From contig JAGDCV010000083.1 of assembly GCA_017958365.1 (NCBI GenBank), positions 1 through 64,000 on the forward strand: DNA of 64,000 bases, given 5' to 3'. The DNA comes from Clostridiales bacterium. GTDB taxonomy: Bacteria; Bacillota; Clostridia; Saccharofermentanales; Saccharofermentanaceae. This document shows, one piece after another, positions 1-64,000 of this stretch. Numbering within the stretch: position 1 is the stretch's first letter; every line of letters begins with the position of its first letter. The notes beneath the pieces are model-generated. The model was not told the DNA's origin, made no database searches, and saw nothing but the letters and a program-made list of their open reading frames with translations. Both the position numbers and the translations under genes were made by a program.

Positions 1-34
1 AACAATGAATTCAATATATATTATACAAATAAAG

Positions 35-70
35 TCCCCGTAAACCGAACTTTAATCCGGAATACGGGGT
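35..70 (-). terminator. Terminator-like hairpin after the tRNA-Thr/tRNA-Leu unit
   Basis: On the minus strand an outer stem pairs CCCCGTA (63-69) with TACGGGG (36-42) and encloses a second CCGGA/TTCGG stem. It is followed by a moderately T-rich stretch (ACTTTATTTG). Its place 15 bases past the tRNA-Leu 3' end fits an intrinsic terminator of the tRNA transcript. The T-run is imperfect, so efficiency is uncertain. Confidence 0.6.
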
Positions 71-84
71 AACTTCAGATCATA

Positions 85-169
85 TGGTGGGGCTGGTGGG
101 ACTTGAACCCACACGATTTATGGTCGGCAGATTTTGAGTCTGCTGCGTCTGCCATTCCGCCACAACCCC
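85..169 (-). tRNA. tRNA-Leu (anticodon CAA)
   Basis: The minus strand folds as a complete tRNA: acceptor GGGGTTG pairs with CAGCCCC, the anticodon stem GCAGA/TCTGC encloses the loop CTCAAAA with anticodon CAA, and the T arm is GTGGGTTCAAGTCCCAC. The 3' CCA is encoded (85-87). The extended variable arm is normal for tRNA-Leu. It reads UUG codons and is transcribed after tRNA-Thr from the promoter at 265-293, only 5 bases downstream of it. Confidence 0.95.
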
Positions 170-174
170 GGTTA

Positions 175-249
175 TGGAGCCAATGGTGGGAATCGAACCC
201 ACGACCTATTCATTACGAGTGAATTGTTCGACCCCTGAGCCACATTGGC
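175..249 (-). tRNA. tRNA-Thr (anticodon CGT)
   Basis: The minus strand folds with acceptor GCCAATG pairing with CATTGGC, anticodon stem ATTCA/TGAAT, loop CTCGTAA with anticodon CGT, and T arm GTGGGTTCGATTCCCAC. The discriminator is T and the 3' CCA is encoded (175-177). It reads ACG codons. It is the first gene of a two-tRNA transcript that begins just after the ahcY stop codon. Confidence 0.95.
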
Positions 250-264
250 GTTGTGTGCTTAAAA

Positions 265-293
265 ATAATACTTATTAAGCACATAAGTGTCAA
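265..293 (-). promoter_or_regulatory. Promoter of the tRNA-Thr/tRNA-Leu unit
   Basis: The minus strand has TTGACA (288-293), exactly 17 bases, then TATTAT (265-270), a near-perfect housekeeping sigma promoter. The -35 box lies a few bases after the ahcY stop, so the tRNAs need not depend on the upstream operon. Confidence 0.85.
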
Positions 294-296
294 GAC

Positions 297-1547
297 TTAA
301 AAGTCCCAAGAATTAACGTATTTCTCCTGCTCGGGCGTAAGCTTATCAATGCTGATTTTCTTAGTATCAAGAAGGATTTCAGCTACTCTGTTATCGATGA
401 CTTCAGGAGTCTGATAAACCTTCTTCTCGAGATCCTTGCCATATTTTGCGATATACCTTGCAGACTGGGCCTGTAAAGCAAAACTCATGTCCATGATCTC
501 AACAGGATGTCCGTCACCTGCAGCAAGGTTAACAAGTCTTCCCTCGGCTATGATGCATATCGTATTACCGTTCTTAAGCTCGTATCCGATGATGTTGTGG
601 CGCAGCTCCTTGCTGGATACGGCAATCTTCTTGAGATCCTTAACACTGACCTCACAATCAAAATGACCGGCATTACAGCAAACAGCGCCATCCTTCATGT
701 TCTCGAAGTGTCTTCCGACAATAACATCCTCGCATCCCGTTACGGTAACAAAGAGGTCCCCCAAAGGAGCTGCCTCATCCATTGTCATGACTTCATAGCC
801 TTCCATGATAGCTTCGCAAGCCTTTACAGGATCGATCTCAGTTACGATAACCTTGGCGCCTAAGCCCTTAGCTCTCATTGCAACGCCTCTTCCGCACATG
901 CCGTAGCCCGCAACTACAACAGTCTTTCCGGCTACAACAAGGTTAGTTGTTGCCATGATGCCTGTCCATACGGATTGACCTGTACCGAATCTGTTATCAA
1001 AAAGATGCTTACATCTTGCATCATTAACTGCAACTACCGGATAAAGAAGCTTGCCTTCCTTCTCAAGGATGTTAAGTCTGTGAACACCTGTCGTTGTCTC
1101 TTCACAACCGCCGATAAGATTCTTGGTAAGATCCTTAAGTTCAGAGTGAAGAAGCATTGCAAGGTCACCACCGTCATCGATAACGATGTCAGGTCCGAAT
1201 GCAAGAGCCATCTTAAGGTGGTTAATGTACTCTTCTTCACTGTCGCCATGAATTGTGTATACTCTCATTCCGGAAGCAGCCATGGCAGCAGCAACATCGT
1301 CCTGAGTTGAAAGAGGATTACATCCGGTCAAGGCAACTTCTGCGCCGCCTCTTGCCAAAGTCCTTGCAAGGCATGCTGTCTTAGCCTCAACATGTACGCT
1401 GACAGCTATCTTTAAGCCTTTGAAAGGCTGTTCTTCAATAAGCTCTGCCTCAATTGCACGAAGAACAGGCATGTTCCTGTATGCCCATTCGATCTTTTCC
1501 TGTCCGTAAGGAGCAAGATTAATATCCTTTACATCATAATCAGCCAT
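297..1547 (-). CDS. ahcY: S-adenosylhomocysteine hydrolase (adenosylhomocysteinase)
   Basis: The NAD-dependent cytosolic enzyme splits S-adenosylhomocysteine into homocysteine and adenosine, removing the inhibitory product of SAM-dependent methylation. The 416-residue protein has the NAD-binding Rossmann motif GYGMCGRG at about 214-221. It also shows the substrate-domain stretches VHVEAKTACLARTL (51-64), DDGGD (124-128) and CEETTTGVHRL (148-158), and a C-terminal KYVNSW segment near the family's tail. Length is normal for the bacterial form. The start has a good GGAGG SD overlapping the end of the PNP gene 15 bases upstream. Being next to purine nucleoside phosphorylase suggests coupled recycling of the released nucleoside. 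Confidence 0.95.
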   Translation of the reverse strand: MADYDVKDINLAPYGQEKIEWAYRNMPVLRAIEAELIEEQPFKGLKIAVSVHVEAKTACLARTLARGGAEVALTGCNPLSTQDDVAAAMAASGMRVYTIHGDSEEEYINHLKMALAFGPDIVIDDGGDLAMLLHSELKDLTKNLIGGCEETTTGVHRLNILEKEGKLLYPVVAVNDARCKHLFDNRFGTGQSVWTGIMATTNLVVAGKTVVVAGYGMCGRGVAMRAKGLGAKVIVTEIDPVKACEAIMEGYEVMTMDEAAPLGDLFVTVTGCEDVIVGRHFENMKDGAVCCNAGHFDCEVSVKDLKKIAVSSKELRHNIIGYELKNGNTICIIAEGRLVNLAAGDGHPVEIMDMSFALQAQSARYIAKYGKDLEKKVYQTPEVIDNRVAEILLDTKKISIDKLTPEQEKYVNSWDF

Positions 1548-1562
1548 GTTAACCTCCGGTGA

Positions 1563-2399
1563 TTAAAGTGACTTTACAAACAACTTGGCAAGCTTGCAGC
1601 TATCCTCAGATGCCTTGCCCGCCACTTCCATTACTTCTTTGTGACTTAACTTGTTATCAGCAATACCGCATCCGTAATTGCAGATGCATGAAACAGCTGC
1701 TATCCTCATTCCACAGTGCGATGCTACTATTGCTTCAGGTACTGTGGACATACCTACGGCATCTGCACCAAGAATTGAAAGAGCTCTTATCTCAGCAGGA
1801 GTCTCATACTGAGGTCCCTTTGTATATGCATAAACTCCTCTATGTGCATTTATGCCGTTTTCCTTGGCAATCTCAGTAAGTTTCAAAACATACTCGGGAT
1901 CATAGATATAGGACTGATCCGGGAATCTGTCACCGAATTCATCAAGATTAGGTCCTCTTAACGGAGACTCACAAAAGAAAGGAATATGGTCAGTAATGAT
2001 CATGAGATCCGAAGGATTCATTCCTACCTTAAGTCCGCCTGCTGCATTAGTAAGATAAAGAGTCTTGACTCCGAGTTTACTCATTACCCTGACATAGAGA
2101 GTACAGACCGAAGTATCATATCCCTCATAGTAATGGAATCTTCCTGACATCATGAAAACTCTTTTGTTCTCGAGAGTACCGATTATAAGCTTACCGTCAT
2201 GTCCCGGAACCGTTGACACGGGGAAACCCGGAATGTCCTTATAAGGTAAAACCGTGCTATCCTCGCACATATCGGCAAGAGGAGACAACCCCGAACCCAG
2301 AACAATGCAGATCTCAGGAGTCTTACCTTCAATCTTGGAACTTATGTAATCAGCAGCCTCATTGATGGAGGTCATGTAAGAGTTAACATCAGTTATCAT
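1563..2399 (-). CDS. punA: Purine nucleoside phosphorylase (type I, trimeric family)
   Basis: Predicted to phosphorolyse purine nucleosides to base and ribose-1-phosphate in nucleoside salvage. The 278-residue protein shows the phosphate-site LGSGLSPLA near the N terminus, then VPGHDGKLIIG, the MSGRFHYYEGY motif, NAAGG, and the GPQYETPAEIR and MSTVPE motifs of the PNP/MTAP family. The usual TN in the late purine-pocket motif appears here as CNYGCGI; the Asn is kept. Its ATG overlaps the secA stop by four bases (ATGA), implying translational coupling. The pairing with ahcY is sensible metabolically, although adenosine would need deamination first if the enzyme is the usual 6-oxopurine type. 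Confidence 0.9.
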   Translation of the reverse strand: MITDVNSYMTSINEAADYISSKIEGKTPEICIVLGSGLSPLADMCEDSTVLPYKDIPGFPVSTVPGHDGKLIIGTLENKRVFMMSGRFHYYEGYDTSVCTLYVRVMSKLGVKTLYLTNAAGGLKVGMNPSDLMIITDHIPFFCESPLRGPNLDEFGDRFPDQSYIYDPEYVLKLTEIAKENGINAHRGVYAYTKGPQYETPAEIRALSILGADAVGMSTVPEAIVASHCGMRIAAVSCICNYGCGIADNKLSHKEVMEVAGKASEDSCKLAKLFVKSL

Positions 2400-5227
2400 G
2401 AATTCTTACCACAGCAATTCTTATACTTCTTTCCGGATCCGCAAGGACAGGGATCATTTCTTCCAACCTTGTTCTTGTCTCTCTTTACAGGCTCCAATGT
2501 CTTTGCACTTTGTGCAGCACCCTGAACCTGCTTGGCCTCGGTAGGAATCGTGTTTCTCTGAGAAGCCGTTGCTCTGGCAGCAGCCTTAGCAAGAGGAGAA
2601 GACATCTGCTGTTCAGCAGTACCGTCACCGTTTGCCCCATCAGGTGCGTTTCTTACTTCAAAACGGCCTCTCATGAGAAGCTTAACGGAATCATCCTGGA
2701 TAGCTTCGTTCATCTCATCGAACATCTCTCCGCCTTCCATCTTGTACTCAACAACGGGATCATGCTGACCTACAGATCTCATTCTGATGGATGTCTGCAA
2801 CTGATCCATGGCATCGATATGATCCATCCACTTGGAATCTACTGTCATGAGAAGAATTGAACGCTCTGCCTGTCTGAATACTTCAGCACCTGCATGTTCT
2901 TCCTTAGCCTTAAGGCTCTCTACGGACTGCTCATAGATAGTATCGATAACAGTCTGCGCATCGGGAATATCCTTGTGCTCATCTTTAATATCAAGAACGA
3001 TCGGAAGATCACCGAATATCTCACCGAGTTTTGCACCTAATGAATATCTTTCACCGCTTGAGATAACACCGTCATTAGCAAATGCCATTACCTGTCTGTC
3101 AGCGACTCTCTGGATCATCTTGAGGAGTGTCTCATGCATATCCTCACCGTCGATAACCTTACGACGCTGTTCGTAAGTTATGGTACGCTGGATATTCATA
3201 ACATCGTCATACTCAAGGACAGTCTTACGTGAACCGAAGTGCAAGGCCTCGAGCTTCTTCTGGGAACTGTCAATGATCTTGGTAAGCATGCCGTTCTGGA
3301 TCTCCATGGTCTCTTCAACACCCAACGTGTTGTAAAGACGGTTAACCCTGTCACCACCGAAGATTCTCAACAACTCATCGTCAAGAGCAAGGAAGAACTT
3401 TGTACGTCCGGGGTCACCCTGACGGCCTGCACGACCCTTAAGCTGATTATCGATTCGTCTTGATTCATGTCTTTCAGTACCGACAATGAACAAACCTCCC
3501 AAAGCTCTTACTTCATCGGCTTCAGGCTTGATCTCTTCAGACTTCTTAGCATAGATCTCGGCATACTTCTTTCTTGCTTCAAGGATGATCTCGTCATCAG
3601 TCTCATTATGAGCAGTTGATGCTTCGATGAGATCCTCATCATATCCGAGCTTTCTCATTTCCTGCTTGGCAAGGAACTCAGGGTTACCACCAAGGAGAAT
3701 ATCGGTACCACGACCTGCCATGTTTGTAGCAATAGTTACTGTTCCCTTACGGCCTGCCTGAGCAACGATCTCAGCCTCTTTTCTGTGGTTCTTGGCGTTA
3801 AGAACGTTAGCCTGGATTCCGGCTTTTCTGAACAACTTATCAAGATACTCGGATCTGTCTACGTTAACAGTACCTACAAGGACAGGCTGACCTGTCTTAT
3901 GAGCTTCGATAACGGTCTTCAATACGGCATGGTACTTACCCTTCTGAGTCTTGAATACGGCATCGTTCTCATCGATTCTCTGAATTTCCTTATTTGTGGG
4001 GATCTGGATAACGTCAAGGTTATAGATCTGTCTGAACTCAGCTTCTTCCGTATAAGCAGTACCTGTCATACCGGAAAGCTTTGTATACATTCTGAAGTAG
4101 TTCTGGAAAGTGATCGTAGCAAGAGTCTTGTTCTCGTTAGCGATCTTAACTCCTTCCTTAGCCTCGATGGACTGATGGAGTCCGTCGCTGTATCTTCTAC
4201 CCGGCATTAGACGGCCGGTGAAGTCATCTACGATAACTACTTCGCCTTCGTCAGATACGATATACTGCTCATCCCTATGAAAATTACCGTGAGCCTTCAA
4301 AGCATTGTTGATGTAGTGCTGAAGATCGAAGTTCTCGGGATCTGATAAGTTCTCGATATTGAAGTACTTCTCAGCCTTCTTGATACCGTTTGCAGTAATA
4401 ACGGAAGTCTTAGCCTTCTCATCGATTACGTAATCAGCATCACCGACGATCTCATCCATGTCGATCTTGTCATCAGTCTCAACAACCGTATAAGGCTTGA
4501 GCATTCTTACAAAGGAATCAGCCTTCTGATATAGGTCTGAAGATGCTTCACCTCTACCTGAGATGATAAGAGGCGTTCTTGCCTCATCGATAAGGATGGA
4601 GTCAACCTCATCGACGATAGCGTAATTTAACTCTCTTTGTACAAGCTGAGACTTGGAAATGACCATGTTGTCACGAAGATAGTCAAAACCGAACTCATTG
4701 TTGGTTCCGTATACGATATCGCAGGCATACATGCCCTTTCTGTCCTTATTGGGAATATCGTGAATTATAAGACCGACTGTAAGTCCCAGGTACTTATAGA
4801 CCTTACCCATCCACTCAGAGTCACGCTTGGCAAGGTAATCATTAACAGTAACTACGTGAACGCCTTTGCCTGTAAGAGCATTGAGGTAAACAGGCATTGT
4901 AGCAACAAGAGTCTTACCTTCACCCGTCTTCATCTCAGCGATTCGGCCCTGATGAAGAACGATACCACCGATGATCTGTACCGGATAAGGCTTCAATCCG
5001 AGAACTCGCCATGCTGCTTCTCTTACCGTAGCAAATGCTTCGGGAAGGATATCATCCAATGTCTCACCGTTAGCAAGTCTATCCTTGAATTCGTTAGTCT
5101 TGGCACGAAGATCAGCATCAGATAGCTTCGAATACTCTTCATCAAGAGCAAGAACCTTCTTCTTGATCGGCTCGATCTTCTTGATCTCGTGGTCACTGTG
5201 TGTACCGAAAATTGCCTCTAAACCCAT
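2396..5227 (-). CDS. secA: Preprotein translocase ATPase SecA
   Basis: Motor ATPase that drives unfolded preproteins through SecYEG. The 943-residue protein has the Walker A motif GEGKT at about 102-106, DEVDSILIDEARTPL, the second RecA-like domain with TNMAGRGTDI, and a C-terminal SEC-C zinc-binding tail with the C-P-C-x8-C-C pattern in the last 24 residues. Length is in the normal bacterial range. The start overlaps the yerC stop by one base (TAATG) and has AAGGAGA upstream. A nearly identical SEC-C tail occurs in the unrelated protein at 16980-17501. Placement in an operon with nucleoside and methyl-cycle enzymes is not a classical secA neighbourhood. Confidence 0.97.
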   Translation of the reverse strand: MGLEAIFGTHSDHEIKKIEPIKKKVLALDEEYSKLSDADLRAKTNEFKDRLANGETLDDILPEAFATVREAAWRVLGLKPYPVQIIGGIVLHQGRIAEMKTGEGKTLVATMPVYLNALTGKGVHVVTVNDYLAKRDSEWMGKVYKYLGLTVGLIIHDIPNKDRKGMYACDIVYGTNNEFGFDYLRDNMVISKSQLVQRELNYAIVDEVDSILIDEARTPLIISGRGEASSDLYQKADSFVRMLKPYTVVETDDKIDMDEIVGDADYVIDEKAKTSVITANGIKKAEKYFNIENLSDPENFDLQHYINNALKAHGNFHRDEQYIVSDEGEVVIVDDFTGRLMPGRRYSDGLHQSIEAKEGVKIANENKTLATITFQNYFRMYTKLSGMTGTAYTEEAEFRQIYNLDVIQIPTNKEIQRIDENDAVFKTQKGKYHAVLKTVIEAHKTGQPVLVGTVNVDRSEYLDKLFRKAGIQANVLNAKNHRKEAEIVAQAGRKGTVTIATNMAGRGTDILLGGNPEFLAKQEMRKLGYDEDLIEASTAHNETDDEIILEARKKYAEIYAKKSEEIKPEADEVRALGGLFIVGTERHESRRIDNQLKGRAGRQGDPGRTKFFLALDDELLRIFGGDRVNRLYNTLGVEETMEIQNGMLTKIIDSSQKKLEALHFGSRKTVLEYDDVMNIQRTITYEQRRKVIDGEDMHETLLKMIQRVADRQVMAFANDGVISSGERYSLGAKLGEIFGDLPIVLDIKDEHKDIPDAQTVIDTIYEQSVESLKAKEEHAGAEVFRQAERSILLMTVDSKWMDHIDAMDQLQTSIRMRSVGQHDPVVEYKMEGGEMFDEMNEAIQDDSVKLLMRGRFEVRNAPDGANGDGTAEQQMSSPLAKAAARATASQRNTIPTEAKQVQGAAQSAKTLEPVKRDKNKVGRNDPCPCGSGKKYKNCCGKNS

Positions 5228-5613
5228 TATTCTTTATCTCCTTTGAGTCTTCTGAGAGCGGTTCTGTATCCGCCGTCAGGATTGTTATAACAAGCTTTAA
5301 CACGCGAAATGGTGGTAGAACTTACTTTGGTTGCGTTCCTTCCCTTGCCTTTACGGGATTCTCTTTCCTTGCTTCCGGCTTCTTTATGAGTTCCGTCTTT
5401 ATCGTGAGCAAGAGTGTTTATTATCTCCTCATAGCTTTTGCCTTCATCAATGAGTTCAAGGATCTGCCATCTGTGAAGCATGGAACACAATTCGTTACGC
5501 GAACAAAGATCCTCGAAGAACATGTGAAGTTCTTCAGGGGTCTTAAGCGTCAGTATTGCTTCATAAAGGCTATCCAAAGCCGTTCTTTCTTCTTTATCGA
5601 ATTCCATCATCAT
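5227..5613 (-). CDS. TrpR/YerC-YecD family DNA-binding protein with a charged insertion
   Basis: A 128-residue relative of the Firmicutes YerC/YecD proteins, which share the Trp-repressor helix-turn-helix fold. Residues 10-65 (through RWQILELIDEGKSYEEI) and the C-terminal VSSTTISRVKACYNNPDGGY match the family well. Between them, roughly residues 70-94, lies a Lys/Arg/Glu/Gly-rich stretch (DKDGTHKEAGSKERESRKGK and following) exactly where the turn of the helix-turn-helix should be. Family members are usually about 95-105 residues. The gene overlaps the small membrane gene upstream (ATGA) and secA downstream (TAATG). Its targets are unknown; the insertion may alter or add nucleic-acid contacts. 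Confidence 0.8.
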   Translation of the reverse strand: MMMEFDKEERTALDSLYEAILTLKTPEELHMFFEDLCSRNELCSMLHRWQILELIDEGKSYEEIINTLAHDKDGTHKEAGSKERESRKGKGRNATKVSSTTISRVKACYNNPDGGYRTALRRLKGDKE

Positions 5614-5852
5614 TCAATAAGTGCGAGAGAAGAGTCTATCAGGTCATTTACATAACCTGCAACAAACAAATATACGATCAGGGCAGCAAGTACAACCAGA
5701 AACAGCGCCAGACATATACGTTTGATGATAAGTTCCTTCTTAGCCTTGCGAAGGACGTCACCTACGGATTCCCTGCCGCTGATGCTGCTGCTTACGGAAG
5801 TAGCAGCCATAGAAGGTCTTCTTACATTACCGTTCATCGCCAGAAAGCACAC
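5610..5852 (-). CDS. Small single-pass membrane protein, unknown function
   Basis: I do not recognise this 80-residue protein. Residues 1-35 are polar and Ser-rich. A Lys/Arg patch (about 37-45) precedes one strong hydrophobic segment (about 47-67), followed by a short acidic tail. The positive-inside rule puts the N terminus in the cytoplasm. The first codon could be GTG at 5852 or the ATG five codons later (MNGNVRR); an AAGGAAAGG stretch lies just upstream of the GTG. Its stop overlaps the start of the TrpR-like gene by four bases, so it appears to be the first gene of the secA operon. Confidence 0.6.
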   Translation of the reverse strand: MCFLAMNGNVRRPSMAATSVSSSISGRESVGDVLRKAKKELIIKRICLALFLVVLAALIVYLFVAGYVNDLIDSSLALIE

Positions 5853-5876
5853 CTTTCCTTATAAAATATCCATACA

Positions 5877-5905
5877 ATGATAACCTAACTTGCCGATTTA
5901 AACAA
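5877..5905 (-). promoter_or_regulatory. Candidate promoter of the membrane protein-yerC-secA-punA-ahcY operon
   Basis: On the minus strand TTGTTT (5900-5905) is followed by 17 bases and TATCAT (5877-5882), in an A/T-rich 70-base gap that has no gene. The -35 box matches four of six consensus positions and the -10 five of six. It sits about 25 bases before the first start codon. Confidence 0.45.
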
Positions 5906-5921
5906 ATAATTATTATTTATA

Positions 5922-6908
5922 TTAAGAAGATAAGCCGTATTCTTCCACCTGAAGATTGATCCCGTGTATTGCGGCATACCCTTCCATCGAGTATACGGAC
6001 GCTCTTAATGACTCAGGAGAATCCTCTGGAATTACTACCACCAAAGTCCTTACTCTGATGCTGTCACCGTATATTACATATCTTTCACCGCTTATCTGAA
6101 CGTCAGCACCGTCAAAATCCGCAAGTGAATCAATCTGTTCAGTTAATCTTACAACAACAGCCCCCGGAATACTGTAAGTAGGCTTATTAAGATCGATGCT
6201 TACTATCGAACCTACTTCACCTGCTCTATAGTAATTGACGCAGGGAAATGTCGGAGGCAGATTCGCTCCGTACCTCTCGGCAAAAGCTCTTCCTCTGGTA
6301 AAATTATTTTGATGCCAGATATCGTCTGATAATTCCTGTCCGTCCTCACCTTCAGACAAAAACAGTTCAAAGTCCCCATAAAACGGTATCGATGACACTA
6401 TCTGCCTCTGCATCGGTCCGATAATGGTATTTATGCTGTAAACCACATAGACTTCGATGTAACTATCCCTTATGTCAAAATCAACATAAATATCATCAGG
6501 CCCCCAGAAGTATGAGCCGTTATATTCGTTAAACTCGGTAGCAATGTCATCCGTAAAACGGTCACCGAGCATGAGATTCAATGCTCCTGCCCTAAGGGCT
6601 CCCGAAGTAAGCATATCCGCCCCTGCTATAACCGAACCTGCATTTACAACGGCATCATCAACACGGGCTTCGTCAGGAAGCGCATTAACAAGCGTAGATA
6701 TCGTATCTGACGCAACTATAGAGAACGGCATCAGATGCGAAAAGTCTTCACACGTCTTGTTTACGGCCCTTTGCATAAGGATATCTGTTCGAAGAAAGAC
6801 AGTAACACTTATTATCGCAGTAAGAAAAACAAGCACCAGAGAGAATGATATTGCCGTCTCGAGTGATACACTCCCCCTTCTATCCGTATAATTCGTAAAC
6901 CGCTTCAT
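5922..6908 (-). CDS. TadE/TadG-like pseudopilin, large
   Basis: A 328-residue protein with a short basic N terminus (MKRFTNYTDRRGS) followed by SVSLETAISFSLVLVFLTAIISV. This is the arrangement of TadE-like minor pilins: a Glu five residues into a single hydrophobic helix (about 14-37), then a long extracellular region. The rest is rich in Asp, Tyr and Ser with no recognised enzyme motif. Its start overlaps the upstream pilin-like gene by 29 bases. By family analogy it would be a minor component of a type IVc (Tad) pilus or a related surface machine, but no other Tad gene is in the window. Confidence 0.65.
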   Translation of the reverse strand: MKRFTNYTDRRGSVSLETAISFSLVLVFLTAIISVTVFLRTDILMQRAVNKTCEDFSHLMPFSIVASDTISTLVNALPDEARVDDAVVNAGSVIAGADMLTSGALRAGALNLMLGDRFTDDIATEFNEYNGSYFWGPDDIYVDFDIRDSYIEVYVVYSINTIIGPMQRQIVSSIPFYGDFELFLSEGEDGQELSDDIWHQNNFTRGRAFAERYGANLPPTFPCVNYYRAGEVGSIVSIDLNKPTYSIPGAVVVRLTEQIDSLADFDGADVQISGERYVIYGDSIRVRTLVVVIPEDSPESLRASVYSMEGYAAIHGINLQVEEYGLSS

Positions 6909-8220
6909 ATGAAATCACACTCCCGTAATACGATGTCTCCGTTTCGATCCCGGTAACGTAATCCGGGAAATCCCTGTTTATGATCTCAACCATTCTCGTA
7001 AGAAGCTGGGAATCAGGAACGAAAACCATGTACAGCGTCAGAAAATCCCTGTATCCCATTGTCAGGATCTGCGCCTCTTCAACTTCGATTATCGTTATCT
7101 CGTCTCCTGCAAGGATAGTCGACAGATCTCCTGTCGACTGCAATTCAGACCATATTGCAGCAATTACAGCCGTATATACTTCAGGAGGCAAAGGAACGGA
7201 ACCTAATGAGAGTGCCGTTACGACAGCAGACAGTATCTCACCTGCGGATTGGATCAATTCCATGGTCTCAGGATCGGTCAGGTTACTGACAAGATTCTTT
7301 ACAAAACAGAAACCGTAGATATAAAGGTCAGTAAGTGCACATCCGCCTATCCCCTCAACCCCGGTCAGTATGTATTCGGCATCAGGAATATTGTCACCGT
7401 GAAAACAGGAAAACTCCGTTCCGTTAAGAGTTGTATCATCAGGCAGGAAACAATCGAAGTTATTGGCCGCATAATCCATGAGGCAAACATGCTGTCCTAT
7501 CCCCTCATTAAATGAAGTTCCGATATCATACAAGCCCGATTGAAATTCGATGAGATTAAGGACAAATCCCATATCAGTCGGATCGAAGCCTTCTCCGACA
7601 TCCGGGTGATCATTGTTAAGAGCACCCAAGCCGTTCATCAGATCCCAGAAGAAACTCAATTCGGATGATGATTCATCAAACCCTAAAGTATTTACGGCGA
7701 ATGATACGGCTTCGACGATCTGGGAACCTCCGTCAAGTATCCTTCCGATAACACCCGAAGCGGGACTGGATGTGAATTGACGAAGCGATGAATATGCACC
7801 GGTAGCATCCAATCCTTCAATAAGCGCATTAATCTGATCAGATAACCTGTTTACGGCAATGCCCGTTGCCCTATACGAATAGAATACCGCAACGGCTCTT
7901 TCAAGGTCATCGGTATCAAAACTGTATAGACCGCTTACATACATCACATCACCGGACTCATATCCGTTAGCCGCAAGAATGCTTTCAAACAATTCAGAAT
8001 CGATCTCATTACTGTTAAAGGCATATATCCCATATGCTTTAAACAAAGTGCGGTCATAACTTGCAAGATAGATCTCGGTTTGCTCTTTAAGGGCTCTTGA
8101 ATAAGTAAGTCTTCTGTCGAGATCTGCAACATATGCCATATAAGTCGTTTCAACTAATATCAAAGCAGACAGGACTATGGCCAGAAAGAGAGTCGTGGTA
8201 CCTTTCTTATTCTTCCTCAT
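6880..8220 (-). CDS. Tad-pilus-associated TadG-like membrane-anchored protein
   Basis: A 446-residue protein beginning MRKNKKGTTTLFLAIVLSALILVETTYMAYVADLDRRL: a basic start, then one hydrophobic helix (about 9-28) carrying Glu at 24, the architecture of TadG/TadE-like proteins. Residues 30-446 are predicted outside the membrane and include a hydrophobic, Gly/Ala-rich stretch near 325-360. It contains no recognisable catalytic motif. It overlaps the upstream gene by 14 bases and the downstream gene by 29, so the three are surely co-translated. Naming is by N-terminal architecture only. Confidence 0.55.
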   Translation of the reverse strand: MRKNKKGTTTLFLAIVLSALILVETTYMAYVADLDRRLTYSRALKEQTEIYLASYDRTLFKAYGIYAFNSNEIDSELFESILAANGYESGDVMYVSGLYSFDTDDLERAVAVFYSYRATGIAVNRLSDQINALIEGLDATGAYSSLRQFTSSPASGVIGRILDGGSQIVEAVSFAVNTLGFDESSSELSFFWDLMNGLGALNNDHPDVGEGFDPTDMGFVLNLIEFQSGLYDIGTSFNEGIGQHVCLMDYAANNFDCFLPDDTTLNGTEFSCFHGDNIPDAEYILTGVEGIGGCALTDLYIYGFCFVKNLVSNLTDPETMELIQSAGEILSAVVTALSLGSVPLPPEVYTAVIAAIWSELQSTGDLSTILAGDEITIIEVEEAQILTMGYRDFLTLYMVFVPDSQLLTRMVEIINRDFPDYVTGIETETSYYGSVISYEAVYELYG

Positions 8221-8455
8221 CCGGCACCTCCCCGAGCAAAGCTCCGTAAATCATCCGGTAGTTCTCGGAAATACCCGTAAAAAACGTATTCAGACCTTCG
8301 GGAGACATATCATCTTCTTCCCGTGACAGAACGTCTTCCACTGCATTTTGAGCCTCGGCCAAAGTGTCATTGCATAAGTGTGCAGGCAGTACAATAAGTC
8401 CGCTTAACACAAACATTACCGCTGTAAAAACTACAGCCGTTTCCAATGTACTCAT
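8207..8455 (-). CDS. Small TadE-like pseudopilin
   Basis: An 82-residue protein starting MSTLETAVVFTAVMFVLSGLIVLPAHLC, which has the pilin-like Glu-5 followed by a hydrophobic helix; the remainder is acidic. I chose the ATG at 8455 because GGGGG lies eight bases upstream. A longer reading frame to 8533 would run back through the terminator hairpin and lacks an SD. It is the first gene of the three-pilin set. Its SD lies at the base of a strong terminator hairpin (8459-8499), so expression is probably controlled there. Confidence 0.6.
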   Translation of the reverse strand: MSTLETAVVFTAVMFVLSGLIVLPAHLCNDTLAEAQNAVEDVLSREEDDMSPEGLNTFFTGISENYRMIYGALLGEVPDEEE

Positions 8456-8458
8456 AAT

Positions 8459-8499
8459 AAAAACCCCCGTATTCCATAGAATGACTATAGAATACAGGG
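8459..8499 (-). terminator. Intrinsic terminator between pheT and the pilin genes, overlapping an SD
   Basis: On the minus strand a 15-bp stem pairs 8485-8499 with 8465-8479 around a five-base loop, followed by one G and TTTTT (8459-8463). Two of the pairs are G-U on the minus strand and would be C-A mismatches on the plus strand, which shows the hairpin acts in RNA of the pheST direction. The G-rich 3' arm is also the only SD-like sequence for the ATG at 8455. Confidence 0.85.
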
Positions 8500-8556
8500 T
8501 TTTGACTTCGATTTTTTCGACAATTGGATACAATTATCGACAAAAAACGACAACCC

Positions 8557-10983
8557 TCATCTTAAATGCGCGTCATAAGTCTTCTCGAGTTTGGACTGTA
8601 TGCTGTCGTACGGAGCCTTAATATCGTCATCTGTGAGCGTTCTGGAGTCATCTCTGAATATGAGCGATACTGCAACCGACTTCTTGTTCTCACCGAGCTT
8701 GTTATCCTCATAGACATCAAAGAATTCAACTTCCTTAAGAAGCTTACCGCCTGATGACTTACATGTTCTTAAGATATCGCCGACTGCAACATCCTTATCA
8801 ACTACGACCGCAACGTCACGGGAGATTCCCGGGAACTTAGGTATCTGCTTATATACCCTCTCAGACTTAGAAGCATCAATGAACGCCTTAGCTTCGATCT
8901 CGAAGAAGCAAGCCTTCTCGGGAGATTCGAATCCTTCGGCAACAGAAGGATGGATGATGCCGATAACACCGCAGGTCTTGTTATTAACAACTACGGAAGC
9001 TGTTCTTCCGGGATGGAAAGAAGGATTATCAGTCAAAGGTTCAAATGCCAACGATCTGATACCCAATACCTTTGCAAGTTCTTCAATGATTCCCCTTACG
9101 TGATAGAAGATCGAAGAACTGTCACTTAATGTGTTGTCGTAGTAGAAACCGCTGAATACCGGTCTTTCCTCAGGAAGCAACGTCGGATCCTCATCAGGGA
9201 TATAGACATAAGCAAGTTCAAATACTTTCGCGGAAAGAACGCCTCTGTTTGAGTTTCTTGCAGCAATTCTTAACATCGAAGGAAGCATGGTCGTACGAAG
9301 CACGGATGAATCATCACCCAGAGGATTAGATATCTTAACCTGCTTTCTCAAACTGCAGTCTTCAGGAACCTTAAGAAGATCAAGGTCTGAAGGGCTCTCG
9401 AACGAATATGTGATAGCCTCATAGAATCCGCAGGAAACGAGAGTGTCACGGATCTTCTCCGTAATGCTCTGCTCACGGGTTCTGCCGCCGAGTGTAGTCT
9501 CCTTACCTGAAAGAAGAGTAGGTTCGATCTTGTTATAACCGAAGAATCTTGCTATCTCTTCAGAGATATCAGCTTCACCTTCAAGGTCAGGACGGAAAGT
9601 AGGAGGTATTATCATCTCCTTATCGCCTTCCTTTACCAACTCGCATCCGAGATCCGTTAATGTATCTCTCATGAACTGCTCGGAAGCTTCGATACCGATG
9701 AAATTGTTTATCCAGTCAGGTCTGAACTCGATATGCTTAACTTCACGCTTGGTAGGATATACATCGATAAAACCCTTGCTTACCTTACCGCAGCCTAACA
9801 ACTCAACAAGTTCACATGCACGGTCCAATGCCCTTAAAGCATTCTCGGGATCCAAACCCTTCTCATATCTGGATGAAGCCTCAGTACGAAGACCGTTCTT
9901 GATAGCAGTCTTTCTAACGCTTACGCCGTTAAATGTCGCAGATTCAAACAATATGCTGTTGGTTGTCTCAAGGACTTCGGAATTCTCACCGCCCATTACA
10001 CCTGCAATGGCACAGACTTTCTCCTCATCTGCGATAACAAGTGTATCACCGTCAAGGATATGCTCGTTACCATCAAGTGTAACGGTCTTCTCGCCTTCTT
10101 TTGCTTTTCGAACAATGATGTGATTGTTCTTAAGGTAGTCGAGGTCAAACGCATGCATGGGCTGACCTAACTCGAGGCATACATAGTTAGTGATATCAAC
10201 GATGTTGTTGATGGATCTCATTCCTGCGGCAACAAGTTTCTCTACCATCCAGTCAGGTGAAGGACCGATCTTAACGTCCTCAACAGTTCTTGCGCAGTAA
10301 CGGTAGCAAAGATCGGGGGCCTCGATGTCTACTTTCGCTACCTCGGAAGTCTCGAGAGACCCCTCCTGCTTAAGTGAAGGAGCCACGGGCTTAAACTTCT
10401 TGCCGAGAGTAACGGCAGCCTCACGTCCAAGACCTTCAATGGAGAAGCAGTCCGGACGGTTGGATGTGATCTCGAAGTCAACGGTAACAAAAGAATCAAC
10501 GTTTAAGAACTCACGCAGGTCAGTACCGAGCGCGGGAGGGTTATCAAGCTTTGAAAGGTCCCAAAGACCATACTCATCAGCACCGGGCTTACCTGCCGCA
10601 ACAGGTCCCAGTTCCTCACCGGAGCAGCACATGCCGAAGCTTTCAACGCCTCTGATCTTACCCTTCTTTATCTCAAACTCGGGAAGAACGGCACCTACAG
10701 CAGCAATGGGACAAAGCATGCCCTCATAAACATTAGGTGCACCGCAGACGATCTGAACGCTATGTCCGATCTCGTCTCTACCAAAGTCAACCTTAAGGAT
10801 ATGAAGGTGATCGGAATCGGGATGATCCTCAACACTTAAGATCTTGCCGGCATATACACCGGAAAGCTTATAGTCGATTACCTCTTCAACCTTGGATCCA
10901 GTAAGTGTCATCTGATCCGCAAGTTCTTTTACGGATACATCTATATCAGTGAAATCTTTTAACCAAATAACAGGTGCTTTCAT
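8557..10983 (-). CDS. pheT: Phenylalanyl-tRNA synthetase beta subunit
   Basis: Large subunit of the (alpha-beta)2 synthetase that charges tRNA-Phe in the cytosol. The 808-residue protein has the expected order: an EMAP/tRNA-binding domain (about 40-155), the B3/4 editing domain, the B5 domain (about 400-475), the catalytic-like core, and a C-terminal ferredoxin-fold anticodon-binding domain (about 715-808, starting KFPGISRDVAVVV). AAGGAGGAG precedes the ATG and the gap to pheS is 13 bases. Length is normal for the family. Confidence 0.96.
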   Translation of the reverse strand: MKAPVIWLKDFTDIDVSVKELADQMTLTGSKVEEVIDYKLSGVYAGKILSVEDHPDSDHLHILKVDFGRDEIGHSVQIVCGAPNVYEGMLCPIAAVGAVLPEFEIKKGKIRGVESFGMCCSGEELGPVAAGKPGADEYGLWDLSKLDNPPALGTDLREFLNVDSFVTVDFEITSNRPDCFSIEGLGREAAVTLGKKFKPVAPSLKQEGSLETSEVAKVDIEAPDLCYRYCARTVEDVKIGPSPDWMVEKLVAAGMRSINNIVDITNYVCLELGQPMHAFDLDYLKNNHIIVRKAKEGEKTVTLDGNEHILDGDTLVIADEEKVCAIAGVMGGENSEVLETTNSILFESATFNGVSVRKTAIKNGLRTEASSRYEKGLDPENALRALDRACELVELLGCGKVSKGFIDVYPTKREVKHIEFRPDWINNFIGIEASEQFMRDTLTDLGCELVKEGDKEMIIPPTFRPDLEGEADISEEIARFFGYNKIEPTLLSGKETTLGGRTREQSITEKIRDTLVSCGFYEAITYSFESPSDLDLLKVPEDCSLRKQVKISNPLGDDSSVLRTTMLPSMLRIAARNSNRGVLSAKVFELAYVYIPDEDPTLLPEERPVFSGFYYDNTLSDSSSIFYHVRGIIEELAKVLGIRSLAFEPLTDNPSFHPGRTASVVVNNKTCGVIGIIHPSVAEGFESPEKACFFEIEAKAFIDASKSERVYKQIPKFPGISRDVAVVVDKDVAVGDILRTCKSSGGKLLKEVEFFDVYEDNKLGENKKSVAVSLIFRDDSRTLTDDDIKAPYDSIQSKLEKTYDAHLR

Positions 10984-10996
10984 TCAAATCTCCTCC

Positions 10997-12043
10997 TTAC
11001 TTGAACTGCTTTAAGAAACGCACATCGTTCTCATAAAGGAGTCTGATGTCATCAATACCGTATCTGCCCATTGCCGTTCTCTCTACGCCGATACCAAAGG
11101 CAAATCCGCTGTAGACGGAAGAATCAATGCCGCAGTTCTCAAGGACCTCGGGATGAACCATGCCTGCACCGAGAACCTCGATCCAGCCCTCGCCCTTACA
11201 GACGTTACAGCCGGAACCTCCGCACTTCCAGCAGGTAAGGTCAACCTCAACTGAGGGCTCCGTGAACGGGAAATGATGAGGACGAAGTCTGATATCCGTC
11301 TTCTCACCGAAGAGCTTCTTTGCAAAAAGCCTTAAGGAACCAACGAGGTCACCCATTGTAACGCCCTTATCAACAACCAGACCTTCGATCTGGTGGAATA
11401 CGGGTGAGTGAGTTGCATCAAGCGTATCCTGTCTGTAAACCTTACCCGGGCATACAACCTTTATCGGAGGCTTTCCGCCGTTCTTCGTAAGTTCTTCCAT
11501 GATACGGATCTGCATACCGGAAGTCTGTGTTCTTAATAGAATGTTATCGTTAATGTAGAAAGTATCCTGAGTATCTCTTGCAGGATGTCCCTTGGGGATC
11601 CTTAACAACTCAAAGTTGTACTTATCGTATTCAACCTCGGGGCCTTCACCTATGCTGTAGCCCAAACCTAAAAAGATATCGCATATCTCATTTATCGCCA
11701 TGTTAAGAGGATGTCTTGCACCGCAGCCTTCATAGTGAGTAGGCAAAGTAACATCGATTACTTCCCTCTTAAGCTTGCGGGCATTCTCCATTGCCTTCAT
11801 CTTGGCCTGGTTCTGAGCGAAGACTTCCTCCATCTTGGCACGCACTTCGTTGACCATCTTACCTGCCTCAGGTCTTTCCTCAGGCTTAAGGCTTCCCATG
11901 TTACGAAGAACGCCGGTAAGCTTACCTTTCTTACCGAAGAACTCTACTCTTAATTTCTCTATATCAGCTGAATTCTGGATCTCTTTGATCTTTTTCTCGA
12001 ATTCTTCACGCGTCTTATTCAAGCTTTCTTTAAGATCGCTCAT
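10997..12043 (-). CDS. pheS: Phenylalanyl-tRNA synthetase alpha subunit
   Basis: Catalytic subunit of PheRS. It shows an N-terminal coiled-coil (about 5-90) and the class II motifs, including [64 protein letters not shown], the CxxC...C cluster before [13 protein letters not shown], and the motif 3 [15 protein letters not shown]. The ATG at 12043 has GAGGAGG seven bases upstream; a TTG two codons earlier would overlap that SD. The mature protein is 348 residues. The leader is only about 50 bases, so the T-box riboswitch common upstream of Firmicutes pheST is absent. Confidence 0.96.
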
Positions 12044-12079
12044 AAACAAGCCTCCTCAAAATCTCACATTAACTTACAA

Positions 12080-12108
12080 AATATAGCACAAAGGCCTTAT
12101 AAATTAAA
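12080..12108 (-). promoter_or_regulatory. Candidate pheST promoter (extended -10)
   Basis: The minus strand has TGC-TATATT, an extended -10 at 12080-12085, with a weak TTTAAT 17 bases upstream (12103-12108). The -35 region lies across the stop of the metallo-hydrolase gene. It would give a leader of about 30 bases before pheS. Confidence 0.4.
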
Positions 12109-12702
12109 GAATGGATTATTGAGGAACTCTTTGTTAAGAATACTTGAGGGACCGTGACCGGGATAAATGATGATATCCGAGGATAACTTCTTCAAAACAC
12201 CTATGGATTCCATCATCTTGGCTTCTTCACCGCCTTTAAGGTCAGTTCTTCCGATGGAACCTGCAAAGAGCATGTCTCCCGTAAACATCAGCTTTTGCTC
12301 CCCCTGCTCGAAAAGATAGCATACGCTGCCCTTCGAGTGCCCGGGAGTATGGATTACGCTAAATCCGTCAAGCTTTAAAGTCTCCACCGCAAGAGGACGC
12401 GTTTTGTACTCGCATCTTTCAAAGAAATCATGGGAACTGTTATATGAAGGGTCTTCAAAGCATATAAAGTCATCCGAGGAACAATAAATCTTAGCTTCAG
12501 GAAACCTCTGGGCCCATTGATCTACGGCATAAATATGGTCAAAATGCCCGTGAGTAATGAGAATATAGTCTATCTTTCCGGGTAAATCATCTTCAATAAC
12601 ATGGGGCGAGACGGAAGGATCTATCAAAAAACACCCCGAATCTGCACTTAAAAAGTACATATTCGAGGATAAAGGTCCGTAAGGATAGGTCTTTACGATC
12701 AT
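12097..12702 (-). CDS. Metallo-beta-lactamase fold hydrolase (glyoxalase II-like)
   Basis: A 201-residue soluble protein with the metal-binding motif THGHFDH at about residues 50-56, a further His in HTPGHSKGSVCY, the Asp of TGDMLF, and the C-terminal YPGHG. This is the full set for a two-metal MBL hydrolase of the YqgX/glyoxalase II-like group. The substrate cannot be assigned from sequence. The ATG shares a base with the stop of the methylglyoxal-synthase-like gene upstream (TGATG), so the two are coupled. A thioester or detoxification role linked to methylglyoxal is an inference from context only. Confidence 0.8.
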   Translation of the reverse strand: MIVKTYPYGPLSSNMYFLSADSGCFLIDPSVSPHVIEDDLPGKIDYILITHGHFDHIYAVDQWAQRFPEAKIYCSSDDFICFEDPSYNSSHDFFERCEYKTRPLAVETLKLDGFSVIHTPGHSKGSVCYLFEQGEQKLMFTGDMLFAGSIGRTDLKGGEEAKMMESIGVLKKLSSDIIIYPGHGPSSILNKEFLNNPFFNL

Positions 12703-13106
12703 CAGGAAACCTTAGTCTCTTTAAGCCAGTTCCTGTAATCAAGATCTCCCCTGTCAACAGCAAGGACTAAGATCTCAGCCGTAGCAAGGTTTGTAGCATA
12801 CGGAATATTATTCATGTCACAAGTCTTCAAAAGATCCGAAGGAACCTCGGAATCCTCTGAAGCGGCGTCGCGCAGATAAATAACACAATCGATCTCATCA
12901 AACTCGGCTCTTGCAGCAAGCTGCTCAATGCCGCCAAGATAATCGACATTAAGACCGGACACATCAATATCCACAGCCTGCTTAAGATACTTGGCCGTGC
13001 TGTATACCGATATCAATTGATGCTTTGTAAGTAAAGTTTTGTAAGCGATACAGAAATTAACAAGAAGCTCTGTTTTACGGTTGTCAGCCATCAGAACTAT
13101 CTTCAT
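12702..13106 (-). CDS. Methylglyoxal synthase-like protein, divergent
   Basis: A 134-residue protein that aligns along its whole length with the MgsA/MGS-like fold: MKIVLMADNRK at the start, LGGIEQLAA in the middle, DCVIYLRD before the loop, and NNIPYATNLATAEIL near the end. Known MgsA converts dihydroxyacetone phosphate to methylglyoxal. Here the phosphate-binding TGTTG is replaced by YSTAKY (about 35-40), and the SGPxGGD segment by DYLGGIE (about 55-61). The initial His-Asp is ADN. An Asp remains in YLRDA. I therefore call it MGS-like without claiming the enzyme activity. SD is GGAGG; its own promoter lies at 13138-13166. Confidence 0.65.
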   Translation of the reverse strand: MKIVLMADNRKTELLVNFCIAYKTLLTKHQLISVYSTAKYLKQAVDIDVSGLNVDYLGGIEQLAARAEFDEIDCVIYLRDAASEDSEVPSDLLKTCDMNNIPYATNLATAEILVLAVDRGDLDYRNWLKETKVS

Positions 13107-13137
13107 AAGTAAATTTCCTCCATTAAAAACTATTACT

Positions 13138-13166
13138 ATTGTACAAAAACAGGCTTAAAAATTCAA
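13138..13166 (-). promoter_or_regulatory. Promoter of the MGS-like/metallo-hydrolase pair
   Basis: TTGAAT (13161-13166), 17 bases, TACAAT (13138-13143) on the minus strand, followed about 30 bases later by GGAGG and the start of the MGS-like gene. It lies in the 99-base gap after mrdA; no convincing terminator for mrdA is visible there. Confidence 0.6.
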
Positions 13167-13205
13167 TGATTTATTGTTAAAAACAATCAAAAAGGCTTAT
13201 AACGA

Positions 13206-15497
13206 TTATCCTTCTTCGACCGGAAGTTCAGCGAGCAAAGCATCCAGATCATTACCTGTAATGGGGATGCTCTCGAACATCTCATCAGCCATTGAAGGTG
13301 CAACGTTAAAGTATTCGGACAGAAGTGTCTGCGCGATAACGGCAGTTGATGATCCCCACTCACCTCTCTCTACAACGAGAGCGATCGCAATCTGCGGGTT
13401 CTCGGCAGGAGCGTAGCATACAAACAAACCGTTACTGTACTCTTTTCGAATCTCCTCATAACCTGTCTCAGCCGTACCGGTCTTACAAACCACGTCTATC
13501 GGGAAGTTGGCGAAGATATTACTTGCGGTACCGTCCCACATTGAAGTACCGGTTACAACGCATCTCATAGACTGGCGGACAGCCTCAATGTTCGGTTCAC
13601 TGATGTTAAGAGGCATGGACTGCGTCTGACCTTCATAAAGAACGGTACCGTCAGAAGCTGTAACATTATCTATTACATAAGGTGTAACCAGCTGATTTGT
13701 TGCTATGCCTGCCGTATATCTGCAAAGCTGCATGATGGTAAAGCAGTTATCGAACTGTCCGATGGCAGACTGTGCCGTATCAGCCGGGAACCATGTACGG
13801 TCATACTCATTCTCGTGAAGCAATATCTTTGTCTCACGGCTCGCCCTGATGCCTCTGATCTCACCGGGAAGATCGATTCCGGTATATTCGCCAAGACCCA
13901 ATCTCTCACCCATTGCATCAATGTTATCGATTCCGGTATCAACGCCCAATCTCATGAAGTAGATATTACAGGATGTTGCCATTGCAGAATTAAGGTCAAG
14001 CGGTCCGTGTCCCGTCGTCGGGAACTCGAGACAGCGGAAAGGCCAGCCGCCGATATCAATAGGAGAATCACAGGGATACCACGTGGAACCCGGAGAGATG
14101 ACTCCGTTCTCTAATGCGGCAAGCGCAGTACACATCTTAAAAGTGGATCCCGGAGCATACTGTGACATGATGGCTCTGTTCCAAAGAGGCATGTCTTCAG
14201 CAGTAATATCCTCATACTCGCCGATACCAAGATAGTATTGCAACTGCTCCTCAGCCTGTGCATCACCATACATCGACAAAACAAAGTCATTAGGGTCAAA
14301 GTTAGGATACGAACCCATTGCAAGAACGGCACCCGTATTAACATCCATGACGACAAACGCTCCGGCGTTAGCCGTCTTATAACCTGATTGCTCAATGATC
14401 TCCGCTCTCATCGCATCTTCGATATATGTCTTCAAAGCTTCGATGCCTACACGTTGAAGATCAGTGTCTATCGTTAACTGGACCGTAGCTCCGCTTTGGG
14501 CCGGCATTCCGTAGTCTGACGGGAAAAATACACCTTCAGGACCTTCTTCAGTCCAAATGTTGTATGTAGATATTCCGGAACTGCCGTGAAGATATCTTTC
14601 CATCTGGGATTCGACGCCTGACTGACCTACAAGGTCATCATTCGAATAACCGTACTGGGACAGCGTTACAAGCGACTCCTGGGATACTCTTCCGACATAA
14701 CCTACAACATGACTCGACAACTGTGCCGCAGGAGTATAAGTCCTTCGGTATGTCTTGCCCGTTATGATTCCCATATAGTGGTAGTTTTGCTCAGTAAGCA
14801 AAGTAACGAGTTCATCAGGCACATCGGTAGCAATCTCAACCGGAGTACCATTATAGAATGCCCAGTAATCCTTAAAAATCTGGAATCTGATCCTTATGAT
14901 CCTGTATGCTTCTTCCTCAGAATAACTGTTATCGATGTTAAAAAGCATTCTTAAGTAAAGATAGAAAACCTGGGGATCAGTCTTAACGTAATCATCAGAA
15001 TAAGTAACGATAATGCCCTCAGTATAGTCTTCAAGATCGAACAGGTTATGGTCCGTCTGCCAAAGCCTTATCTCCTCTTCATCTTTAAGAAATCTGAAAG
15101 GTTCAATGGCAAAATAGTCATCAAGATCAGACTCGGTAATGCAGTTATACTGATCAAACAGATAACTTAACTCAAGACACATGGCGTTAAGATCATAATC
15201 CGACATGTAAGCATATGCGATCATTACGGTATTTACTTCACGCGAAGATGCAAGAACAATCCCGTTGGCATCAATGATGTCACCTCTGGGAGCCGCTACA
15301 ACATACTGCCTCGATACGCCTTCCGAAGAAGCTGATATCGTTCTCTGGTATCCGGAAAACTGCAAGGAGGCTGTCATAAAAAGGATTACGGATCCGAAGA
15401 CGCAGAAAACCAGACCTAATATAAAGAATCTGTTTCTGAACAGTTCAATGACAGAAGAGAAGAACGACTCTTGTTTATGATTTACATTATCAGCCAA
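13206..15497 (-). CDS. mrdA: Penicillin-binding protein 2, elongation transpeptidase
   Basis: Class B PBP that cross-links peptidoglycan during cell elongation. The 763-residue protein has a cytoplasmic start, a transmembrane helix at about 22-43, the dimerisation/pedestal region beginning at RGDIIDANG (71-79), then the transpeptidase domain with STFK at 451-454, SCN at 509-511 and KTGT at 672-675. The three active-site motifs are all intact. Its start overlaps mreD by 16 bases, and gene order mreC-mreD-mrdA is the classical elongation cluster. The extra length relative to many PBP2 proteins lies in the acidic N-terminal half (about 100-250). Confidence 0.93.
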   Translation of the reverse strand: MADNVNHKQESFFSSVIELFRNRFFILGLVFCVFGSVILFMTASLQFSGYQRTISASSEGVSRQYVVAAPRGDIIDANGIVLASSREVNTVMIAYAYMSDYDLNAMCLELSYLFDQYNCITESDLDDYFAIEPFRFLKDEEEIRLWQTDHNLFDLEDYTEGIIVTYSDDYVKTDPQVFYLYLRMLFNIDNSYSEEEAYRIIRIRFQIFKDYWAFYNGTPVEIATDVPDELVTLLTEQNYHYMGIITGKTYRRTYTPAAQLSSHVVGYVGRVSQESLVTLSQYGYSNDDLVGQSGVESQMERYLHGSSGISTYNIWTEEGPEGVFFPSDYGMPAQSGATVQLTIDTDLQRVGIEALKTYIEDAMRAEIIEQSGYKTANAGAFVVMDVNTGAVLAMGSYPNFDPNDFVLSMYGDAQAEEQLQYYLGIGEYEDITAEDMPLWNRAIMSQYAPGSTFKMCTALAALENGVISPGSTWYPCDSPIDIGGWPFRCLEFPTTGHGPLDLNSAMATSCNIYFMRLGVDTGIDNIDAMGERLGLGEYTGIDLPGEIRGIRASRETKILLHENEYDRTWFPADTAQSAIGQFDNCFTIMQLCRYTAGIATNQLVTPYVIDNVTASDGTVLYEGQTQSMPLNISEPNIEAVRQSMRCVVTGTSMWDGTASNIFANFPIDVVCKTGTAETGYEEIRKEYSNGLFVCYAPAENPQIAIALVVERGEWGSSTAVIAQTLLSEYFNVAPSMADEMFESIPITGNDLDALLAELPVEEG

Positions 15498-16096
15498 GAA
15501 TTATCTCCCTTCCCCTTCTCATCGATCAATACGGGATTAACTCCGCCCTTGTACGGTCCCATAAATTTTAACATTAAATACAAAGGTACAGAAGCAAACA
15601 GATTAAGTGCCGTCTGCGGAAGAATCGACCTTATCAGAGCCTGAGACATATCCATGTTATAAGTCACATCAGAAAGGACACTGGTCCAGATATAAATGAC
15701 AAAGTGTCCCACAAACTTATAAAGCAACGTGATAACGACAACAGATACAAAGGCAAGAAGGAAATTACGCTCTATCCTCTTTGTAAAGAAAGAAGAACCC
15801 AGTGCAGCAACGGCTATCATTACAAACAGACCTATGCCGACTGAAGAGATGACACTACCGTCAAGACTTCTTATCGAAGGCGCCGAGAAATAATCTCTGA
15901 TCAATCCGACGAGAGCACCAACGACAATGCCGTCATAGAATCCGAACATGTAAGCACACAAAACAACCATGACAAACATCAGATCAGGATAAAGACCGTA
16001 TATGGAAACAACGCCGGGAAATGTAACCTGAAATGTAGTTATCAGCAGGATATAAACTGCATAAACGGCAATCTTACGTATCAGCTGCGGCCGTCT
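15482..16096 (-). CDS. mreD: Rod shape-determining protein MreD
   Basis: Integral membrane member of the elongasome, with about five to six hydrophobic segments (for example IAVYAVYILLITTF, LMFVMVVLCAYMFGF and IGLFVMIAVAALGSSFF). Sequence conservation in this family is low, and the call rests on topology and position between mreC and mrdA. I prefer the ATG at 16096 (MRRPQLIRK, 204 residues) because GGAG lies seven bases upstream. A start at 16126 adds ten residues without an SD. Either way the gene overlaps the mreC end, consistent with co-translation. Confidence 0.85.
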   Translation of the reverse strand, partial: RRPQLIRKIAVYAVYILLITTFQVTFPGVVSIYGLYPDLMFVMVVLCAYMFGFYDGIVVGALVGLIRDYFSAPSIRSLDGSVISSVGIGLFVMIAVAALGSSFFTKRIERNFLLAFVSVVVITLLYKFVGHFVIYIWTSVLSDVTYNMDMSQALIRSILPQTALNLFASVPLYLMLKFMGPYKGGVNPVLIDEKGKGDNSWLIM

Positions 16097-16976
16097 CATT
16101 TGGATCTCCAGGCTCTGTAAACTCATCTGTCATCTCGTCCATTGGAACGAGAATAAATATGTCATTAAGATCTCCGATATCTGAGTAAGGACGTAAAGTT
16201 GCAGTGATATTAAGTTCATTGGATGTATCAACGGTTTCAATGACTCCGATCGGTATTCCCTGAGGGAAAAGTCCGCCGTCACCGGATGTAACTATCTCAT
16301 CACCCGGAGAAGGAACGACATCGGGATTGATACCGGTAACAAGACACAGACCATCTCGCTTGAGTGATGCATCTCCTCTGATTATGAAAGTTGCACCATT
16401 AACGGCATTTACCTTACCGCTGATACTGAAACCTTCATGAAGCAAAGGCAGGATATTGGAATCATACTCATTTACTTCAATAACCCTGCCGATGATATTC
16501 ATTCTAACGTCAACAACCGCGAGAGACTGACCGGGCTCAAGAGTGATACCGTCACTGTAACCGACACCGGCTCTAATAACGGCAAACCATTCATCGGATT
16601 CTCTCGAGAGGATCGTAGCACCGAAGACATCGTAGTTACTTAAGGTCTCTCTTATATGGAAGGCTTCCTGAAGCTCCTCATACCTGATGGCAGCTTCTTC
16701 TCGCATGTTAAGCTGATACTGAAGCTCCGCTATCTCGGCACGAAGCTCCTCATTCTGCTTACGGATAGCCATGCCGTCAGTTAACGCAACCCAAAAGTCC
16801 GATAACGAATTACCGGTTGATTTTACTACATTCTGAACCGGGTTAACTATGCCGCCGACAGGCTTTAAGATATTGTTAAGAGGACTGCCCGGGAAAGAAC
16901 CGAGTATGATAACAGCCAGTATTATCAACAGAGAAACGGCCGTTATAAACCATTTGTTGGTCAGCAGCCTCTTCAT
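16074..16976 (-). CDS. mreC: Rod shape-determining protein MreC
   Basis: A 300-residue bitopic protein that scaffolds the elongation machinery outside the membrane. It has a transmembrane helix at about 9-29, a coiled-coil at about 70-105 (KQNEELRAEIAELQYQL), and the double beta-barrel periplasm-side domain with the conserved DGVxxxSxDVVPSPGDxIVTSG-like region near 220-240. It is followed by an acidic Pro/Glu/Thr tail. It starts 3 bases after the stop of the SEC-C gene. mreB, the usual upstream partner, is not here. Confidence 0.9.
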   Translation of the reverse strand: MKRLLTNKWFITAVSLLIILAVIILGSFPGSPLNNILKPVGGIVNPVQNVVKSTGNSLSDFWVALTDGMAIRKQNEELRAEIAELQYQLNMREEAAIRYEELQEAFHIRETLSNYDVFGATILSRESDEWFAVIRAGVGYSDGITLEPGQSLAVVDVRMNIIGRVIEVNEYDSNILPLLHEGFSISGKVNAVNGATFIIRGDASLKRDGLCLVTGINPDVVPSPGDEIVTSGDGGLFPQGIPIGVIETVDTSNELNITATLRPYSDIGDLNDIFILVPMDEMTDEFTEPGDPNETAAADT

Positions 16977-16979
16977 TTA

Positions 16980-17501
16980 TCAGCTTACTTTTTTACCGCA
17001 GCAATTCTTATACTTCTTGCCGGAACCGCAAGGACAAGGCTCATTTCTGCCGACCTTTGTTGAGTGAGCGATGTTTGCATCCCTGTACTCACGTGTGATC
17101 TCGGCGATCTTATCGTCATCGAGGACCTTCTTCCATGAAGGAAGCTTGAAAAGCCATGTAGCCTTGGCATCTCTCATGTTATAGAAGAGCTTCTCATAAT
17201 CGATATCGAGCTTGATATCAGAATCATCATCAACATTCTCAACATCAAGTTCATTCTTCAAGGAAGACTTGATACCATCCAAGAATCCGACGAAGATATC
17301 CATTGTTCCCTTATTAAAACCAAGCTTAACTGCAAGCTCTGAAGCCTTACCAGAAGTAAGTTCGGCATTATCGGGATAAGAAGAGAGGATCTTATCATAA
17401 GCATCCTTCTCCATCGCATAGTAAGCATTAATATACTGTGTATAGGAAGTCTGGTCCTTTACTGTCTCGGAATTCTCGATCCACTGTTCATAGTATGTCA
17501 T
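16980..17501 (-). CDS. SEC-C zinc-motif protein, unknown function
   Basis: A 173-residue soluble protein. Residues 1-145 are acidic, probably helical, and not recognised. The last 25 residues are a SEC-C zinc-binding motif, [18 protein letters not shown], nearly identical to the SecA C-terminal tail at 2396-2470. In SecA this motif binds zinc and contacts SecB or ribosomes. Stand-alone SEC-C proteins of Firmicutes are mostly uncharacterised. It immediately precedes mreC in the place mreB would be expected. The position suggests co-expression with the elongasome, but that alone does not define its job. Confidence 0.75.
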
Positions 17502-17519
17502 GTAATTATCTCCTTATTA

Positions 17520-18716
17520 TTAAAGCTTCTCGGCAATAGCCTTGAGGAAATCCTCTGTATTAACTACATTCTTCTCGGGAATATCGATGAGGTTCTTAAG
17601 GTCACCCGTGATCGTTCCCTCCTCAATCGTCTTAACGGAAGCTTCCTCGAGCTTATCTGCAAAAGCCTCAAGATCGGGAAGATCATCAAGCTGAGCCCTC
17701 TTTCTCAAAGCACCCGACCAAGCGAAAAGCGTAGCCATGGGATTCGTTGAAGTAGCTTCACCGTTTAAGTACTTGTAATAGTGTCTTGTAACAGTTCCGT
17801 GAGCAGCCTCATACTCGTAAACACCCTCGGGTGAAACGAGAACAGATGTCATCATCGCAAGTGAACCGCAGGCAGATGCGAGCATATCGGACATAACGTC
17901 ACCGTCGTAGTTCTTGCATGCCCAGACGATTCCGCCCTCGGATCTCATGATCCTTGCAACTGCATCATCGATAAGTGTATAGAAATACTCGATACCGGCT
18001 GCTTCAAATCTGGCCTTAAACTCATTCTCATATATCTCGGCAAAGATATCCTTAAATCTGTGATCATAGGTCTTGGAGATAGTATCCTTTGTTGCAAACC
18101 ACAGGCTCTGCTTAACATCAAGTGCATACATAAAGCAGGAACGTGCAAAAGCAGCAATGGACTTATCAGTATTGTGGATACCCTGGATGATACCGGCATC
18201 CTTAAACTCGAAGATCTCCTTACGGACTTCCTTTCCATCAGGGTAAGTAACTACGAGTTCTGCCTTGGAAGCACCCTCTACCCTTATCTCGGAGTTCCTG
18301 TAAACATCACCATACGCATGTCTTGCAATCGTGATGGGCTTCTTCCAGCAGGAAACGAAAGGATTGATGCCCTTTACGAGGATGGGAGACCTGAAAACGG
18401 TTCCGTCGAGCATCGCTCTGATCGTGCCGTTCGGGCTCTTCCACATCTCGTGAAGATTATATTCTGTCATTCTCTGGGCATTCGGAGTGATGGTTGCACA
18501 CTTAACTGCAACACCGAGCTCCTTTGTCCTGTTAGCTGAATCTATAGTTACCTGGTCGTTCGTAGCATCTCTGTTAGGAAGTCCCAAGTCATAATATTCT
18601 GATTTAAGGTCAACAAAAGGAAGGATCACAATGTCTTTGATCTGCTTCCAAATTACTCTCGTCATCTCATCGCCGTCCATCTCAACAAGCGGCGTTTTCA
18701 TCTGAATCTTTGCCAT
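17520..18716 (-). CDS. icd: NADP-dependent isocitrate dehydrogenase (eukaryote-like homodimer type)
   Basis: Oxidises isocitrate to 2-oxoglutarate with NADP, supplying carbon for glutamate. The 398-residue protein has MDGDEMTRVIW at the start, the CATITPN and SPNGTIR substrate region (about residues 74-100), VFRSPILVKGINPFV, DDAVARIMRSEGG(x)VWACKNYDGDVMSD for metal binding, and EAAHGTVTRHYY. This pattern is the eukaryote-like class, not the E. coli Icd class. The terminal SD is GGAGGA. It precedes the SEC-C gene by 18 bases. In an anaerobe it most likely serves a partial TCA branch. Confidence 0.93.
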   Translation of the reverse strand: MAKIQMKTPLVEMDGDEMTRVIWKQIKDIVILPFVDLKSEYYDLGLPNRDATNDQVTIDSANRTKELGVAVKCATITPNAQRMTEYNLHEMWKSPNGTIRAMLDGTVFRSPILVKGINPFVSCWKKPITIARHAYGDVYRNSEIRVEGASKAELVVTYPDGKEVRKEIFEFKDAGIIQGIHNTDKSIAAFARSCFMYALDVKQSLWFATKDTISKTYDHRFKDIFAEIYENEFKARFEAAGIEYFYTLIDDAVARIMRSEGGIVWACKNYDGDVMSDMLASACGSLAMMTSVLVSPEGVYEYEAAHGTVTRHYYKYLNGEATSTNPMATLFAWSGALRKRAQLDDLPDLEAFADKLEEASVKTIEEGTITGDLKNLIDIPEKNVVNTEDFLKAIAEKL

Positions 18717-18758
18717 ATATTCCTCCGTACTTATATTAACTTAGGTATTTTAAGGCAA

Positions 18759-19754
18759 TTACTTACCTGATGCAAGAACAATGAAAGACTCCAAAGAAGC
18801 CCTTTCATCCGCCTCACCGTGCTTAAGATCATAATCATTTTTGTAGCAAAGCTTATAAAGCTGCAGTAATTTGTTCATGGTAAAATTACGCGACTGACGG
18901 ATAAGTTTATCGGCAACAAAGCTTCTGGAGCCCAATCTGTTCATGACGGCATTCTTATTGCCGAGCTCCTTGGCACATATCATCTCCCTGAAGTGTCTTG
19001 CTATCATGAACCTGATCCTCGGGAGAGGCTCCTTCATCTTTATGAGATTATCAAGGAGGATCAAAGCCAGACTTGCGTCCCCCATTCCGACCGCATCCAT
19101 TATCTTGAAGATATCACCGTAAACATCAGGCTCACACAGTTCATCAACAAGAGCCATGTTGACATTACTGATACTCTCGGATTCACAATAAACCGCTATT
19201 CTCTTAACCGCCGAATCGATCCTTCGCATTGAAGAGTTAAACCTGCTTATCATGCTGTCGCAAGCATCAGCATCAATGGTTATTCCGCTCTTGCCGAAGG
19301 TCTGTGTTATGTATTTTGTAAGCATCCCCTCTTCAAGATACGTAACCTCACAAACAACACCCTGCTTAGTAAAAGCATCAAACAGTTTCTTCTTCCTCTT
19401 ATCAAACTTTGAAGTAACGAACATCAAAAGCGTTGAATCCGGGATATTTCCCAGCACATCAGTTATCTTCTCTGCAGCTTCCTTGTCGAAGTCAAAATTA
19501 ACAACTTCAACTATCCTCTTTGATGAAGCCCACGGCGGAAGTTCAATATTCTCGACTACAGTATCAACGACAACGCTCTTACCGTTGAAATCAAGCTTGA
19601 TGTAGTCCATGGTCTCAAATCCGGAAGCTAAGTACTTATGCTTTATGGAATTAACGGCACGCTCAATGAAGAAATCCTCCTCGCCGTAGATGAGGAAGAG
19701 ATTATCTTCGTTCTCCTTGATCCTTTTGCCTAATTCTCCGGTCTTGATTATCAT
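18759..19754 (-). CDS. holA: DNA polymerase III delta subunit
   Basis: Clamp-loader subunit that opens the sliding clamp. The 331-residue protein shows the N-terminal LFLIYGEEDFFIERAVNSIK, the LPPWASSKRIVEVVNFDF region, VCEVTYLEE, and the C-terminal helical collar with DIFKIMDAVGMGDASLALILLDNL. This layout is typical of Firmicutes YqeN/HolA. Its ATG overlaps the Nudix gene's stop by four bases (ATGA). Length is normal. It is the last gene of the lipoprotein-ogt-flavin reductase-Nudix-holA series. Confidence 0.88.
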   Translation of the reverse strand: MIIKTGELGKRIKENEDNLFLIYGEEDFFIERAVNSIKHKYLASGFETMDYIKLDFNGKSVVVDTVVENIELPPWASSKRIVEVVNFDFDKEAAEKITDVLGNIPDSTLLMFVTSKFDKRKKKLFDAFTKQGVVCEVTYLEEGMLTKYITQTFGKSGITIDADACDSMISRFNSSMRRIDSAVKRIAVYCESESISNVNMALVDELCEPDVYGDIFKIMDAVGMGDASLALILLDNLIKMKEPLPRIRFMIARHFREMICAKELGNKNAVMNRLGSRSFVADKLIRQSRNFTMNKLLQLYKLCYKNDYDLKHGEADERASLESFIVLASGK

Positions 19755-20329
19755 CTGTTAAATCCCGTGCAGTGAGACCAGCACCAGCAGTAAGCCTGAG
19801 TTCTTGCTGCAAAGTGTTCGTCCTGTTCAACCATCTTACGCATCTGTTCCCTGCTGTACCACTTTGCTTCGATCTCTTCCTCAACTGAAGTCGAAGGAGC
19901 GAATTCGCCTTCGGCTGCACCTACTACAACAATTGCTCTCTCGTTCATGATACCGACAGCACTGTAAGAGATAGGCCATACATCGTCTATCCTTGTAAGC
20001 CTGAGTCCCGTCTCTTCCCACAGTTCACGAGCAGCAGCCTGATTATAGTCCTCTCCCGGATCGATAAGCCCTGCAGGGAAATTATATGCATAATCACCTA
20101 CTGCCATTCTGAACTCCCTGTTGATAAGGATATTCTCACCTGATTCATCATGGATTATGAGGATTACGGCCTCTGCAGGAGAATTCTTGAGACTTTCATA
20201 ATCATTTACCTTGTTTGATCTGCTGACCATCTCATAATTCTTGATGCTGCCGTCTGCCGTTATGTATTCGATGTTATATCTGGTTATGAACTTACTTTCA
20301 AAAACCTTACTGATGCTCTTAAACTCCAT
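19751..20329 (-). CDS. Nudix hydrolase (ADP-ribose pyrophosphatase-like)
   Basis: A 192-residue protein with a complete Nudix box, G-LIDPG-E-DYNQAAA-RELWEETGL (about residues 90-112), which binds the divalent metal for hydrolysis of nucleoside diphosphates linked to another moiety. The preceding strands (ENILINREFRMAVGDYAYNFPAG) and the later acidic EEEIEAKWYS resemble ADP-ribose pyrophosphatases, but substrate class is an inference. It overlaps the flavin reductase stop by one base (TAATG) and holA by four, so it lies inside a coupled operon. Confidence 0.85.
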   Translation of the reverse strand: MEFKSISKVFESKFITRYNIEYITADGSIKNYEMVSRSNKVNDYESLKNSPAEAVILIIHDESGENILINREFRMAVGDYAYNFPAGLIDPGEDYNQAAARELWEETGLRLTRIDDVWPISYSAVGIMNERAIVVVGAAEGEFAPSTSVEEEIEAKWYSREQMRKMVEQDEHFAARTQAYCWCWSHCTGFNR

Positions 20330-20949
20330 TACTTCTCTCCTAATCTTCGCTTTAATATATCGTCACTTGCAAGTGAATAACCAAAGAATCCGATCTTCTT
20401 GCCAAGCAGGAAATACTCCCCGTGATTATAAGCAACAAGATTTGCATTATCGAGACATATCTTACCTTTGTCATCAAGAAGATACGAATCTGCATTAACC
20501 GCAACAACTTCAGCCAAAAACATATCGTGTGAGCCCAATTCGGTAACGGACTTTACCTTACACGATAAAGATACCGGTGCTTCCTTGATCGCATAAGCAT
20601 AATCAAGTCCTTCCGCCTTAACCGCATTAAGGCCGCAAGTCTTGAACTTATCCATGTCAGCACCGCTCTTTACACCGCACAGGTCACACGACTTGGCAAG
20701 CTGCTTATTTACAAGATTAACCACAAACTCACCCGTCTCGCTTATGAGCCTGTGAGAATGCCTCGACTTTCTTATCGAGACTGATACCATCGGAGGCTCT
20801 GAGTTTACAGTGCCGGCCCACGCTATCGTAATGATATTAGGTCTGTCACTTTCCTTCCCGGGATCCTTACCGCAACAGGAAACCATTACTACGGGAACCG
20901 GATTCAATAATGTGGATATGCCAACGTCTATCTTGTCATGCTTTGCCAT
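20329..20949 (-). CDS. Flavin reductase-like FMN-binding protein
   Basis: A 206-residue protein of the flavin reductase/FMN-binding split-barrel family. The signature region is VPVVMVSCCG...NIITIAWAGTVNSEPPMVSVSIRKSRHSHRLI (about residues 18-72), followed by GEFVVNLV and, later, DDKGKICLDNANLVAYNHGEYFLLG. Members bind FMN and either reduce flavins with NAD(P)H or act as simple redox proteins. The exact role is not predictable. It ends in a TAATG overlap with the Nudix gene and starts four bases after the ogt-fusion stop. Confidence 0.85.
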   Translation of the reverse strand: MAKHDKIDVGISTLLNPVPVVMVSCCGKDPGKESDRPNIITIAWAGTVNSEPPMVSVSIRKSRHSHRLISETGEFVVNLVNKQLAKSCDLCGVKSGADMDKFKTCGLNAVKAEGLDYAYAIKEAPVSLSCKVKSVTELGSHDMFLAEVVAVNADSYLLDDKGKICLDNANLVAYNHGEYFLLGKKIGFFGYSLASDDILKRRLGEK

Positions 20950-20952
20950 AAA

Positions 20953-21948
20953 TCAATTCAAAAGAAGCCCTGCGAAAAGCTCATGCGTCAGCAGGAAGTC
21001 CTTAAACTCAACGCCACCTGCAAAACCAACAAGCTTTCCGTCCTTACCTATTACCCTGTGACACGGTACGATTATCGGAACCGGATTCTCGGCACATGCA
21101 TGTCCGACGGCACGGGTAAGCTTCGAAGCTTTCTTCTTATCTCCTTCTGTTAACTCTAGTGCTATGTCTTCATAACTTCTTGTATATCCATACGGAATCT
21201 TCTTTATCTGCTCCCAGACGGCAAGACGGAAATCAGATGACTCCGGGATCTTAACTACTATATCAAATGATGTTCTGTCCTTACGAAGATATTCCTTTAT
21301 CTCATTTACTGCTCTTATAACTTCCGCGGGAAGCCCGTCCGTAGAGTAGTCTTCATAACATGTACCACCGCGGGGACACAATTTACCGTCCTTGATAAGG
21401 CCGTTATAATCCGCACACAGTCTGAGATAATCATCCGAAGGAGTGACTCCATAATTCAAAAAAGATACCGAATCAACATAATCCATGCCGCCGCTTACGG
21501 CTATTACACCTCTTTGGAAAGGGATGAAAGCAACATTATATCTTTTATAACAAGGCAAAGTTATATAGAACAATCCGGCATCTTTAAAGAAACCGTCACT
21601 ATAAATCTCATCATGTAAGATAGCCTCCTGTTCAAAGCCCTCATTAACAAGAACTTCTTCAGCAATCTCATCATCGGAGGATATTATCACGCTGACCTTA
21701 TAGATCTTCTTCTTGAAAAAGAAATGATTAAGAACATCATTGATAAAAGATCCCGTCGGAGTCTTGATAAGACTCATCACTACAGAATAGGAACCGGGAA
21801 AAGAACACCTTACACCACAGGTAAAATCAGAATCGGCATAGATCAGATTGTCACGTATATAATCCTCTGCCTTTTGAACAGTAGTTACATCAAACAGCTT
21901 CTTGCAGGAAGATGCATCCTGTATCCTGACTTTCCTTAAACCGCTCAT
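20953..21948 (-). CDS. GNAT-like domain fused to O6-methylguanine-DNA methyltransferase
   Basis: A 331-residue protein. The C-terminal third (about 228-331) is a full Ogt/MGMT active-site domain: FRLAVWEQIKKIPYGYTRSYEDIA, then PVPIIVPCHRV with the acceptor Cys at about 296, then GKLVGFAGG. It repairs O6-alkylguanine by suicidal transfer to that Cys. Residues 1-130 resemble a GNAT acyltransferase, ending VNEGFEQEAILHDEIYSDGFFKDAGLFYI. The middle (about 135-205) is unassigned and Cys-containing (CPRGGTCYEDYS). Ogt proteins alone are about 150-180 residues, so this is a composite. It starts one base after the lipoprotein stop. Confidence 0.8.
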   Translation of the reverse strand: MSGLRKVRIQDASSCKKLFDVTTVQKAEDYIRDNLIYADSDFTCGVRCSFPGSYSVVMSLIKTPTGSFINDVLNHFFFKKKIYKVSVIISSDDEIAEEVLVNEGFEQEAILHDEIYSDGFFKDAGLFYITLPCYKRYNVAFIPFQRGVIAVSGGMDYVDSVSFLNYGVTPSDDYLRLCADYNGLIKDGKLCPRGGTCYEDYSTDGLPAEVIRAVNEIKEYLRKDRTSFDIVVKIPESSDFRLAVWEQIKKIPYGYTRSYEDIALELTEGDKKKASKLTRAVGHACAENPVPIIVPCHRVIGKDGKLVGFAGGVEFKDFLLTHELFAGLLLN

Positions 21949-21949
21949 A

Positions 21950-23137
21950 CTATTCCTGTGCAGCTACATAATCGGCTGTATTCATAAACTGCTCATAGAG
22001 CATCGACTGGGAACCGAAGTATTCATCATCAGACATCTGAACCCAGACACCCTGATTGGAGATTGAAGGAAAGAATCCTCTTAATGCCTCTAGTCTTCTT
22101 ATGAGCATCTGTGCATCTTTATCAAAACAGATAAAAGTTGCAAAACCGGTTGCAAAATCAGCATCATCAGATGAAGCAGACACACATACCGGATAAACAA
22201 CGGCATTTACCCTTTCAGTCGGAAGCATTACAAAATACAGGCCGTCAGGATAGTAAGTGTTCCATGTATCAAATTCTGAAGAATTGATAAGCCACATACC
22301 GCATGTTCTTGATAATCTCGGATCTGCCCCGAATGCGTCTGTCGAAGAGGATAACTGCTCATCCTCAAGATCTTCGATAAAATCTTCGCTTACTAGTCCG
22401 GACATGGTCTGCGCATCATAAAAACGCGTGATTGATGTTCCCTCTTCCGAACTGTAACCGTCTATGTCACGTATGTGATCAAGAAGTTCCGTTACGCTCA
22501 TGGTAAATGCCGGGACACCTGACTCAGGCAGAAAATCCCTGTTACCCGCAAGCATGTATACAGTTGTATAAAAAGGAATACCGTAATGTTCATTACCGTC
22601 CCTTAGGGCCTCAACTGCACCAAGATAAACTGACGAAGAGTTTACTTCGGTATATTCGGAAAGATAAGGATCCAAAGGCAAAGCCAGTTCGTCACTTGCG
22701 ACTTCATCTATGTCATTTGCAAGGAAAACATCGGGCATTGAACCTTCTGACTGTAAGGATTCAAGATTCTCACAGGTAGCGCCGGTATTTGCAGTTGTGA
22801 TCGTATTAACGATCCACGGAGTATTAATCGCCTCGAGATACTCGATACTGATGTCAGAGCCTGTCATGTCATCAGCAAACAAACCGTTTGCCTTTGCATA
22901 ATAAAGGTTCATAAGAAGATTGACTGTATGATCGGATAAAGGCAATGCTACCGTTATCTCATGAAGATCTCCGGTTAACGCGGCATCCTCTGAAGATTCT
23001 GACGGCTCCATGGACTCCTCGTAAGACTCGAAATCAAGTTCGGGAAATTCATTCTCAACGGTATTACAACCTGCCATGCAAAAACATGACACAACAAGCG
23101 CAATTATCAAAAGAAAAGCCAAAGATCTTCTTCTCAT
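21950..23137 (-). CDS. Extracellular solute-binding lipoprotein (ABC family 1-like)
   Basis: A 395-residue secreted lipoprotein: basic start (MRRRS), hydrophobic stretch, and a lipobox ending at Cys-24 (CMAGC), followed by a Glu/Ser linker (about 30-55). The remainder resembles extracellular solute-binding proteins: ITVALPLSDHTVNLL, PDVFLANDIDEVASD, LPLDPYL, YGIPFYTTVYMLAGNRDFL and a C-terminal lobe. The ligand may be a sugar, but no permease or ATPase is nearby, so it could be an orphan binding protein or sensor. A TATAAT -10 (23153-23158) and GGAGG precede the ATG. It heads the operon with ogt. Confidence 0.75.
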   Translation of the reverse strand: MRRRSLAFLLIIALVVSCFCMAGCNTVENEFPELDFESYEESMEPSESSEDAALTGDLHEITVALPLSDHTVNLLMNLYYAKANGLFADDMTGSDISIEYLEAINTPWIVNTITTANTGATCENLESLQSEGSMPDVFLANDIDEVASDELALPLDPYLSEYTEVNSSSVYLGAVEALRDGNEHYGIPFYTTVYMLAGNRDFLPESGVPAFTMSVTELLDHIRDIDGYSSEEGTSITRFYDAQTMSGLVSEDFIEDLEDEQLSSSTDAFGADPRLSRTCGMWLINSSEFDTWNTYYPDGLYFVMLPTERVNAVVYPVCVSASSDDADFATGFATFICFDKDAQMLIRRLEALRGFFPSISNQGVWVQMSDDEYFGSQSMLYEQFMNTADYVAAQE

Positions 23138-23152
23138 AAATCCTCCAAAATC

Positions 23153-23158
23153 ATTATA
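23153..23158 (-). promoter_or_regulatory. -10 box of the lipoprotein operon
   Basis: A perfect TATAAT on the minus strand, 16-21 bases before the lipoprotein ATG, in the 80-base gap shared with tRNA-Leu(CAG). No good -35 is visible at 16-18 bases; TTGAAA lies at 21, which is too far. It may need an activator. Confidence 0.4.
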
Positions 23159-23175
23159 TCATTAATAATTATCGG

Positions 23176-23204
23176 TTGATTTCAACTTTAATTTAATGTA
23201 ATAT
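23176..23204 (+). promoter_or_regulatory. Promoter of tRNA-Leu(CAG)
   Basis: TTGATT (23176-23181), 17 bases, TAATAT (23199-23204). Transcription would start close to 23211, seven bases before the tRNA 5' end. The -10 is imperfect. Confidence 0.5.
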
Positions 23205-23217
23205 CCTAAAGCGTTTT

Positions 23218-23304
23218 GCGGATGTGGTGGAATTGGCAGACGCGCTAGCTTCAGGTGCTAGTGGGAGCAATCTCGTGCGGGTTCAAGTCCCGCCATCCGC
23301 ACCA
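23218..23304 (+). tRNA. tRNA-Leu (anticodon CAG)
   Basis: Acceptor GCGGATG pairs with CATCCGC, the anticodon stem CTAGC/GCTAG encloses the loop TTCAGGT with anticodon CAG, a long variable arm follows (TGGGAGCAATCTCG), and the T arm is GCGGGTTCAAGTCCCGC. The 3' CCA is encoded at 23302-23304. It reads CUG codons. It sits alone on the plus strand between the lipoprotein gene and argG. Confidence 0.95.
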
Positions 23305-23312
23305 AACAAAGA

Positions 23313-23373
23313 AACACTCCTCGCTACGTACTCGACACTCCGTGTCTGCGTAAGTCCGCTCGGGGTGTTTTTT
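23313..23373 (+). terminator. Terminator of tRNA-Leu(CAG)
   Basis: AACACTCC (23313-23320) pairs with GGGGTGTT (23362-23369), one pair being G-U, and a run of six T follows. A second small hairpin, GACAC-TCC-GTGTC, lies in the loop. The 3' half of this structure is part of the direct repeat at 23343-23377. Confidence 0.75.
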
Positions 23374-23377
23374 GTTT
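23343..23377 (+). repeat. Direct repeat, copy 1 (terminator 3' half)
   Basis: A 35-base stretch from TGTCTGCGTAAG to GGGGTGTTTTTTGTTT that is identical to 23422-23456. In this copy GGGGTGTT closes the tRNA terminator stem. The two copies are offset by 79 bases. Confidence 0.95.
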
Positions 23378-23421
23378 ATTTGCGCAACTTGCAGAACAGG
23401 GGGTGTATCATTTGAACCTAT

Positions 23422-23456
23422 TGTCTGCGTAAGTCCGCTCGGGGTGTTTTTTGTTT
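23422..23456 (+). repeat. Direct repeat, copy 2 (lacks the 5' stem arm)
   Basis: Exact second copy of 23343-23377. The 44 bases between the copies have no AACACTCC or equivalent, so this copy cannot form the full terminator stem. It looks like a partial duplication or the scar of a lost tRNA-terminator unit. The rest of the 288-base gap to argG holds the argG promoter and ArgR site. Confidence 0.95.
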
Positions 23457-23494
23457 TAAAGATAATCGGCTGATATTATCACGTAAATTTGTCA

Positions 23495-23523
23495 TTGACG
23501 GATATAAGACACAAGAGTATTAT
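23495..23523 (+). promoter_or_regulatory. argG promoter
   Basis: TTGACG (23495-23500), 17 bases, TATTAT (23518-23523), one mismatch in each box. It predicts a start near 23530 and a leader of about 60 bases that contains the ArgR-type boxes. Confidence 0.8.
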
Positions 23524-23543
23524 GATGTAGATTTATACAAAAG

Positions 23544-23581
23544 TTTGCATAAATATTCATTACGCTGAATTTTAATTAATC
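23544..23581 (+). promoter_or_regulatory. Tandem ARG boxes (ArgR operator) in the argG leader
   Basis: Two 18-base sites, ttTGCATaaatATTCAtt (23544-23561) and gcTGAATtttaATTAAtc (23564-23581), separated by two bases. Each differs from the known ArgR consensus TGAAT-N4-ATTCA by a single base in the core. The tandem arrangement with a two to three base spacer matches known ArgR operators. It lies just downstream of the predicted start of transcription, fitting repression by arginine-bound ArgR. An argR gene is at 55656-56135. Confidence 0.7.
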
Positions 23582-23592
23582 GGAGGTGCCTT

Positions 23593-24807
23593 ATGGCTAA
23601 AGAAAAATTCTTACTTGCATACTCAGGCGGTCTTGATACCTCTATCATCATCCCCTGGCTTAAAGAGAACTATGATTGCGAAGTAATCGCAATGGCCGGT
23701 GAAGTCGGAATCGGAGTTGATGAGAAATTCCTTAAGGAGAAGGCTTTGAAGTGCGGTGCTTCCAAGTGCTATGTTGAGGATATCTCCGAAGAGTTCATCA
23801 CTGATTACATCTACCCTACTCTCAAGGCCAATGCCGTATATGAGGGCAAGTATCTTCTCGGTACATCTTTTGCAAGACCCGTTATTGCAAAGAAGATGGT
23901 TGAGATTGCAAAGAAGGAAGGCTGCACGACGATCGTTCATGGTGCTACCGGTAAGGGTAACGATCAGGTAAGATTCGAGCTTACCATCAAGGCTCTGGCT
24001 CCTGAGATGAAGATCCTCGCTCCCTGGAGAGTCTGGGACATCAAGTCCAGATCCGAGGAAGTTGATTATGCTGAGGCAAGAGGAATCCCGGTACCTGTAA
24101 CCAAGGAGAATAACTACAGTAAGGACGAAAATCTCTGGCACCTTTCTCACGAGGGTATGGATCTTGTGGATCCTGCAAATGAGCCCGATCTCGACAAGAT
24201 CCTCGAGCTCATGGTTTCCCCTGAGAAGGCACCTGACACACCTACTTACGTTACATTCAAGTTCGAGAACGGTATTCCCGTTGAAGTTGACGGACAGAAG
24301 CTCTCTCCCGTCGAGATGCTCAAGTACTGCAACAAGGTCGCAGGCGCTAACGGTGTCGGTATCGCTGATATCGTAGAGAACCGTCTTGTCGGCATGAAGA
24401 GCCGCGGCGTTTATGAGACTCCGGGCGGAACTTTGATGTATGCTGCTCACAGAGAGCTCGAGCTTCTGACACTCGAGAGAGACACGCTCCACTATAAGGA
24501 TCTTGTTGCTCAGAGATTTGCAGAACTCGTATACTATGGACAGTGGTTCCACCCTCTCCGCGAGGCTATCTCTGCTTTCGTAGATGAGACTCAGAAGGTC
24601 GTTACAGGTGAAGTTAAGCTTAAGCTTTACAAGGGTAACTGCACTCCTGCCGGAGCTAAGTCTCCTTACTCTCTCTATGATGAAGAGATTGCAACTTTCG
24701 AGGCTGAGGACGTATATGATCAGGCTGATGCAGGCGGATTTATCAACTGCTTCGGTCTGCCCATGAAAGTCGTTGCACAGATGAAGAAGAAGAACGGACT
24801 TCTTTGA
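23593..24807 (+). CDS. argG: Argininosuccinate synthase
   Basis: Joins citrulline and aspartate with ATP cleavage to argininosuccinate, the penultimate step of arginine synthesis. The 404-residue protein has the N-type PP-loop YSGGLDTS at about 9-16 and the conserved [14 protein letters not shown] (about 116-129), [18 protein letters not shown] and the [13 protein letters not shown] region (about 176-188). GGAGG lies nine bases before the ATG. Codon use is strongly biased toward AAG, GAG and CTC compared with neighbours, consistent with high expression. It is followed by its own terminator and is controlled by the upstream ARG boxes. Confidence 0.96.
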
Positions 24808-24829
24808 TAACATCTTGTAGTTGATAAGT

Positions 24830-24869
24830 AGCGGCTGCCTCGTGGAAATGAGACAGCCGCTTTTGTTTT
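24830..24869 (+). terminator. Terminator between argG and the GNAT genes
   Basis: AGCGGCTG (24830-24837) pairs with CAGCCGCT (24854-24861), with an inner CTC/GAG stem, followed by TTTTGTTTTA. The SD of the next gene (GGAGGG) lies immediately after the T-run, so transcription of the downstream genes depends on read-through or another promoter. Confidence 0.85.
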
Positions 24870-24880
24870 AGGAGGGTTTT

Positions 24881-25843
24881 ATGAGGATCAGGCCTTTTAA
24901 GAATTGTGATGCAGACACTATCATCTCCTGGATCAAGGACGAGAGGATATTCCGTTTCTGGTGTGCTGACAGATTTGAATCATATCCGATAACAGGTAAG
25001 GATCTTATCGCACAGTACGCGGACCTCTCCTTTAATAACGATATCTTTCACTTTGTGGCATATGATGAGACAGGGCTTCTTGGTCACTTTAATATCAGGT
25101 ATCCGGACAGATCCGACATAAATACCGTAAGGCTCGGGTATGTCATAGTTAATGACACAAAGCGCGGACAGGGGCTTGGCACACGAATGATAAAAATGGC
25201 TTTGGATTATGCCGTCGAATACATGCATGCAACTAAAGTAACCATCGGTGTATTTGATAATAACCCTTCTGCCCTCCACTGCTATCTTAAAGCAGGGTTT
25301 AAAGACACGGGGGAAACTGATATTTACTCCTGTCTCGGTGAGGACTGGACATGCAAGGAATTAGAATACGATCCTTATGATACAAGCCCTGATGAAGAAG
25401 GTTTTACTTACTTCATCTCAGAAGATGAGTATATGGATTTCAGAAAGTCCGCCGGCTGGGCAGAGTTCCCGCTCGAAGAAGCTCATGAAGGTCTTAAGAA
25501 CTCATATATCTTCTGCTTGCGTAACGAAGAAAAACCCATAGCATTGGGAAGAGTCCTCTGGGACCACGGTTATGTTGTCTATATTGCCGATGTAATCGTG
25601 CTTCCCGAATATCAGGGACAGGGTCTTGGCAGAAAGATAATGGAAAAGATCATGAAAACAATAGAAAGCTGGCTTAAACCCGGCTACAGGATCATGGTAA
25701 GTCTCGTCTCCGCCAAGGGTAAAGAGGCATTTTATGAGAAGTTCGGATTCATCAGCCGTCCCGATTCGGATCACGGAAACGGTATGTCACAGTGGCTGAG
25801 TGCTGAAGATACCCCAAACGAGGTATGTTGTCATGCAGATTAA
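24881..25843 (+). CDS. Tandem double-GNAT acetyltransferase
   Basis: A 320-residue protein with two GNAT domains. The first (about 1-150) is RimL-like, with the acetyl-CoA loop RGQGLGTRMI near residues 95-104 and NPSALHCYLKAGF. The second (about 165-320) has VLPEYQGQGLGRKIMEKIM near 244-262 and AFYEKFGF. Each transfers an acyl group from acyl-CoA to an amine; substrates are unknown. It starts after the argG terminator with an AGGAGGG SD and its stop overlaps the next GNAT gene by 11 bases. Its position between argG and argH invites, but does not prove, a link to N-acetylated arginine intermediates. Confidence 0.82.
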   Translation: MRIRPFKNCDADTIISWIKDERIFRFWCADRFESYPITGKDLIAQYADLSFNNDIFHFVAYDETGLLGHFNIRYPDRSDINTVRLGYVIVNDTKRGQGLGTRMIKMALDYAVEYMHATKVTIGVFDNNPSALHCYLKAGFKDTGETDIYSCLGEDWTCKELEYDPYDTSPDEEGFTYFISEDEYMDFRKSAGWAEFPLEEAHEGLKNSYIFCLRNEEKPIALGRVLWDHGYVVYIADVIVLPEYQGQGLGRKIMEKIMKTIESWLKPGYRIMVSLVSAKGKEAFYEKFGFISRPDSDHGNGMSQWLSAEDTPNEVCCHAD

Positions 25844-26291
25844 ATACAGAACGATGACTATAAAAGACTATGAGGAAGCCTATGCACTCTGGCTTAAGTG
25901 CGGTAACGGCCTTAACGACAAGGATGATTCCAAAGAAGGCATCGCGAAATACCTTAAAAGAAACCCGTCAACCAGCTTTGTTGCAACTTGTGATGAAACG
26001 GTCGTAGGTGTTATATTATGTGGGCACGACGGAAGGCGCGGAATCATACAGCATGCCTGTGTTTCTCCCGACTACAGAAGACTTGGGATCGGCAAGAAAC
26101 TCGTGGAGCTCGCTTTGGATTCACTTAAGGAAGAAGGCATAAACAAAGTACTTCTCGTTGCCTTTAAGAAGAACGAAGGCGGCAACAGATTCTGGGAATC
26201 AATGGGATTCACGTTGCGTGAGGATTTGAATTACAGAAACAAAGCGCTGACCGAACTTGTCAGGTTTGATCCTGACTATATTAAGGAGTAA
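25833..26291 (+). CDS. GNAT family N-acetyltransferase
   Basis: A 152-residue single GNAT domain: YRTMTIKDYEEAYALWLKCGNGLN at the start, VGVILCGHDGRRGIIQHACVSPDYRRLGIGKKLVELAL with the acetyl-CoA loop (about 82-92), and a C-terminal RFWESMGF. The ATG at 25833 has GAGGT upstream; a GTG 33 bases earlier is less likely. Substrate is unknown. Only five bases separate it from argH. Short GNAT proteins serve as N-acetylglutamate synthase in some bacteria, and in Moritella/Vibrio an ArgA-type GNAT is fused to ArgH, so that role is possible. Confidence 0.85.
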   Translation: MQIKYRTMTIKDYEEAYALWLKCGNGLNDKDDSKEGIAKYLKRNPSTSFVATCDETVVGVILCGHDGRRGIIQHACVSPDYRRLGIGKKLVELALDSLKEEGINKVLLVAFKKNEGGNRFWESMGFTLREDLNYRNKALTELVRFDPDYIKE

Positions 26292-26296
26292 GACAT

Positions 26297-27658
26297 ATGG
26301 CTAAGAAGATGTGGGCTGGAAGATTCGAGAAAGCTACGGACGAGACTGTAAACGACTACAACTCATCCCTGCCCTTTGACTCAAGGATGTACGCACAGGA
26401 TATCGAAGGATCCGTTGCCCATTCAGCAATGCTCGCAAGACAGGGCATTATCTCTCAGGAAGATGCAGACAAGATAAGGGAAGGTCTGCTTTCGATCAAG
26501 GCTGACATTGAATCCGGTAAGCTTACGTTTGATTCTGATGCCGAAGACATCCACATGTTCATCGAAGAAGAACTGACTTCAAGGATCGGGGATGCCGGAA
26601 AGCGCCTTCATACCGGACGCTCAAGAAACGACCAGGTAGCTCTTGACCAGAGGCTCTACCTTGTTGATGAGGCTCTTGATGTCATTGAACTTCTAGATGA
26701 ACTTATCGAGACTATCACCGATATGGCTAAGGAACACCTTACAACTTACATGCCGGGTTACACTCACCTTCAGCGTGCTCAGCCCATCACTTATGCACAC
26801 TATCTGACTGCATATATTGAGATGTTTAAGCGTGACCGTGACAGGATTGAAGCAGCTGCTTCCCGTGCCAACATATCTCCTTTGGGTTCAGGAGCATTAG
26901 CAGGTACAACATATCCGCTTGACCGTGAGTCCGTTGCCGGAGAGCTTGGCATGTCAGGCGTTACAATGTGTTCATTGGACGGAGTTGCAGACCGTGATTT
27001 TGCAATCGAATTTGCTTCTGCCATATCTATCCTTATGATGCACCTGTCAAGAATGTCAGAAGAGATTATTCTCTATGCTTCGCAGGAGTTTAAGTTCTAT
27101 GAGTTAGATGATGCGTATTCTACAGGTTCATCCATGATGCCTCAGAAGAAGAACCCTGATGTAGCCGAGCTCACGCGCGGTAAGACAGGACGCGTATACG
27201 GAGACCTGATCTCACTTCTTGTTATCATGAAGGGACTTCCTCTTACATATAACAAGGACATGCAGGAAGTTCAGGAATCGCTTTTCGATGTGATAGATAC
27301 GATCAAGGGCGTGCTTCCTCCCTTTACCGGCATGATGAAGACCATGACGATCCGTAAGGATAATATGGAGGCTGCTGCCCTCGGCGGATTCACGAACGCA
27401 ACTGACCTGGCTGACTATCTTGTGCGTAAAGGTATTCCTTTCCGTGAGACTCACGAGATCTCGGGTAAGCTCGTACACTACTGCATCGAGAACAACACGA
27501 CTCTCGAGAAGCTCTCACTTGATGACTTTAAGAAGTTCTCTTCTCTCATTGAAGAAGACGTCTACGATGCAATCTCTCTTGAGACCTGCGTTAACAAGAG
27601 AACTCTTACCGGAGGTCCGGCACCGGATACAGTAAAGAAATATCTTGATAAAGAATAA
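26297..27658 (+). CDS. argH: Argininosuccinate lyase
   Basis: Last step of arginine synthesis, splitting argininosuccinate to arginine and fumarate. The 453-residue protein begins MWAGRF, has DIHMFIEEELTSRIGDAGKRLHTGRSRNDQ (about 84-113), THLQRAQPITYAHY (156-169) and the fumarase/ASL signature GSSMMPQKKNPD (277-288) carrying the catalytic Ser loop. Length is normal. AAGGAG precedes the ATG and its gap to the GNAT gene is five bases. A terminator follows directly. Confidence 0.96.
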   Translation: MAKKMWAGRFEKATDETVNDYNSSLPFDSRMYAQDIEGSVAHSAMLARQGIISQEDADKIREGLLSIKADIESGKLTFDSDAEDIHMFIEEELTSRIGDAGKRLHTGRSRNDQVALDQRLYLVDEALDVIELLDELIETITDMAKEHLTTYMPGYTHLQRAQPITYAHYLTAYIEMFKRDRDRIEAAASRANISPLGSGALAGTTYPLDRESVAGELGMSGVTMCSLDGVADRDFAIEFASAISILMMHLSRMSEEIILYASQEFKFYELDDAYSTGSSMMPQKKNPDVAELTRGKTGRVYGDLISLLVIMKGLPLTYNKDMQEVQESLFDVIDTIKGVLPPFTGMMKTMTIRKDNMEAAALGGFTNATDLADYLVRKGIPFRETHEISGKLVHYCIENNTTLEKLSLDDFKKFSSLIEEDVYDAISLETCVNKRTLTGGPAPDTVKKYLDKE

Positions 27659-27664
27659 TAACAA

Positions 27665-27690
27665 GGGGGCCATGAGCCCCCTTTCTTTTA
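27665..27690 (+). terminator. argH terminator (possibly bidirectional)
   Basis: GGGGGC (27665-27670), a short loop, GCCCCC (27676-27681), then TTTCTTTTA. The convergent acyltransferase gene on the minus strand ends at 27691, so the hairpin may serve both transcripts, though the minus-strand T-run is weak. Confidence 0.85.
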
Positions 27691-28758
27691 TCACTCAACC
27701 GTATATTTTGTCTTCTCAAGAAGAGGACGGAGTTTGTTGAATACAGGATCCGTTATCAAACTGTATATGTAATGAACAACCGTACAGGCTATGTATATCA
27801 AAGAAACGGTTATCAGTAAATGAATGACATTTATCCACGCAGCCGAAGTAGCATACTTAGGGATGTTAAAGAGCGGGAAAAAGTAGATGTGAATACAGTA
27901 AGCCGTAAAAGTACCGGCTGATAATGCATTAATGATCTTGGAAGAACCTATGTCCACGCACATAAAGAAACAGAAGATCATAACAGCCTGCATAATGATA
28001 ACAGGTGTGGAATAGGCAATCGCTATAGATGTAAACTGATTCACAAAATCAACGACAATGCTGCAGATGATGTACCCCAGCATATATCTGCTCTTTGGAA
28101 CAGCTACCACAGCATCTTTACAGCTTCGTAGAACACCACCTATCGTATACATAATAACAAAGTTGACTATGGTGAATCCCGCCTGTGATCCATAGTAGCC
28201 GACCACGCTGAAATAATTGAAATTAGCATGAGTAATTGCATTGGTAAGATCTATCATCGTCGGTTGAACAGAGAACAAAACCACAAGAAGAATAACCAAC
28301 ACTTTCATGCTCTTCCTGGAAATATTATTGATGATAACGTTAATAAACGGAGATATCAGATAAAGCGCAATATATATTCCTATAAACCAGTAAAGGCTGG
28401 AAATACTAAACAGGTATTGAAGAAAAGACAAAGCGGCCTGTTTCTTAATTACCAGTACAACATAATTCACAACAGTGATAAGTGTTACTTCAAAGAATAG
28501 CTTTACAGGTTTAAAAAGAGACCTTGAGTTATTACTTACAAGGAAGTATCCCGATATCAGAATGAATACGTTTACCGCACAGATCGAAAAACACTGAAAA
28601 AGATCGAGGATGAGCATATTATAACTGCCGTAAGGAGTGTAGTCATAAGCAGCTCCGTACGTCGGGTCATTATAATGAAGAAACAATACTCCTACAATGG
28701 ATAATATGCGGAGTAATTCCATATTGCTCTGTCGTTTTGACTGTTGTGTACCAGGCAT
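27691..28758 (-). CDS. Acyltransferase family 3 membrane protein
   Basis: A 355-residue integral membrane protein with about ten hydrophobic segments. The N terminus MELLRILSIVGVLFLHYND carries the Arg...His arrangement of the OafA/WecH-type acyltransferase 3 family, and the FILISGYFLVSN segment that follows is also typical. Such enzymes O-acetylate or O-succinylate surface or secreted glycans. The target cannot be read from sequence. It is the last gene of a long minus-strand series, one base after the amylase stop. Confidence 0.82.
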   Translation of the reverse strand: MPGTQQSKRQSNMELLRILSIVGVLFLHYNDPTYGAAYDYTPYGSYNMLILDLFQCFSICAVNVFILISGYFLVSNNSRSLFKPVKLFFEVTLITVVNYVVLVIKKQAALSFLQYLFSISSLYWFIGIYIALYLISPFINVIINNISRKSMKVLVILLVVLFSVQPTMIDLTNAITHANFNYFSVVGYYGSQAGFTIVNFVIMYTIGGVLRSCKDAVVAVPKSRYMLGYIICSIVVDFVNQFTSIAIAYSTPVIIMQAVMIFCFFMCVDIGSSKIINALSAGTFTAYCIHIYFFPLFNIPKYATSAAWINVIHLLITVSLIYIACTVVHYIYSLITDPVFNKLRPLLEKTKYTVE

Positions 28759-28759
28759 C

Positions 28760-30070
28760 TTATCTCTCCATCAGCCAGATCTGAGACGACCTCGGAGGTA
28801 AAGTTGAGCCTCCGCCAAAGTCATGGACCGTTCCTGAGATAAGTTCCTGTGCCTGGCCGCAACCCGCATCAAAATGAGCTGTAAAAGGAGCGGAATCCAT
28901 ATTAATCGCCACAAGCACACGCTGGTCACCGCAGTTACGTTCAAAGATACACTGCTTATTAGTAAGAACTATGGACTTCATTCCTCCGTAATTCAAGGCT
29001 TTGGTGGAAGTCTTGGCCTTGGCAAGTCGCGAAATATGCTCTGTAAGATCATTCCATTCCGGTTTGTCAAAGCAAGCTCGGAGAGCGGGGTCGCCTTCCT
29101 CCTTACGCGCCTTAGCTCCCCACTCGGAACCATAGTAAACACAAGGAATACCTGGCATTCCGAATACCATTGTATAAACACAGGGAAGTAATTCGGAATC
29201 GTTTATGATGGAAGCAATTCGGGTTACATCATGATTGTCCGCAAATGACAAAAGATGAGCACCTCTTGCTACAGTCCAGTCCTCAGGTCCGAAGAGTCTT
29301 AACAGAGAATGGATTATCTCGAACATATTACCTGAGTTAAATGAGGAGTGGATTCCCTTATAACACTGGTAATTTGTAAGTGAATGAAGATGCATGTCAT
29401 TAAGCATGCGTCCGTACTCTCCATGTAAGACCTCACCTAATAAGAAGAACTCCTCTTTCTTCGAATCCGTGAACTCACGAAGTCTTCTTAAGAATTCATG
29501 ATCAAGGCAATAAGCAACATCAAGTCTTAATCCGTCTATGTCAAAGAAATCGATCCAGAAATTGACTTTATCAAGGATATGATCGATAACAGCCGGGTTA
29601 CGCAGATTGAGCTTAACAAGATCAAAGTTTCCTTCCCAGCCTTCATACCAGAAGCCGTCGTTATAGTTGGAATTGCCGTCAAATGACAGATGGAACCAGT
29701 CTTTATAAGGTGAATCCCACTTCTTCTCCTGAACATCTTTGAAAGCCCAGAATCCGCGTCCTACATGATTGAAGACACCATCAAGCACAACCTTTATTCC
29801 TTCTTTGTGAAGTGCGTCAACCACCTTTTTGAAATCATCATTAGTACCAAGTCGGGTATCGATAAGGCCATAATCACGGGTGTTATAACCATGAGTATCA
29901 GACTCGAACACTGGAGAGAAATAAATGGCGTTACAGCCTAACTTCTTGATATGGGGGATCCAATCAATTACTTTAAGGATCCTTGACTCTGGAATTCCGT
30001 CATTCTCGAACGGTGCTCCGCAAAAACCTAACGGATAGATCTGGTAAAATACTGATTCTTCAAACCACAT
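28760..30070 (-). CDS. GH13 alpha-amylase family glycosidase, cytoplasmic
   Basis: A 436-residue alpha-glucan-active enzyme. It has the GH13 conserved regions DGVFNHVG (97-104), GLRLDVA with nucleophile Asp-184, the LLGEV acid/base Glu-213, and FADNHD with transition-state Asp-281. There is no signal peptide, so it probably acts on internal malto-oligosaccharides or glycogen. Starting residues MWFEESVFYQIYPLGF and the short length resemble cyclomaltodextrinase/neopullulanase-like enzymes without the N-terminal domain. It abuts the polyphosphate kinase gene upstream with no spacer. Confidence 0.9.
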   Translation of the reverse strand: MWFEESVFYQIYPLGFCGAPFENDGIPESRILKVIDWIPHIKKLGCNAIYFSPVFESDTHGYNTRDYGLIDTRLGTNDDFKKVVDALHKEGIKVVLDGVFNHVGRGFWAFKDVQEKKWDSPYKDWFHLSFDGNSNYNDGFWYEGWEGNFDLVKLNLRNPAVIDHILDKVNFWIDFFDIDGLRLDVAYCLDHEFLRRLREFTDSKKEEFFLLGEVLHGEYGRMLNDMHLHSLTNYQCYKGIHSSFNSGNMFEIIHSLLRLFGPEDWTVARGAHLLSFADNHDVTRIASIINDSELLPCVYTMVFGMPGIPCVYYGSEWGAKARKEEGDPALRACFDKPEWNDLTEHISRLAKAKTSTKALNYGGMKSIVLTNKQCIFERNCGDQRVLVAINMDSAPFTAHFDAGCGQAQELISGTVHDFGGGSTLPPRSSQIWLMER

Positions 30071-31543
30071 TTATTTAAGTTTCCTTTCTATACTCTCGAT
30101 AACTATCTCGAGAGCCTTAATTCTTGCATACTTTTTATCAACAGACTCCAGAACATGCCAGGGTGCAAATTCCGTAGATGTCTTCTTGATCATCTCATCG
30201 ATCGCAGTCTCATACCGGTCCCATTTCTCACGGTTTCTCCAGTCCTCATCAGTGATCTTCCACTGCTTCTCCGGGGTGTTCTGCCTGTCGGTAAATCTTG
30301 CAAGCTGGGTTTCCTTATCTATCTGAACCCAGAACTTGATCACGACTGCCCCCCAGTCTACAAGTTCTTTTTCAAACTCATTTATCTCATTGTAAGCACG
30401 CTTCCAGTCATTCTCGGAACAGAAGCCTTCTATCCTCTCCACCATTACACGGCCGTACCAAGTTCTGTCGAAGATGGCTATGTGACCGTCCTTGGGAAGG
30501 CGTGTCCAGAACCTCCAAAGGAAGTGTCTCGCCTTTTCGTGCGGCTCAGGGCTTGCTATCGGGTGTACTTCATATCCTCTGGGGTCAAGAGCAGCAGTGA
30601 TCCTCTTGATGTTTCCTCCCTTTCCCGCGGCATCCCATCCTTCATAAGCAATGATCACGGGTATCTTCTTACGGTAAAGCTCGTAATGAAGTTCGGAAAG
30701 CTTATCCTGAAGTTCATCAAGTTTCTTGTCATACTCGTCTTCATTAAGAGTCTTGTTATATAACTCTATGTCAGACAGCTTCCCTACTTTTGCAAGCGGG
30801 AACGAATTCTGTAGTATGGGAAAACTCACATTGGAGTTCATGAATGCGGTATCCAAAGCCTCACTGATGACATCAAGAGCCTGAAGCTGAGCCCAGTTCT
30901 CACTCGAACCGTCGATGACATACCATGGGGCATAAGCAACGTCAGTCTCATCAATAAAGGACTTAAATGCATCCAGGTGATCGTCATAGTGCTTATTCTG
31001 TTCGATATCGTGCTTGCTGATTCTCCACTTGGTATTCTTATCGTCAAGAAGATCTTCGATCCTCTTTTTCTGCTCTTTCTTGGAGATATGAATAAACAGC
31101 TTGATCAAAAGATAACCGTCTTCAACAAGCTGGCGTTCAAATATCTTGATGCCTTTGACATGTCTTTCGTATTCGCTGTCGGAAATATCCTTTTGCAACC
31201 GTAATCTTGTCAACTCGCTCATCCAGCCGCCGTCAAGAAGGCTTATCTTGCCCTGCTCCGGGATAAGATCAAAGTATTTCTTAAGATAAGGGTATCTTTT
31301 CTGCTCTTCGGTCCTCGCTTCAATATTGCAGACCTTAAAGAATCTGGGGTCGATATCTTTGATGATATTGGAGATCAACGTTCCTTTGCCTGATGTACCC
31401 CATCCTTCAACGACGATAAGGACAGGCAGTTTCTTCTCCTTGATAGTCATCTGCTTGGCAAATATCTCGTCCCGTCTTACGCGAAGTCTTTCCTTGATCT
31501 CATCTTTTGGCGGCTTAACGGGTAATTCAAAAGCATCTGACAT
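30071..31543 (-). CDS. pap: Polyphosphate:AMP phosphotransferase, double PPK2 domain
   Basis: A 490-residue class II PPK2 protein with two PPK2 domains. The first has Walker A GWGTSGKGT (47-55) and a degenerate second motif LDGGWMSEL (103-111). The second has GWDAAGKGG (302-310) and the full FDRTWYGRV. Known members of this layout phosphorylate AMP to ADP with polyphosphate, using the C-terminal domain. It is cytosolic. It sits between a membrane protein and an amylase in directly abutting genes. This suggests an energy-reserve role, but no ppk1 or ppx is in view. Confidence 0.87.
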   Translation of the reverse strand: MSDAFELPVKPPKDEIKERLRVRRDEIFAKQMTIKEKKLPVLIVVEGWGTSGKGTLISNIIKDIDPRFFKVCNIEARTEEQKRYPYLKKYFDLIPEQGKISLLDGGWMSELTRLRLQKDISDSEYERHVKGIKIFERQLVEDGYLLIKLFIHISKKEQKKRIEDLLDDKNTKWRISKHDIEQNKHYDDHLDAFKSFIDETDVAYAPWYVIDGSSENWAQLQALDVISEALDTAFMNSNVSFPILQNSFPLAKVGKLSDIELYNKTLNEDEYDKKLDELQDKLSELHYELYRKKIPVIIAYEGWDAAGKGGNIKRITAALDPRGYEVHPIASPEPHEKARHFLWRFWTRLPKDGHIAIFDRTWYGRVMVERIEGFCSENDWKRAYNEINEFEKELVDWGAVVIKFWVQIDKETQLARFTDRQNTPEKQWKITDEDWRNREKWDRYETAIDEMIKKTSTEFAPWHVLESVDKKYARIKALEIVIESIERKLK

Positions 31544-31544
31544 A

Positions 31545-32201
31545 TCAAGACCTCGCTTTCCTGGTGGACCAGAATCCTCCTAGACTTAATAATAGTATAA
31601 TTAAAAAAGCGCCAAAACCTGTGGCAGAATTAAAATTTCTTGTAAAATCTGTGTGAGGATTTGCAAAACGCGACAGGATCGCACCCTGAAGTATCAATAG
31701 CGATACAAGAGCCTTAACGGCATTGATCTTCCTTAAAGCCACCGTTGTGTAAGAATTCGACTTATGCGCCCTTACCATGTTGATTACGGCAAGCACTACC
31801 CTTATAAGCACATATATGGCTGTAATGTAGATGGTAAAGCCGGGATAGTCCTTATGTATGTTATGAAGGTGGAAGAACACTATCGAGATGCCAAACAGGA
31901 TGTCAAACACCAGAAGTTTGAAGCAAAATGACCTGTAATTACGTACGGAAGAATACTTCTTGGACACCAAAGACATGCCTGCCCTGCTTATAACCGAGAT
32001 CCTCATGAAGACGGTGATGAGATAAAAGACCGTCATCACGCCAAGCCACAAGGAACGGCTCCAGATAGCGGCTATGCCCGTAAAAGAAGCGTAAATTAAA
32101 CTGAAAACGGTAGACGGGATCGAGAATGCGAGCGTCTTACCGTTATAGTCGTCTTTGAAGAATTCAAGGATCCTTCTGATCCTGCCAAGAATCGCCTCCA
32201 T
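31545..32201 (-). CDS. Multi-pass membrane protein, unknown function
   Basis: I do not recognise this 218-residue protein. It has about six hydrophobic stretches (near 24-44, 47-67, 90-112, 125-143, 165-180 and 195-210), with basic residues around them and no signature motif. Its N terminus, IRRILEFFKDDYNGKT, is amphipathic. It lies one base after the PFL gene and one base before the polyphosphate kinase gene, so it is part of that transcript. Confidence 0.6.
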   Translation of the reverse strand: MEAILGRIRRILEFFKDDYNGKTLAFSIPSTVFSLIYASFTGIAAIWSRSLWLGVMTVFYLITVFMRISVISRAGMSLVSKKYSSVRNYRSFCFKLLVFDILFGISIVFFHLHNIHKDYPGFTIYITAIYVLIRVVLAVINMVRAHKSNSYTTVALRKINAVKALVSLLILQGAILSRFANPHTDFTRNFNSATGFGAFLIILLLSLGGFWSTRKARS

Positions 32202-32202
32202 A

Positions 32203-33561
32203 TCAGTTTCTCATACTGTGAATTGGAGCGGGGATTCTTCCTCCTCTGTGAATGAAATCTGCACAGGAAGCTTTGTTAACTTCCATAATGGGAGCATATC
32301 CCAAAAGGCCGCCGAACTGCACCTCATCACCGACTTTCTTACCAGGAACGGGAATGAGCCTTACTGCAGTAGTCTTGTTATTAAATGTACCAAGTGCCAT
32401 CTCATCGGCAATGATGCCCGAGATGGTTTCTGCTGTTGTATCACCGGGAACAGCGATCATGTCAAGACCTACGGAGCAAACGCATGTCATGGCCTCAAGC
32501 TTCTCAAGTCTTAAAGAACCGCTTGCTGCAGCTGCGATCATGCCTTCATCCTCTGAAACAGGGATAAATGCGCCGGACAGTCCGCCTACGTAAGAAGAGG
32601 CCATTATTCCGCCCTTCTTAACGGCATCATTAAGCATGGCAAGAGCAGCCGTTGTTCCCCATGTACCGCAAGTCTCAAGTCCGAACTCTTCAAGAAGCCT
32701 TGCAACCGAATCACCGACAGCTGGCGTGGGAGCCAGGGAAAGGTCAATGATGCCAAAAGGCACGTGAAGTCTCTCGGAAGCTTCTCTTGCAACAAGCTCA
32801 CCTACACGTGTTATCTTGAATGCAGCCTTCTTGATGGTCTCGGCAACAGTACCAAGATCTGCACCCTTAACTGACTCGAGGGCATGCTTTACAACACCGG
32901 GGCCTGAAATACCTACGTTGATAACACACTCGGGCTCACCGGGTCCTAAGAAAGCTCCTGCCATAAACGGATTATCTTCAGGTGCATTCGCGAAAACAAC
33001 AAGCTTCGCACAACCCAATGCATCCTTATCGGCAGTAAGATCGGCCGTCTTCTTTATGATGCGGCCCATGTCGGCTACCGCATCCATGTTGATACCGGTT
33101 CTTGTGGAAGCAAGGTTAACGGATGAGCAGACAAATTCCGTAGAAGCCAAGGCCTCAGGAATGGAATTTATAAGTTTCATGTCAGCATTCGTATATCCCT
33201 TATGAACGAGCGCTGAGAATCCGCCTACGAAGTTTACTCCGCACGCCTTCGCAGCTTTATCCAAAGTCTTTGCAAAAGGGGTATAGTCAGAAGTATCGCA
33301 GGCAGCAGCGACAATTGAAATGGGAGTAACGGATATTCTTTTATGGATTATCGGAACTCCGTACTTCTTGCTGATGGCATCACCGGTCTCAACCAGCTTG
33401 CCTGCATATCTGCAGATCTTATCGTAGATCTTATCGCATGACTCTTCCACTGAAGATGCAGCACAGTCCATGAGGGAGATTCCCATTGTTATTGTCCTGA
33501 TGTCCAAGTGCTGCTCATTGAACATCTTCATTGTTTCTAATACTTCAAAATCAGTGATCAT
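32203..33561 (-). CDS. PFL-family protein (UPF0210/DUF711)
   Basis: A 452-residue protein of the UPF0210 family, structurally related to glycyl-radical proteins but without proven activity. Conserved features include [15 protein letters not shown] near the start, [37 protein letters not shown](CV)[15 protein letters not shown], and LSPAPT-like [22 protein letters not shown]. Its start overlaps the ACT-domain gene by four bases, a partnership conserved across many Firmicutes and Archaea. Function is unknown. Confidence 0.85.
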
Positions 33562-33842
33562 ATCCTGTGCATCCTGTCAAACAATTCTGTGTGTTGGATA
33601 GTAATTGTTACTCCGAGTTCTTCTCCGAGCTTATTAAGCTTATCGGTAATGTCTGAATTCTCGATCTCGTTATCCTTAAGATCAACAAGCATGATCATCG
33701 TGAAGATATCATCAAGGATAGTCTGGGAGATATCATTGATGTTGATGTTATTCTCTGAAAGCAATGCGGAAACGCCTGCAATTATACCTACTCTGTCTTT
33801 GCCGATTACTGAGATTACGGCTGTATTCTTATCGGATTTCAT
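33558..33842 (-). CDS. ACT-domain protein (UPF0237)
   Basis: A 94-residue single ACT domain: [45 protein letters not shown]. Residues GKDRVGI and the N-D-I-S motif are the ligand-binding loop of the fold. UPF0237 proteins pair with UPF0210 proteins, probably as an amino-acid or small-molecule sensor for the partner. I chose the ATG at 33842, preceded by AGGAG; the frame is open to 33905 but that part overlaps the flavoprotein end and lacks an SD. Confidence 0.85.
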
Positions 33843-33870
33843 AACTTTACTCCTGAATAAAATATCCAAG

Positions 33871-35412
33871 TTATAATAACATACTTTCAGCAAGCCGATT
33901 AGCACATTTTATGCCGTCGATAGCCGAGGACATTATACCTCCTGCATAACCTGCGCCCTCACCCGCAGGATACAAACCGGTAACGCAGATGCTTTCTAAT
34001 GAATCCCTGTCTCTCGGGATCCTCACGGGGGATGAGGAGCGGGTCTCAACTGCCGTAAGGACAGCACTTGAAGAATCAAAACCCCTGATCTTTCTGCCCA
34101 TCAATCTGATTCCGTCTTTTAAGGTATCGATCATGTATTCCGGAAGCAATTGGCGAAGGTCACAGGGAACGGCGCCCGGCATGTAGGTCGGAAAGACAGT
34201 TGAAGCATCAGTTCCGCTTGTCCCCTTTACAAGATCTCCATAGACCATATAAGGAGCCTTTGAGCTCTCTCCTGCAATCTTATATGCATTCATCTCAAGC
34301 ATATCCTGATATGTGATTCCGTAAAGAGGATCATCTGAATGTACCGAAGGATCAAAAGGAATGAGCAAAGCCGCATTGGAATTGACTCCGTTACGTCCTC
34401 TGTAGCTCATTCCGTTCGTACATACAGCCTTGTCAAAAGATGCAGAAGGCACCACTTCTCCTCCGGGGCACATACAGAAAGTATAAAGTTTCTTTCCCGC
34501 CACAGTATCCACGGCAAGTTTATAATTGGCGGCAAAGATATTCTTATAATCAGCGGTATCAAAACCATACATCGCCATGTCGATATCATGTCTTAAGTGT
34601 TCTATGCGGACGCCTATCGAGAAAGGCTTTGAAGTGATACCCAGAAGTTTTACGTGTTTACGCACGAAGTCACGGCTGCTGTTACCTATGGCAAGCACCA
34701 GTTTATCGGTGACATATGTGTTCTTGTTGGTAGTGACCGATTCAACACGATCACCGTCAGAATGAAGATCGATCGAGATAAGTTCCTCTTCAAAATGAAC
34801 TTCACCGCCCAAGCTTATTATCTGTTCCCTGATACCCTTTACAACGTTTACAAGATTGTCAGTGCCTACGTGCGGATGTGAATCATATGCAATGTCATCA
34901 GGTGCACCGTGCCTTATGAAGACCTCATTGATAAATGCTTTATATTCGGATGAAACTCCGGTATTAAGCTTACCGTCAGAGAATGTACCTGCTCCTCCCT
35001 CACCGAACTGAATATTCGAATCAGGATCGATCTTGCCCAGCTCCTTATAAACCCTTACAGATTCCTGTCTTGCGGCTACGTCCTTACCCTTTTCGATGAT
35101 TACGGGGTTAAGACCATAACGGGCAAGTATCAGCCCTGCGAACATGCCGGCAGGACCGAAGCCGATGATAACGGGCCTTGTTTTTAAACTGAATTTCTTT
35201 CCCTTATGCACCAATACGGGCACTTCGGGGTCCGGCTGCACCTCGTCGGTAACGCGGTAACAGATCTTAACGTCAGGCTTTCTTCTGGCATCTATAAAAG
35301 ACTTGGTAATAATAAGTCTTGACTTTGGTATGCGTGCCTTACCTGCAAGGAATTCTCTTACATCCTCGGCATTACCTATCTCATCCGGGCGAAAAGCAAA
35401 CTCCTTTATCAA
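33871..35412 (-). CDS. FAD-dependent dehydrogenase-like protein
   Basis: A flavoprotein of about 513 residues. GFGPAGMFAG (84-93) binds the FAD ADP moiety, GEGGAGTFSDGKLNTG follows (about 137-152), and GLYPAGEGAGYAGGIMSSAIDG closes the C terminus. This matches a family of uncharacterised FAD-dependent dehydrogenases. The likely start is TTG at 35412: GAGGG lies eight bases before it, the HI0933 gene stops two bases before it, and the frame upstream (to 35532) overlaps that gene by 119 bases. No substrate can be named. Confidence 0.82.
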   Translation of the reverse strand: MIKEFAFRPDEIGNAEDVREFLAGKARIPKSRLIITKSFIDARRKPDVKICYRVTDEVQPDPEVPVLVHKGKKFSLKTRPVIIGFGPAGMFAGLILARYGLNPVIIEKGKDVAARQESVRVYKELGKIDPDSNIQFGEGGAGTFSDGKLNTGVSSEYKAFINEVFIRHGAPDDIAYDSHPHVGTDNLVNVVKGIREQIISLGGEVHFEEELISIDLHSDGDRVESVTTNKNTYVTDKLVLAIGNSSRDFVRKHVKLLGITSKPFSIGVRIEHLRHDIDMAMYGFDTADYKNIFAANYKLAVDTVAGKKLYTFCMCPGGEVVPSASFDKAVCTNGMSYRGRNGVNSNAALLIPFDPSVHSDDPLYGITYQDMLEMNAYKIAGESSKAPYMVYGDLVKGTSGTDASTVFPTYMPGAVPCDLRQLLPEYMIDTLKDGIRLMGRKIRGFDSSSAVLTAVETRSSSPVRIPRDRDSLESICVTGLYPAGEGAGYAGGIMSSAIDGIKCANRLAESMLL

Positions 35413-35413
35413 T

Positions 35414-36607
35414 TCACAAACCCTCGGATTCTTCGAGAATCGCTTCAGATGCCGTAAGAGCAGAAGCCCACGCCCAGTGAAGATTATAGCCGCCGCATAA
35501 TCCATCAACATTAACGGCCTCACCGATGACATATATTCCCTTATGGTTAAGAAGTTCGAGGCCGTCGTTGAGGCTTCCGAGTTTTACTCCGCCTGAAGTA
35601 ACCTGAGCGTTTTCAAATCCCATGGAACCCGAAAGATTGATCCTGAAGTCTCCCGTTATCCTTGCGATGTCAGAAGCACTCTTATCGGATCTGTCGATCA
35701 CAACTTTTGCTATCTGCTTTTTAAGAAGCCCGCCCAGTGCATCAACGGCAGATTTGTCGGGGAACGACTCAAGAAGTTCTTTTATCTTCTGTTCCTTGGT
35801 CTTTTGATCCATGGACGGAATAAGATCAACGGATACATATTTTATGTTCTTACCTGCGGCTGCTGCCCTGTTATAGATTCCGGACAACTGCATGACGCAG
35901 ATACCTGATATACCGTAATCAGTAAACTGTATCTCGCCCTTCTGCACATATGAATCCATTGTAACGGTGCACTCCTGCCTTAATCCGGCAAGACTCTTTA
36001 CATCCCTGTCCGAAGTCTTAAGAGGAACAAGTGAAGGCAATAGCCTCTCGAATGAAGAAGCTCCGGCCAGTTCCTTTAATACGGGATACATTGAACCGTC
36101 ACTGCCCGTATCAGGATAGGAAACGCCGCCGCAAGCAATTACGATATCATCCGCTTCAAAAATACCGTTTACTACGTACCCCATTTGCTTCTTAACGATC
36201 GAAGTAACCTTGGTATCATAAACAAAACGCGCCGACTTCGACCGACCCATGAGAGCGTCAGCAATGGTCTTGCTCTGATAAGTTATGGGATAAACAAGGT
36301 CGTCTTTATATGCCGCGATAACGCCTATCTTCTTCTCGAAGTAATCTATTATCTTATTAGCAGGATATGCGTGAAGGATCTGTATAAGACGCTTAACATC
36401 ATCTGTGTTATATGAATCAGAACTGATATCAAGGTTGGTAAAATTACATCTGCCGTTACCCGTTGCAAGAAGTTTTCTTCCGGGTTTACTGTTCTTCTCA
36501 AGAACAAGCACCTTCAAAGAAGGATCGTTGTTGTAAAGAGCCGCTGCACACATAAGACCCGAGGCGCCGGCACCGATAATGATCACGTCATACTTAGCCG
36601 TTTCCAT
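35414..36607 (-). CDS. HI0933/BaiN-family NAD(P)/FAD-dependent oxidoreductase
   Basis: A 397-residue flavoprotein of the HI0933/BaiN family. The N-terminal GAGASGLMCA (12-21) is the dinucleotide-binding motif, followed by EKNSKPGRKLLATGNGRCNFTN (37-58), the family signature, and a C-terminal GEAVNVDGLCGGYNLHWAWASA. Its biochemical role is not settled in most bacteria. It overlaps the CYTH gene by 14 bases and ends one base before the TTG of the second flavoprotein, so the two redox proteins are translated in series. Confidence 0.85.
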   Translation of the reverse strand: METAKYDVIIIGAGASGLMCAAALYNNDPSLKVLVLEKNSKPGRKLLATGNGRCNFTNLDISSDSYNTDDVKRLIQILHAYPANKIIDYFEKKIGVIAAYKDDLVYPITYQSKTIADALMGRSKSARFVYDTKVTSIVKKQMGYVVNGIFEADDIVIACGGVSYPDTGSDGSMYPVLKELAGASSFERLLPSLVPLKTSDRDVKSLAGLRQECTVTMDSYVQKGEIQFTDYGISGICVMQLSGIYNRAAAAGKNIKYVSVDLIPSMDQKTKEQKIKELLESFPDKSAVDALGGLLKKQIAKVVIDRSDKSASDIARITGDFRINLSGSMGFENAQVTSGGVKLGSLNDGLELLNHKGIYVIGEAVNVDGLCGGYNLHWAWASALTASEAILEESEGL

Positions 36608-37259
36608 TAGACTTATCCAGGAGCCTTACGGCTCTTATGTATTTACTGTCATCAAAGAGATGGGCATTCGTATTCTTAATGATGATATCAGACAGTTTCA
36701 TGATGTCATCGACATCACCTTTAATAAGCTCGATCTCAAGTTCACAGATATCATCCGTAAGATCTCCGCCCTTTATGGTTCCTGTATCAAAGCAGACTTC
36801 CATGGATGAATTACCGAGATTAACGATATAAGTGGTCCTCTCGCAGTACGTCGAGCACAACGGCAGCAGTTCACCGCCTGTTATGCCGCCAAGAGCAGCA
36901 TCAAGCATTTCCACGGGATCATCTTTATCTGTAATGCTTTTCCGGAATGAATCCACGTCAAAAGAATCACTGTCGGAATCAACATTCCACTCATATCTTT
37001 GGTGAAGACCGTTAACGGCCTGACCACCGTATTTTACCGTGTGTTCGTAATGTCTTCCGTTAGAATCCTCATATAATCTGACTCTAACCGAAGTTCTCGT
37101 CTTCTGAAGTCTTCTGTCTTTGGTATCAAAGTAGATATTGGTCAGTCTAACAGCTTCGTGCGGTTTGTCGTCATCTGTCATATCAACAAACCAGGCGGCT
37201 TTCATTACCGACTTAAGTTCTAATTCATTATCAAATGCAAGCTTGATCTCGTTTTCCAT
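36594..37259 (-). CDS. CYTH-domain triphosphate tunnel protein
   Basis: A 221-residue protein of the CYTH superfamily. It starts MENEIKLAF, carrying the ExExK motif (E2, E4, K6) that coordinates metal and triphosphate. Later strands include IYFDTKDRRLQKTRTSVRVRLYED, HTVKYGG, EVCFDTGTIKGGD and ICELEIELIKGD, which supply the alternating basic and acidic residues of the tunnel. Members hydrolyse inorganic triphosphate, thiamine triphosphate or make cAMP; inorganic triphosphatase is most common in bacteria. A polyphosphate-using kinase is 5 kb further in the same direction. Confidence 0.8.
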   Translation of the reverse strand: MENEIKLAFDNELELKSVMKAAWFVDMTDDDKPHEAVRLTNIYFDTKDRRLQKTRTSVRVRLYEDSNGRHYEHTVKYGGQAVNGLHQRYEWNVDSDSDSFDVDSFRKSITDKDDPVEMLDAALGGITGGELLPLCSTYCERTTYIVNLGNSSMEVCFDTGTIKGGDLTDDICELEIELIKGDVDDIMKLSDIIIKNTNAHLFDDSKYIRAVRLLDKSNGNG

Positions 37260-37268
37260 ATCAGATGA

Positions 37269-38408
37269 TCAGTAATCAACTGTATGAACACCGCCCGTGG
37301 ATACTACTACAAGACGGTTATTATCCGTAAATCCGATCCTGATTATGTCTTCATCAACGGATATATCGGATCTTACACGGCCTTCGGAATCGAATACGAG
37401 AATACGGTCATCTACGGATATTGCATATAGATCATCGTTTGAAGCTATGGCGTTAACATCAGAACCGATCTCGGAATCATAAACTACCGTACCGTTCGAG
37501 CTTAATATCTTAAGCTGATTCAACTGATTGACTCCGTTAGCATAGACGATAAACATGACATCATCGACAATCCTAACATAATTAATCGTTCCAAAACTCT
37601 CGCCCATCGGTATCAGCTGATCATTTTGAATGGTAAAGATACGGTCACTCGAATAAGCAAAGAACTTAGATCCAATGTAATCAACATAAGAGAGAATTGT
37701 CGTATCATCTACGGAGAATACTGCATAGTCCTGAGTTGTTATGCTGTCATCCTCATATATCAGCGAGAACAGTCTTACATATGCATGATAGACCGCACCT
37801 GTAGTATTTAACGTAGTAAGAGCGAAGTAATCCTCATTCTCGGAGAACGCACCGCAGATAGGATAACCGGAGTTATAAGATGACCACCTGGAGATCTGGG
37901 AACCGTCAGTGTTGTAGAGAATGACTTCACCGTAAGCATCCATACTCTCGGTAATTACGGCACAAAGACCGGAATCAGACAGAATGGCAGACTGTATCTT
38001 GTTCTCTGTAGGCTTATCATAGAGAACCTTATCCGTGTTCATCACAACAAAACCGTATCCGTCGCTGTCGAAAACAACACAATTACGGCCGTTTATATAA
38101 CACTGCGGGTTATTATAGGAAACCGTGGCACTGAACACCTCGTTACCGGATAAGGTAAGGTATGCAACTCTCTCCTTTGTAACCTTGAGAACGCCGTCTC
38201 CAAAGGCATACAGTTTCTGCGCCTCGGCATACTCACAGGAAAAACCGGTCTGACCTGATAATCTTATGAATCTCTCAGAACCCTTGTTGGCTTCTTCAGT
38301 CCTTGCCACAACAATGAGCAAGGCAATGGCAACAGCCAGCAGGACAACAAATCCGATAATTGCATAACGGAGTTTTCTGTCTATGCTGTTATTGCCTTCT
38401 TTGCTCAT
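37269..38408 (-). CDS. DUF5711-like membrane-anchored beta-propeller protein
   Basis: A 379-residue protein with a short cytoplasmic start, one transmembrane helix (about 16-34), and a large extracellular domain of repeated beta-rich segments such as QKLYAFGDGVLKVTKERVAYLTLSGNEVF and GSQISRWSSYNSGYPICGAFSENEDYFAL. The repeats suggest a beta-propeller. It resembles the DUF5711 proteins of Firmicutes. Function unknown. It is separated from the DUF4340 gene by two bases and may act with the ABC system upstream. Confidence 0.7.
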   Translation of the reverse strand: MSKEGNNSIDRKLRYAIIGFVVLLAVAIALLIVVARTEEANKGSERFIRLSGQTGFSCEYAEAQKLYAFGDGVLKVTKERVAYLTLSGNEVFSATVSYNNPQCYINGRNCVVFDSDGYGFVVMNTDKVLYDKPTENKIQSAILSDSGLCAVITESMDAYGEVILYNTDGSQISRWSSYNSGYPICGAFSENEDYFALTTLNTTGAVYHAYVRLFSLIYEDDSITTQDYAVFSVDDTTILSYVDYIGSKFFAYSSDRIFTIQNDQLIPMGESFGTINYVRIVDDVMFIVYANGVNQLNQLKILSSNGTVVYDSEIGSDVNAIASNDDLYAISVDDRILVFDSEGRVRSDISVDEDIIRIGFTDNNRLVVVSTGGVHTVDY

Positions 38409-38410
38409 TA

Positions 38411-39898
38411 TCAGGCAGCTTCCGTTTCTTCCGGAATGTCATAGATACCGGATATTGAATTATCGATAGCCTCTACCGTCAACTCATATGCAGCCCAAGC
38501 ACCATAATTGAAGGTGTTCGTACCGCCATCATTGAACAACTCTGATCTTGCTACGGTAAATGAAGAATACTCACCATTGTAGAAGACATAGTAGTTGTTG
38601 TTATCCTTGGGAACAAACGACAAGGTAATGGTCTCGTGGCCGGTAGTAATGTACTCGAACTCTACTTCAGGCTCGAATTCAGGATCAGCCTCTGTATCAA
38701 TACCGGTTATATTGATAGTGATAAGTGACTCATAAAGAATAGCAGCGTAGGATCTACCCTCTGAAGTAAATACTTTGGCATTTCTCATGTTAAGAAGAGC
38801 CGTAGCATCTTCTGCGGAGATCGAACCGTCTGTTTCAATATCAAATACAAACGACTCATCTCCATACGTTCCTGATATCTTGGACATCTCAGTAGCGGGA
38901 TAGTAGACAAGATAATTATCAAGAAGGATAAGAAGCTGCGTATTAAGACCGGAGATCTGCATCTCGTTTGCCTGGAAATATCCGTCAAATTCAGAACAGG
39001 TACCATAATAGTTGCCGTTTATAAGTGAAGACAAAGTTATGGTAATTACCCTTCCGTCGTTCAATGTAAATGTGAACGAATAAGCAGGATCATCCAAACC
39101 GTAATCCGCAAGCATGTCATCCGGAATATCAAGGTAAGATGTTATCTCCAAAGTCTTGATATCTTCGATGAGATTGGCAAAATATGTGCTGCACTTGATC
39201 TTGAAAGGAGAGATTGCGGTAAACATCGGATCACCGGTCTCATAAAGCTCACATGAAGCAACAAGGTCAAGATCATCTGCGTAACGCTCGAACTCAACAG
39301 TTGAAAGATCGCCATATTCAAAATCAAATGTAGATGTCTCAAGGAAATCAATAAGCTGATAACCGCAGTAAGTATACTTGGCAGCAACTATCGTATAGAC
39401 ATCCGGATCACCTTCTACCATAAAGTAGCAGGAGTTGCCGTCAGTGGTCTTATTACCTACGAATATCCTGCTTACCGTTCCGTCGTAATTGGTAATTATG
39501 ATCGTGTAAACCGGATCGTCCAATCCGTATTCTGCAAGATTCAACTCAGAACTGTTACCAAGGTCAACATCAGCCATAAAGCTGGACAAAACTACAACCC
39601 AGTTACCAACGCCGGATGAGTTAATGGCAGAACCGTCATCATACTGATCCAGAAGCGACCAAACAGTAACGCCGTCTGCATTGATAGTGCTTTGAAATCC
39701 GATGCCGCTTCCGTCCCTGTTCAATACTTCAATGGAAGATATCAGTGAATTATCGATATTTATTACCTGCAAGCGGTTGTCCGAACCTGACTCAACAGTT
39801 ACGGAAGAATTGTTATTGGATACCAGGGCAACAACTGCCACAATGACCAGAACGATCATTATGATGAAAGGTATCAACAGACTCTTTAAAGATTTCAT
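38411..39898 (-). CDS. DUF4340 protein, partner of a gliding-type ABC system
   Basis: A 495-residue protein with an N-terminal transmembrane helix (about 7-27) and an extracellular part containing two similar blocks: LNLAEYGLDDPVYTIIITNYDG (about 122-143) and MLADYGLDDPAYSFTFTLNDG (about 262-282). Both show the YGLDDP core typical of DUF4340. These proteins lie next to gliding-type (Gld) ABC genes in many bacteria. The gene follows gldG by three bases. Role is not established; a substrate-capturing or assembly function outside the membrane is inference. Confidence 0.8.
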   Translation of the reverse strand: MKSLKSLLIPFIIMIVLVIVAVVALVSNNNSSVTVESGSDNRLQVINIDNSLISSIEVLNRDGSGIGFQSTINADGVTVWSLLDQYDDGSAINSSGVGNWVVVLSSFMADVDLGNSSELNLAEYGLDDPVYTIIITNYDGTVSRIFVGNKTTDGNSCYFMVEGDPDVYTIVAAKYTYCGYQLIDFLETSTFDFEYGDLSTVEFERYADDLDLVASCELYETGDPMFTAISPFKIKCSTYFANLIEDIKTLEITSYLDIPDDMLADYGLDDPAYSFTFTLNDGRVITITLSSLINGNYYGTCSEFDGYFQANEMQISGLNTQLLILLDNYLVYYPATEMSKISGTYGDESFVFDIETDGSISAEDATALLNMRNAKVFTSEGRSYAAILYESLITINITGIDTEADPEFEPEVEFEYITTGHETITLSFVPKDNNNYYVFYNGEYSSFTVARSELFNDGGTNTFNYGAWAAYELTVEAIDNSISGIYDIPEETEAA

Positions 39899-39901
39899 AG
39901 A

Positions 39902-41455
39902 TTACAGATTCTTTCTCTTGTTATAAACTACAACACCGGCAATGATAAGGCCCAAAGGCAGAATTGCAACGAGTACAAATGTCAGGACCGTAGCCGTATT
40001 GCTGTTTGCATATTCGGTCTTAATCGAATAATCGGATAAAGGCTTTCCTTCGACGAATACACTGTCATCAGCCTTCAACATGCCTCTTATTATGTTTCTG
40101 GTAAACACGATGTTAGCATCATTAAAACCAAAGTTGTTTATGTAATCATCCGACGTAAACGTGGTCGTACCGAATACATATACATCAGGAGGAGTAGGAG
40201 TACCTGTAAATGTAGCATACATACCTACACTGTACTGACCCTGTACAACATTCTGAATGAGATTATCCGTAGCAGGATCGTATGTACAGATACTTGCATT
40301 GGTGGAAGTAGCAAACAAAGGTGTAACCTGAACATAGTTGTAAGGGCTGTCAGCTGCCGTAACGGGTCTTGCATAAGAGTTACGAAGAGTAGTTGCACCG
40401 CCTGTATACTCGATGAGATCAGAATTAACATCAATAAGCGTATTGTATGAATCGTTATTGATCTGATAACCGGGGTTATTCTCGATCAACAAAGCATTCT
40501 GAATGCAGATATTATAGTTGGACAAAAGCAGATTGAGCTTAGGGAATGACTCACTTACATTTGTACTGAAGAAATTAACGGAAACTATGATCTTTCCTCC
40601 GCTGCTCAGATAATCCTTGATAGCTGAAGACATGCTGTCTGTGATATCGGTGTTGATACCGCTTAAGATCAGCAAGGAACAGTCAGAAGGAATGACAAAA
40701 TTATCACTTGCCATTATCTGTTCACTTCCTATGCTCATGGAAGAGAGCATGTTGGACAACTGGGTGTGAGAATCCTCTCCAAGACCGGTTACAAAATATG
40801 CTGTATATGTATAACCCTGAGTAAGATTAACAATGGCACTTGTGAACTTCTGTTCAACGATGTTGGAAGTCGGCAAATAGTAACCATACTGAAGCATCTC
40901 GGGATCATAAGTAAAGCAATCAACAGGATTGATCTCGATGATCTTGCCGTTTACATAGACAACATAGTTGTTGGATGAAGCAAGGTCATATACACCGTTA
41001 GGATCAAGTTCGCTTATGATGGAAGGATATTTCGTAGGGTTAATGTACTCAACTGTTACCTTTCCGGATGACTTTGAAACATAATCATCAAGCAAAGGAA
41101 CAATGTACTCATAAGGAGTGTCCTTAAGATTAGTCGGTCTGTCGAACAAGCCCACTATCCTGATAGTAGTATCTGCAGGCAACGAATCGATATAAGAAAC
41201 AGAGATATCTGATATGGAGTTCTGACCTGTAGAGGACATATCGTAAGTCAGGTAATCATCGATACTTGTATTATTTATCTTCAGACTGAAGATAATATTC
41301 AATGCAAGAACGATTACGAGCAAAATTACGAAAGAACTGATAGAGAAGAGCTTAAGTTTTCCTGCTCTTACATCGACGTTGTTCTTTGTCTTATTCTCAC
41401 TTATTGCTTCTGTCTTGGAAGCTTCATTATTGTTTGTCTTATCTTTACTACTCAT
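39902..41455 (-). CDS. GldG-family ABC auxiliary protein
   Basis: A 517-residue protein with a cytoplasmic Lys/Asn-rich start (1-34), a transmembrane helix (about 36-56), a large extracellular domain with the GldG/IFT52-like stretch FVTGLGEDSH...QIMASDNFVIPSDCSLLILSGINTDI, and a C-terminal helix (about 490-510) followed by NKRKNL. This two-helix layout is typical of GldG/DUF4350-like proteins. It follows the permease gene by 21 bases. In Bacteroidetes GldG works with GldA and GldF in gliding; here it more likely serves a general export or envelope role. Confidence 0.8.
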   Translation of the reverse strand: MSSKDKTNNNEASKTEAISENKTKNNVDVRAGKLKLFSISSFVILLVIVLALNIIFSLKINNTSIDDYLTYDMSSTGQNSISDISVSYIDSLPADTTIRIVGLFDRPTNLKDTPYEYIVPLLDDYVSKSSGKVTVEYINPTKYPSIISELDPNGVYDLASSNNYVVYVNGKIIEINPVDCFTYDPEMLQYGYYLPTSNIVEQKFTSAIVNLTQGYTYTAYFVTGLGEDSHTQLSNMLSSMSIGSEQIMASDNFVIPSDCSLLILSGINTDITDSMSSAIKDYLSSGGKIIVSVNFFSTNVSESFPKLNLLLSNYNICIQNALLIENNPGYQINNDSYNTLIDVNSDLIEYTGGATTLRNSYARPVTAADSPYNYVQVTPLFATSTNASICTYDPATDNLIQNVVQGQYSVGMYATFTGTPTPPDVYVFGTTTFTSDDYINNFGFNDANIVFTRNIIRGMLKADDSVFVEGKPLSDYSIKTEYANSNTATVLTFVLVAILPLGLIIAGVVVYNKRKNL

Positions 41456-41476
41456 CTTCTATTACCCGTCCTCAAA

Positions 41477-42250
41477 TTACTTCTGTGACCAGCGCTTCTT
41501 CTCAAGGATCCTGTATGTCAGGAACAGGAACAAGAGAGCCATTGACAAGCAGAAGATCAAAGGTGCAATGGAGAATACTCCGTATCTGAAATCCTGAGTC
41601 TTTGTAAAAGGGCTGAACCATGCGATAGCAGCTGCAACATTATTACTAGCCTTGTTTATCTTATCGGGCTCAAGCGCAAACATCGATGAAGATAAAAGTG
41701 AAGCTACACCGGCAGAAGCCAGGACACTTACTGTCTCAAGCAACTGTACGACAAGGATCATTACGAAGCACACGATTGCTGATACTATCTGTGTATCTGT
41801 GATCGAAGATGCAAACACTCCGATCGCCGTAAACAACATGGCAAGGCAGAAATAGACAATAACAGATCCCCATGTACCGATATTAACAACACCACCTGAG
41901 AAAGCGGTAATGATCATGTGAAGGAATACATTCAGGAATAAGATCGCGATAAGCGTCATGGCTGCAAAGAACTTACCGAGAACCACCTCGAACATCGAGA
42001 TAGGATTGGTATAGAAGATAACTTCCGTTCCTCTTCTCTTATCCTCTGCGAAAAGACCCATCGTGATCACGGGAATGATAACAACAAAGAATGAGCACAA
42101 AGACATTATCTCCGTTGATATATTTACCATTCCGTCTCTGTATTGATTAATGAATAAAAAACCGGACAAAAACGAGAAAAGGGCCAAAGCAACAAAGCCT
42201 ACCGGCGATCTGAAATATGAAGCCAATTCTCTTTTATATATTGCAGACAT
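41477..42250 (-). CDS. ABC transporter permease, GldF/ABC-2 type
   Basis: A 257-residue permease with about six transmembrane segments. It starts MSAIYKRELASYFRSPVGFVALALFSFLSGFLF, a typical ABC-2/GldF entry with a short cytoplasmic RELxxYFxSPxG motif, and then has VVIIPVITMGLFAEDKRRGTEVI, the coupling region of this family. It follows the ATPase gene by 16 bases. The substrate is not known. It forms a complete ABC unit with the ATPase upstream and GldG downstream. Confidence 0.87.
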   Translation of the reverse strand: MSAIYKRELASYFRSPVGFVALALFSFLSGFLFINQYRDGMVNISTEIMSLCSFFVVIIPVITMGLFAEDKRRGTEVIFYTNPISMFEVVLGKFFAAMTLIAILFLNVFLHMIITAFSGGVVNIGTWGSVIVYFCLAMLFTAIGVFASSITDTQIVSAIVCFVMILVVQLLETVSVLASAGVASLLSSSMFALEPDKINKASNNVAAAIAWFSPFTKTQDFRYGVFSIAPLIFCLSMALLFLFLTYRILEKKRWSQK

Positions 42251-42266
42251 TTATAACCTCCGTATA

Positions 42267-43208
42267 TCAGGCAGAAGTGATCGACAGGAAGATTTCCTCG
42301 AGTGTGGGATCCATGGATCTGAACTCAAGCATCGGCCAGCCGCCCTTGCTCATTGTATAGAAAATAGCCGTTCTGACGTCACTCTTGGCATCACTTTCAG
42401 CAGTGATCTCAAGCTGATGGATGGAAGTATCCTCGTTGGATACGACCGAAACAACATTAGTAACACCGGGAATGGCACGGAGCTTATTTGCAACATCCTT
42501 CTCGGGACCCTTAAACGAGAGTGAAAGCTTGGTGGAACCGCTGAGTTTTGTTGACAGGTCGGTAATGGTGTCGATAGCGGCAACCTTACCCTTATTTATG
42601 ATCACAACCCTGTCGCAGACAGCCTGTACCTCGGAAAGGATATGAGAACTTAAGATAACTGTATGCTTCTGTGCAAGCTTTCTGATAAGCTTTCTGATCT
42701 CAAGGATCTGATTAGGATCAAGACCTACGGTAGGCTCATCAAGGATAAGAATGTCTGGGTTGCCGACCAAAGCCTGTGCGATACCGACTCTCTGCTTATA
42801 ACCCTTTGAAAGATTGCCGATGAGACGGTCAGCCATATCAACGATCTTTACCATCGAGAGAATGGATGCGAGCTGTTCCTTTCTATCCTTCTTGGGAACC
42901 TTCTTGAGATCGCAGATGAAATTCAGATACTCAAGAACTGTCATATCAAAATACAAGGGCGGTAACTCAGGAAGGTATCCGATGCATTTCTTTGCAAGAT
43001 CAGGCTCTTCCAGAATGTCATGCCCATTTACTTTTACGGATCCTGAAGTTGAAGACAGGTATCCGGTGATAATATTCATTGTGGTTGATTTTCCGGCTCC
43101 GTTAGGTCCAAGGAATCCAAGAACTTCGCCGTCATTAACCGTAAAAGAGATACCATTGACAGCTTTGATGTCACCGTATCTTTTTACCAGGTTGGTTATC
43201 TCGATCAT
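42267..43208 (-). CDS. ABC transporter ATP-binding protein, GldA-like
   Basis: A 313-residue ATPase with Walker A GPNGAGKST (34-42), signature LSKGY (133-137), Walker B ILILDE (153-158) and the H-loop SSH shortly after. The C-terminal 90 residues form an ABC-2-type regulatory extension. The ATG at 43208 has GAGGAGG six bases upstream; an in-frame TTG at 43223 would overlap this SD. It heads the Gld-type cluster (ATPase, permease, GldG, DUF4340, DUF5711). Confidence 0.9.
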   Translation of the reverse strand: MIEITNLVKRYGDIKAVNGISFTVNDGEVLGFLGPNGAGKSTTMNIITGYLSSTSGSVKVNGHDILEEPDLAKKCIGYLPELPPLYFDMTVLEYLNFICDLKKVPKKDRKEQLASILSMVKIVDMADRLIGNLSKGYKQRVGIAQALVGNPDILILDEPTVGLDPNQILEIRKLIRKLAQKHTVILSSHILSEVQAVCDRVVIINKGKVAAIDTITDLSTKLSGSTKLSLSFKGPEKDVANKLRAIPGVTNVVSVVSNEDTSIHQLEITAESDAKSDVRTAIFYTMSKGGWPMLEFRSMDPTLEEIFLSITSA

Positions 43209-43265
43209 GAAGTGCCTCCTCAAAATTGCACATTAATAATTATTTTATTATAAAAGGCGTATAAA

Positions 43266-44012
43266 TCAAAATCTTATTTCCGAAGTGAATACCCATGTTT
43301 TGTCATCCCTTAACCCCGTGACAATAACCTTGTCTTCGGCATCAGAAACATATATATCGACTTTCTGTCCGCTCATGACCTCGGAAATGTAGTTAATATT
43401 GATCTCGGTAACGCTGTGAAGGTCCAATCCGAGCTTATAAAGGGCATCATATATCCACGCAAGGTAACGGGTATTATTTACATGATGATTGTGGTCAAGT
43501 TCGCTATAATCGGCGTATTTTGTTATGACAGGACGATCTTCAAGAGAATCTTCGGACGGGATCTTCAATTTACCTGCTGACTCGTTAAAAACCAGTCTGT
43601 CAGACTGGACAAGCCTCTGAGGAAGAGACTCGAGTTTTGCCGGGAAAACAGGACTGTGTGTATCCTTATCAGCCAATATCCAGACTGACGAAGCGTATCC
43701 GATGCGTTCCTTATTCTCATCAAATATCTCGAATTCACGGTCAAAGAAGAGTTTTCTGGCACCGCAGGACCAGGTCCTTATGGTGAACTTCTCTTTCCAT
43801 GACGGAAGTCTGTCGATCTTTATCCTGTACCTTAATACGATCCAGCAGCAGTTATACTCACCTATCGCCTCGCGGCCCCATCCTGTATCAGCCGCACCAA
43901 TGTCGGCCGTCTCCTGAAGGTCCGATAAAAGAACATACGGAGCAAGACAGCTGTCCGTTCCGCAATCAGTACTCTTGGTATAGAATTCTACGTCTGAATG
44001 ATCACTGTTCAT
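43266..44012 (-). CDS. Acyl-ACP thioesterase
   Basis: A 248-residue double hot-dog protein of the FatA/FatB-like family. It releases fatty acids from acyl carrier protein. The second domain carries the catalytic segment DHNHHVNNTRY with Asn-175 and His-177, and the first has WxxxRYRI...TWxxGxRKLFFDREFEI, typical of bacterial family members. It is cytosolic. The gene overlaps the small membrane gene upstream by 11 bases. Its role may be fatty-acid salvage or membrane composition. Confidence 0.87.
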   Translation of the reverse strand: MNSDHSDVEFYTKSTDCGTDSCLAPYVLLSDLQETADIGAADTGWGREAIGEYNCCWIVLRYRIKIDRLPSWKEKFTIRTWSCGARKLFFDREFEIFDENKERIGYASSVWILADKDTHSPVFPAKLESLPQRLVQSDRLVFNESAGKLKIPSEDSLEDRPVITKYADYSELDHNHHVNNTRYLAWIYDALYKLGLDLHSVTEININYISEVMSGQKVDIYVSDAEDKVIVTGLRDDKTWVFTSEIRF

Positions 44013-44541
44013 ATTGCTGCGTCTTTCTCGGGTTATACCTTCTGAACATCAGATACATCTCGGGATCAAATTCGAATATGACGATATAATCGACGCCCTC
44101 CTGCTTCAGGAAAACATACCAGTTGTCATCACTTATCTCATACTGTCTTTTGGATGTACAGTTGAGCGTAAACTGAGCTTTCCCCAGGTCTTCATTAAAC
44201 CTGTCAGAAGTAACCGAACCTATGTATTCAGCTTCCTTTATCGAGAAATCTGCAAGGATATCTATCTTCTTGGTGTTTGTTATCTTGGACACTTCAAAAC
44301 TGTCATTTGTGATCTCGATCGAATACTCGACATTCAGGCTCTTGATGGCCCTGTAAACAAGATAACAAAGACCGAATGACACCATACCGGTAAAGTAAAT
44401 GATGTTGAATCCTAACAGTATCGGTATACCGTTAAGGAAAACAAGAAATATCACGAGCGCAATAATAGAAAAGACGGGAAAAAGCTTTCCCATCGTTCCC
44501 TGGTCACGCTTTACATTGCTTTCATAGAACAGATCTTCCAT
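44002..44541 (-). CDS. Small membrane protein, unknown function
   Basis: I do not recognise this 179-residue protein. It has a cytoplasmic N terminus, two hydrophobic helices (about 22-44 and 47-66), then a 110-residue soluble part with FNEDLGKAQFTLNCTSKRQYEISDDNWYVFLKQEGVDYIVIFEFDPEMYLMFRRY. No SD is visible at the ATG (44541); a weaker AGGGA precedes the Met at residue 17. Its C terminus overlaps the acyl-ACP thioesterase start, so they may be co-expressed. The groEL terminator lies immediately upstream. Confidence 0.55.
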   Translation of the reverse strand: MEDLFYESNVKRDQGTMGKLFPVFSIIALVIFLVFLNGIPILLGFNIIYFTGMVSFGLCYLVYRAIKSLNVEYSIEITNDSFEVSKITNTKKIDILADFSIKEAEYIGSVTSDRFNEDLGKAQFTLNCTSKRQYEISDDNWYVFLKQEGVDYIVIFEFDPEMYLMFRRYNPRKTQQYEQ

Positions 44542-44550
44542 ATCGATAAA

Positions 44551-44590
44551 TAACAGGAAAGCGGCCTTGCTTAAAGCAGGGCCGCCTGTT
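44551..44590 (-). terminator. Terminator after groEL
   Basis: On the minus strand GCGGCC (44580-44585) pairs with GGCCGC (44561-44566), with an inner TGC/GCA and an outer ACAGG/CCTGT extension. TTATTTATC follows. It ends 10 bases before the ATG of the small membrane gene. Confidence 0.7.
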
Positions 44591-44604
44591 TCCTTGATCT
44601 TTGA

Positions 44605-46218
<1,614 letters not shown>

Positions 46219-46236
46219 TCAAATACCTCCCGTTTA

Positions 46237-46616
<380 letters not shown>

Positions 46617-46670
46617 TAACGAATATCAAAAAAAGTCAAAATTGATATTGTTACTTCCTCAATGCCCTTT

Positions 46671-47837
46671 TTATCTCAACAATTCATCGATCGAGAGATC
46701 AGAAGGACAGCTGTCCAAAGAAGGAGATGAGCTGATATCGGGAACCGGGTCAAATTCCGTGGTCTCACCATAGAAGAACGTATGAACGTAAGGAATCATG
46801 GCGTTCCAGTTAGGTCTGATACTCCACTCGTCACCGAACATACCTGAATTGAAGCAACCTTCGATAGGAAGCTGCATGTATTCGATCGAGACATTACCGG
46901 CATTAGGCAGGAAATGAATCGCATAGTTCTCAATATCATTCGCGCTGATATTAGTCGTTACAGCCGAAAGAATTTCAGGAAGAGCTGCGGCCTGTCCTAC
47001 CGGTGACAATGAAATAAACTGATCCATCAAAGATCTTAATACTTCAACCTGTCTTTCAGATCTCTTATAGTCAGAATCAATCTTTCTGATTCTTGCATAA
47101 GCAACAGCCTGTCTGCCGTTAAGCCAGATATAACCTGTCTGAGTAACAGCATCCTGGGATGCAGGAAGTCCCATAAGGTTATTAACTTCAGCAAGGTTCC
47201 AGTTAAGTCCACCTTCCGAATTAAGCTCAGAGGAAGATACATCGCAGTATACACCACCTACGGCATCAATGATCTCAGCCATGTGATAGAAGTTAACATA
47301 AGCCCATCCGTCGATATTGATCCTCAATGTATCTTCTACGGTAGCGCACAAAACATCCGGGCCTCCACGGCTCATGGCTGCATTGATCTTCATGGCATAT
47401 GAATAACCGGGAACATGTACATAGCAGTCTCTTGCGATTGAGATCATTCGGATAGTACCTGTGGTGGTGTTAACTGACATTACCATAGTAACGTCTGACA
47501 ATCCGCCCGTACCGGATTCATTATAATTTCTGTTTCTGCTGTCGATACCGATAAGAAGGAAATTATGAATATCATCAGCTGAATCGATGATCTCATGAAC
47601 AGTTGTCGGTCTGAGGGAATCAAGATTAACAGCATTACCTTCTTCATCAAGAACCGTTACCTCAGCAGATGGAGTTGTAACAAAAGTTATATGATTAAAA
47701 AGATAATACTTATACCAGATTAAGAAACCGACAACACCAACTATAAGACCAAGGATGATGGCACCGATAGTGAGCAGTATCTTACCAATTTTCTTCTTGG
47801 GTTTAGCGCTTCCCTGATTACCTGCTTTGTTTCTCAT
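46671..47837 (-). CDS. LytR-CpsA-Psr (LCP) family cell-wall glycopolymer ligase
   Basis: A 388-residue protein with a cytoplasmic basic start, a transmembrane helix (about 20-44), and an extracellular LCP domain. Conserved features include LLIGIDSRNRNY, SDVTMVMSVNTTTGTIRMISIARDCYVHVPG, KINAAMSRGGPDVLCATVE, YVNFYHMAEIIDAVGGV, and LNGRQAVAYARIRKIDSDYKRSERQ, which hold the catalytic Arg and Asp residues. Such enzymes attach glycopolymers to peptidoglycan. The ATG at 47837 has GGGAGG upstream. The gene follows galE by 14 bases, which supplies UDP-galactose for glycan building. Confidence 0.9.
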   Translation of the reverse strand: MRNKAGNQGSAKPKKKIGKILLTIGAIILGLIVGVVGFLIWYKYYLFNHITFVTTPSAEVTVLDEEGNAVNLDSLRPTTVHEIIDSADDIHNFLLIGIDSRNRNYNESGTGGLSDVTMVMSVNTTTGTIRMISIARDCYVHVPGYSYAMKINAAMSRGGPDVLCATVEDTLRINIDGWAYVNFYHMAEIIDAVGGVYCDVSSSELNSEGGLNWNLAEVNNLMGLPASQDAVTQTGYIWLNGRQAVAYARIRKIDSDYKRSERQVEVLRSLMDQFISLSPVGQAAALPEILSAVTTNISANDIENYAIHFLPNAGNVSIEYMQLPIEGCFNSGMFGDEWSIRPNWNAMIPYVHTFFYGETTEFDPVPDISSSPSLDSCPSDLSIDELLR

Positions 47838-47851
47838 AAAGTCCTCCCGGA

Positions 47852-48874
47852 TCAATCCTGCAAACCGTCAGGATTGTTTACCTGCCAGTTCCAACATGAA
47901 TTGCACATATCATTTATATCTCTACTTGCTTTAAAACCTAATAATTCTTCAGCCTTCTTTGTTGAAGCATAACAAACAGGAAGATCACCTGCACGTCTCG
48001 GTCCGATAACATGAGGTATCTCGTGACCGCATGCTTTCTCGAAAGCAGCAACAGCTTCCTTAACGGAAGTGCCCTTACCTGTACCCAGGTTAAATACTTC
48101 AACTCCGGTACCGTTATTATCCATGAACTTCAGGGCTTTAACATGACCGTCAGCCAGATCGCAAACATGAATATAATCCCTAAGGCATGTTCCGTCAGGC
48201 GTCTCATAATAATCACCGTGAATTTTAAGCTTCTCAAGTGTTCCCGTAGCAACCTTTGAAATATAAGGGAAAAGATTATTCGGAATTCCCTTGGGATCCT
48301 CTCCGATCAAGCCGCTCTCATGAGCACCTACGGGATTGAAATATCTCAATAAAACAACCTTCAGTGAAGGCATCGCATGAGCACAATCCTTAATGACCTG
48401 CTCAAGCATCCACTTTGTCCATCCGTAAGGATTCGTACATACGCCCAGAGGGCTCTCCTCAGTAAAAGGAACATCCTCACTCTGTCCGTAGACAGTTGCA
48501 GAAGAACTGAATACAAGATTATTCACACCATACTCACGCATAAGTGAAAGCACAGTAATCATACTGTTGATATTATTGGAATAGTACTCCAAAGGCTTCT
48601 CAACCGATTCGCCTACAGCTTTAAGTCCCGCAAAATGAATAACGCTGTCGATCTTATTCTCGTCAAACACCGTCTTAAGAGCATCCTTGTCACAACAATC
48701 AACATTGTAGAACTTGAATCTCTTGCCGGTGATCTTCTCAAGTCTGTTAAGGACTTCCTTTTTGCTGTTAATAAGATTATCGACGATAACTACGTCGTAA
48801 CCGCTTTCATGCAAAGATATTACAGTGTGAGATCCGATGAAACCGGTTCCACCGGTCACAAGAACAGTTTGCAT
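47852..48874 (-). CDS. galE: UDP-glucose 4-epimerase
   Basis: Interconverts UDP-glucose and UDP-galactose. The 340-residue protein has the NAD-binding GGTGFIGSH near residues 8-16, the catalytic SSATVYG and YGWTK (Tyr-x3-Lys), then RYFNPVGAHESG and SLRDYIHVCDLADGH-like residues in the middle. The ATG at 48874 has GGAGG upstream. The predicted use of UDP-galactose by a nearby LCP ligase fits envelope glycan synthesis. Confidence 0.93.
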   Translation of the reverse strand: MQTVLVTGGTGFIGSHTVISLHESGYDVVIVDNLINSKKEVLNRLEKITGKRFKFYNVDCCDKDALKTVFDENKIDSVIHFAGLKAVGESVEKPLEYYSNNINSMITVLSLMREYGVNNLVFSSSATVYGQSEDVPFTEESPLGVCTNPYGWTKWMLEQVIKDCAHAMPSLKVVLLRYFNPVGAHESGLIGEDPKGIPNNLFPYISKVATGTLEKLKIHGDYYETPDGTCLRDYIHVCDLADGHVKALKFMDNNGTGVEVFNLGTGKGTSVKEAVAAFEKACGHEIPHVIGPRRAGDLPVCYASTKKAEELLGFKASRDINDMCNSCWNWQVNNPDGLQD

Positions 48875-48916
48875 TTTTCCCTCCTTAAAATTAAGCGCAC
48901 TCAAACAGCCTAAATG

Positions 48917-48944
48917 ATTATACAAATAAAATAATATTTTTGAA
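48917..48944 (-). promoter_or_regulatory. Candidate galE-LCP promoter
   Basis: On the minus strand TTCAAA (48939-48944), 16 bases, TATAAT (48917-48922), then about 42 bases to the galE ATG. It lies in the A/T-rich 118-base gap between the kinase and galE genes. Confidence 0.5.
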
Positions 48945-48992
48945 TAGTATTAATTATGATAATAATGTTACGATTTTTACCCTCTCAAACAG

Positions 48993-50555
48993 TTATCCTT
49001 CGTTATTTCTGTAAGACAACTGCTTCTTGGGCTCTATCGCAGGAATGGTTATGGTAAATCTGGCTCCTCCCTCGGGCTTATTCTCCGCCACTACATTACC
49101 GTCACTTTCCTCGGCAATGGCCTTGACCAGGGCAAGTCCGATACCGTGTTTACCGTCACTTCCCTTTGCAAACCTCTCGAAAAGCGTAGGCAGCACCTGC
49201 TCAGACACACCGGGACCGTCATCGCTGATTATGAATTTTATTTTATCCTTTTTCTTAAACACGGTGAAATCGACCGTCTTATCAGCATACCTGTGGCAAT
49301 TGGAGAATATATTCTCAAGCATGCGCAGAACATCACTTTCATTGGCAAGTATATAAGCTTCCTTGATCTGGATATCGGTAATAAGCTCCTTATCGTCAAG
49401 AAGGAAGTTACCTCTAACCCTGTCAACAATATCCTCAGACAATTCCTTTACGTTAATGAGCGTCTTCTTAACCGTATATGTTCCGCTCTTTGACATATCC
49501 ATCTTGGAAATAGACAGGAGATTCTCAACAAGAGTTGACAATCTTGTTGTCTCAGAGATGATGACATCAACTGCATTCTTCTTCTCATCGTCGTTAAATA
49601 CATCATACTTGATGCCTTCAGCATATCCCTGTATCGACATGAGAGGTGTTCGAAGCTCGTGGGAAGCATTCTGGAAGAACGTCTTCTGCTCCACATCAGC
49701 CTGCTCAAGTCTTTGTGCCATGAGGTTCATGGTATCACCCAACCTCGAAAGCTCGCTGCTCATGATCCTTCCCTTGACCGGAGTGAAGTCTCCCTTACCT
49801 ACACGGGAAGCAAATTTCGAGAGCTTTCTTGTTGAGAAGAAAAGCGGGAACGCAACTATGATACTCATTATGGTCGAGACAAGAACGGAAACTATGATTG
49901 CTCTGAAGATGGAGACATTAATCGTAGTCGTGAAATTGTAGTAAGTGGTCGTGTCGATGTAAACAAGCAGATAATAGCTGTCATAAGACGAGTCGTCATC
50001 GCTTTCATAACTTGCATACTCCACATTTACGAACTTGTAGTAGACAAGGTTGCCGTCAACCATTGTGTTTCTGGTGTCATTCGAAGATATGGTCTTATAA
50101 CGTGTCATATTCTCGAAGATAGTGGTCAGATACTTCTCAGCACGGTTACGGGCTGAGACGGAATATGATGAAGACGGCCACAAAACATTAAAACCGTCAC
50201 CTGACACATCATCCTCGAACAGAACGATCGAGGCCTCGTTAGAGAGGTCGGATGACGAGACAATGGAGTTAAGAAGATTTGTCCTGATCTGCTCCTCTGA
50301 ACCGAATTCTTCAGGGTCGAGTGAATTTCTGAAGGCTTCTGCAAAAGACTGGCAGGAATTGACGGCGTTATTGATTCTGTTATTACACTCTGTAGCTATG
50401 TAATTTTGCATAATATAATTACAGGAAAGCCATATAAGGATTCCCGTAACCAGTGTCACAACAATAAGTGAAAAGTATATATGAAGAAATAACGGAACTC
50501 TTGAACGTTTACGCTTTCTTCTTTCCTGAACCGTGTAATCAGTCTTCGTTGCCAT
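48993..50555 (-). CDS. Sensor histidine kinase
   Basis: A 520-residue class I kinase with a cytoplasmic basic start, a transmembrane helix (about 21-46), a 165-residue extracellular sensor rich in Ser, Tyr and Asp, a second helix (about 214-241), a HAMP segment (about 242-290), the phosphorylation site SHELRTP with His-299, and the ATPase domain with NCHRYAD (N box), DDGPGV, and GKHGIGLALVKAIAEESDGN. The stimulus is unknown. It overlaps its response regulator by 17 bases. Confidence 0.92.
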   Translation of the reverse strand: MATKTDYTVQERRKRKRSRVPLFLHIYFSLIVVTLVTGILIWLSCNYIMQNYIATECNNRINNAVNSCQSFAEAFRNSLDPEEFGSEEQIRTNLLNSIVSSSDLSNEASIVLFEDDVSGDGFNVLWPSSSYSVSARNRAEKYLTTIFENMTRYKTISSNDTRNTMVDGNLVYYKFVNVEYASYESDDDSSYDSYYLLVYIDTTTYYNFTTTINVSIFRAIIVSVLVSTIMSIIVAFPLFFSTRKLSKFASRVGKGDFTPVKGRIMSSELSRLGDTMNLMAQRLEQADVEQKTFFQNASHELRTPLMSIQGYAEGIKYDVFNDDEKKNAVDVIISETTRLSTLVENLLSISKMDMSKSGTYTVKKTLINVKELSEDIVDRVRGNFLLDDKELITDIQIKEAYILANESDVLRMLENIFSNCHRYADKTVDFTVFKKKDKIKFIISDDGPGVSEQVLPTLFERFAKGSDGKHGIGLALVKAIAEESDGNVVAENKPEGGARFTITIPAIEPKKQLSYRNNEG

Positions 50556-51258
50556 CGTCGTCCTGCTCGGACTTAGATGTTAATCTAAAGCCATAACCCC
50601 AAACGGTCGATATCTTTACATCAGAGGCAACGATCTTCTTACGAAGTCTCTTAACGGTATCATCAGCAACTCTCGTCTCGATCTCGGTCTCATACCCCCA
50701 GATCTTATCGAGAAGCTCAACTCTCGGAACTGCTCTGTCACGGTTAACCATGAGATAAGCAAGGAGAGTATATTCATTAGGTGTAAGATTGATGTCCTTG
50801 CCCTTAAGAGTAGCCGACTTGGTCTTTCTGTTGATCTTGATATCAGCAAACTCAAGTTCGGAATCGGAAGCATCAGCAGTTGTCGTCTGGGAAGCCTCCT
50901 GTCTTGCAAATACGGACTTAACCTTGGTAACAAGCTTTATGGGGCTGAACGGCTTGGTGAAGTAATCGTCACTTCCGAGATTCAGGCCTTCGATGTAATC
51001 CGAATCAGAATCTCTTGCCGTAAGCATGATGATGGGTACATTGCTTATCTTTCTTATTTCCTGGAGGATAAAGAATCCGTCTCTGCCGGGCATCATTACA
51101 TCAAGGATGATAAGATCACAAGGCTCAACGATAAACTTCTTCAGAAGCTCATCACCCGTAGGGAAACCGTAAATGATATAACCTTCGCGCTCAAGGAACG
51201 ACTTGATCAGATTTCTGATATTATCGTCATCATCTGCAATGTAAATAACTCTATCCAT
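50539..51258 (-). CDS. OmpR-family response regulator
   Basis: A 239-residue DNA-binding regulator. The receiver domain (about 1-120) has the acidic pocket near residues 9-11, phosphoacceptor Asp-53 in LIILDVMMPG, the Thr of MLTARD, and Lys-102. The C-terminal winged helix (about 140-235) ends RLRKKIVASDVKISTVWGYGFRLT, typical of OmpR/PhoB. It is followed by its kinase. The target genes are unknown. Confidence 0.93.
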   Translation of the reverse strand: MDRVIYIADDDDNIRNLIKSFLEREGYIIYGFPTGDELLKKFIVEPCDLIILDVMMPGRDGFFILQEIRKISNVPIIMLTARDSDSDYIEGLNLGSDDYFTKPFSPIKLVTKVKSVFARQEASQTTTADASDSELEFADIKINRKTKSATLKGKDINLTPNEYTLLAYLMVNRDRAVPRVELLDKIWGYETEIETRVADDTVKRLRKKIVASDVKISTVWGYGFRLTSKSEQDDDGNED

Positions 51259-51295
51259 AGTAAGTACCCTTGTAAAATTTATTTATACATTTATC

Positions 51296-51323
51296 ATTAT
51301 ACTTTAATTTTAAGATTTGCAAA
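51296..51323 (-). promoter_or_regulatory. Promoter of the two-component system
   Basis: TATAAT (51296-51301) on the minus strand with TTTGCA 16 bases upstream (51318-51323). It lies just past the RNase Y terminator. Confidence 0.55.
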
Positions 51324-51327
51324 CAAT

Positions 51328-51361
51328 AAAAAAGACGGACCGCAGAATGTCCGTCTTTTTT
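51328..51361 (-). terminator. Terminator after rny
   Basis: AAAAAAGACGGAC pairs with GTCCGTCTTTTTT around an eight-base loop, a strong symmetric stem. It can stop transcription in both directions. On the minus strand it separates rny from the two-component genes. Confidence 0.9.
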
Positions 51362-51416
51362 GGGTGACTGCCAACTCATCAACAAATAAAACTAACTAAG
51401 GTAAAAAGTTAACTGT

Positions 51417-52979
51417 TTATTTAGCAACATCAGTTGCGCGAGTTTCGCGGATGATATTAACCTTTATCTGACCGGGATAATCTAACTCGTCCTCGATCTT
51501 CTTACAGATCTGTCTGGCCTTAAGGATCATCTCTTCATCGTTAACCTTCTCGGGTTCTACGATTACTCTGATCTCACGGCCTGCCTGTATCGCATAGCTC
51601 TTCTCAACACCTTCGAAGCTTGTTGCGATCTCTTCGAGCTTCTGTATTCTCTTGATATAAGTCTCAAGATTCTCTCTTCTTGCTCCGGGTCTTGCTGCTG
51701 ATATTGCATCAGCTGCTGCAACAAGTACTGCTTCAGCCGACTTGGCCTCCACATCACCGTGATGTGACTCAACGGCGTTACAAACTGCATCGGACTCATG
51801 GTACTTCTTTGTAATATCAGCACCGAGCTGTACGTGTGTTCCTTCCTGTTCGAAGTCGACAGCCTTTCCGATATCGTGGAGAAGTCCGGCTCTCTTTGCA
51901 AAGTTGACGTCAAGACCTAACTCGCCTGCCATCATACCTGCAAGGAAGCTTACCTCTATAGAATGCTGAAGTACATTCTGTCCGTAACTTGTGCGGTATT
52001 TGAGTTTGCCCAAAAGCTTAATTATCTCAGGATGAAGATTCATGACACCGGTTTCATAAGCAGCTCTTTCACCCTCCTGCTTAATGATCTGGTTAATCTC
52101 TTTCCTGGCCTTGTTTGCCATCTCTTCGATCCTTGCCGGGTGGATACGACCGTCTGATACTAACTTCTCGATCGTCATTCTTGCCACTTCACGGCGGATA
52201 GGGTCAAAGGAAGAAAGGATAACTGCTTCAGGTGTGTCGTCGATTATAAGATCAACGCCGGTGATAGTCTCGATGGCACGGATGTTCCTGCCCTCTCGAC
52301 CGATGATTCGTCCCTTCATCTCATCATTGGGAAGATTTACGACAGATACTGTAGCTTCGGATACGTAATCGGAAGCATATCTCTGAATGGATGTGACGAT
52401 AATGTCTTTTGCGATCTTGTCAGCATCCTGCTTGGTTTTCTCTTCCATCTGCCTGAGCATCAAAGCCATATCATGGCTGTATTCCTTCTCCGCTGCATCA
52501 AGTACAAGACTTCTTGCTTCGGTGATGGACAATCCGGAAATATTCTCGAGTTCATGTTCTTTCTTGGCTTCGATCTCCTTCGTTCTCTCGACGGATCTCT
52601 GAGCCTCTTCGAGCTTTGCTTCAAGCTCCGCACGCTTACTTTCTGCGATAGCGAGCTGTTTCTCGACGTTATCTTCCTTCTGCTCAAGCTTGTTCCGCTC
52701 TCTTGCGAGCTCCTGTCTCTTCTCCCTGACGTCGTGTTCAAGTTCGACTCGGGCCTTCGAGATTTCTTCTTTTGCCTGCAAGAGGAGTTCTCGCTTACGG
52801 TTCTCCGCATCTTTCTGAGCTTCTGCCTCGATCTTTTCAGCTTCTGCCTTCGCCTTTAACGAATCATCTGCCAGCTGCTTTTGCTGGGCTGATAATCCGC
52901 TTTTATAGTAAATATGCACACTGATAAAACCGATAAAGATGCCGAGAACCAATCCAATGATTCCATATAACCATTGCAT
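51417..52979 (-). CDS. rny: Ribonuclease Y
   Basis: Membrane-anchored endoribonuclease that initiates mRNA decay. The 520-residue protein has an N-terminal transmembrane helix (about 4-24), a long coiled coil (about 30-190), a KH domain with [13 protein letters not shown], and an HD domain with the metal-binding [12 protein letters not shown]. The ATG at 52979 has GGAGGTGAG upstream; the longer frame to 53012 lacks one. It has its own promoter (53048-53076) and terminator. Confidence 0.95.
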
Positions 52980-53047
52980 GTTGGTACTCACCTCCAAATA
53001 TAAAGTTGTCAAAGAACATTTTTATAAGCTATGATTAGCCATTAGTT

Positions 53048-53076
53048 ATAATAAAAATAATTTGGATTAGTGTCAA
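53048..53076 (-). promoter_or_regulatory. rny promoter
   Basis: TTGACA (53071-53076), 17 bases, TATTAT (53048-53053) on the minus strand, ending about 70 bases before the rny ATG. The same A/T region reads TATAAT on the plus strand (53047-53052), a candidate -10 of rluD. Confidence 0.75.
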
Positions 53077-53086
53077 GGATAGGCAA

Positions 53087-54007
53087 ATGCAATTTAACCA
53101 TACAGTAACATCGCATGAAGACGGCCGTACTTTAAGGTCTGTCATGTCCCACGAACTCAATATGAGCTCTACGATGATAAAGCGTGTAAAACTGTACGGA
53201 ACCCTTGAAGTTAACGGCATTCACGTAACGGTCAAGCATGTTGTCAAAGAAGGCGATGTCATTTTCGCGAAGTATGATGACGACGTGGGAAAACTGAATG
53301 AAGTCGCGGGTATCCCGATCCTGTACGAGGACGAGTACTTTGCCGTGGTAATTAAGCCTTCAGGCATGGTAACGCACCCGGTTCACGGACATCTTGAGGA
53401 TTCCCTTCTCACCGCGCTTAACCCGTCATCAAACCCGCTCCACCCCGTCATGAGGCTCGACCGCGAGACTTCGGGGCTCATGATAGTGGCCAAGACCGGG
53501 CATATTCACAAGCTTTTTACCGAGCAGAAGATCGGGAAAGTGTATCTGGCGGCGGTCTACGGGCATTATGAGCCTGAAAGCGGAACCATCGACCTTCCGA
53601 TAAAGCGCCGTGAAGGCTCCGTCATGATAAGGGACGTCTGCCGCGAAGACGAACCGGGTGCACATAACTCATTAACGCATTATGAGACCGTAGCATACGA
53701 TGAAGAACTCAATATCTCACTTATGAGGTTCATATTGGGCACGGGAAGGTGTCATCAGATCCGTGTTCACTCGACTTACATGGGGCATCCTCTTATCGGG
53801 GACGGATTATACGGACCGAACTCCGATGACAACCCTTCGGATTCATATCCTTTAAGCGCGGAACTTGACGGGAAATGTCCCAGAGTGGCACTTCATGCGG
53901 CAAGCATCACCTTCATTCATCCCGTTACATGCGCGAAAATGGAATATAAAGCGGACCTTCCGTCTGATATCGCAGGATTAAGTGCGAAGTTCGAGGATCA
54001 TCTTTGA
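53087..54007 (+). CDS. RluA/RluD-family pseudouridine synthase
   Basis: Isomerises uridine in structured RNA. The 306-residue protein has an N-terminal S4-like domain (about 14-65), then the catalytic domain with HPVMRLDRETSG (Asp-125), KVYLAAVYG, LGTGRCHQIRVHSTYMGHPLIGD, and LHAASITFIHP near the C terminus. The target could be 23S rRNA or tRNA, which sequence alone does not decide. It is divergent from rny and its last 30 bases overlap the end of recN on the other strand. Confidence 0.9.
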   Translation: MQFNHTVTSHEDGRTLRSVMSHELNMSSTMIKRVKLYGTLEVNGIHVTVKHVVKEGDVIFAKYDDDVGKLNEVAGIPILYEDEYFAVVIKPSGMVTHPVHGHLEDSLLTALNPSSNPLHPVMRLDRETSGLMIVAKTGHIHKLFTEQKIGKVYLAAVYGHYEPESGTIDLPIKRREGSVMIRDVCREDEPGAHNSLTHYETVAYDEELNISLMRFILGTGRCHQIRVHSTYMGHPLIGDGLYGPNSDDNPSDSYPLSAELDGKCPRVALHAASITFIHPVTCAKMEYKADLPSDIAGLSAKFEDHL

Positions 54008-55672
54008 GGCAAGTTCTCCAGATTCCTTATCGGTCTTGCCTGACAACAAACGCGATACCTCAGCAATTCTTCCCTCATCATCCAAAGCCGTGATCTCGGT
54101 ATAAGTGTTATTGCCGTCAGTATTCTTCTCGATAAGGAAGTTATTATCGGAAGCGGCAGCAAGCTGAGCGGTGTGGGATACGCACAGCACCTGATGGTCC
54201 TTTGATATCGATCTTAATTTCTTTGCAATGGACAGCGAGGCTCTACCCGATACACCCGTATCTATCTCATCAAAGATAAGCGTGGGCATCTTATCTGCCT
54301 TGGAAAGTATATTCTTTATCGCAAGCATAATCCTTGATGCTTCTCCGCCTGATGCCGTCTGGGCAAGATTCATCGGCGGCTGACCGGGATTTGCACTGAA
54401 CATGAAAGTAACGTCATCTATTCCCTTGCTGTTAAAGAACCTCTCTTTGGGACGGTTCTTGAATTCAACAAAGAATGAGGCAGAAGGCATCTCAAGGTCT
54501 GCTAACTCACAAGTGATGTAATCTGACATCTTTGAAGCCAGGGCTTTTCTTCTTTCCGATAAATCCTGTGCCGTCTTAAGAAGATCCGCTTCCGCATCAC
54601 GTATCTTCTTCTTCAAAGCAGCAGCTTCCAAAGATGCGCTGTCTATATCGGACAGTTTGCTCTTTGCATCCTTACCGAAGGCAATAACATCATCAATGGT
54701 CTTGCCGTATTTGGCCTCAAGCTCGAATATCCGGCCCAATCTGTCGTTAACCTTCTTCTCCTCATCTTCGGAATATAAGCTGGATGAAGTCTTACTGTCG
54801 TAGTCGGAAGCGAAAGCTTCGAGGTCTAAGACCATGCCTTCGAGCTGTGTGGCATATTTCTCGAATGACGGATCGAACGAAGATATCTTCTTCATTCTTC
54901 TTAACCCTTCAGAAAGTCTGGCAGCAGGAGTCAGACCCATATTGTCAGTTCCTAAGATAAAATCTCTTGTCTCATCGATAAGAGCGCTGTTCTTGGAAAG
55001 AGCCGATATCTCCTTCTTCCTTGCAAGAAGCTCCTCATCCTCGCCTGCATGAAGGCCTGCGTCCTCGATCTGTTTAACGGCAAACTCAAGATACTCTTTT
55101 TGAGTATCGGAAGATGAAGCAAGTTTATTAACCTCAGCATACCTTAAGGTAAGAGTCTTATATGCCTGAAGCTTATCCTGATATGAACCGAGAAGCTTAG
55201 TGATCTCAGAAGATCCGAAGCTGTCAAGAAGATCTATATGTACTGCAGGATCGAATATGGTGGAATTATCACTTTGACCGTGAATGTCAACCAATTCACC
55301 CATTATCCTTTTAAGCTGTGAGAGCACTACGGCATTCCCGTTGATACGTGCCTGGCTCTTACCGTCTTTACCGATATTTCTCGTGACGATGACATTCCCG
55401 TCTTCCCTTACAATGCCGTACTCATCCATAATAGGACCGATACGTTCCATGACATCGGAAGAACAGTCAAAAACAGCCTCAACAAATGCCTGTTCGGAAT
55501 CATTACGAATGAGACTCTTTGAAGCTTTATCTCCGAGTATCAAGCCTATCGCATCTATGAGAAGTGATTTACCTGCACCTGTCTCACCCGAGATTACATT
55601 AAGACCCTCACCGGGACAGAAAACAGCGTGATCTATGACAGCAAAACTTCTGATCTCAAGCCTTGTCAGCAT
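53978..55672 (-). CDS. recN: DNA repair protein RecN
   Basis: SMC-like ATPase that acts early in double-strand break repair. The 564-residue protein starts MLTRLEIRSFAVIDHAVFCPGEGLNVISGETGAGKSLLIDAIGLILG with the Walker A near residues 30-37, has a central coiled-coil, and ends with the ABC-like signature TASGGEASRIMLAI and Walker B TLIFDEIDTGVSG. Length is normal. It overlaps argR by 17 bases. The cluster argR-recN is standard in Firmicutes. Confidence 0.95.
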   Translation of the reverse strand: MLTRLEIRSFAVIDHAVFCPGEGLNVISGETGAGKSLLIDAIGLILGDKASKSLIRNDSEQAFVEAVFDCSSDVMERIGPIMDEYGIVREDGNVIVTRNIGKDGKSQARINGNAVVLSQLKRIMGELVDIHGQSDNSTIFDPAVHIDLLDSFGSSEITKLLGSYQDKLQAYKTLTLRYAEVNKLASSSDTQKEYLEFAVKQIEDAGLHAGEDEELLARKKEISALSKNSALIDETRDFILGTDNMGLTPAARLSEGLRRMKKISSFDPSFEKYATQLEGMVLDLEAFASDYDSKTSSSLYSEDEEKKVNDRLGRIFELEAKYGKTIDDVIAFGKDAKSKLSDIDSASLEAAALKKKIRDAEADLLKTAQDLSERRKALASKMSDYITCELADLEMPSASFFVEFKNRPKERFFNSKGIDDVTFMFSANPGQPPMNLAQTASGGEASRIMLAIKNILSKADKMPTLIFDEIDTGVSGRASLSIAKKLRSISKDHQVLCVSHTAQLAAASDNNFLIEKNTDGNNTYTEITALDDEGRIAEVSRLLSGKTDKESGELASKMILELRT

Positions 55673-56135
55673 GCTCCGACCCTGTCAGATCCAGAATGGT
55701 AGCACTTAAAGCCTTCGCATCATCCACACTCTCGGTGGCAACAAAGACCGTATCGTCTCCTGCGATCGTTCCTACAACATACTGAAGATGCATGGAATCC
55801 AAAGCGGATGCGGCGGCCTGAGCCATGCCGGGAAGAGTCCTGATGACAACGATATTCATAGCATTTTTGCACGAAAGAAGCGAATTCGAGAAAACGGACA
55901 GGAGTCTTCCGGGAGCTATGTCACCCGTCTTGTCAAGAACGGCATACTTACTCTGGTTATTGGGAAGAATGACCTTAATGATGCCGAGCTCCTTAATGTC
56001 ACGTGAACATGTAGCCTGAGTTACCTCAATACCGTGCTTACGGATAAGATTGGTAAGCTCTTCCTGGGTAGAGATATCATTCTCTCTAATTATCCTTAAA
56101 ATCAGTTCCTGTCTTTCATTCTTTGCCGTCTTCAT
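55656..56135 (-). CDS. argR: Arginine repressor ArgR
   Basis: Hexameric arginine-responsive regulator. The 159-residue protein has a winged helix at about 1-75 (KHGIEVTQATCSRDIKELGIIKV) and a C-terminal oligomerisation and arginine-binding domain with GTIAGDDTVFVA. Length is normal. It lies between nadK and recN with overlaps on both sides. In this window the argG leader at 23544-23581 carries matching ARG boxes, so argG is a likely target. Confidence 0.94.
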   Translation of the reverse strand: MKTAKNERQELILRIIRENDISTQEELTNLIRKHGIEVTQATCSRDIKELGIIKVILPNNQSKYAVLDKTGDIAPGRLLSVFSNSLLSCKNAMNIVVIRTLPGMAQAAASALDSMHLQYVVGTIAGDDTVFVATESVDDAKALSATILDLTGSEHADKA

Positions 56136-56991
56136 AGAAGCTACCTCTTGCCAAGATCTTACGTCTTACATTCTGGAAGAAACCTGTCATATTAAGACAG
56201 ATAGTCCTGCACGGATAATCATGCCTTCTTATCTTAAGCACATCATAATGCTCAACATTCTCGAATTCCCTGCCGTCCGGACATACGATCGGAACGGACT
56301 CGAAGTTACCCAGATGGATCTCAACTACACTTTCCGGAGCTATGACATAACTCATGTTCTGAAGTGTGTGCGGGCACAAAGGCGTAATCAGTATATTGTC
56401 CATCGAAGGCATGAGAAGCGGGCCTCCCGCTGCAAGAGTATATGCAGTGGAACCGGTGGGCGTTGCAACAACAAGGCCGTCACCGTAGAACTTCTCGACT
56501 CTTTCCCCGTCAATGTATAGTGTAAGCCTCGTGATGTGGGGCTTGGCGCCTCTTAAGACCGACAGATCATTAAGACAGATGTCACTCGCCTTAAGATTAC
56601 CGTTCTTATCGTAGTGCTCAACGCGAAGCTGCATCCTGTTAAGAGTTGTATAATTACCCTCGATCAAACGCTCGAATGCGTCATCCATGTTGTATTCAGA
56701 CACTTCCGTAAGAAAACCGATACTGCCCTTATTGATACCTATAAAAGGCTTATCAAGCTTTCTGAAAGTGGATATTACATAAAGGAATGTTCCGTCTCCG
56801 CCTATGGAAACGATGATATCGACATCCTTAAAGGAACCGAATTCGACACCTGTTATTGAAGACAATACGGAATCCTTAAGCTCCTCCTCGAAGACAGGTA
56901 CACAACCTTTATCAAGAAGAAATCGAGAGAGTCTGATGGCTATCTTGTAACCTACGTCTCTTGTATCATTCGAATGAATTCCGAATCTCAC
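56116..56991 (-). CDS. nadK: NAD kinase
   Basis: Phosphorylates NAD to NADP. The 291-residue protein has the GGDG motif at about 64-67 and the NE/D-like CLNDLSVLRG, followed by DGLVVATPTGSTAYTLAAGGPL (NAD and ATP site). It overlaps dxs by four bases and argR by 20. The tlyA rRNA methylase gene that often sits between dxs and nadK in Firmicutes is absent here. Confidence 0.94.
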   Translation of the reverse strand: MRFGIHSNDTRDVGYKIAIRLSRFLLDKGCVPVFEEELKDSVLSSITGVEFGSFKDVDIIVSIGGDGTFLYVISTFRKLDKPFIGINKGSIGFLTEVSEYNMDDAFERLIEGNYTTLNRMQLRVEHYDKNGNLKASDICLNDLSVLRGAKPHITRLTLYIDGERVEKFYGDGLVVATPTGSTAYTLAAGGPLLMPSMDNILITPLCPHTLQNMSYVIAPESVVEIHLGNFESVPIVCPDGREFENVEHYDVLKIRRHDYPCRTICLNMTGFFQNVRRKILARGSFYEDGKE

Positions 56992-58883
56992 TTTGTATTC
57001 CTCCGTATAGTCGACTCTATCCTGTCAGCCATCGAAACTGCATCAAGACCGGCACACTTAAGCTGCTGATCGACAGTACCGGCACGGATCATCTGATCTT
57101 CAACGGCAAAGTTATCAACTGTGCCGTCATATCCTGCTCTGGTCAACGCAAGCTTAAGATTCTCACCGAATCCGCCGCTTAAGATGCCTTCCTCACCGGT
57201 AAAGACGAATCGTGCCTTGCCGATAACATCCATTATATCCGATGAATTCAAAGGTTTTAATACGGTAAGGCTCACTACCCTTCCTTTATATCTTCTTTCG
57301 GAAAGTATATCTGCCGTTTTCTCACATTCTTTGCTGAAAAGACCTGTCGAGATGATGACATAATCATCTCCGTCATCAGAAACGACATGAGGCTTGGATA
57401 TCAGCGACATATCCTTATAAAGCGGACCATCATCCTCATAAGGCGAAGCTCCGCGGGGATATCTTATCGCTACGGGTCCCTTTACTACATTTACTGCATA
57501 ATCCATGCTCATCTTAAGGTCCGTGTAATCACGCGGCGATAGTATTGTCATACCGGGCATGGAATTAAGATATGAGATATCGTGAAGTCCGTTATGCGTG
57601 TGGCCGTCATTACCGACAAAACCTGCTCTGTCGATGGCAAATACGACATGGTTATTCATGAAGCACACATCATGGACTATCTGGTCATATGCTCTCTGAA
57701 GGAATGAAGAATAGATCGCTACTACCGGTGTCATTCCGGAAGAAGCCATGCCTCCTGCCATTGTTACGCAGTGTTCCTCGGCAATTCCGCAATCAAAGAA
57801 TCTCGAAGGATACTTAAAAGCAAACTTGTCCATTCCGGTACCGATCGCCATGGCAGCACAGATACCGACAACGCTCTTATTCTTAGCGGCTACTTCAAGC
57901 AAAGCACCTGAGAAAGCACCGGTGTACGACAGTTTTGATGAATGTGACACGCCCTTCTCTACGTCGAAAGGTCCTACTCCGTGATAATCGGAAGGGTTCT
58001 CTTCAGCAAACCTGTAACCCATACCCTTCTTGGTAACTATGTGAAGAAGAACAGGCACATTAAGATCCTTAACGGCATTAAGGCTCTTTATGAGTCCTTC
58101 TGTATCATGACCGTCGATAGGACCGTAATACCTCATTCCGAGATCCTCAAACATGGAGGGAGCCTTCCTGTAAACAATGAACCTGAAAAGCTTCTTAACC
58201 GCCATGATAAGTGCGATTATTCCCTTACCTAATATCGGGATCTTATTAAGGAAACTCTCGGTATTCTTCTTGGCAGAAAGATATCCCGAGGAGATACGAA
58301 GTTCCTTAAGGTACTTACTCATGCCGCCGACATTCTTATCGATACTCATCTCGTTATCGTTAAGGATAACGAGCATCTTGGTATTCTTCGAATGTCCAAG
58401 GTCATTTAAGGCCTCATAAGCAAGTCCGCCCGTCATGGCACCGTCACCTATAACTGCGACAACATACTCATCAGAGCCTTTAAGATTACGGGCTCTGGCC
58501 ATACCGAGTGCAGCGGAGATGGAAGTACTCGAGTGTCCCGTATCAAACGAATCGTAAGGGCTCTCTGACCTTCTCGGGAATCCCGATATTCCACCCTGCT
58601 GTCTTAAAGTATCAAACTCTTTGAATCTGCCCGTTAGAAGCTTATATGAATAAGACTGGTGTCCTACGTCAAATACGATCTTATCCTTTGTGTAATCAAA
58701 GACGGATAACAACGATACGGTAAGTTCCACCGTACCGAGATTACTCGCGAGATGTCCTCCGTTATGGGAAACGGTCGTAATGATCTTATCGCGCAATTCC
58801 TTACACAAAAGTACCCTGTCGCTTTTGCTTAGCGACGCAAGCATCGATGGGGTAAGATCTGTACCTAATATCTTATAGTCCAA
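56988..58883 (-). CDS. dxs: 1-deoxy-D-xylulose-5-phosphate synthase
   Basis: First enzyme of the MEP isoprenoid pathway, condensing pyruvate and glyceraldehyde-3-phosphate. The 631-residue protein is complete: thiamine-diphosphate motif GDGAMTGG...LNDN (146-178), DGHD, the transketolase-like GIAEEHCVTMAGG, and DRAGFVGNDGHTHNG. Next to ispA it supplies the precursors. Length is normal. It starts two bases after the ispA stop. Confidence 0.96.
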   Translation of the reverse strand: MDYKILGTDLTPSMLASLSKSDRVLLCKELRDKIITTVSHNGGHLASNLGTVELTVSLLSVFDYTKDKIVFDVGHQSYSYKLLTGRFKEFDTLRQQGGISGFPRRSESPYDSFDTGHSSTSISAALGMARARNLKGSDEYVVAVIGDGAMTGGLAYEALNDLGHSKNTKMLVILNDNEMSIDKNVGGMSKYLKELRISSGYLSAKKNTESFLNKIPILGKGIIALIMAVKKLFRFIVYRKAPSMFEDLGMRYYGPIDGHDTEGLIKSLNAVKDLNVPVLLHIVTKKGMGYRFAEENPSDYHGVGPFDVEKGVSHSSKLSYTGAFSGALLEVAAKNKSVVGICAAMAIGTGMDKFAFKYPSRFFDCGIAEEHCVTMAGGMASSGMTPVVAIYSSFLQRAYDQIVHDVCFMNNHVVFAIDRAGFVGNDGHTHNGLHDISYLNSMPGMTILSPRDYTDLKMSMDYAVNVVKGPVAIRYPRGASPYEDDGPLYKDMSLISKPHVVSDDGDDYVIISTGLFSKECEKTADILSERRYKGRVVSLTVLKPLNSSDIMDVIGKARFVFTGEEGILSGGFGENLKLALTRAGYDGTVDNFAVEDQMIRAGTVDQQLKCAGLDAVSMADRIESTIRRNTK

Positions 58884-58885
58884 TT

Positions 58886-59761
58886 TCAGTAATCCCTTTT
58901 CAAATTGAAGACTGTCAGTTCTTCAAGCAATTCAACATTGAAACCGTCTTTCCTCAATGTATCGAGTACCGCATTACAGGCGTTCTCTTCTTCATTGAGT
59001 TTAAGCTTAGCTTCATCAAGTCCGAGCAAAGTAACGAAAGTCGACTTATCATCTCTTTCATCCTTGCCCGTACTCTTACCGAGTTTCTCCTGATCTGCCT
59101 CAACATCAAGGATATCGTCCTTGATCTGGAAAGCAAGACCGAGATGATAAGAATAATCCTTAAGAAGATCATAAACCGTTGAAGGTGCATCACTCAGGAA
59201 AAACGGAGTCGTAACGGCAGCCTCGATCAAAGCGCCCGTCTTTTTCTTCTGCAAAGAATAAAGCACATCAACAGATATCTTCTTTCCTTCAGATTCAAGA
59301 TCTATGCTCTGTCCGCCTATCATTCCTGATATGCCGGCAAGTTGCGACATGTTAAGCGACGCCTTGGCATAAGACTCGCCTTTAAGAGCAAGCTTAAGCA
59401 GTACCTCGTGAGCCGTATTAAGTAGCATATCGCCTGCAAGTATTGCAAAGGACTCACCGAACGCCTTATGACATGTAAGTCTTCCCCGCCTCAGATCATC
59501 GTTATCCATTGCAGGAAGATCATCGTGGATCAAGGAATAAGTATGGATCATCTCCAGAGCACAGGCATAAAGCGCTATGTCTTCGGAAGCAACACCGCAG
59601 CCCTCAAGCATCACGGCACAGGCATGCATAAGGGCAGGTCTCATCCTCTTACCCCCTGCGAAAAGACTGTATCTTGCAGCCTTTACGACAGTATCATTCT
59701 CATCTAATCCTGAGAAGATACTCTCAAGATATGGAGTTATCCATTCATTTGCATCGATCAT
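58886..59761 (-). CDS. ispA: Polyprenyl (farnesyl/geranylgeranyl) diphosphate synthase
   Basis: Extends isoprenoid diphosphates from IPP and DMAPP. The 291-residue protein has the first Asp-rich motif DDLPAMD (80-86) with RRGRLTCH following, and the second QIKDDILD (about 217-224). It resembles the FPP synthases of Gram-positive bacteria. It overlaps xseB by four bases and is followed by dxs, giving a compact isoprenoid pair. Confidence 0.93.
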   Translation of the reverse strand: MIDANEWITPYLESIFSGLDENDTVVKAARYSLFAGGKRMRPALMHACAVMLEGCGVASEDIALYACALEMIHTYSLIHDDLPAMDNDDLRRGRLTCHKAFGESFAILAGDMLLNTAHEVLLKLALKGESYAKASLNMSQLAGISGMIGGQSIDLESEGKKISVDVLYSLQKKKTGALIEAAVTTPFFLSDAPSTVYDLLKDYSYHLGLAFQIKDDILDVEADQEKLGKSTGKDERDDKSTFVTLLGLDEAKLKLNEEENACNAVLDTLRKDGFNVELLEELTVFNLKRDY

Positions 59762-59976
59762 TTAATTTCAGCTTCGCTTTCTTCACCTGTAGAAGGATCG
59801 ATAACAGAGAATTTCTGCTCGATCTCCTTAAGTTTATCATCACATTGCTTTGACAGTTCAATTCCGCGGTTATAAAGTTTCAAAGACTCATCAAGTGACA
59901 CATTACCGGAACCTAATTTATTAACTATGTCCTGCAGTTCCTTAACTGCATCCTCATATACGAATTCCTTACTCAT
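59758..59976 (-). CDS. xseB: Exodeoxyribonuclease VII small subunit
   Basis: A 72-residue mostly helical protein (YEDAVKELQDIVNKLGSGNVSLDESLKLYNRGIELSKQCDDKL), a textbook XseB pattern. It associates with XseA in the enzyme that degrades single-stranded DNA. Its start overlaps the xseA end by eight bases. Confidence 0.93.
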   Translation of the reverse strand: MSKEFVYEDAVKELQDIVNKLGSGNVSLDESLKLYNRGIELSKQCDDKLKEIEQKFSVIDPSTGEESEAEIK

Positions 59977-61183
59977 TATCCTCTACCTCCTTAACCGTCT
60001 TTATAACGGCACCGGCAGTACCGTCCTTAAAATGAATATCCACTTCACTATCGGCTTTCAAAGACTTAACCGATACAACGGCCGAACCGTCAGCTGCCGA
60101 GACATAAGAATATCCTCTTCTTAATACATTATGCGGTCCGAGAAGTGCCAGGCTGTCAATGAATCCTTTAAGTCTGATCTTCTCGGTTTCCATTATCTCA
60201 TTTTGTTTTCTATATAGCGATTCGGTTATCCTGTCGAGTTCGTTGCGTTTGATCTTTACAGTAAGTTCAGGTACGTAAAGTGCTTTATTCGATCTTAAAG
60301 CATCAAGGGCATTACGCTTGGCTGCGATCAGGGCCTTCATGTTGGAGATGATCTTATCCCTTAAGATCAGATTGGTATTTGAAAGTTCCTCATATGTCTT
60401 TAACACATCCTCTGCAGCTGCAGTCGGAGTAGGAGATCTCTTATCGGCAACATGATCGAGCAAAGTAATATCCGTCTCATGACCGATGGCAGAAATAACG
60501 GGGATATTGCATTCATATACGCGTCTTACGAGATCCTCACTGTTAAATCCCCACAGATCTTCAATAGAACCTCCGCCTCTTGCGATTATGATCACATCAA
60601 CATTTTGTCTTTCAGTAAAATAATCTATTCCTCTTATAACTTCAGAAGGACAATTCTCACCCTGAACGGCAGCAGGATACAAAACCGCATCAAAATACGG
60701 ATTACGCTCGTTTAATTTAACTAATATGTCGTGGATGACGGCTCCTGTCGCAGAGCTTATGATACCGATCCTTGAAGGTCTCATCGGTATCTTCATCTTG
60801 TGTGCCGGATCAAAAAGCCCTTCCTTGGAAAGCTTATCAAACAATATCTTAAGCTGTTCCTTAAGATCACCTTTGCCCGCATGCTTCATGGTATTACAAA
60901 CTATCTGGTACTTACCTCTCTCGGCATAGATAGTGCATGAACCGGTCAGTGTAACCTTATCACCGTCCTTGGGCTTAAAGGATACGGAAGCCATCCTGGA
61001 TGCGAACATGACACAGGCAATCTCGGCTGTGCTGTCCTTTAACGTGAAATAGGCATGTCCGCTGGAATAAACCTTAAATCCGGATATCTCACCCGTTACT
61101 TCGAGACTTGATAGTCTTTCATCTGAAGAAATGACATGTCCCGCATAATTATTAAGTTGAGATACGGAAGAAAACGAATACAT
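59969..61183 (-). CDS. xseA: Exodeoxyribonuclease VII large subunit
   Basis: Catalytic subunit of exonuclease VII. The 404-residue protein has an N-terminal OB-fold (about 1-100, with SGHAYFTLKDSTAEIACVMF), then the catalytic region with RPSRIGIISSATGAVIHDIL, the IIARGGGSIEDLWGFNSEDLVR and ISAIGHETDITLLDHVADKRSPTPTAAAE motifs, and a coiled C terminus. Length is close to normal for the family. It follows nusB by eight bases. Confidence 0.95.
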   Translation of the reverse strand: MYSFSSVSQLNNYAGHVISSDERLSSLEVTGEISGFKVYSSGHAYFTLKDSTAEIACVMFASRMASVSFKPKDGDKVTLTGSCTIYAERGKYQIVCNTMKHAGKGDLKEQLKILFDKLSKEGLFDPAHKMKIPMRPSRIGIISSATGAVIHDILVKLNERNPYFDAVLYPAAVQGENCPSEVIRGIDYFTERQNVDVIIIARGGGSIEDLWGFNSEDLVRRVYECNIPVISAIGHETDITLLDHVADKRSPTPTAAAEDVLKTYEELSNTNLILRDKIISNMKALIAAKRNALDALRSNKALYVPELTVKIKRNELDRITESLYRKQNEIMETEKIRLKGFIDSLALLGPHNVLRRGYSYVSAADGSAVVSVKSLKADSEVDIHFKDGTAGAVIKTVKEVEDNE

Positions 61184-61191
61184 TGATAACC

Positions 61192-61590
61192 TTAAAGACT
61201 CTTCTCGTAGCTTGAAAGAACTCCGTTGATATAGGAATAAGAATCGTCCGTACCGTACTTCTTTGCAAGTCTTACGGCTTCATTGATGGCTACGCTCGTA
61301 GGAATATCGTCATTCGACGAGATCTCATAGAATGCAGTCTCAAGAATCGCCTTATCAAGCTTGGGAATTCTTGCCAAAGTCCAGTTCTTAAGGTACTTGG
61401 TGATCTTCTCATCAAGAGATTCCCTGTTTAACAAAACACCTTTTACAGTGGATTTGAAATAATCGATATCTTCTTCAAGACCGCTGTTATTCTCAATGTA
61501 AAGATTGATCTGAGCCTCAAGATCTTCGATCCTGAACTCATACTGATAAATGAAGAAAACTACTGCTTCACGTGAATCTATTCTGCTCAT
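61192..61590 (-). CDS. nusB: Transcription antitermination factor NusB
   Basis: A 132-residue helical RNA-binding protein that acts in rRNA antitermination. It has the N-terminal SREAVVFFIYQYEF and the C-terminal LDKAILETAFYEI...PTSVAINEAVRLAKKYGTDDSYSYINGVL. It overlaps the DUF2273 gene by four bases, in the usual Asp23-nusB-xseA order of Firmicutes. Confidence 0.93.
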   Translation of the reverse strand: MSRIDSREAVVFFIYQYEFRIEDLEAQINLYIENNSGLEEDIDYFKSTVKGVLLNRESLDEKITKYLKNWTLARIPKLDKAILETAFYEISSNDDIPTSVAINEAVRLAKKYGTDDSYSYINGVLSSYEKSL

Positions 61591-61823
61591 CTTACTCTCC
61601 CGGGAGGAAGTATCCTGTCAAGAAATTTCTTGAACCTTCCCTCATCAGCAAAAAGAAATGCTCCGACTATGAAACCGAAGAGAGTGAATATAAGAATGAA
61701 GAAAGTCTTCCAGAATCCGAATATACAGATCAGCACGGCAACAACAAAGAATATGAAGGCAAACAGTCCTCCCGCCTTTGCATTGCTTAATTTCTCAAAG
61801 ATCCTGGAAAGAAATCTCTCCAT
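61587..61823 (-). CDS. DUF2273 small membrane protein
   Basis: A 78-residue protein with two hydrophobic segments (about 18-37 and 40-59), an amphipathic N terminus and a basic C terminus. It matches the DUF2273 proteins that accompany AmaP and Asp23. In Staphylococcus related proteins help anchor Asp23 to the membrane. It is one of three consecutive envelope-stress-type genes here. Confidence 0.85.
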   Translation of the reverse strand: MERFLSRIFEKLSNAKAGGLFAFIFFVVAVLICIFGFWKTFFILIFTLFGFIVGAFLFADEGRFKKFLDRILPPGRVR

Positions 61824-61826
61824 AGA

Positions 61827-62381
61827 TTATCGTCCCTCTACCCTTGCAGCAGCAGGTTCAACTCTTGTAACTTTAACTTTTACCTCTTCAACAATGATAC
61901 CCGTATATCTCTCGATATCCTTCTTGATCCTCTCCTGTACCTTGGACATGGAGGAAGGGATCTCGACATTGGAATACAAAGTCGCATTGATAAAGACATT
62001 GATGGAACCGTTCTTTCCCGATGTAACTCTCGCCTTAACAGTCTTGATTCCTGCCTGGGCAGACATTGCCGAGTTTCTTGCAATGGACTCAAGAGCATCA
62101 GCTCCGATGTCAACCGAACCGATATCAGTCTTACGAAGCTTGGTCCTGTAAGCCCTGCCTGCAGATATAACAAGATAGATGGCAAGAATGCAGGAAACCG
62201 TGATCGCCATCAAAACTATCACATAAACCGATCTCGTAACGGGATTGGTAACAATGGAAGACAGTGGTGACAACAGGTCAGCAAAGATGCCGTCATCAAT
62301 TACGGCAAAAAGAAGTATGATGGACAAAAGAGCCAAAGCTACCGAATAAATAAAAAGAAAGAAACGCATCAAACCGTTCAT
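61827..62381 (-). CDS. amaP: Alkaline shock response membrane anchor protein AmaP
   Basis: A 184-residue protein with two hydrophobic helices near the N terminus (about 7-27 and 48-74), followed by a cytoplasmic Asp23-like part (for example SALESIARNSAMSAQAGIKTVKARVTSGKNGSI). In Staphylococcus AmaP anchors Asp23. It overlaps the Asp23 gene by four bases and precedes DUF2273 by three. The role in alkaline or wall stress is inferred from the family. Confidence 0.85.
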   Translation of the reverse strand: MNGLMRFFLFIYSVALALLSIILLFAVIDDGIFADLLSPLSSIVTNPVTRSVYVIVLMAITVSCILAIYLVISAGRAYRTKLRKTDIGSVDIGADALESIARNSAMSAQAGIKTVKARVTSGKNGSINVFINATLYSNVEIPSSMSKVQERIKKDIERYTGIIVEEVKVKVTRVEPAAARVEGR

Positions 62382-62773
62382 TTGTCTTCTGTCTCCTCGT
62401 CAGATTCTTCTTTTTCCTTGACTCCGCAAACATATACATCAACCGACTCGACATCAAGTCCCGTGTATAGTTCAACATCCTTCTTGACCTTGTCCTGAAT
62501 CTCCCAGGCTACCTCAGGTATTACCATACCGTACAAGATCACGGGATAAACCGTTATTGAAACACCTTCCTTACCGGAATCACCGAAAACAACCCTTACG
62601 CCTTTGCCTTCGTGAACAACACCGGATTTCTCCTTTAATGCTACGGCAAAAGAAGGTTTAAGCTCATATACCCCTTCGATCTGAAGCGCGGCTTCCGCTG
62701 CGTATTGCGCAACGAAGCCCTGCGTCATCGATCTGTCGCCTTTTATGGATTCAATGTTTGAATTAACGCTCAT
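62378..62773 (-). CDS. Asp23/Gls24-family envelope stress protein
   Basis: A 131-residue cytosolic protein of the Asp23 family. Conserved parts include the FVAQYAAEAALQIEGVYEL start, then VRVVFGDSGKEGVSITVYPVILYG, and IPEVAWEIQDKVKKDVELYTGLDVESVDVYVCGV. The C terminus is a charged Glu/Lys tail. It lies 26 bases after efp and overlaps amaP, so the Asp23-AmaP-DUF2273 set is likely one functional unit. Confidence 0.88.
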   Translation of the reverse strand: MSVNSNIESIKGDRSMTQGFVAQYAAEAALQIEGVYELKPSFAVALKEKSGVVHEGKGVRVVFGDSGKEGVSITVYPVILYGMVIPEVAWEIQDKVKKDVELYTGLDVESVDVYVCGVKEKEESDEETEDK

Positions 62774-62799
62774 TATCCTCTAAGGCCGGGGAGCTTTAA

Positions 62800-63357
62800 T
62801 TATGCACGCTCTAGGTATTCGCCTGTTCTTGTATCAACTCTGATGGTCTCACCCTGGTTAACAAAGAGAGGAACCTTAACAGTAGCACCTGTCTCCAAAG
62901 TTGCATACTTACTTGCGTTATTTGTTGTATCGCCTCTTACACCGGGCTCACACTCTGTGATAACGAGCTCAACTGTGATAGGAAGCTCAACAGAGAAAAC
63001 CTCACCCTTGTATGAGAGAACCTTACAGATCATCTCTTCCTTAAGGAACTTGATTGCATCGCCGATCGGAGCTGCGTGGATAGGGAGCTGGTCATAAGAC
63101 TCCTGATCCATGAAGTAGTAAAGCTCACCGTCGTTGTAAAGATACTGCATATCTCTTCTGTCGAGCTTAGCCTCTTCAAACTTCTCGTTAGGGTTGAAAG
63201 ATCTCTCAACTACTGAACCTGTCTTAACATTCTTGTACTTGGTTCTTACGAAAGCTGCTCCCTTACCGGGCTTAACGTGCTGGAACTCAACTACCTGATA
63301 AACCTGATTGTCCATTTCAAAGCAAAGACCGTTTCTGAAATCGCCTGCGCTGATCAT
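62800..63357 (-). CDS. efp: Elongation factor P
   Basis: Helps the ribosome through polyproline stretches. The 185-residue protein has three beta-barrel domains, the domain I loop [16 protein letters not shown] (about 31-46) with the modifiable Lys near 34, and the family C-terminal signature beginning [31 protein letters not shown] precedes the ATG and a strong promoter lies at 63398-63426. It is the first gene of the long series down to recN. Confidence 0.95.
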
Positions 63358-63397
63358 AAAATTCTCCTTAAAATTAATTATTTAATTACATCACGTT

Positions 63398-63426
63398 ATT
63401 TTACTTAAAAGATTTAAAATATGCAA
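63398..63426 (-). promoter_or_regulatory. efp operon promoter
   Basis: TTGCAT (63421-63426), 17 bases, TAAAAT (63398-63403) on the minus strand, about 40 bases before the efp ATG. It probably drives the whole efp-to-recN gene set. Confidence 0.7.
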
Positions 63427-63441
63427 CAACCGTCTTAACTG

Positions 63442-63470
63442 TTGAATTTGCACATTTGAGGTTATAAAAT
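63442..63470 (+). promoter_or_regulatory. Promoter of the GGDEF gene
   Basis: TTGAAT (63442-63447), 17 bases, TAAAAT (63465-63470). The ATG lies only seven bases after the -10, which places the start of transcription at or next to the A of the start codon. It is divergent from the efp promoter. Confidence 0.6.
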
Positions 63471-63477
63471 CCTATCA

Positions 63478-64000
63478 ATGAGTCTTAATATTAACGACAT
63501 CCATGCACTGATCAAAGTATGTCAGAATTTTGACGACACATTTGCGGATAATGAGATAGTGGAATTGTTTGCCAGTATACTCGACGTCAGCAAGGTTTCT
63601 TACCGCGTTTTTTTCAATGATGTCTGTGTCGAGTCCGCTGTCGTCTACCACTCTTCCAATCCGACATTAGGTGAAGAATTCAGTTTCCAGCGAATGGCAA
63701 GCGATGACAGACTTATAGTCGTTAAGATATTCCGTGCTTCAGATGCCATTGAACTTACCGAAGAAGAGACTAATGCTCTGATGACTTTCGGAGAGACCGT
63801 CCTGTCCGGCATCTGCGTAAAGAATCTCGTTAATGCTTACGAGTATGCAAGATACTATGACTCACTTACGGGACTTACCAATGTCAACTATTTCCTTAAT
63901 CATCTTGATGCCCTGCTTGCATCTGACAGATATGAACAGTACAGCGTTGCCTGTGTAAACATCAAAAACTGCGGGTCCATCAACAGGATATTCGGATCTG
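63478..64000 (+). CDS. GGDEF-domain protein, 5' part (truncated by the window end)
   Basis: The first 174 codons of a longer gene. Residues 1-115 form a GAF-like or uncharacterised sensory part. From about 124 the sequence ARYYDSLTGLTNVNYFLNHLDALL marks the start of a GGDEF diguanylate cyclase domain, and NIKNCGSINRIFG is the next core strand. The GG(D/E)EF active-site loop is outside the window, so cyclase activity cannot be judged. The ATG is the first after an in-frame TGA. No well-spaced SD precedes it and the promoter suggests a leaderless mRNA. Confidence 0.8.
   Translation, partial: MSLNINDIHALIKVCQNFDDTFADNEIVELFASILDVSKVSYRVFFNDVCVESAVVYHSSNPTLGEEFSFQRMASDDRLIVVKIFRASDAIELTEEETNALMTFGETVLSGICVKNLVNAYEYARYYDSLTGLTNVNYFLNHLDALLASDRYEQYSVACVNIKNCGSINRIFGS

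Follow-up and report, generated by a model that had tools for sequence, protein, structure and literature searches.

In the transposase gene of IS10 and in the lysozyme gene e of phage T4, transcripts that arrive from outside fold so that the ribosome binding site is hidden, and the genes' own or late transcripts, which begin within the fold, are translated. We know of no terminator function in either of these leaders. A further case is sigG (spoIIIG) of Bacillus subtilis, which lies downstream of spoIIGA-sigE. Its large hairpin has been proposed to prevent translation of RNA reading through from there, and mRNA started at the gene's own promoter is described as unable to form it (Mearls et al. 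2018, PMC5942855). Other studies report that the Spo0A box has the core TGTCGAA, of which Spo0A contacts the bases G2, C4 and G5 (PMC3485338), and that tad genes are required for natural transformation in Micrococcus luteus (PMC4322843); in Liberibacter, tad pili have been associated with DNA uptake (PMC8513845).

Here we describe the junction between pheT and a pilin-like operon in a 64-kb window, by which we mean the whole stretch of 64,000 nucleotides that was analysed, and its counterparts in the genus Saccharofermentans, the relatives including rumen and gut MAGs and the strains KHP2, YRB3002 and YAD3003. We consider it probable that this segment combines a promoter with an insulator, and that the pilin promoter belongs to a competence regulon under Spo0A-like control.

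The junction between pheT and the pilin-like operon

The features of the junction, in the order in which they would be transcribed, are as follows.

8557-10983, minus strand: pheT, co-directional and upstream, the presumed source of read-through (ORF with its stop at 8557).
8518-8553, minus strand: four TTGTCG-like boxes with a 10-bp period, resembling a Spo0A-box operator, at 8553-8548, 8543-8538, 8533-8528 (degenerate, TTGTAT) and 8523-8518.
8489-8496, minus strand: putative extended -10, TG plus TATTCT (TGTATTCT), within the hairpin's 5' arm, recognised from motif phasing across loci.
8465-8499, minus strand: hairpin with 5' arm 8499-8485, loop 8484-8480 and 3' arm 8479-8465, from folding and covariation.
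8464-8468, minus strand: SD-like GGGGG, 8 bases 5' of the ATG, with four of its five G paired with the 5' arm.
8459-8463, minus strand: U-tract of the putative terminator (TTTTT in the sequence), doubling as the spacer from SD to ATG.
8207-8455, minus strand: pilin-like ORF of 82 aa with a hydrophobic N-terminus and the motif M(G)STLE (ORF and homologue alignment).
6880-8220, minus strand: second gene, a DUF5702 protein (PF18960, 26.3 bits against a cut-off of 26).
5922-6908, minus strand: third gene, a TadE-like protein (PF07811, 17 bits, below the cut-off of 22.9).

The start of the pilin-like ORF at ATG 8455 is supported by 42 homologues, in which M1 and a Glu a few residues on are invariant. 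The earlier sequence-only reading of the window had called this ORF the first pilin gene, which is plausible; the 82-aa product itself gave no Pfam match and no NCBIfam family above its cut-off, and the DUF5702 and TadE-like genes come next. The ORF was found in 31 of the 59 relatives searched, all of them of the same genus, and the DUF5702 gene in 82 of 85 genomes of the genus. The TadE-like protein also matches, below threshold, a CDI-toxin nuclease-like domain (25.6 of 27 bits, E 1.6e-5).

At the junction, the minus-strand arm 8499-8485 (CCCTGTATTCTATAG) can pair with 8479-8465 (CTATGGAATACGGGG) around the loop 8484-8480. The stem comprises 15 pairs, with six G-C pairs plus two U-G pairs that are possible in the minus-strand transcript only, and the 3' arm is followed by G8464, TTTTT (8463-8459), ATT and the ATG (8455-8453). 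The folding energy of the 101-nt hairpin segment was -30.1 kcal/mol, compared with -17.2 +/- 3.0 for shuffles (z -4.36), and none of 200 shuffles was as low. Sequence and fold thus confirm that the hairpin is real and that it has the 15-bp stem, the G-U pairs specific to the minus strand and the GGGGG-TTTTT-ATT-ATG ending first described for it; the SD-like bases had been placed in or just after the 3' arm, and four of the five G of the GGGGG run do lie inside that arm. The strength of the hairpin is not singular by itself, since two others among the 56 starts of gene-like ORFs (at least 120 aa) in the window carry an equally strong hairpin just 5' of the start; both resemble ordinary terminators of the gene before them. 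The junction hairpin has the make-up of an intrinsic terminator, a GC-rich stem with a U-tract behind it where a transcription unit ends. Among described RNA families, riboswitches and T-boxes included, an Rfam search of 4000-14000 gave only a sub-threshold match to SNORD35 (22.9 of 36 bits), away from the junction.

The first TTGTCG box begins 3 bases after pheT. At least one TTGTCG was present in the 100 bases before position -40 at 66 of the 77 loci with data, mostly in arrays with a 10-bp period. An 11-bp period (six of 59 genomes, allowing up to one mismatch) was also considered and was rejected after a recount, which gave 10 bp. Measured from the first base of the last exact box, the motif TGTAnnnT was found at a distance of 27, 28 or 38 bases in 45 of 67 loci; shuffles gave 0.36 such loci on average and 2 at most, and the other 22 loci had the motif at none of these distances. 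The sequence-only reading had seen no clear promoter between the hairpin and the ATG. The promoter appears instead to span the hairpin, with the boxes at 8553-8518 and the extended -10 at 8496-8489 in a phasing shared by these 45 of the 67 loci. A simple sigma-70 scan listed no site near the pilin start, because the promoter here, with its extended -10, lacks a -35. Since the extended -10 lies inside the 5' arm, transcription should begin in the loop, and the usual spacing from -10 to start puts the predicted start in the window at or near A8482.

A predicted box regulon and a candidate Spo0A-like regulator

Two boxes at 10-bp spacing gave 595 matches in 59 genomes of the genus, compared with 32 for the reversed pattern. 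Com proteins and YifB/ComM have functions in natural transformation. In the genome of the window (G000), which has 13 exact box-pair matches at 11 places, the genes behind boxes include recA, comEC, yifB/comM and the tad assembly operon with its TadA family ATPase. Boxes in G029 precede comEC, yifB/comM, the tad operon and the pilin operon, while those in G001 precede a comEA-like gene (SLBB and helix-hairpin-helix), yifB/comM, a UPF0102 gene, the tad operon, a comEC-like frame and the pilin operon. A common operator thus lies 5' of genes for DNA uptake and processing in G000, G029 and G001, from which we infer that the boxes define a natural-competence regulon and that the pilus may serve in DNA uptake.

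Several other genes were also found behind boxes. Uncharacterized proteins of about 250-300 aa, some of them alike, occur at L080 and L084 (G000), at L252, L255, L264, L268 and L275 (G029) and at L349 and L355 (G001), with no Pfam match among those searched. A protein of 148-178 aa is present behind boxes in three species (L083, L279, L352), and the two members searched had no Pfam match. A gene of the PD-(D/E)XK transposase family (Rpn-like) was identified by Pfam at L065:1591-2394 in G000, and a similar one by eye at L272 in G029. The comEC-like gene in G001 (L345) is split into two separate frames of 96 and 378 aa, perhaps by a frameshift. Finally, the sequence AATCCCA occurs about 40 bases after the first box at six of the 11 distinct array places in G000 (L065, L077, L078, L081, L083, L084) and is absent at the pilin promoter.

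The hairpin was also considered as a general part of this regulon, and this was rejected. None of the 17 other box-array promoters scored in G000 and G029 had a hairpin at z -3.5 or lower, whereas the pilin promoter reached -4.7 in G029, and -5.7 at the locus of the window in the comparison of loci. The hairpin therefore belongs to the junction between pheT and the pilin genes rather than to the regulon.

The Pfam family PF08769 (Spo0A_C) matched one small protein in 41 of the 59 genomes, above the cut-off in 30, G000 not being among these. With a profile built from eight such Spo0A-like proteins, the protein was present in 56 of the 59 genomes and in all of 26 further ones, and in the genome of the window it is located at G000:C81:2338-2856. 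The regulator alignment (A4) leaves out eight of the 36 chosen proteins, which were missed by the start finder. The Spo0A-like reading in L305 (G095) has an in-frame stop, possibly indicative of a broken gene or an assembly error.

When the profile was compared with solved structures, only Spo0A matched below E 0.1 (1fc3, 5.9e-6; 1lq1, 1.1e-5). A model of the G000 protein (pLDDT 82, pTM 0.60) had Spo0A as each of its first seven Foldseek matches, with probabilities of 0.99-1.00 and E values of 0.06-0.24, so that profile and model both point to the C-terminal DNA-binding fold of Spo0A. No phosphoreceiver was recognised in the protein, which is 185 aa long and without a Pfam match, and the N-terminal part of the model has two strands and two helices rather than a five-fold alpha-beta receiver. 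The operator is of the Spo0A type as well, in that the boxes (TTGTCG plus A or another base) carry all three of the bases contacted by Spo0A.

We also examined the residue beside the conserved Arg of the recognition helix, which by our own count we take to be Glu213 of Spo0A. Among 82 proteins it is Glu in 71, Val in six, Ser in three, Ala in one and Lys in one. For the 77 with box data, Glu occurred with TTGTCG in 63 cases and without it in three, while another residue occurred with TTGTCG in three and without it in eight. The residue was then forecast from the boxes in 26 genomes: Glu was correct in all 19 with the usual boxes and data, and non-Glu was correct in three of four (G100, G087, G096), G107 being wrong.

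A tentative alternative, though one to be taken seriously, leaves the promoter and insulator as proposed but has another protein read the boxes and gives the Spo0A-like protein some other role, its covariation with the boxes then reflecting shared ancestry. Its range would fit this, as an order-wide profile (28 sequences) found the protein in 141 of 148 genomes while the pilin ORF, among the 59 relatives searched, is confined to this genus; so would G006 and G068, where the profile search detected no regulator despite 18 and 28 box pairs. The Val and Ser variants make up one clade each, the Val clade having boxes of the TTTCGTA type, so that the co-change of residue and box represents about two events, and there are exceptions in both directions, the regulator of the window's genome having Lys yet TTGTCG boxes and that of G107 having Glu yet TTGTGTG boxes. 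Against another reader stand the agreement with the published core at the three contacted bases, the structural matches, which were to Spo0A only, and the forecasts, correct for three of the four odd residues and all 19 Glu although made beforehand. On balance, a receiver-less Spo0A-like protein probably controls the boxes.

The hairpin and separate terminators among relatives

For the comparison of loci, regions 5' of the pilin-like ORF were taken from 81 genomes, of which 80 were used; G108, in which the contig begins within the gene, and L174, which has a GTG start, are outside the 80-locus set. Hairpins were considered strong at an energy of -20 or lower and a z of -3.5 or lower. The stem alignment (A3) contains 23 loci, namely 22 above this cut-off and L009, which falls below it and was included with its SD AGGAGG paired with CTCCT; L017 is above the cut-off and was kept out, having a separate terminator.

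In these 23 related loci, 94.2% of the cells of a 12-pair stem were paired, compared with 83.1% in shuffles and at most 64.6% when the partners were slid. Double-sided changes were seen in 7 of the 12 pairs and 29 cells, whereas shuffles gave 3.5 and 9.9. For four of five measures none of 500 shuffles was as high, and for the fifth 7 of 500 were, counts that are not probabilities since the loci are related. RNAalifold recovered the same stem from the alignment unaided. Conservation by compensatory changes, which had been suggested as a check of the stem, is thus found in relatives, with 7 of 12 pairs covarying in 23 loci as expected of a stem of the sigG type, and because of this covariation the hairpin is more than chance. 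The comparison supports a conserved RNA stem that would sequester the SD and carry the U-tract.

A PheT homologue is encoded 5' of the pilin-like ORF at 61 of the 80 loci. At L014-L018, L021, L022 and L029 its identity to the PheT of the window is about 31-34%, versus 58-85% elsewhere, as though the genus held two types of PheT. Using an intrinsic-terminator scan from pheT to the promoter, we classified the 61 pheT loci as having the hairpin only (22), a terminator only (36), both (one, L017) or neither (two). A strong hairpin was present at 22 of the 24 pheT loci without a separate terminator versus 1 of the 37 with one (Fisher p 2.7e-13, counting the 61 loci as independent and ignoring kinship). 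The corresponding numbers for all 80 loci were 22, 48, one and nine. Mapped onto a 77-genome tree, the presence or absence of the hairpin requires six changes, at least three of them on supported branches, and an independent-pairs test of hairpin versus terminator had too few pairs to reach significance. The probability that the SD is paired did not by itself tell the hairpin loci apart from the others, because AGGAGG can pair with many sequences, and energy and z were used instead.

The sequence-only reading had named intact pilin genes without the hairpin as an observation that would count against it. Such relatives exist, as 57 of the 80 loci have no strong hairpin, most of them with a terminator 5' of the boxes, and the hairpin is therefore an insulator in some species and not a general need of pilin genes. 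The proposal that read-through is blocked at both transcription and translation fared better and seems to be the best reading, because the hairpin is almost confined to loci where pheT has no other terminator.

We compared folds of read-through and own transcripts at the 22 hairpin loci, in all of which the predicted start lies 3' of the 5' arm. As in the sigG type, the SD lies within a stem that would be restricted to upstream-derived transcripts, given the inferred start. For read-through RNA the median probability that the G-run of the SD is unpaired was 0.00, rising to 0.45 for the predicted own transcript; the values for the locus of the window were 0.19 and 0.74. At L003 it was 0.00 in both, and relief of the SD in the own transcript is thus clear for most of the predictions, not for all.

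These observations suggest the following mechanism. Transcripts reading through from pheST would fold the 15-bp hairpin, which together with the U-tract would act as the pheST terminator, and those that escape termination would be translated poorly, their SD being held within the 3' arm. The pilin operon would have its own promoter, at which an activator binds the tandem TTGTCG boxes and the extended -10 is provided by the 5' arm. RNA polymerase would begin in the loop (about 8482), giving an mRNA without the 5' arm, in which the hairpin therefore could not form and the SD would be freer. The boxes would place this promoter in a natural-transformation regulon with comEC, yifB/comM, recA and the tad assembly operon, and with comEA in a relative.

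The hairpin might also be no more than the intrinsic terminator of pheST, its overlap with SD and promoter being a by-product of compact spacing with no role in translation. A stem followed by a U-tract fits a terminator, and covariation is equally expected of a plain terminator stem. Moreover, the hairpin loci, which have no other terminator, are richer in U just 5' of the ATG (median 6 U in the last nine bases versus 3 at the others, p 3.7e-10), and the distance from pheT to ATG is short, 97-147 bases at the 22 hairpin-only loci. However, the SD stays in the stem even where it has changed: in L009, L021 and L170, C-G pairs at SD positions are replaced by U-A with pairing kept, and the SD there is GGAGG or GGGAG instead of GGGGG. 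Furthermore, 36 of the 38 pheT loci without a strong hairpin have their terminator 5' of the boxes, with the SD outside it. We therefore regard a terminator without a translational role as rather unlikely.

An attenuator or riboregulator without a promoter of its own, with pilin expression relying on pheST read-through and an antiterminator or RNA-opening factor as the sequence-only reading had envisaged, would accord with the hidden SD in read-through RNA and the empty sigma-70 scan, but is highly improbable given that phased boxes and an extended -10 are conserved across the hairpin, that the same boxes precede other operons without pheT, that pilin genes are kept in relatives where a strong terminator stands ahead of the boxes, and that an Rfam search of 4000-14000 gave no family above its gathering score. 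Antitermination would be needless for a pilin operon with its own promoter and a start predicted in the loop.

Returning to the combined promoter and insulator, its fullest version describes a naturally competent Saccharofermentans with uptake by a Tad pilus, an order-wide, receiver-less Spo0A relative as master regulator of competence that works through box arrays phased at 10 bp, a pilin promoter folded into the pheST terminator such that only the mRNA started by the regulator is translatable, and co-change of regulator and boxes in at least two clades; to this whole we would assign an even chance. The design would allow a tightly controlled operon to sit directly behind a housekeeping one, and would be compact, in that one hairpin ends the housekeeping transcript, silences its leakage and spares a second promoter that starts inside the hairpin. 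This reading also predicts, for Clostridia of rumen and gut, a regulon of natural-transformation genes whose candidate regulator and readable operator would open gene transfer in these communities to testing and, should the prediction hold, might provide a genetic handle on the genus.

Comparison with described systems

The IS10 and T4 gene e leaders differ from the junction in that they belong to mobile-element or phage genes, with no tandem-operator regulon. In the literature searched, a limited library in which absence is not proof, we found no description of the present arrangement and no paper combining Saccharofermentans with Spo0A; among the matches listed for Saccharofermentans and competence, the papers were on other subjects, judging by their titles.

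The candidate regulon resembles Spo0A-activated promoters in the contacted bases G2, C4 and G5 and in a last box that would lie just upstream of the -35 position. Unlike those promoters, it usually has four boxes at a strict 10-bp period and competence and pilus genes as targets, and its candidate regulator has no recognisable receiver domain. The tad genes are shared with the Tad/Flp competence pili of Micrococcus luteus (PMC4322843); the present case offers co-regulation of tad and com genes as read from sequence, the genus belongs to the Clostridia, and regulator and operator are of another kind.

The class of mechanism is already known from IS10, T4 gene e and sigG, for the last of which a hairpin that silences upstream read-through has been proposed, one that the gene's own transcripts are unable to form. 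Compared with sigG, the junction hairpin is followed by a U-tract and apparently takes the place of the upstream operon's terminator, the -10 lies inside its 5' arm, the promoter resembles the Spo0A-box type, and the gene is part of a predicted pilus and competence regulon; the support comes from covariation rather than genetics. What is new is that one hairpin combines terminator and SD block, that the -10 falls within its arm, that the covariation is wide, and that the promoter has its place in a competence regulon predicted to be under Spo0A-like control.
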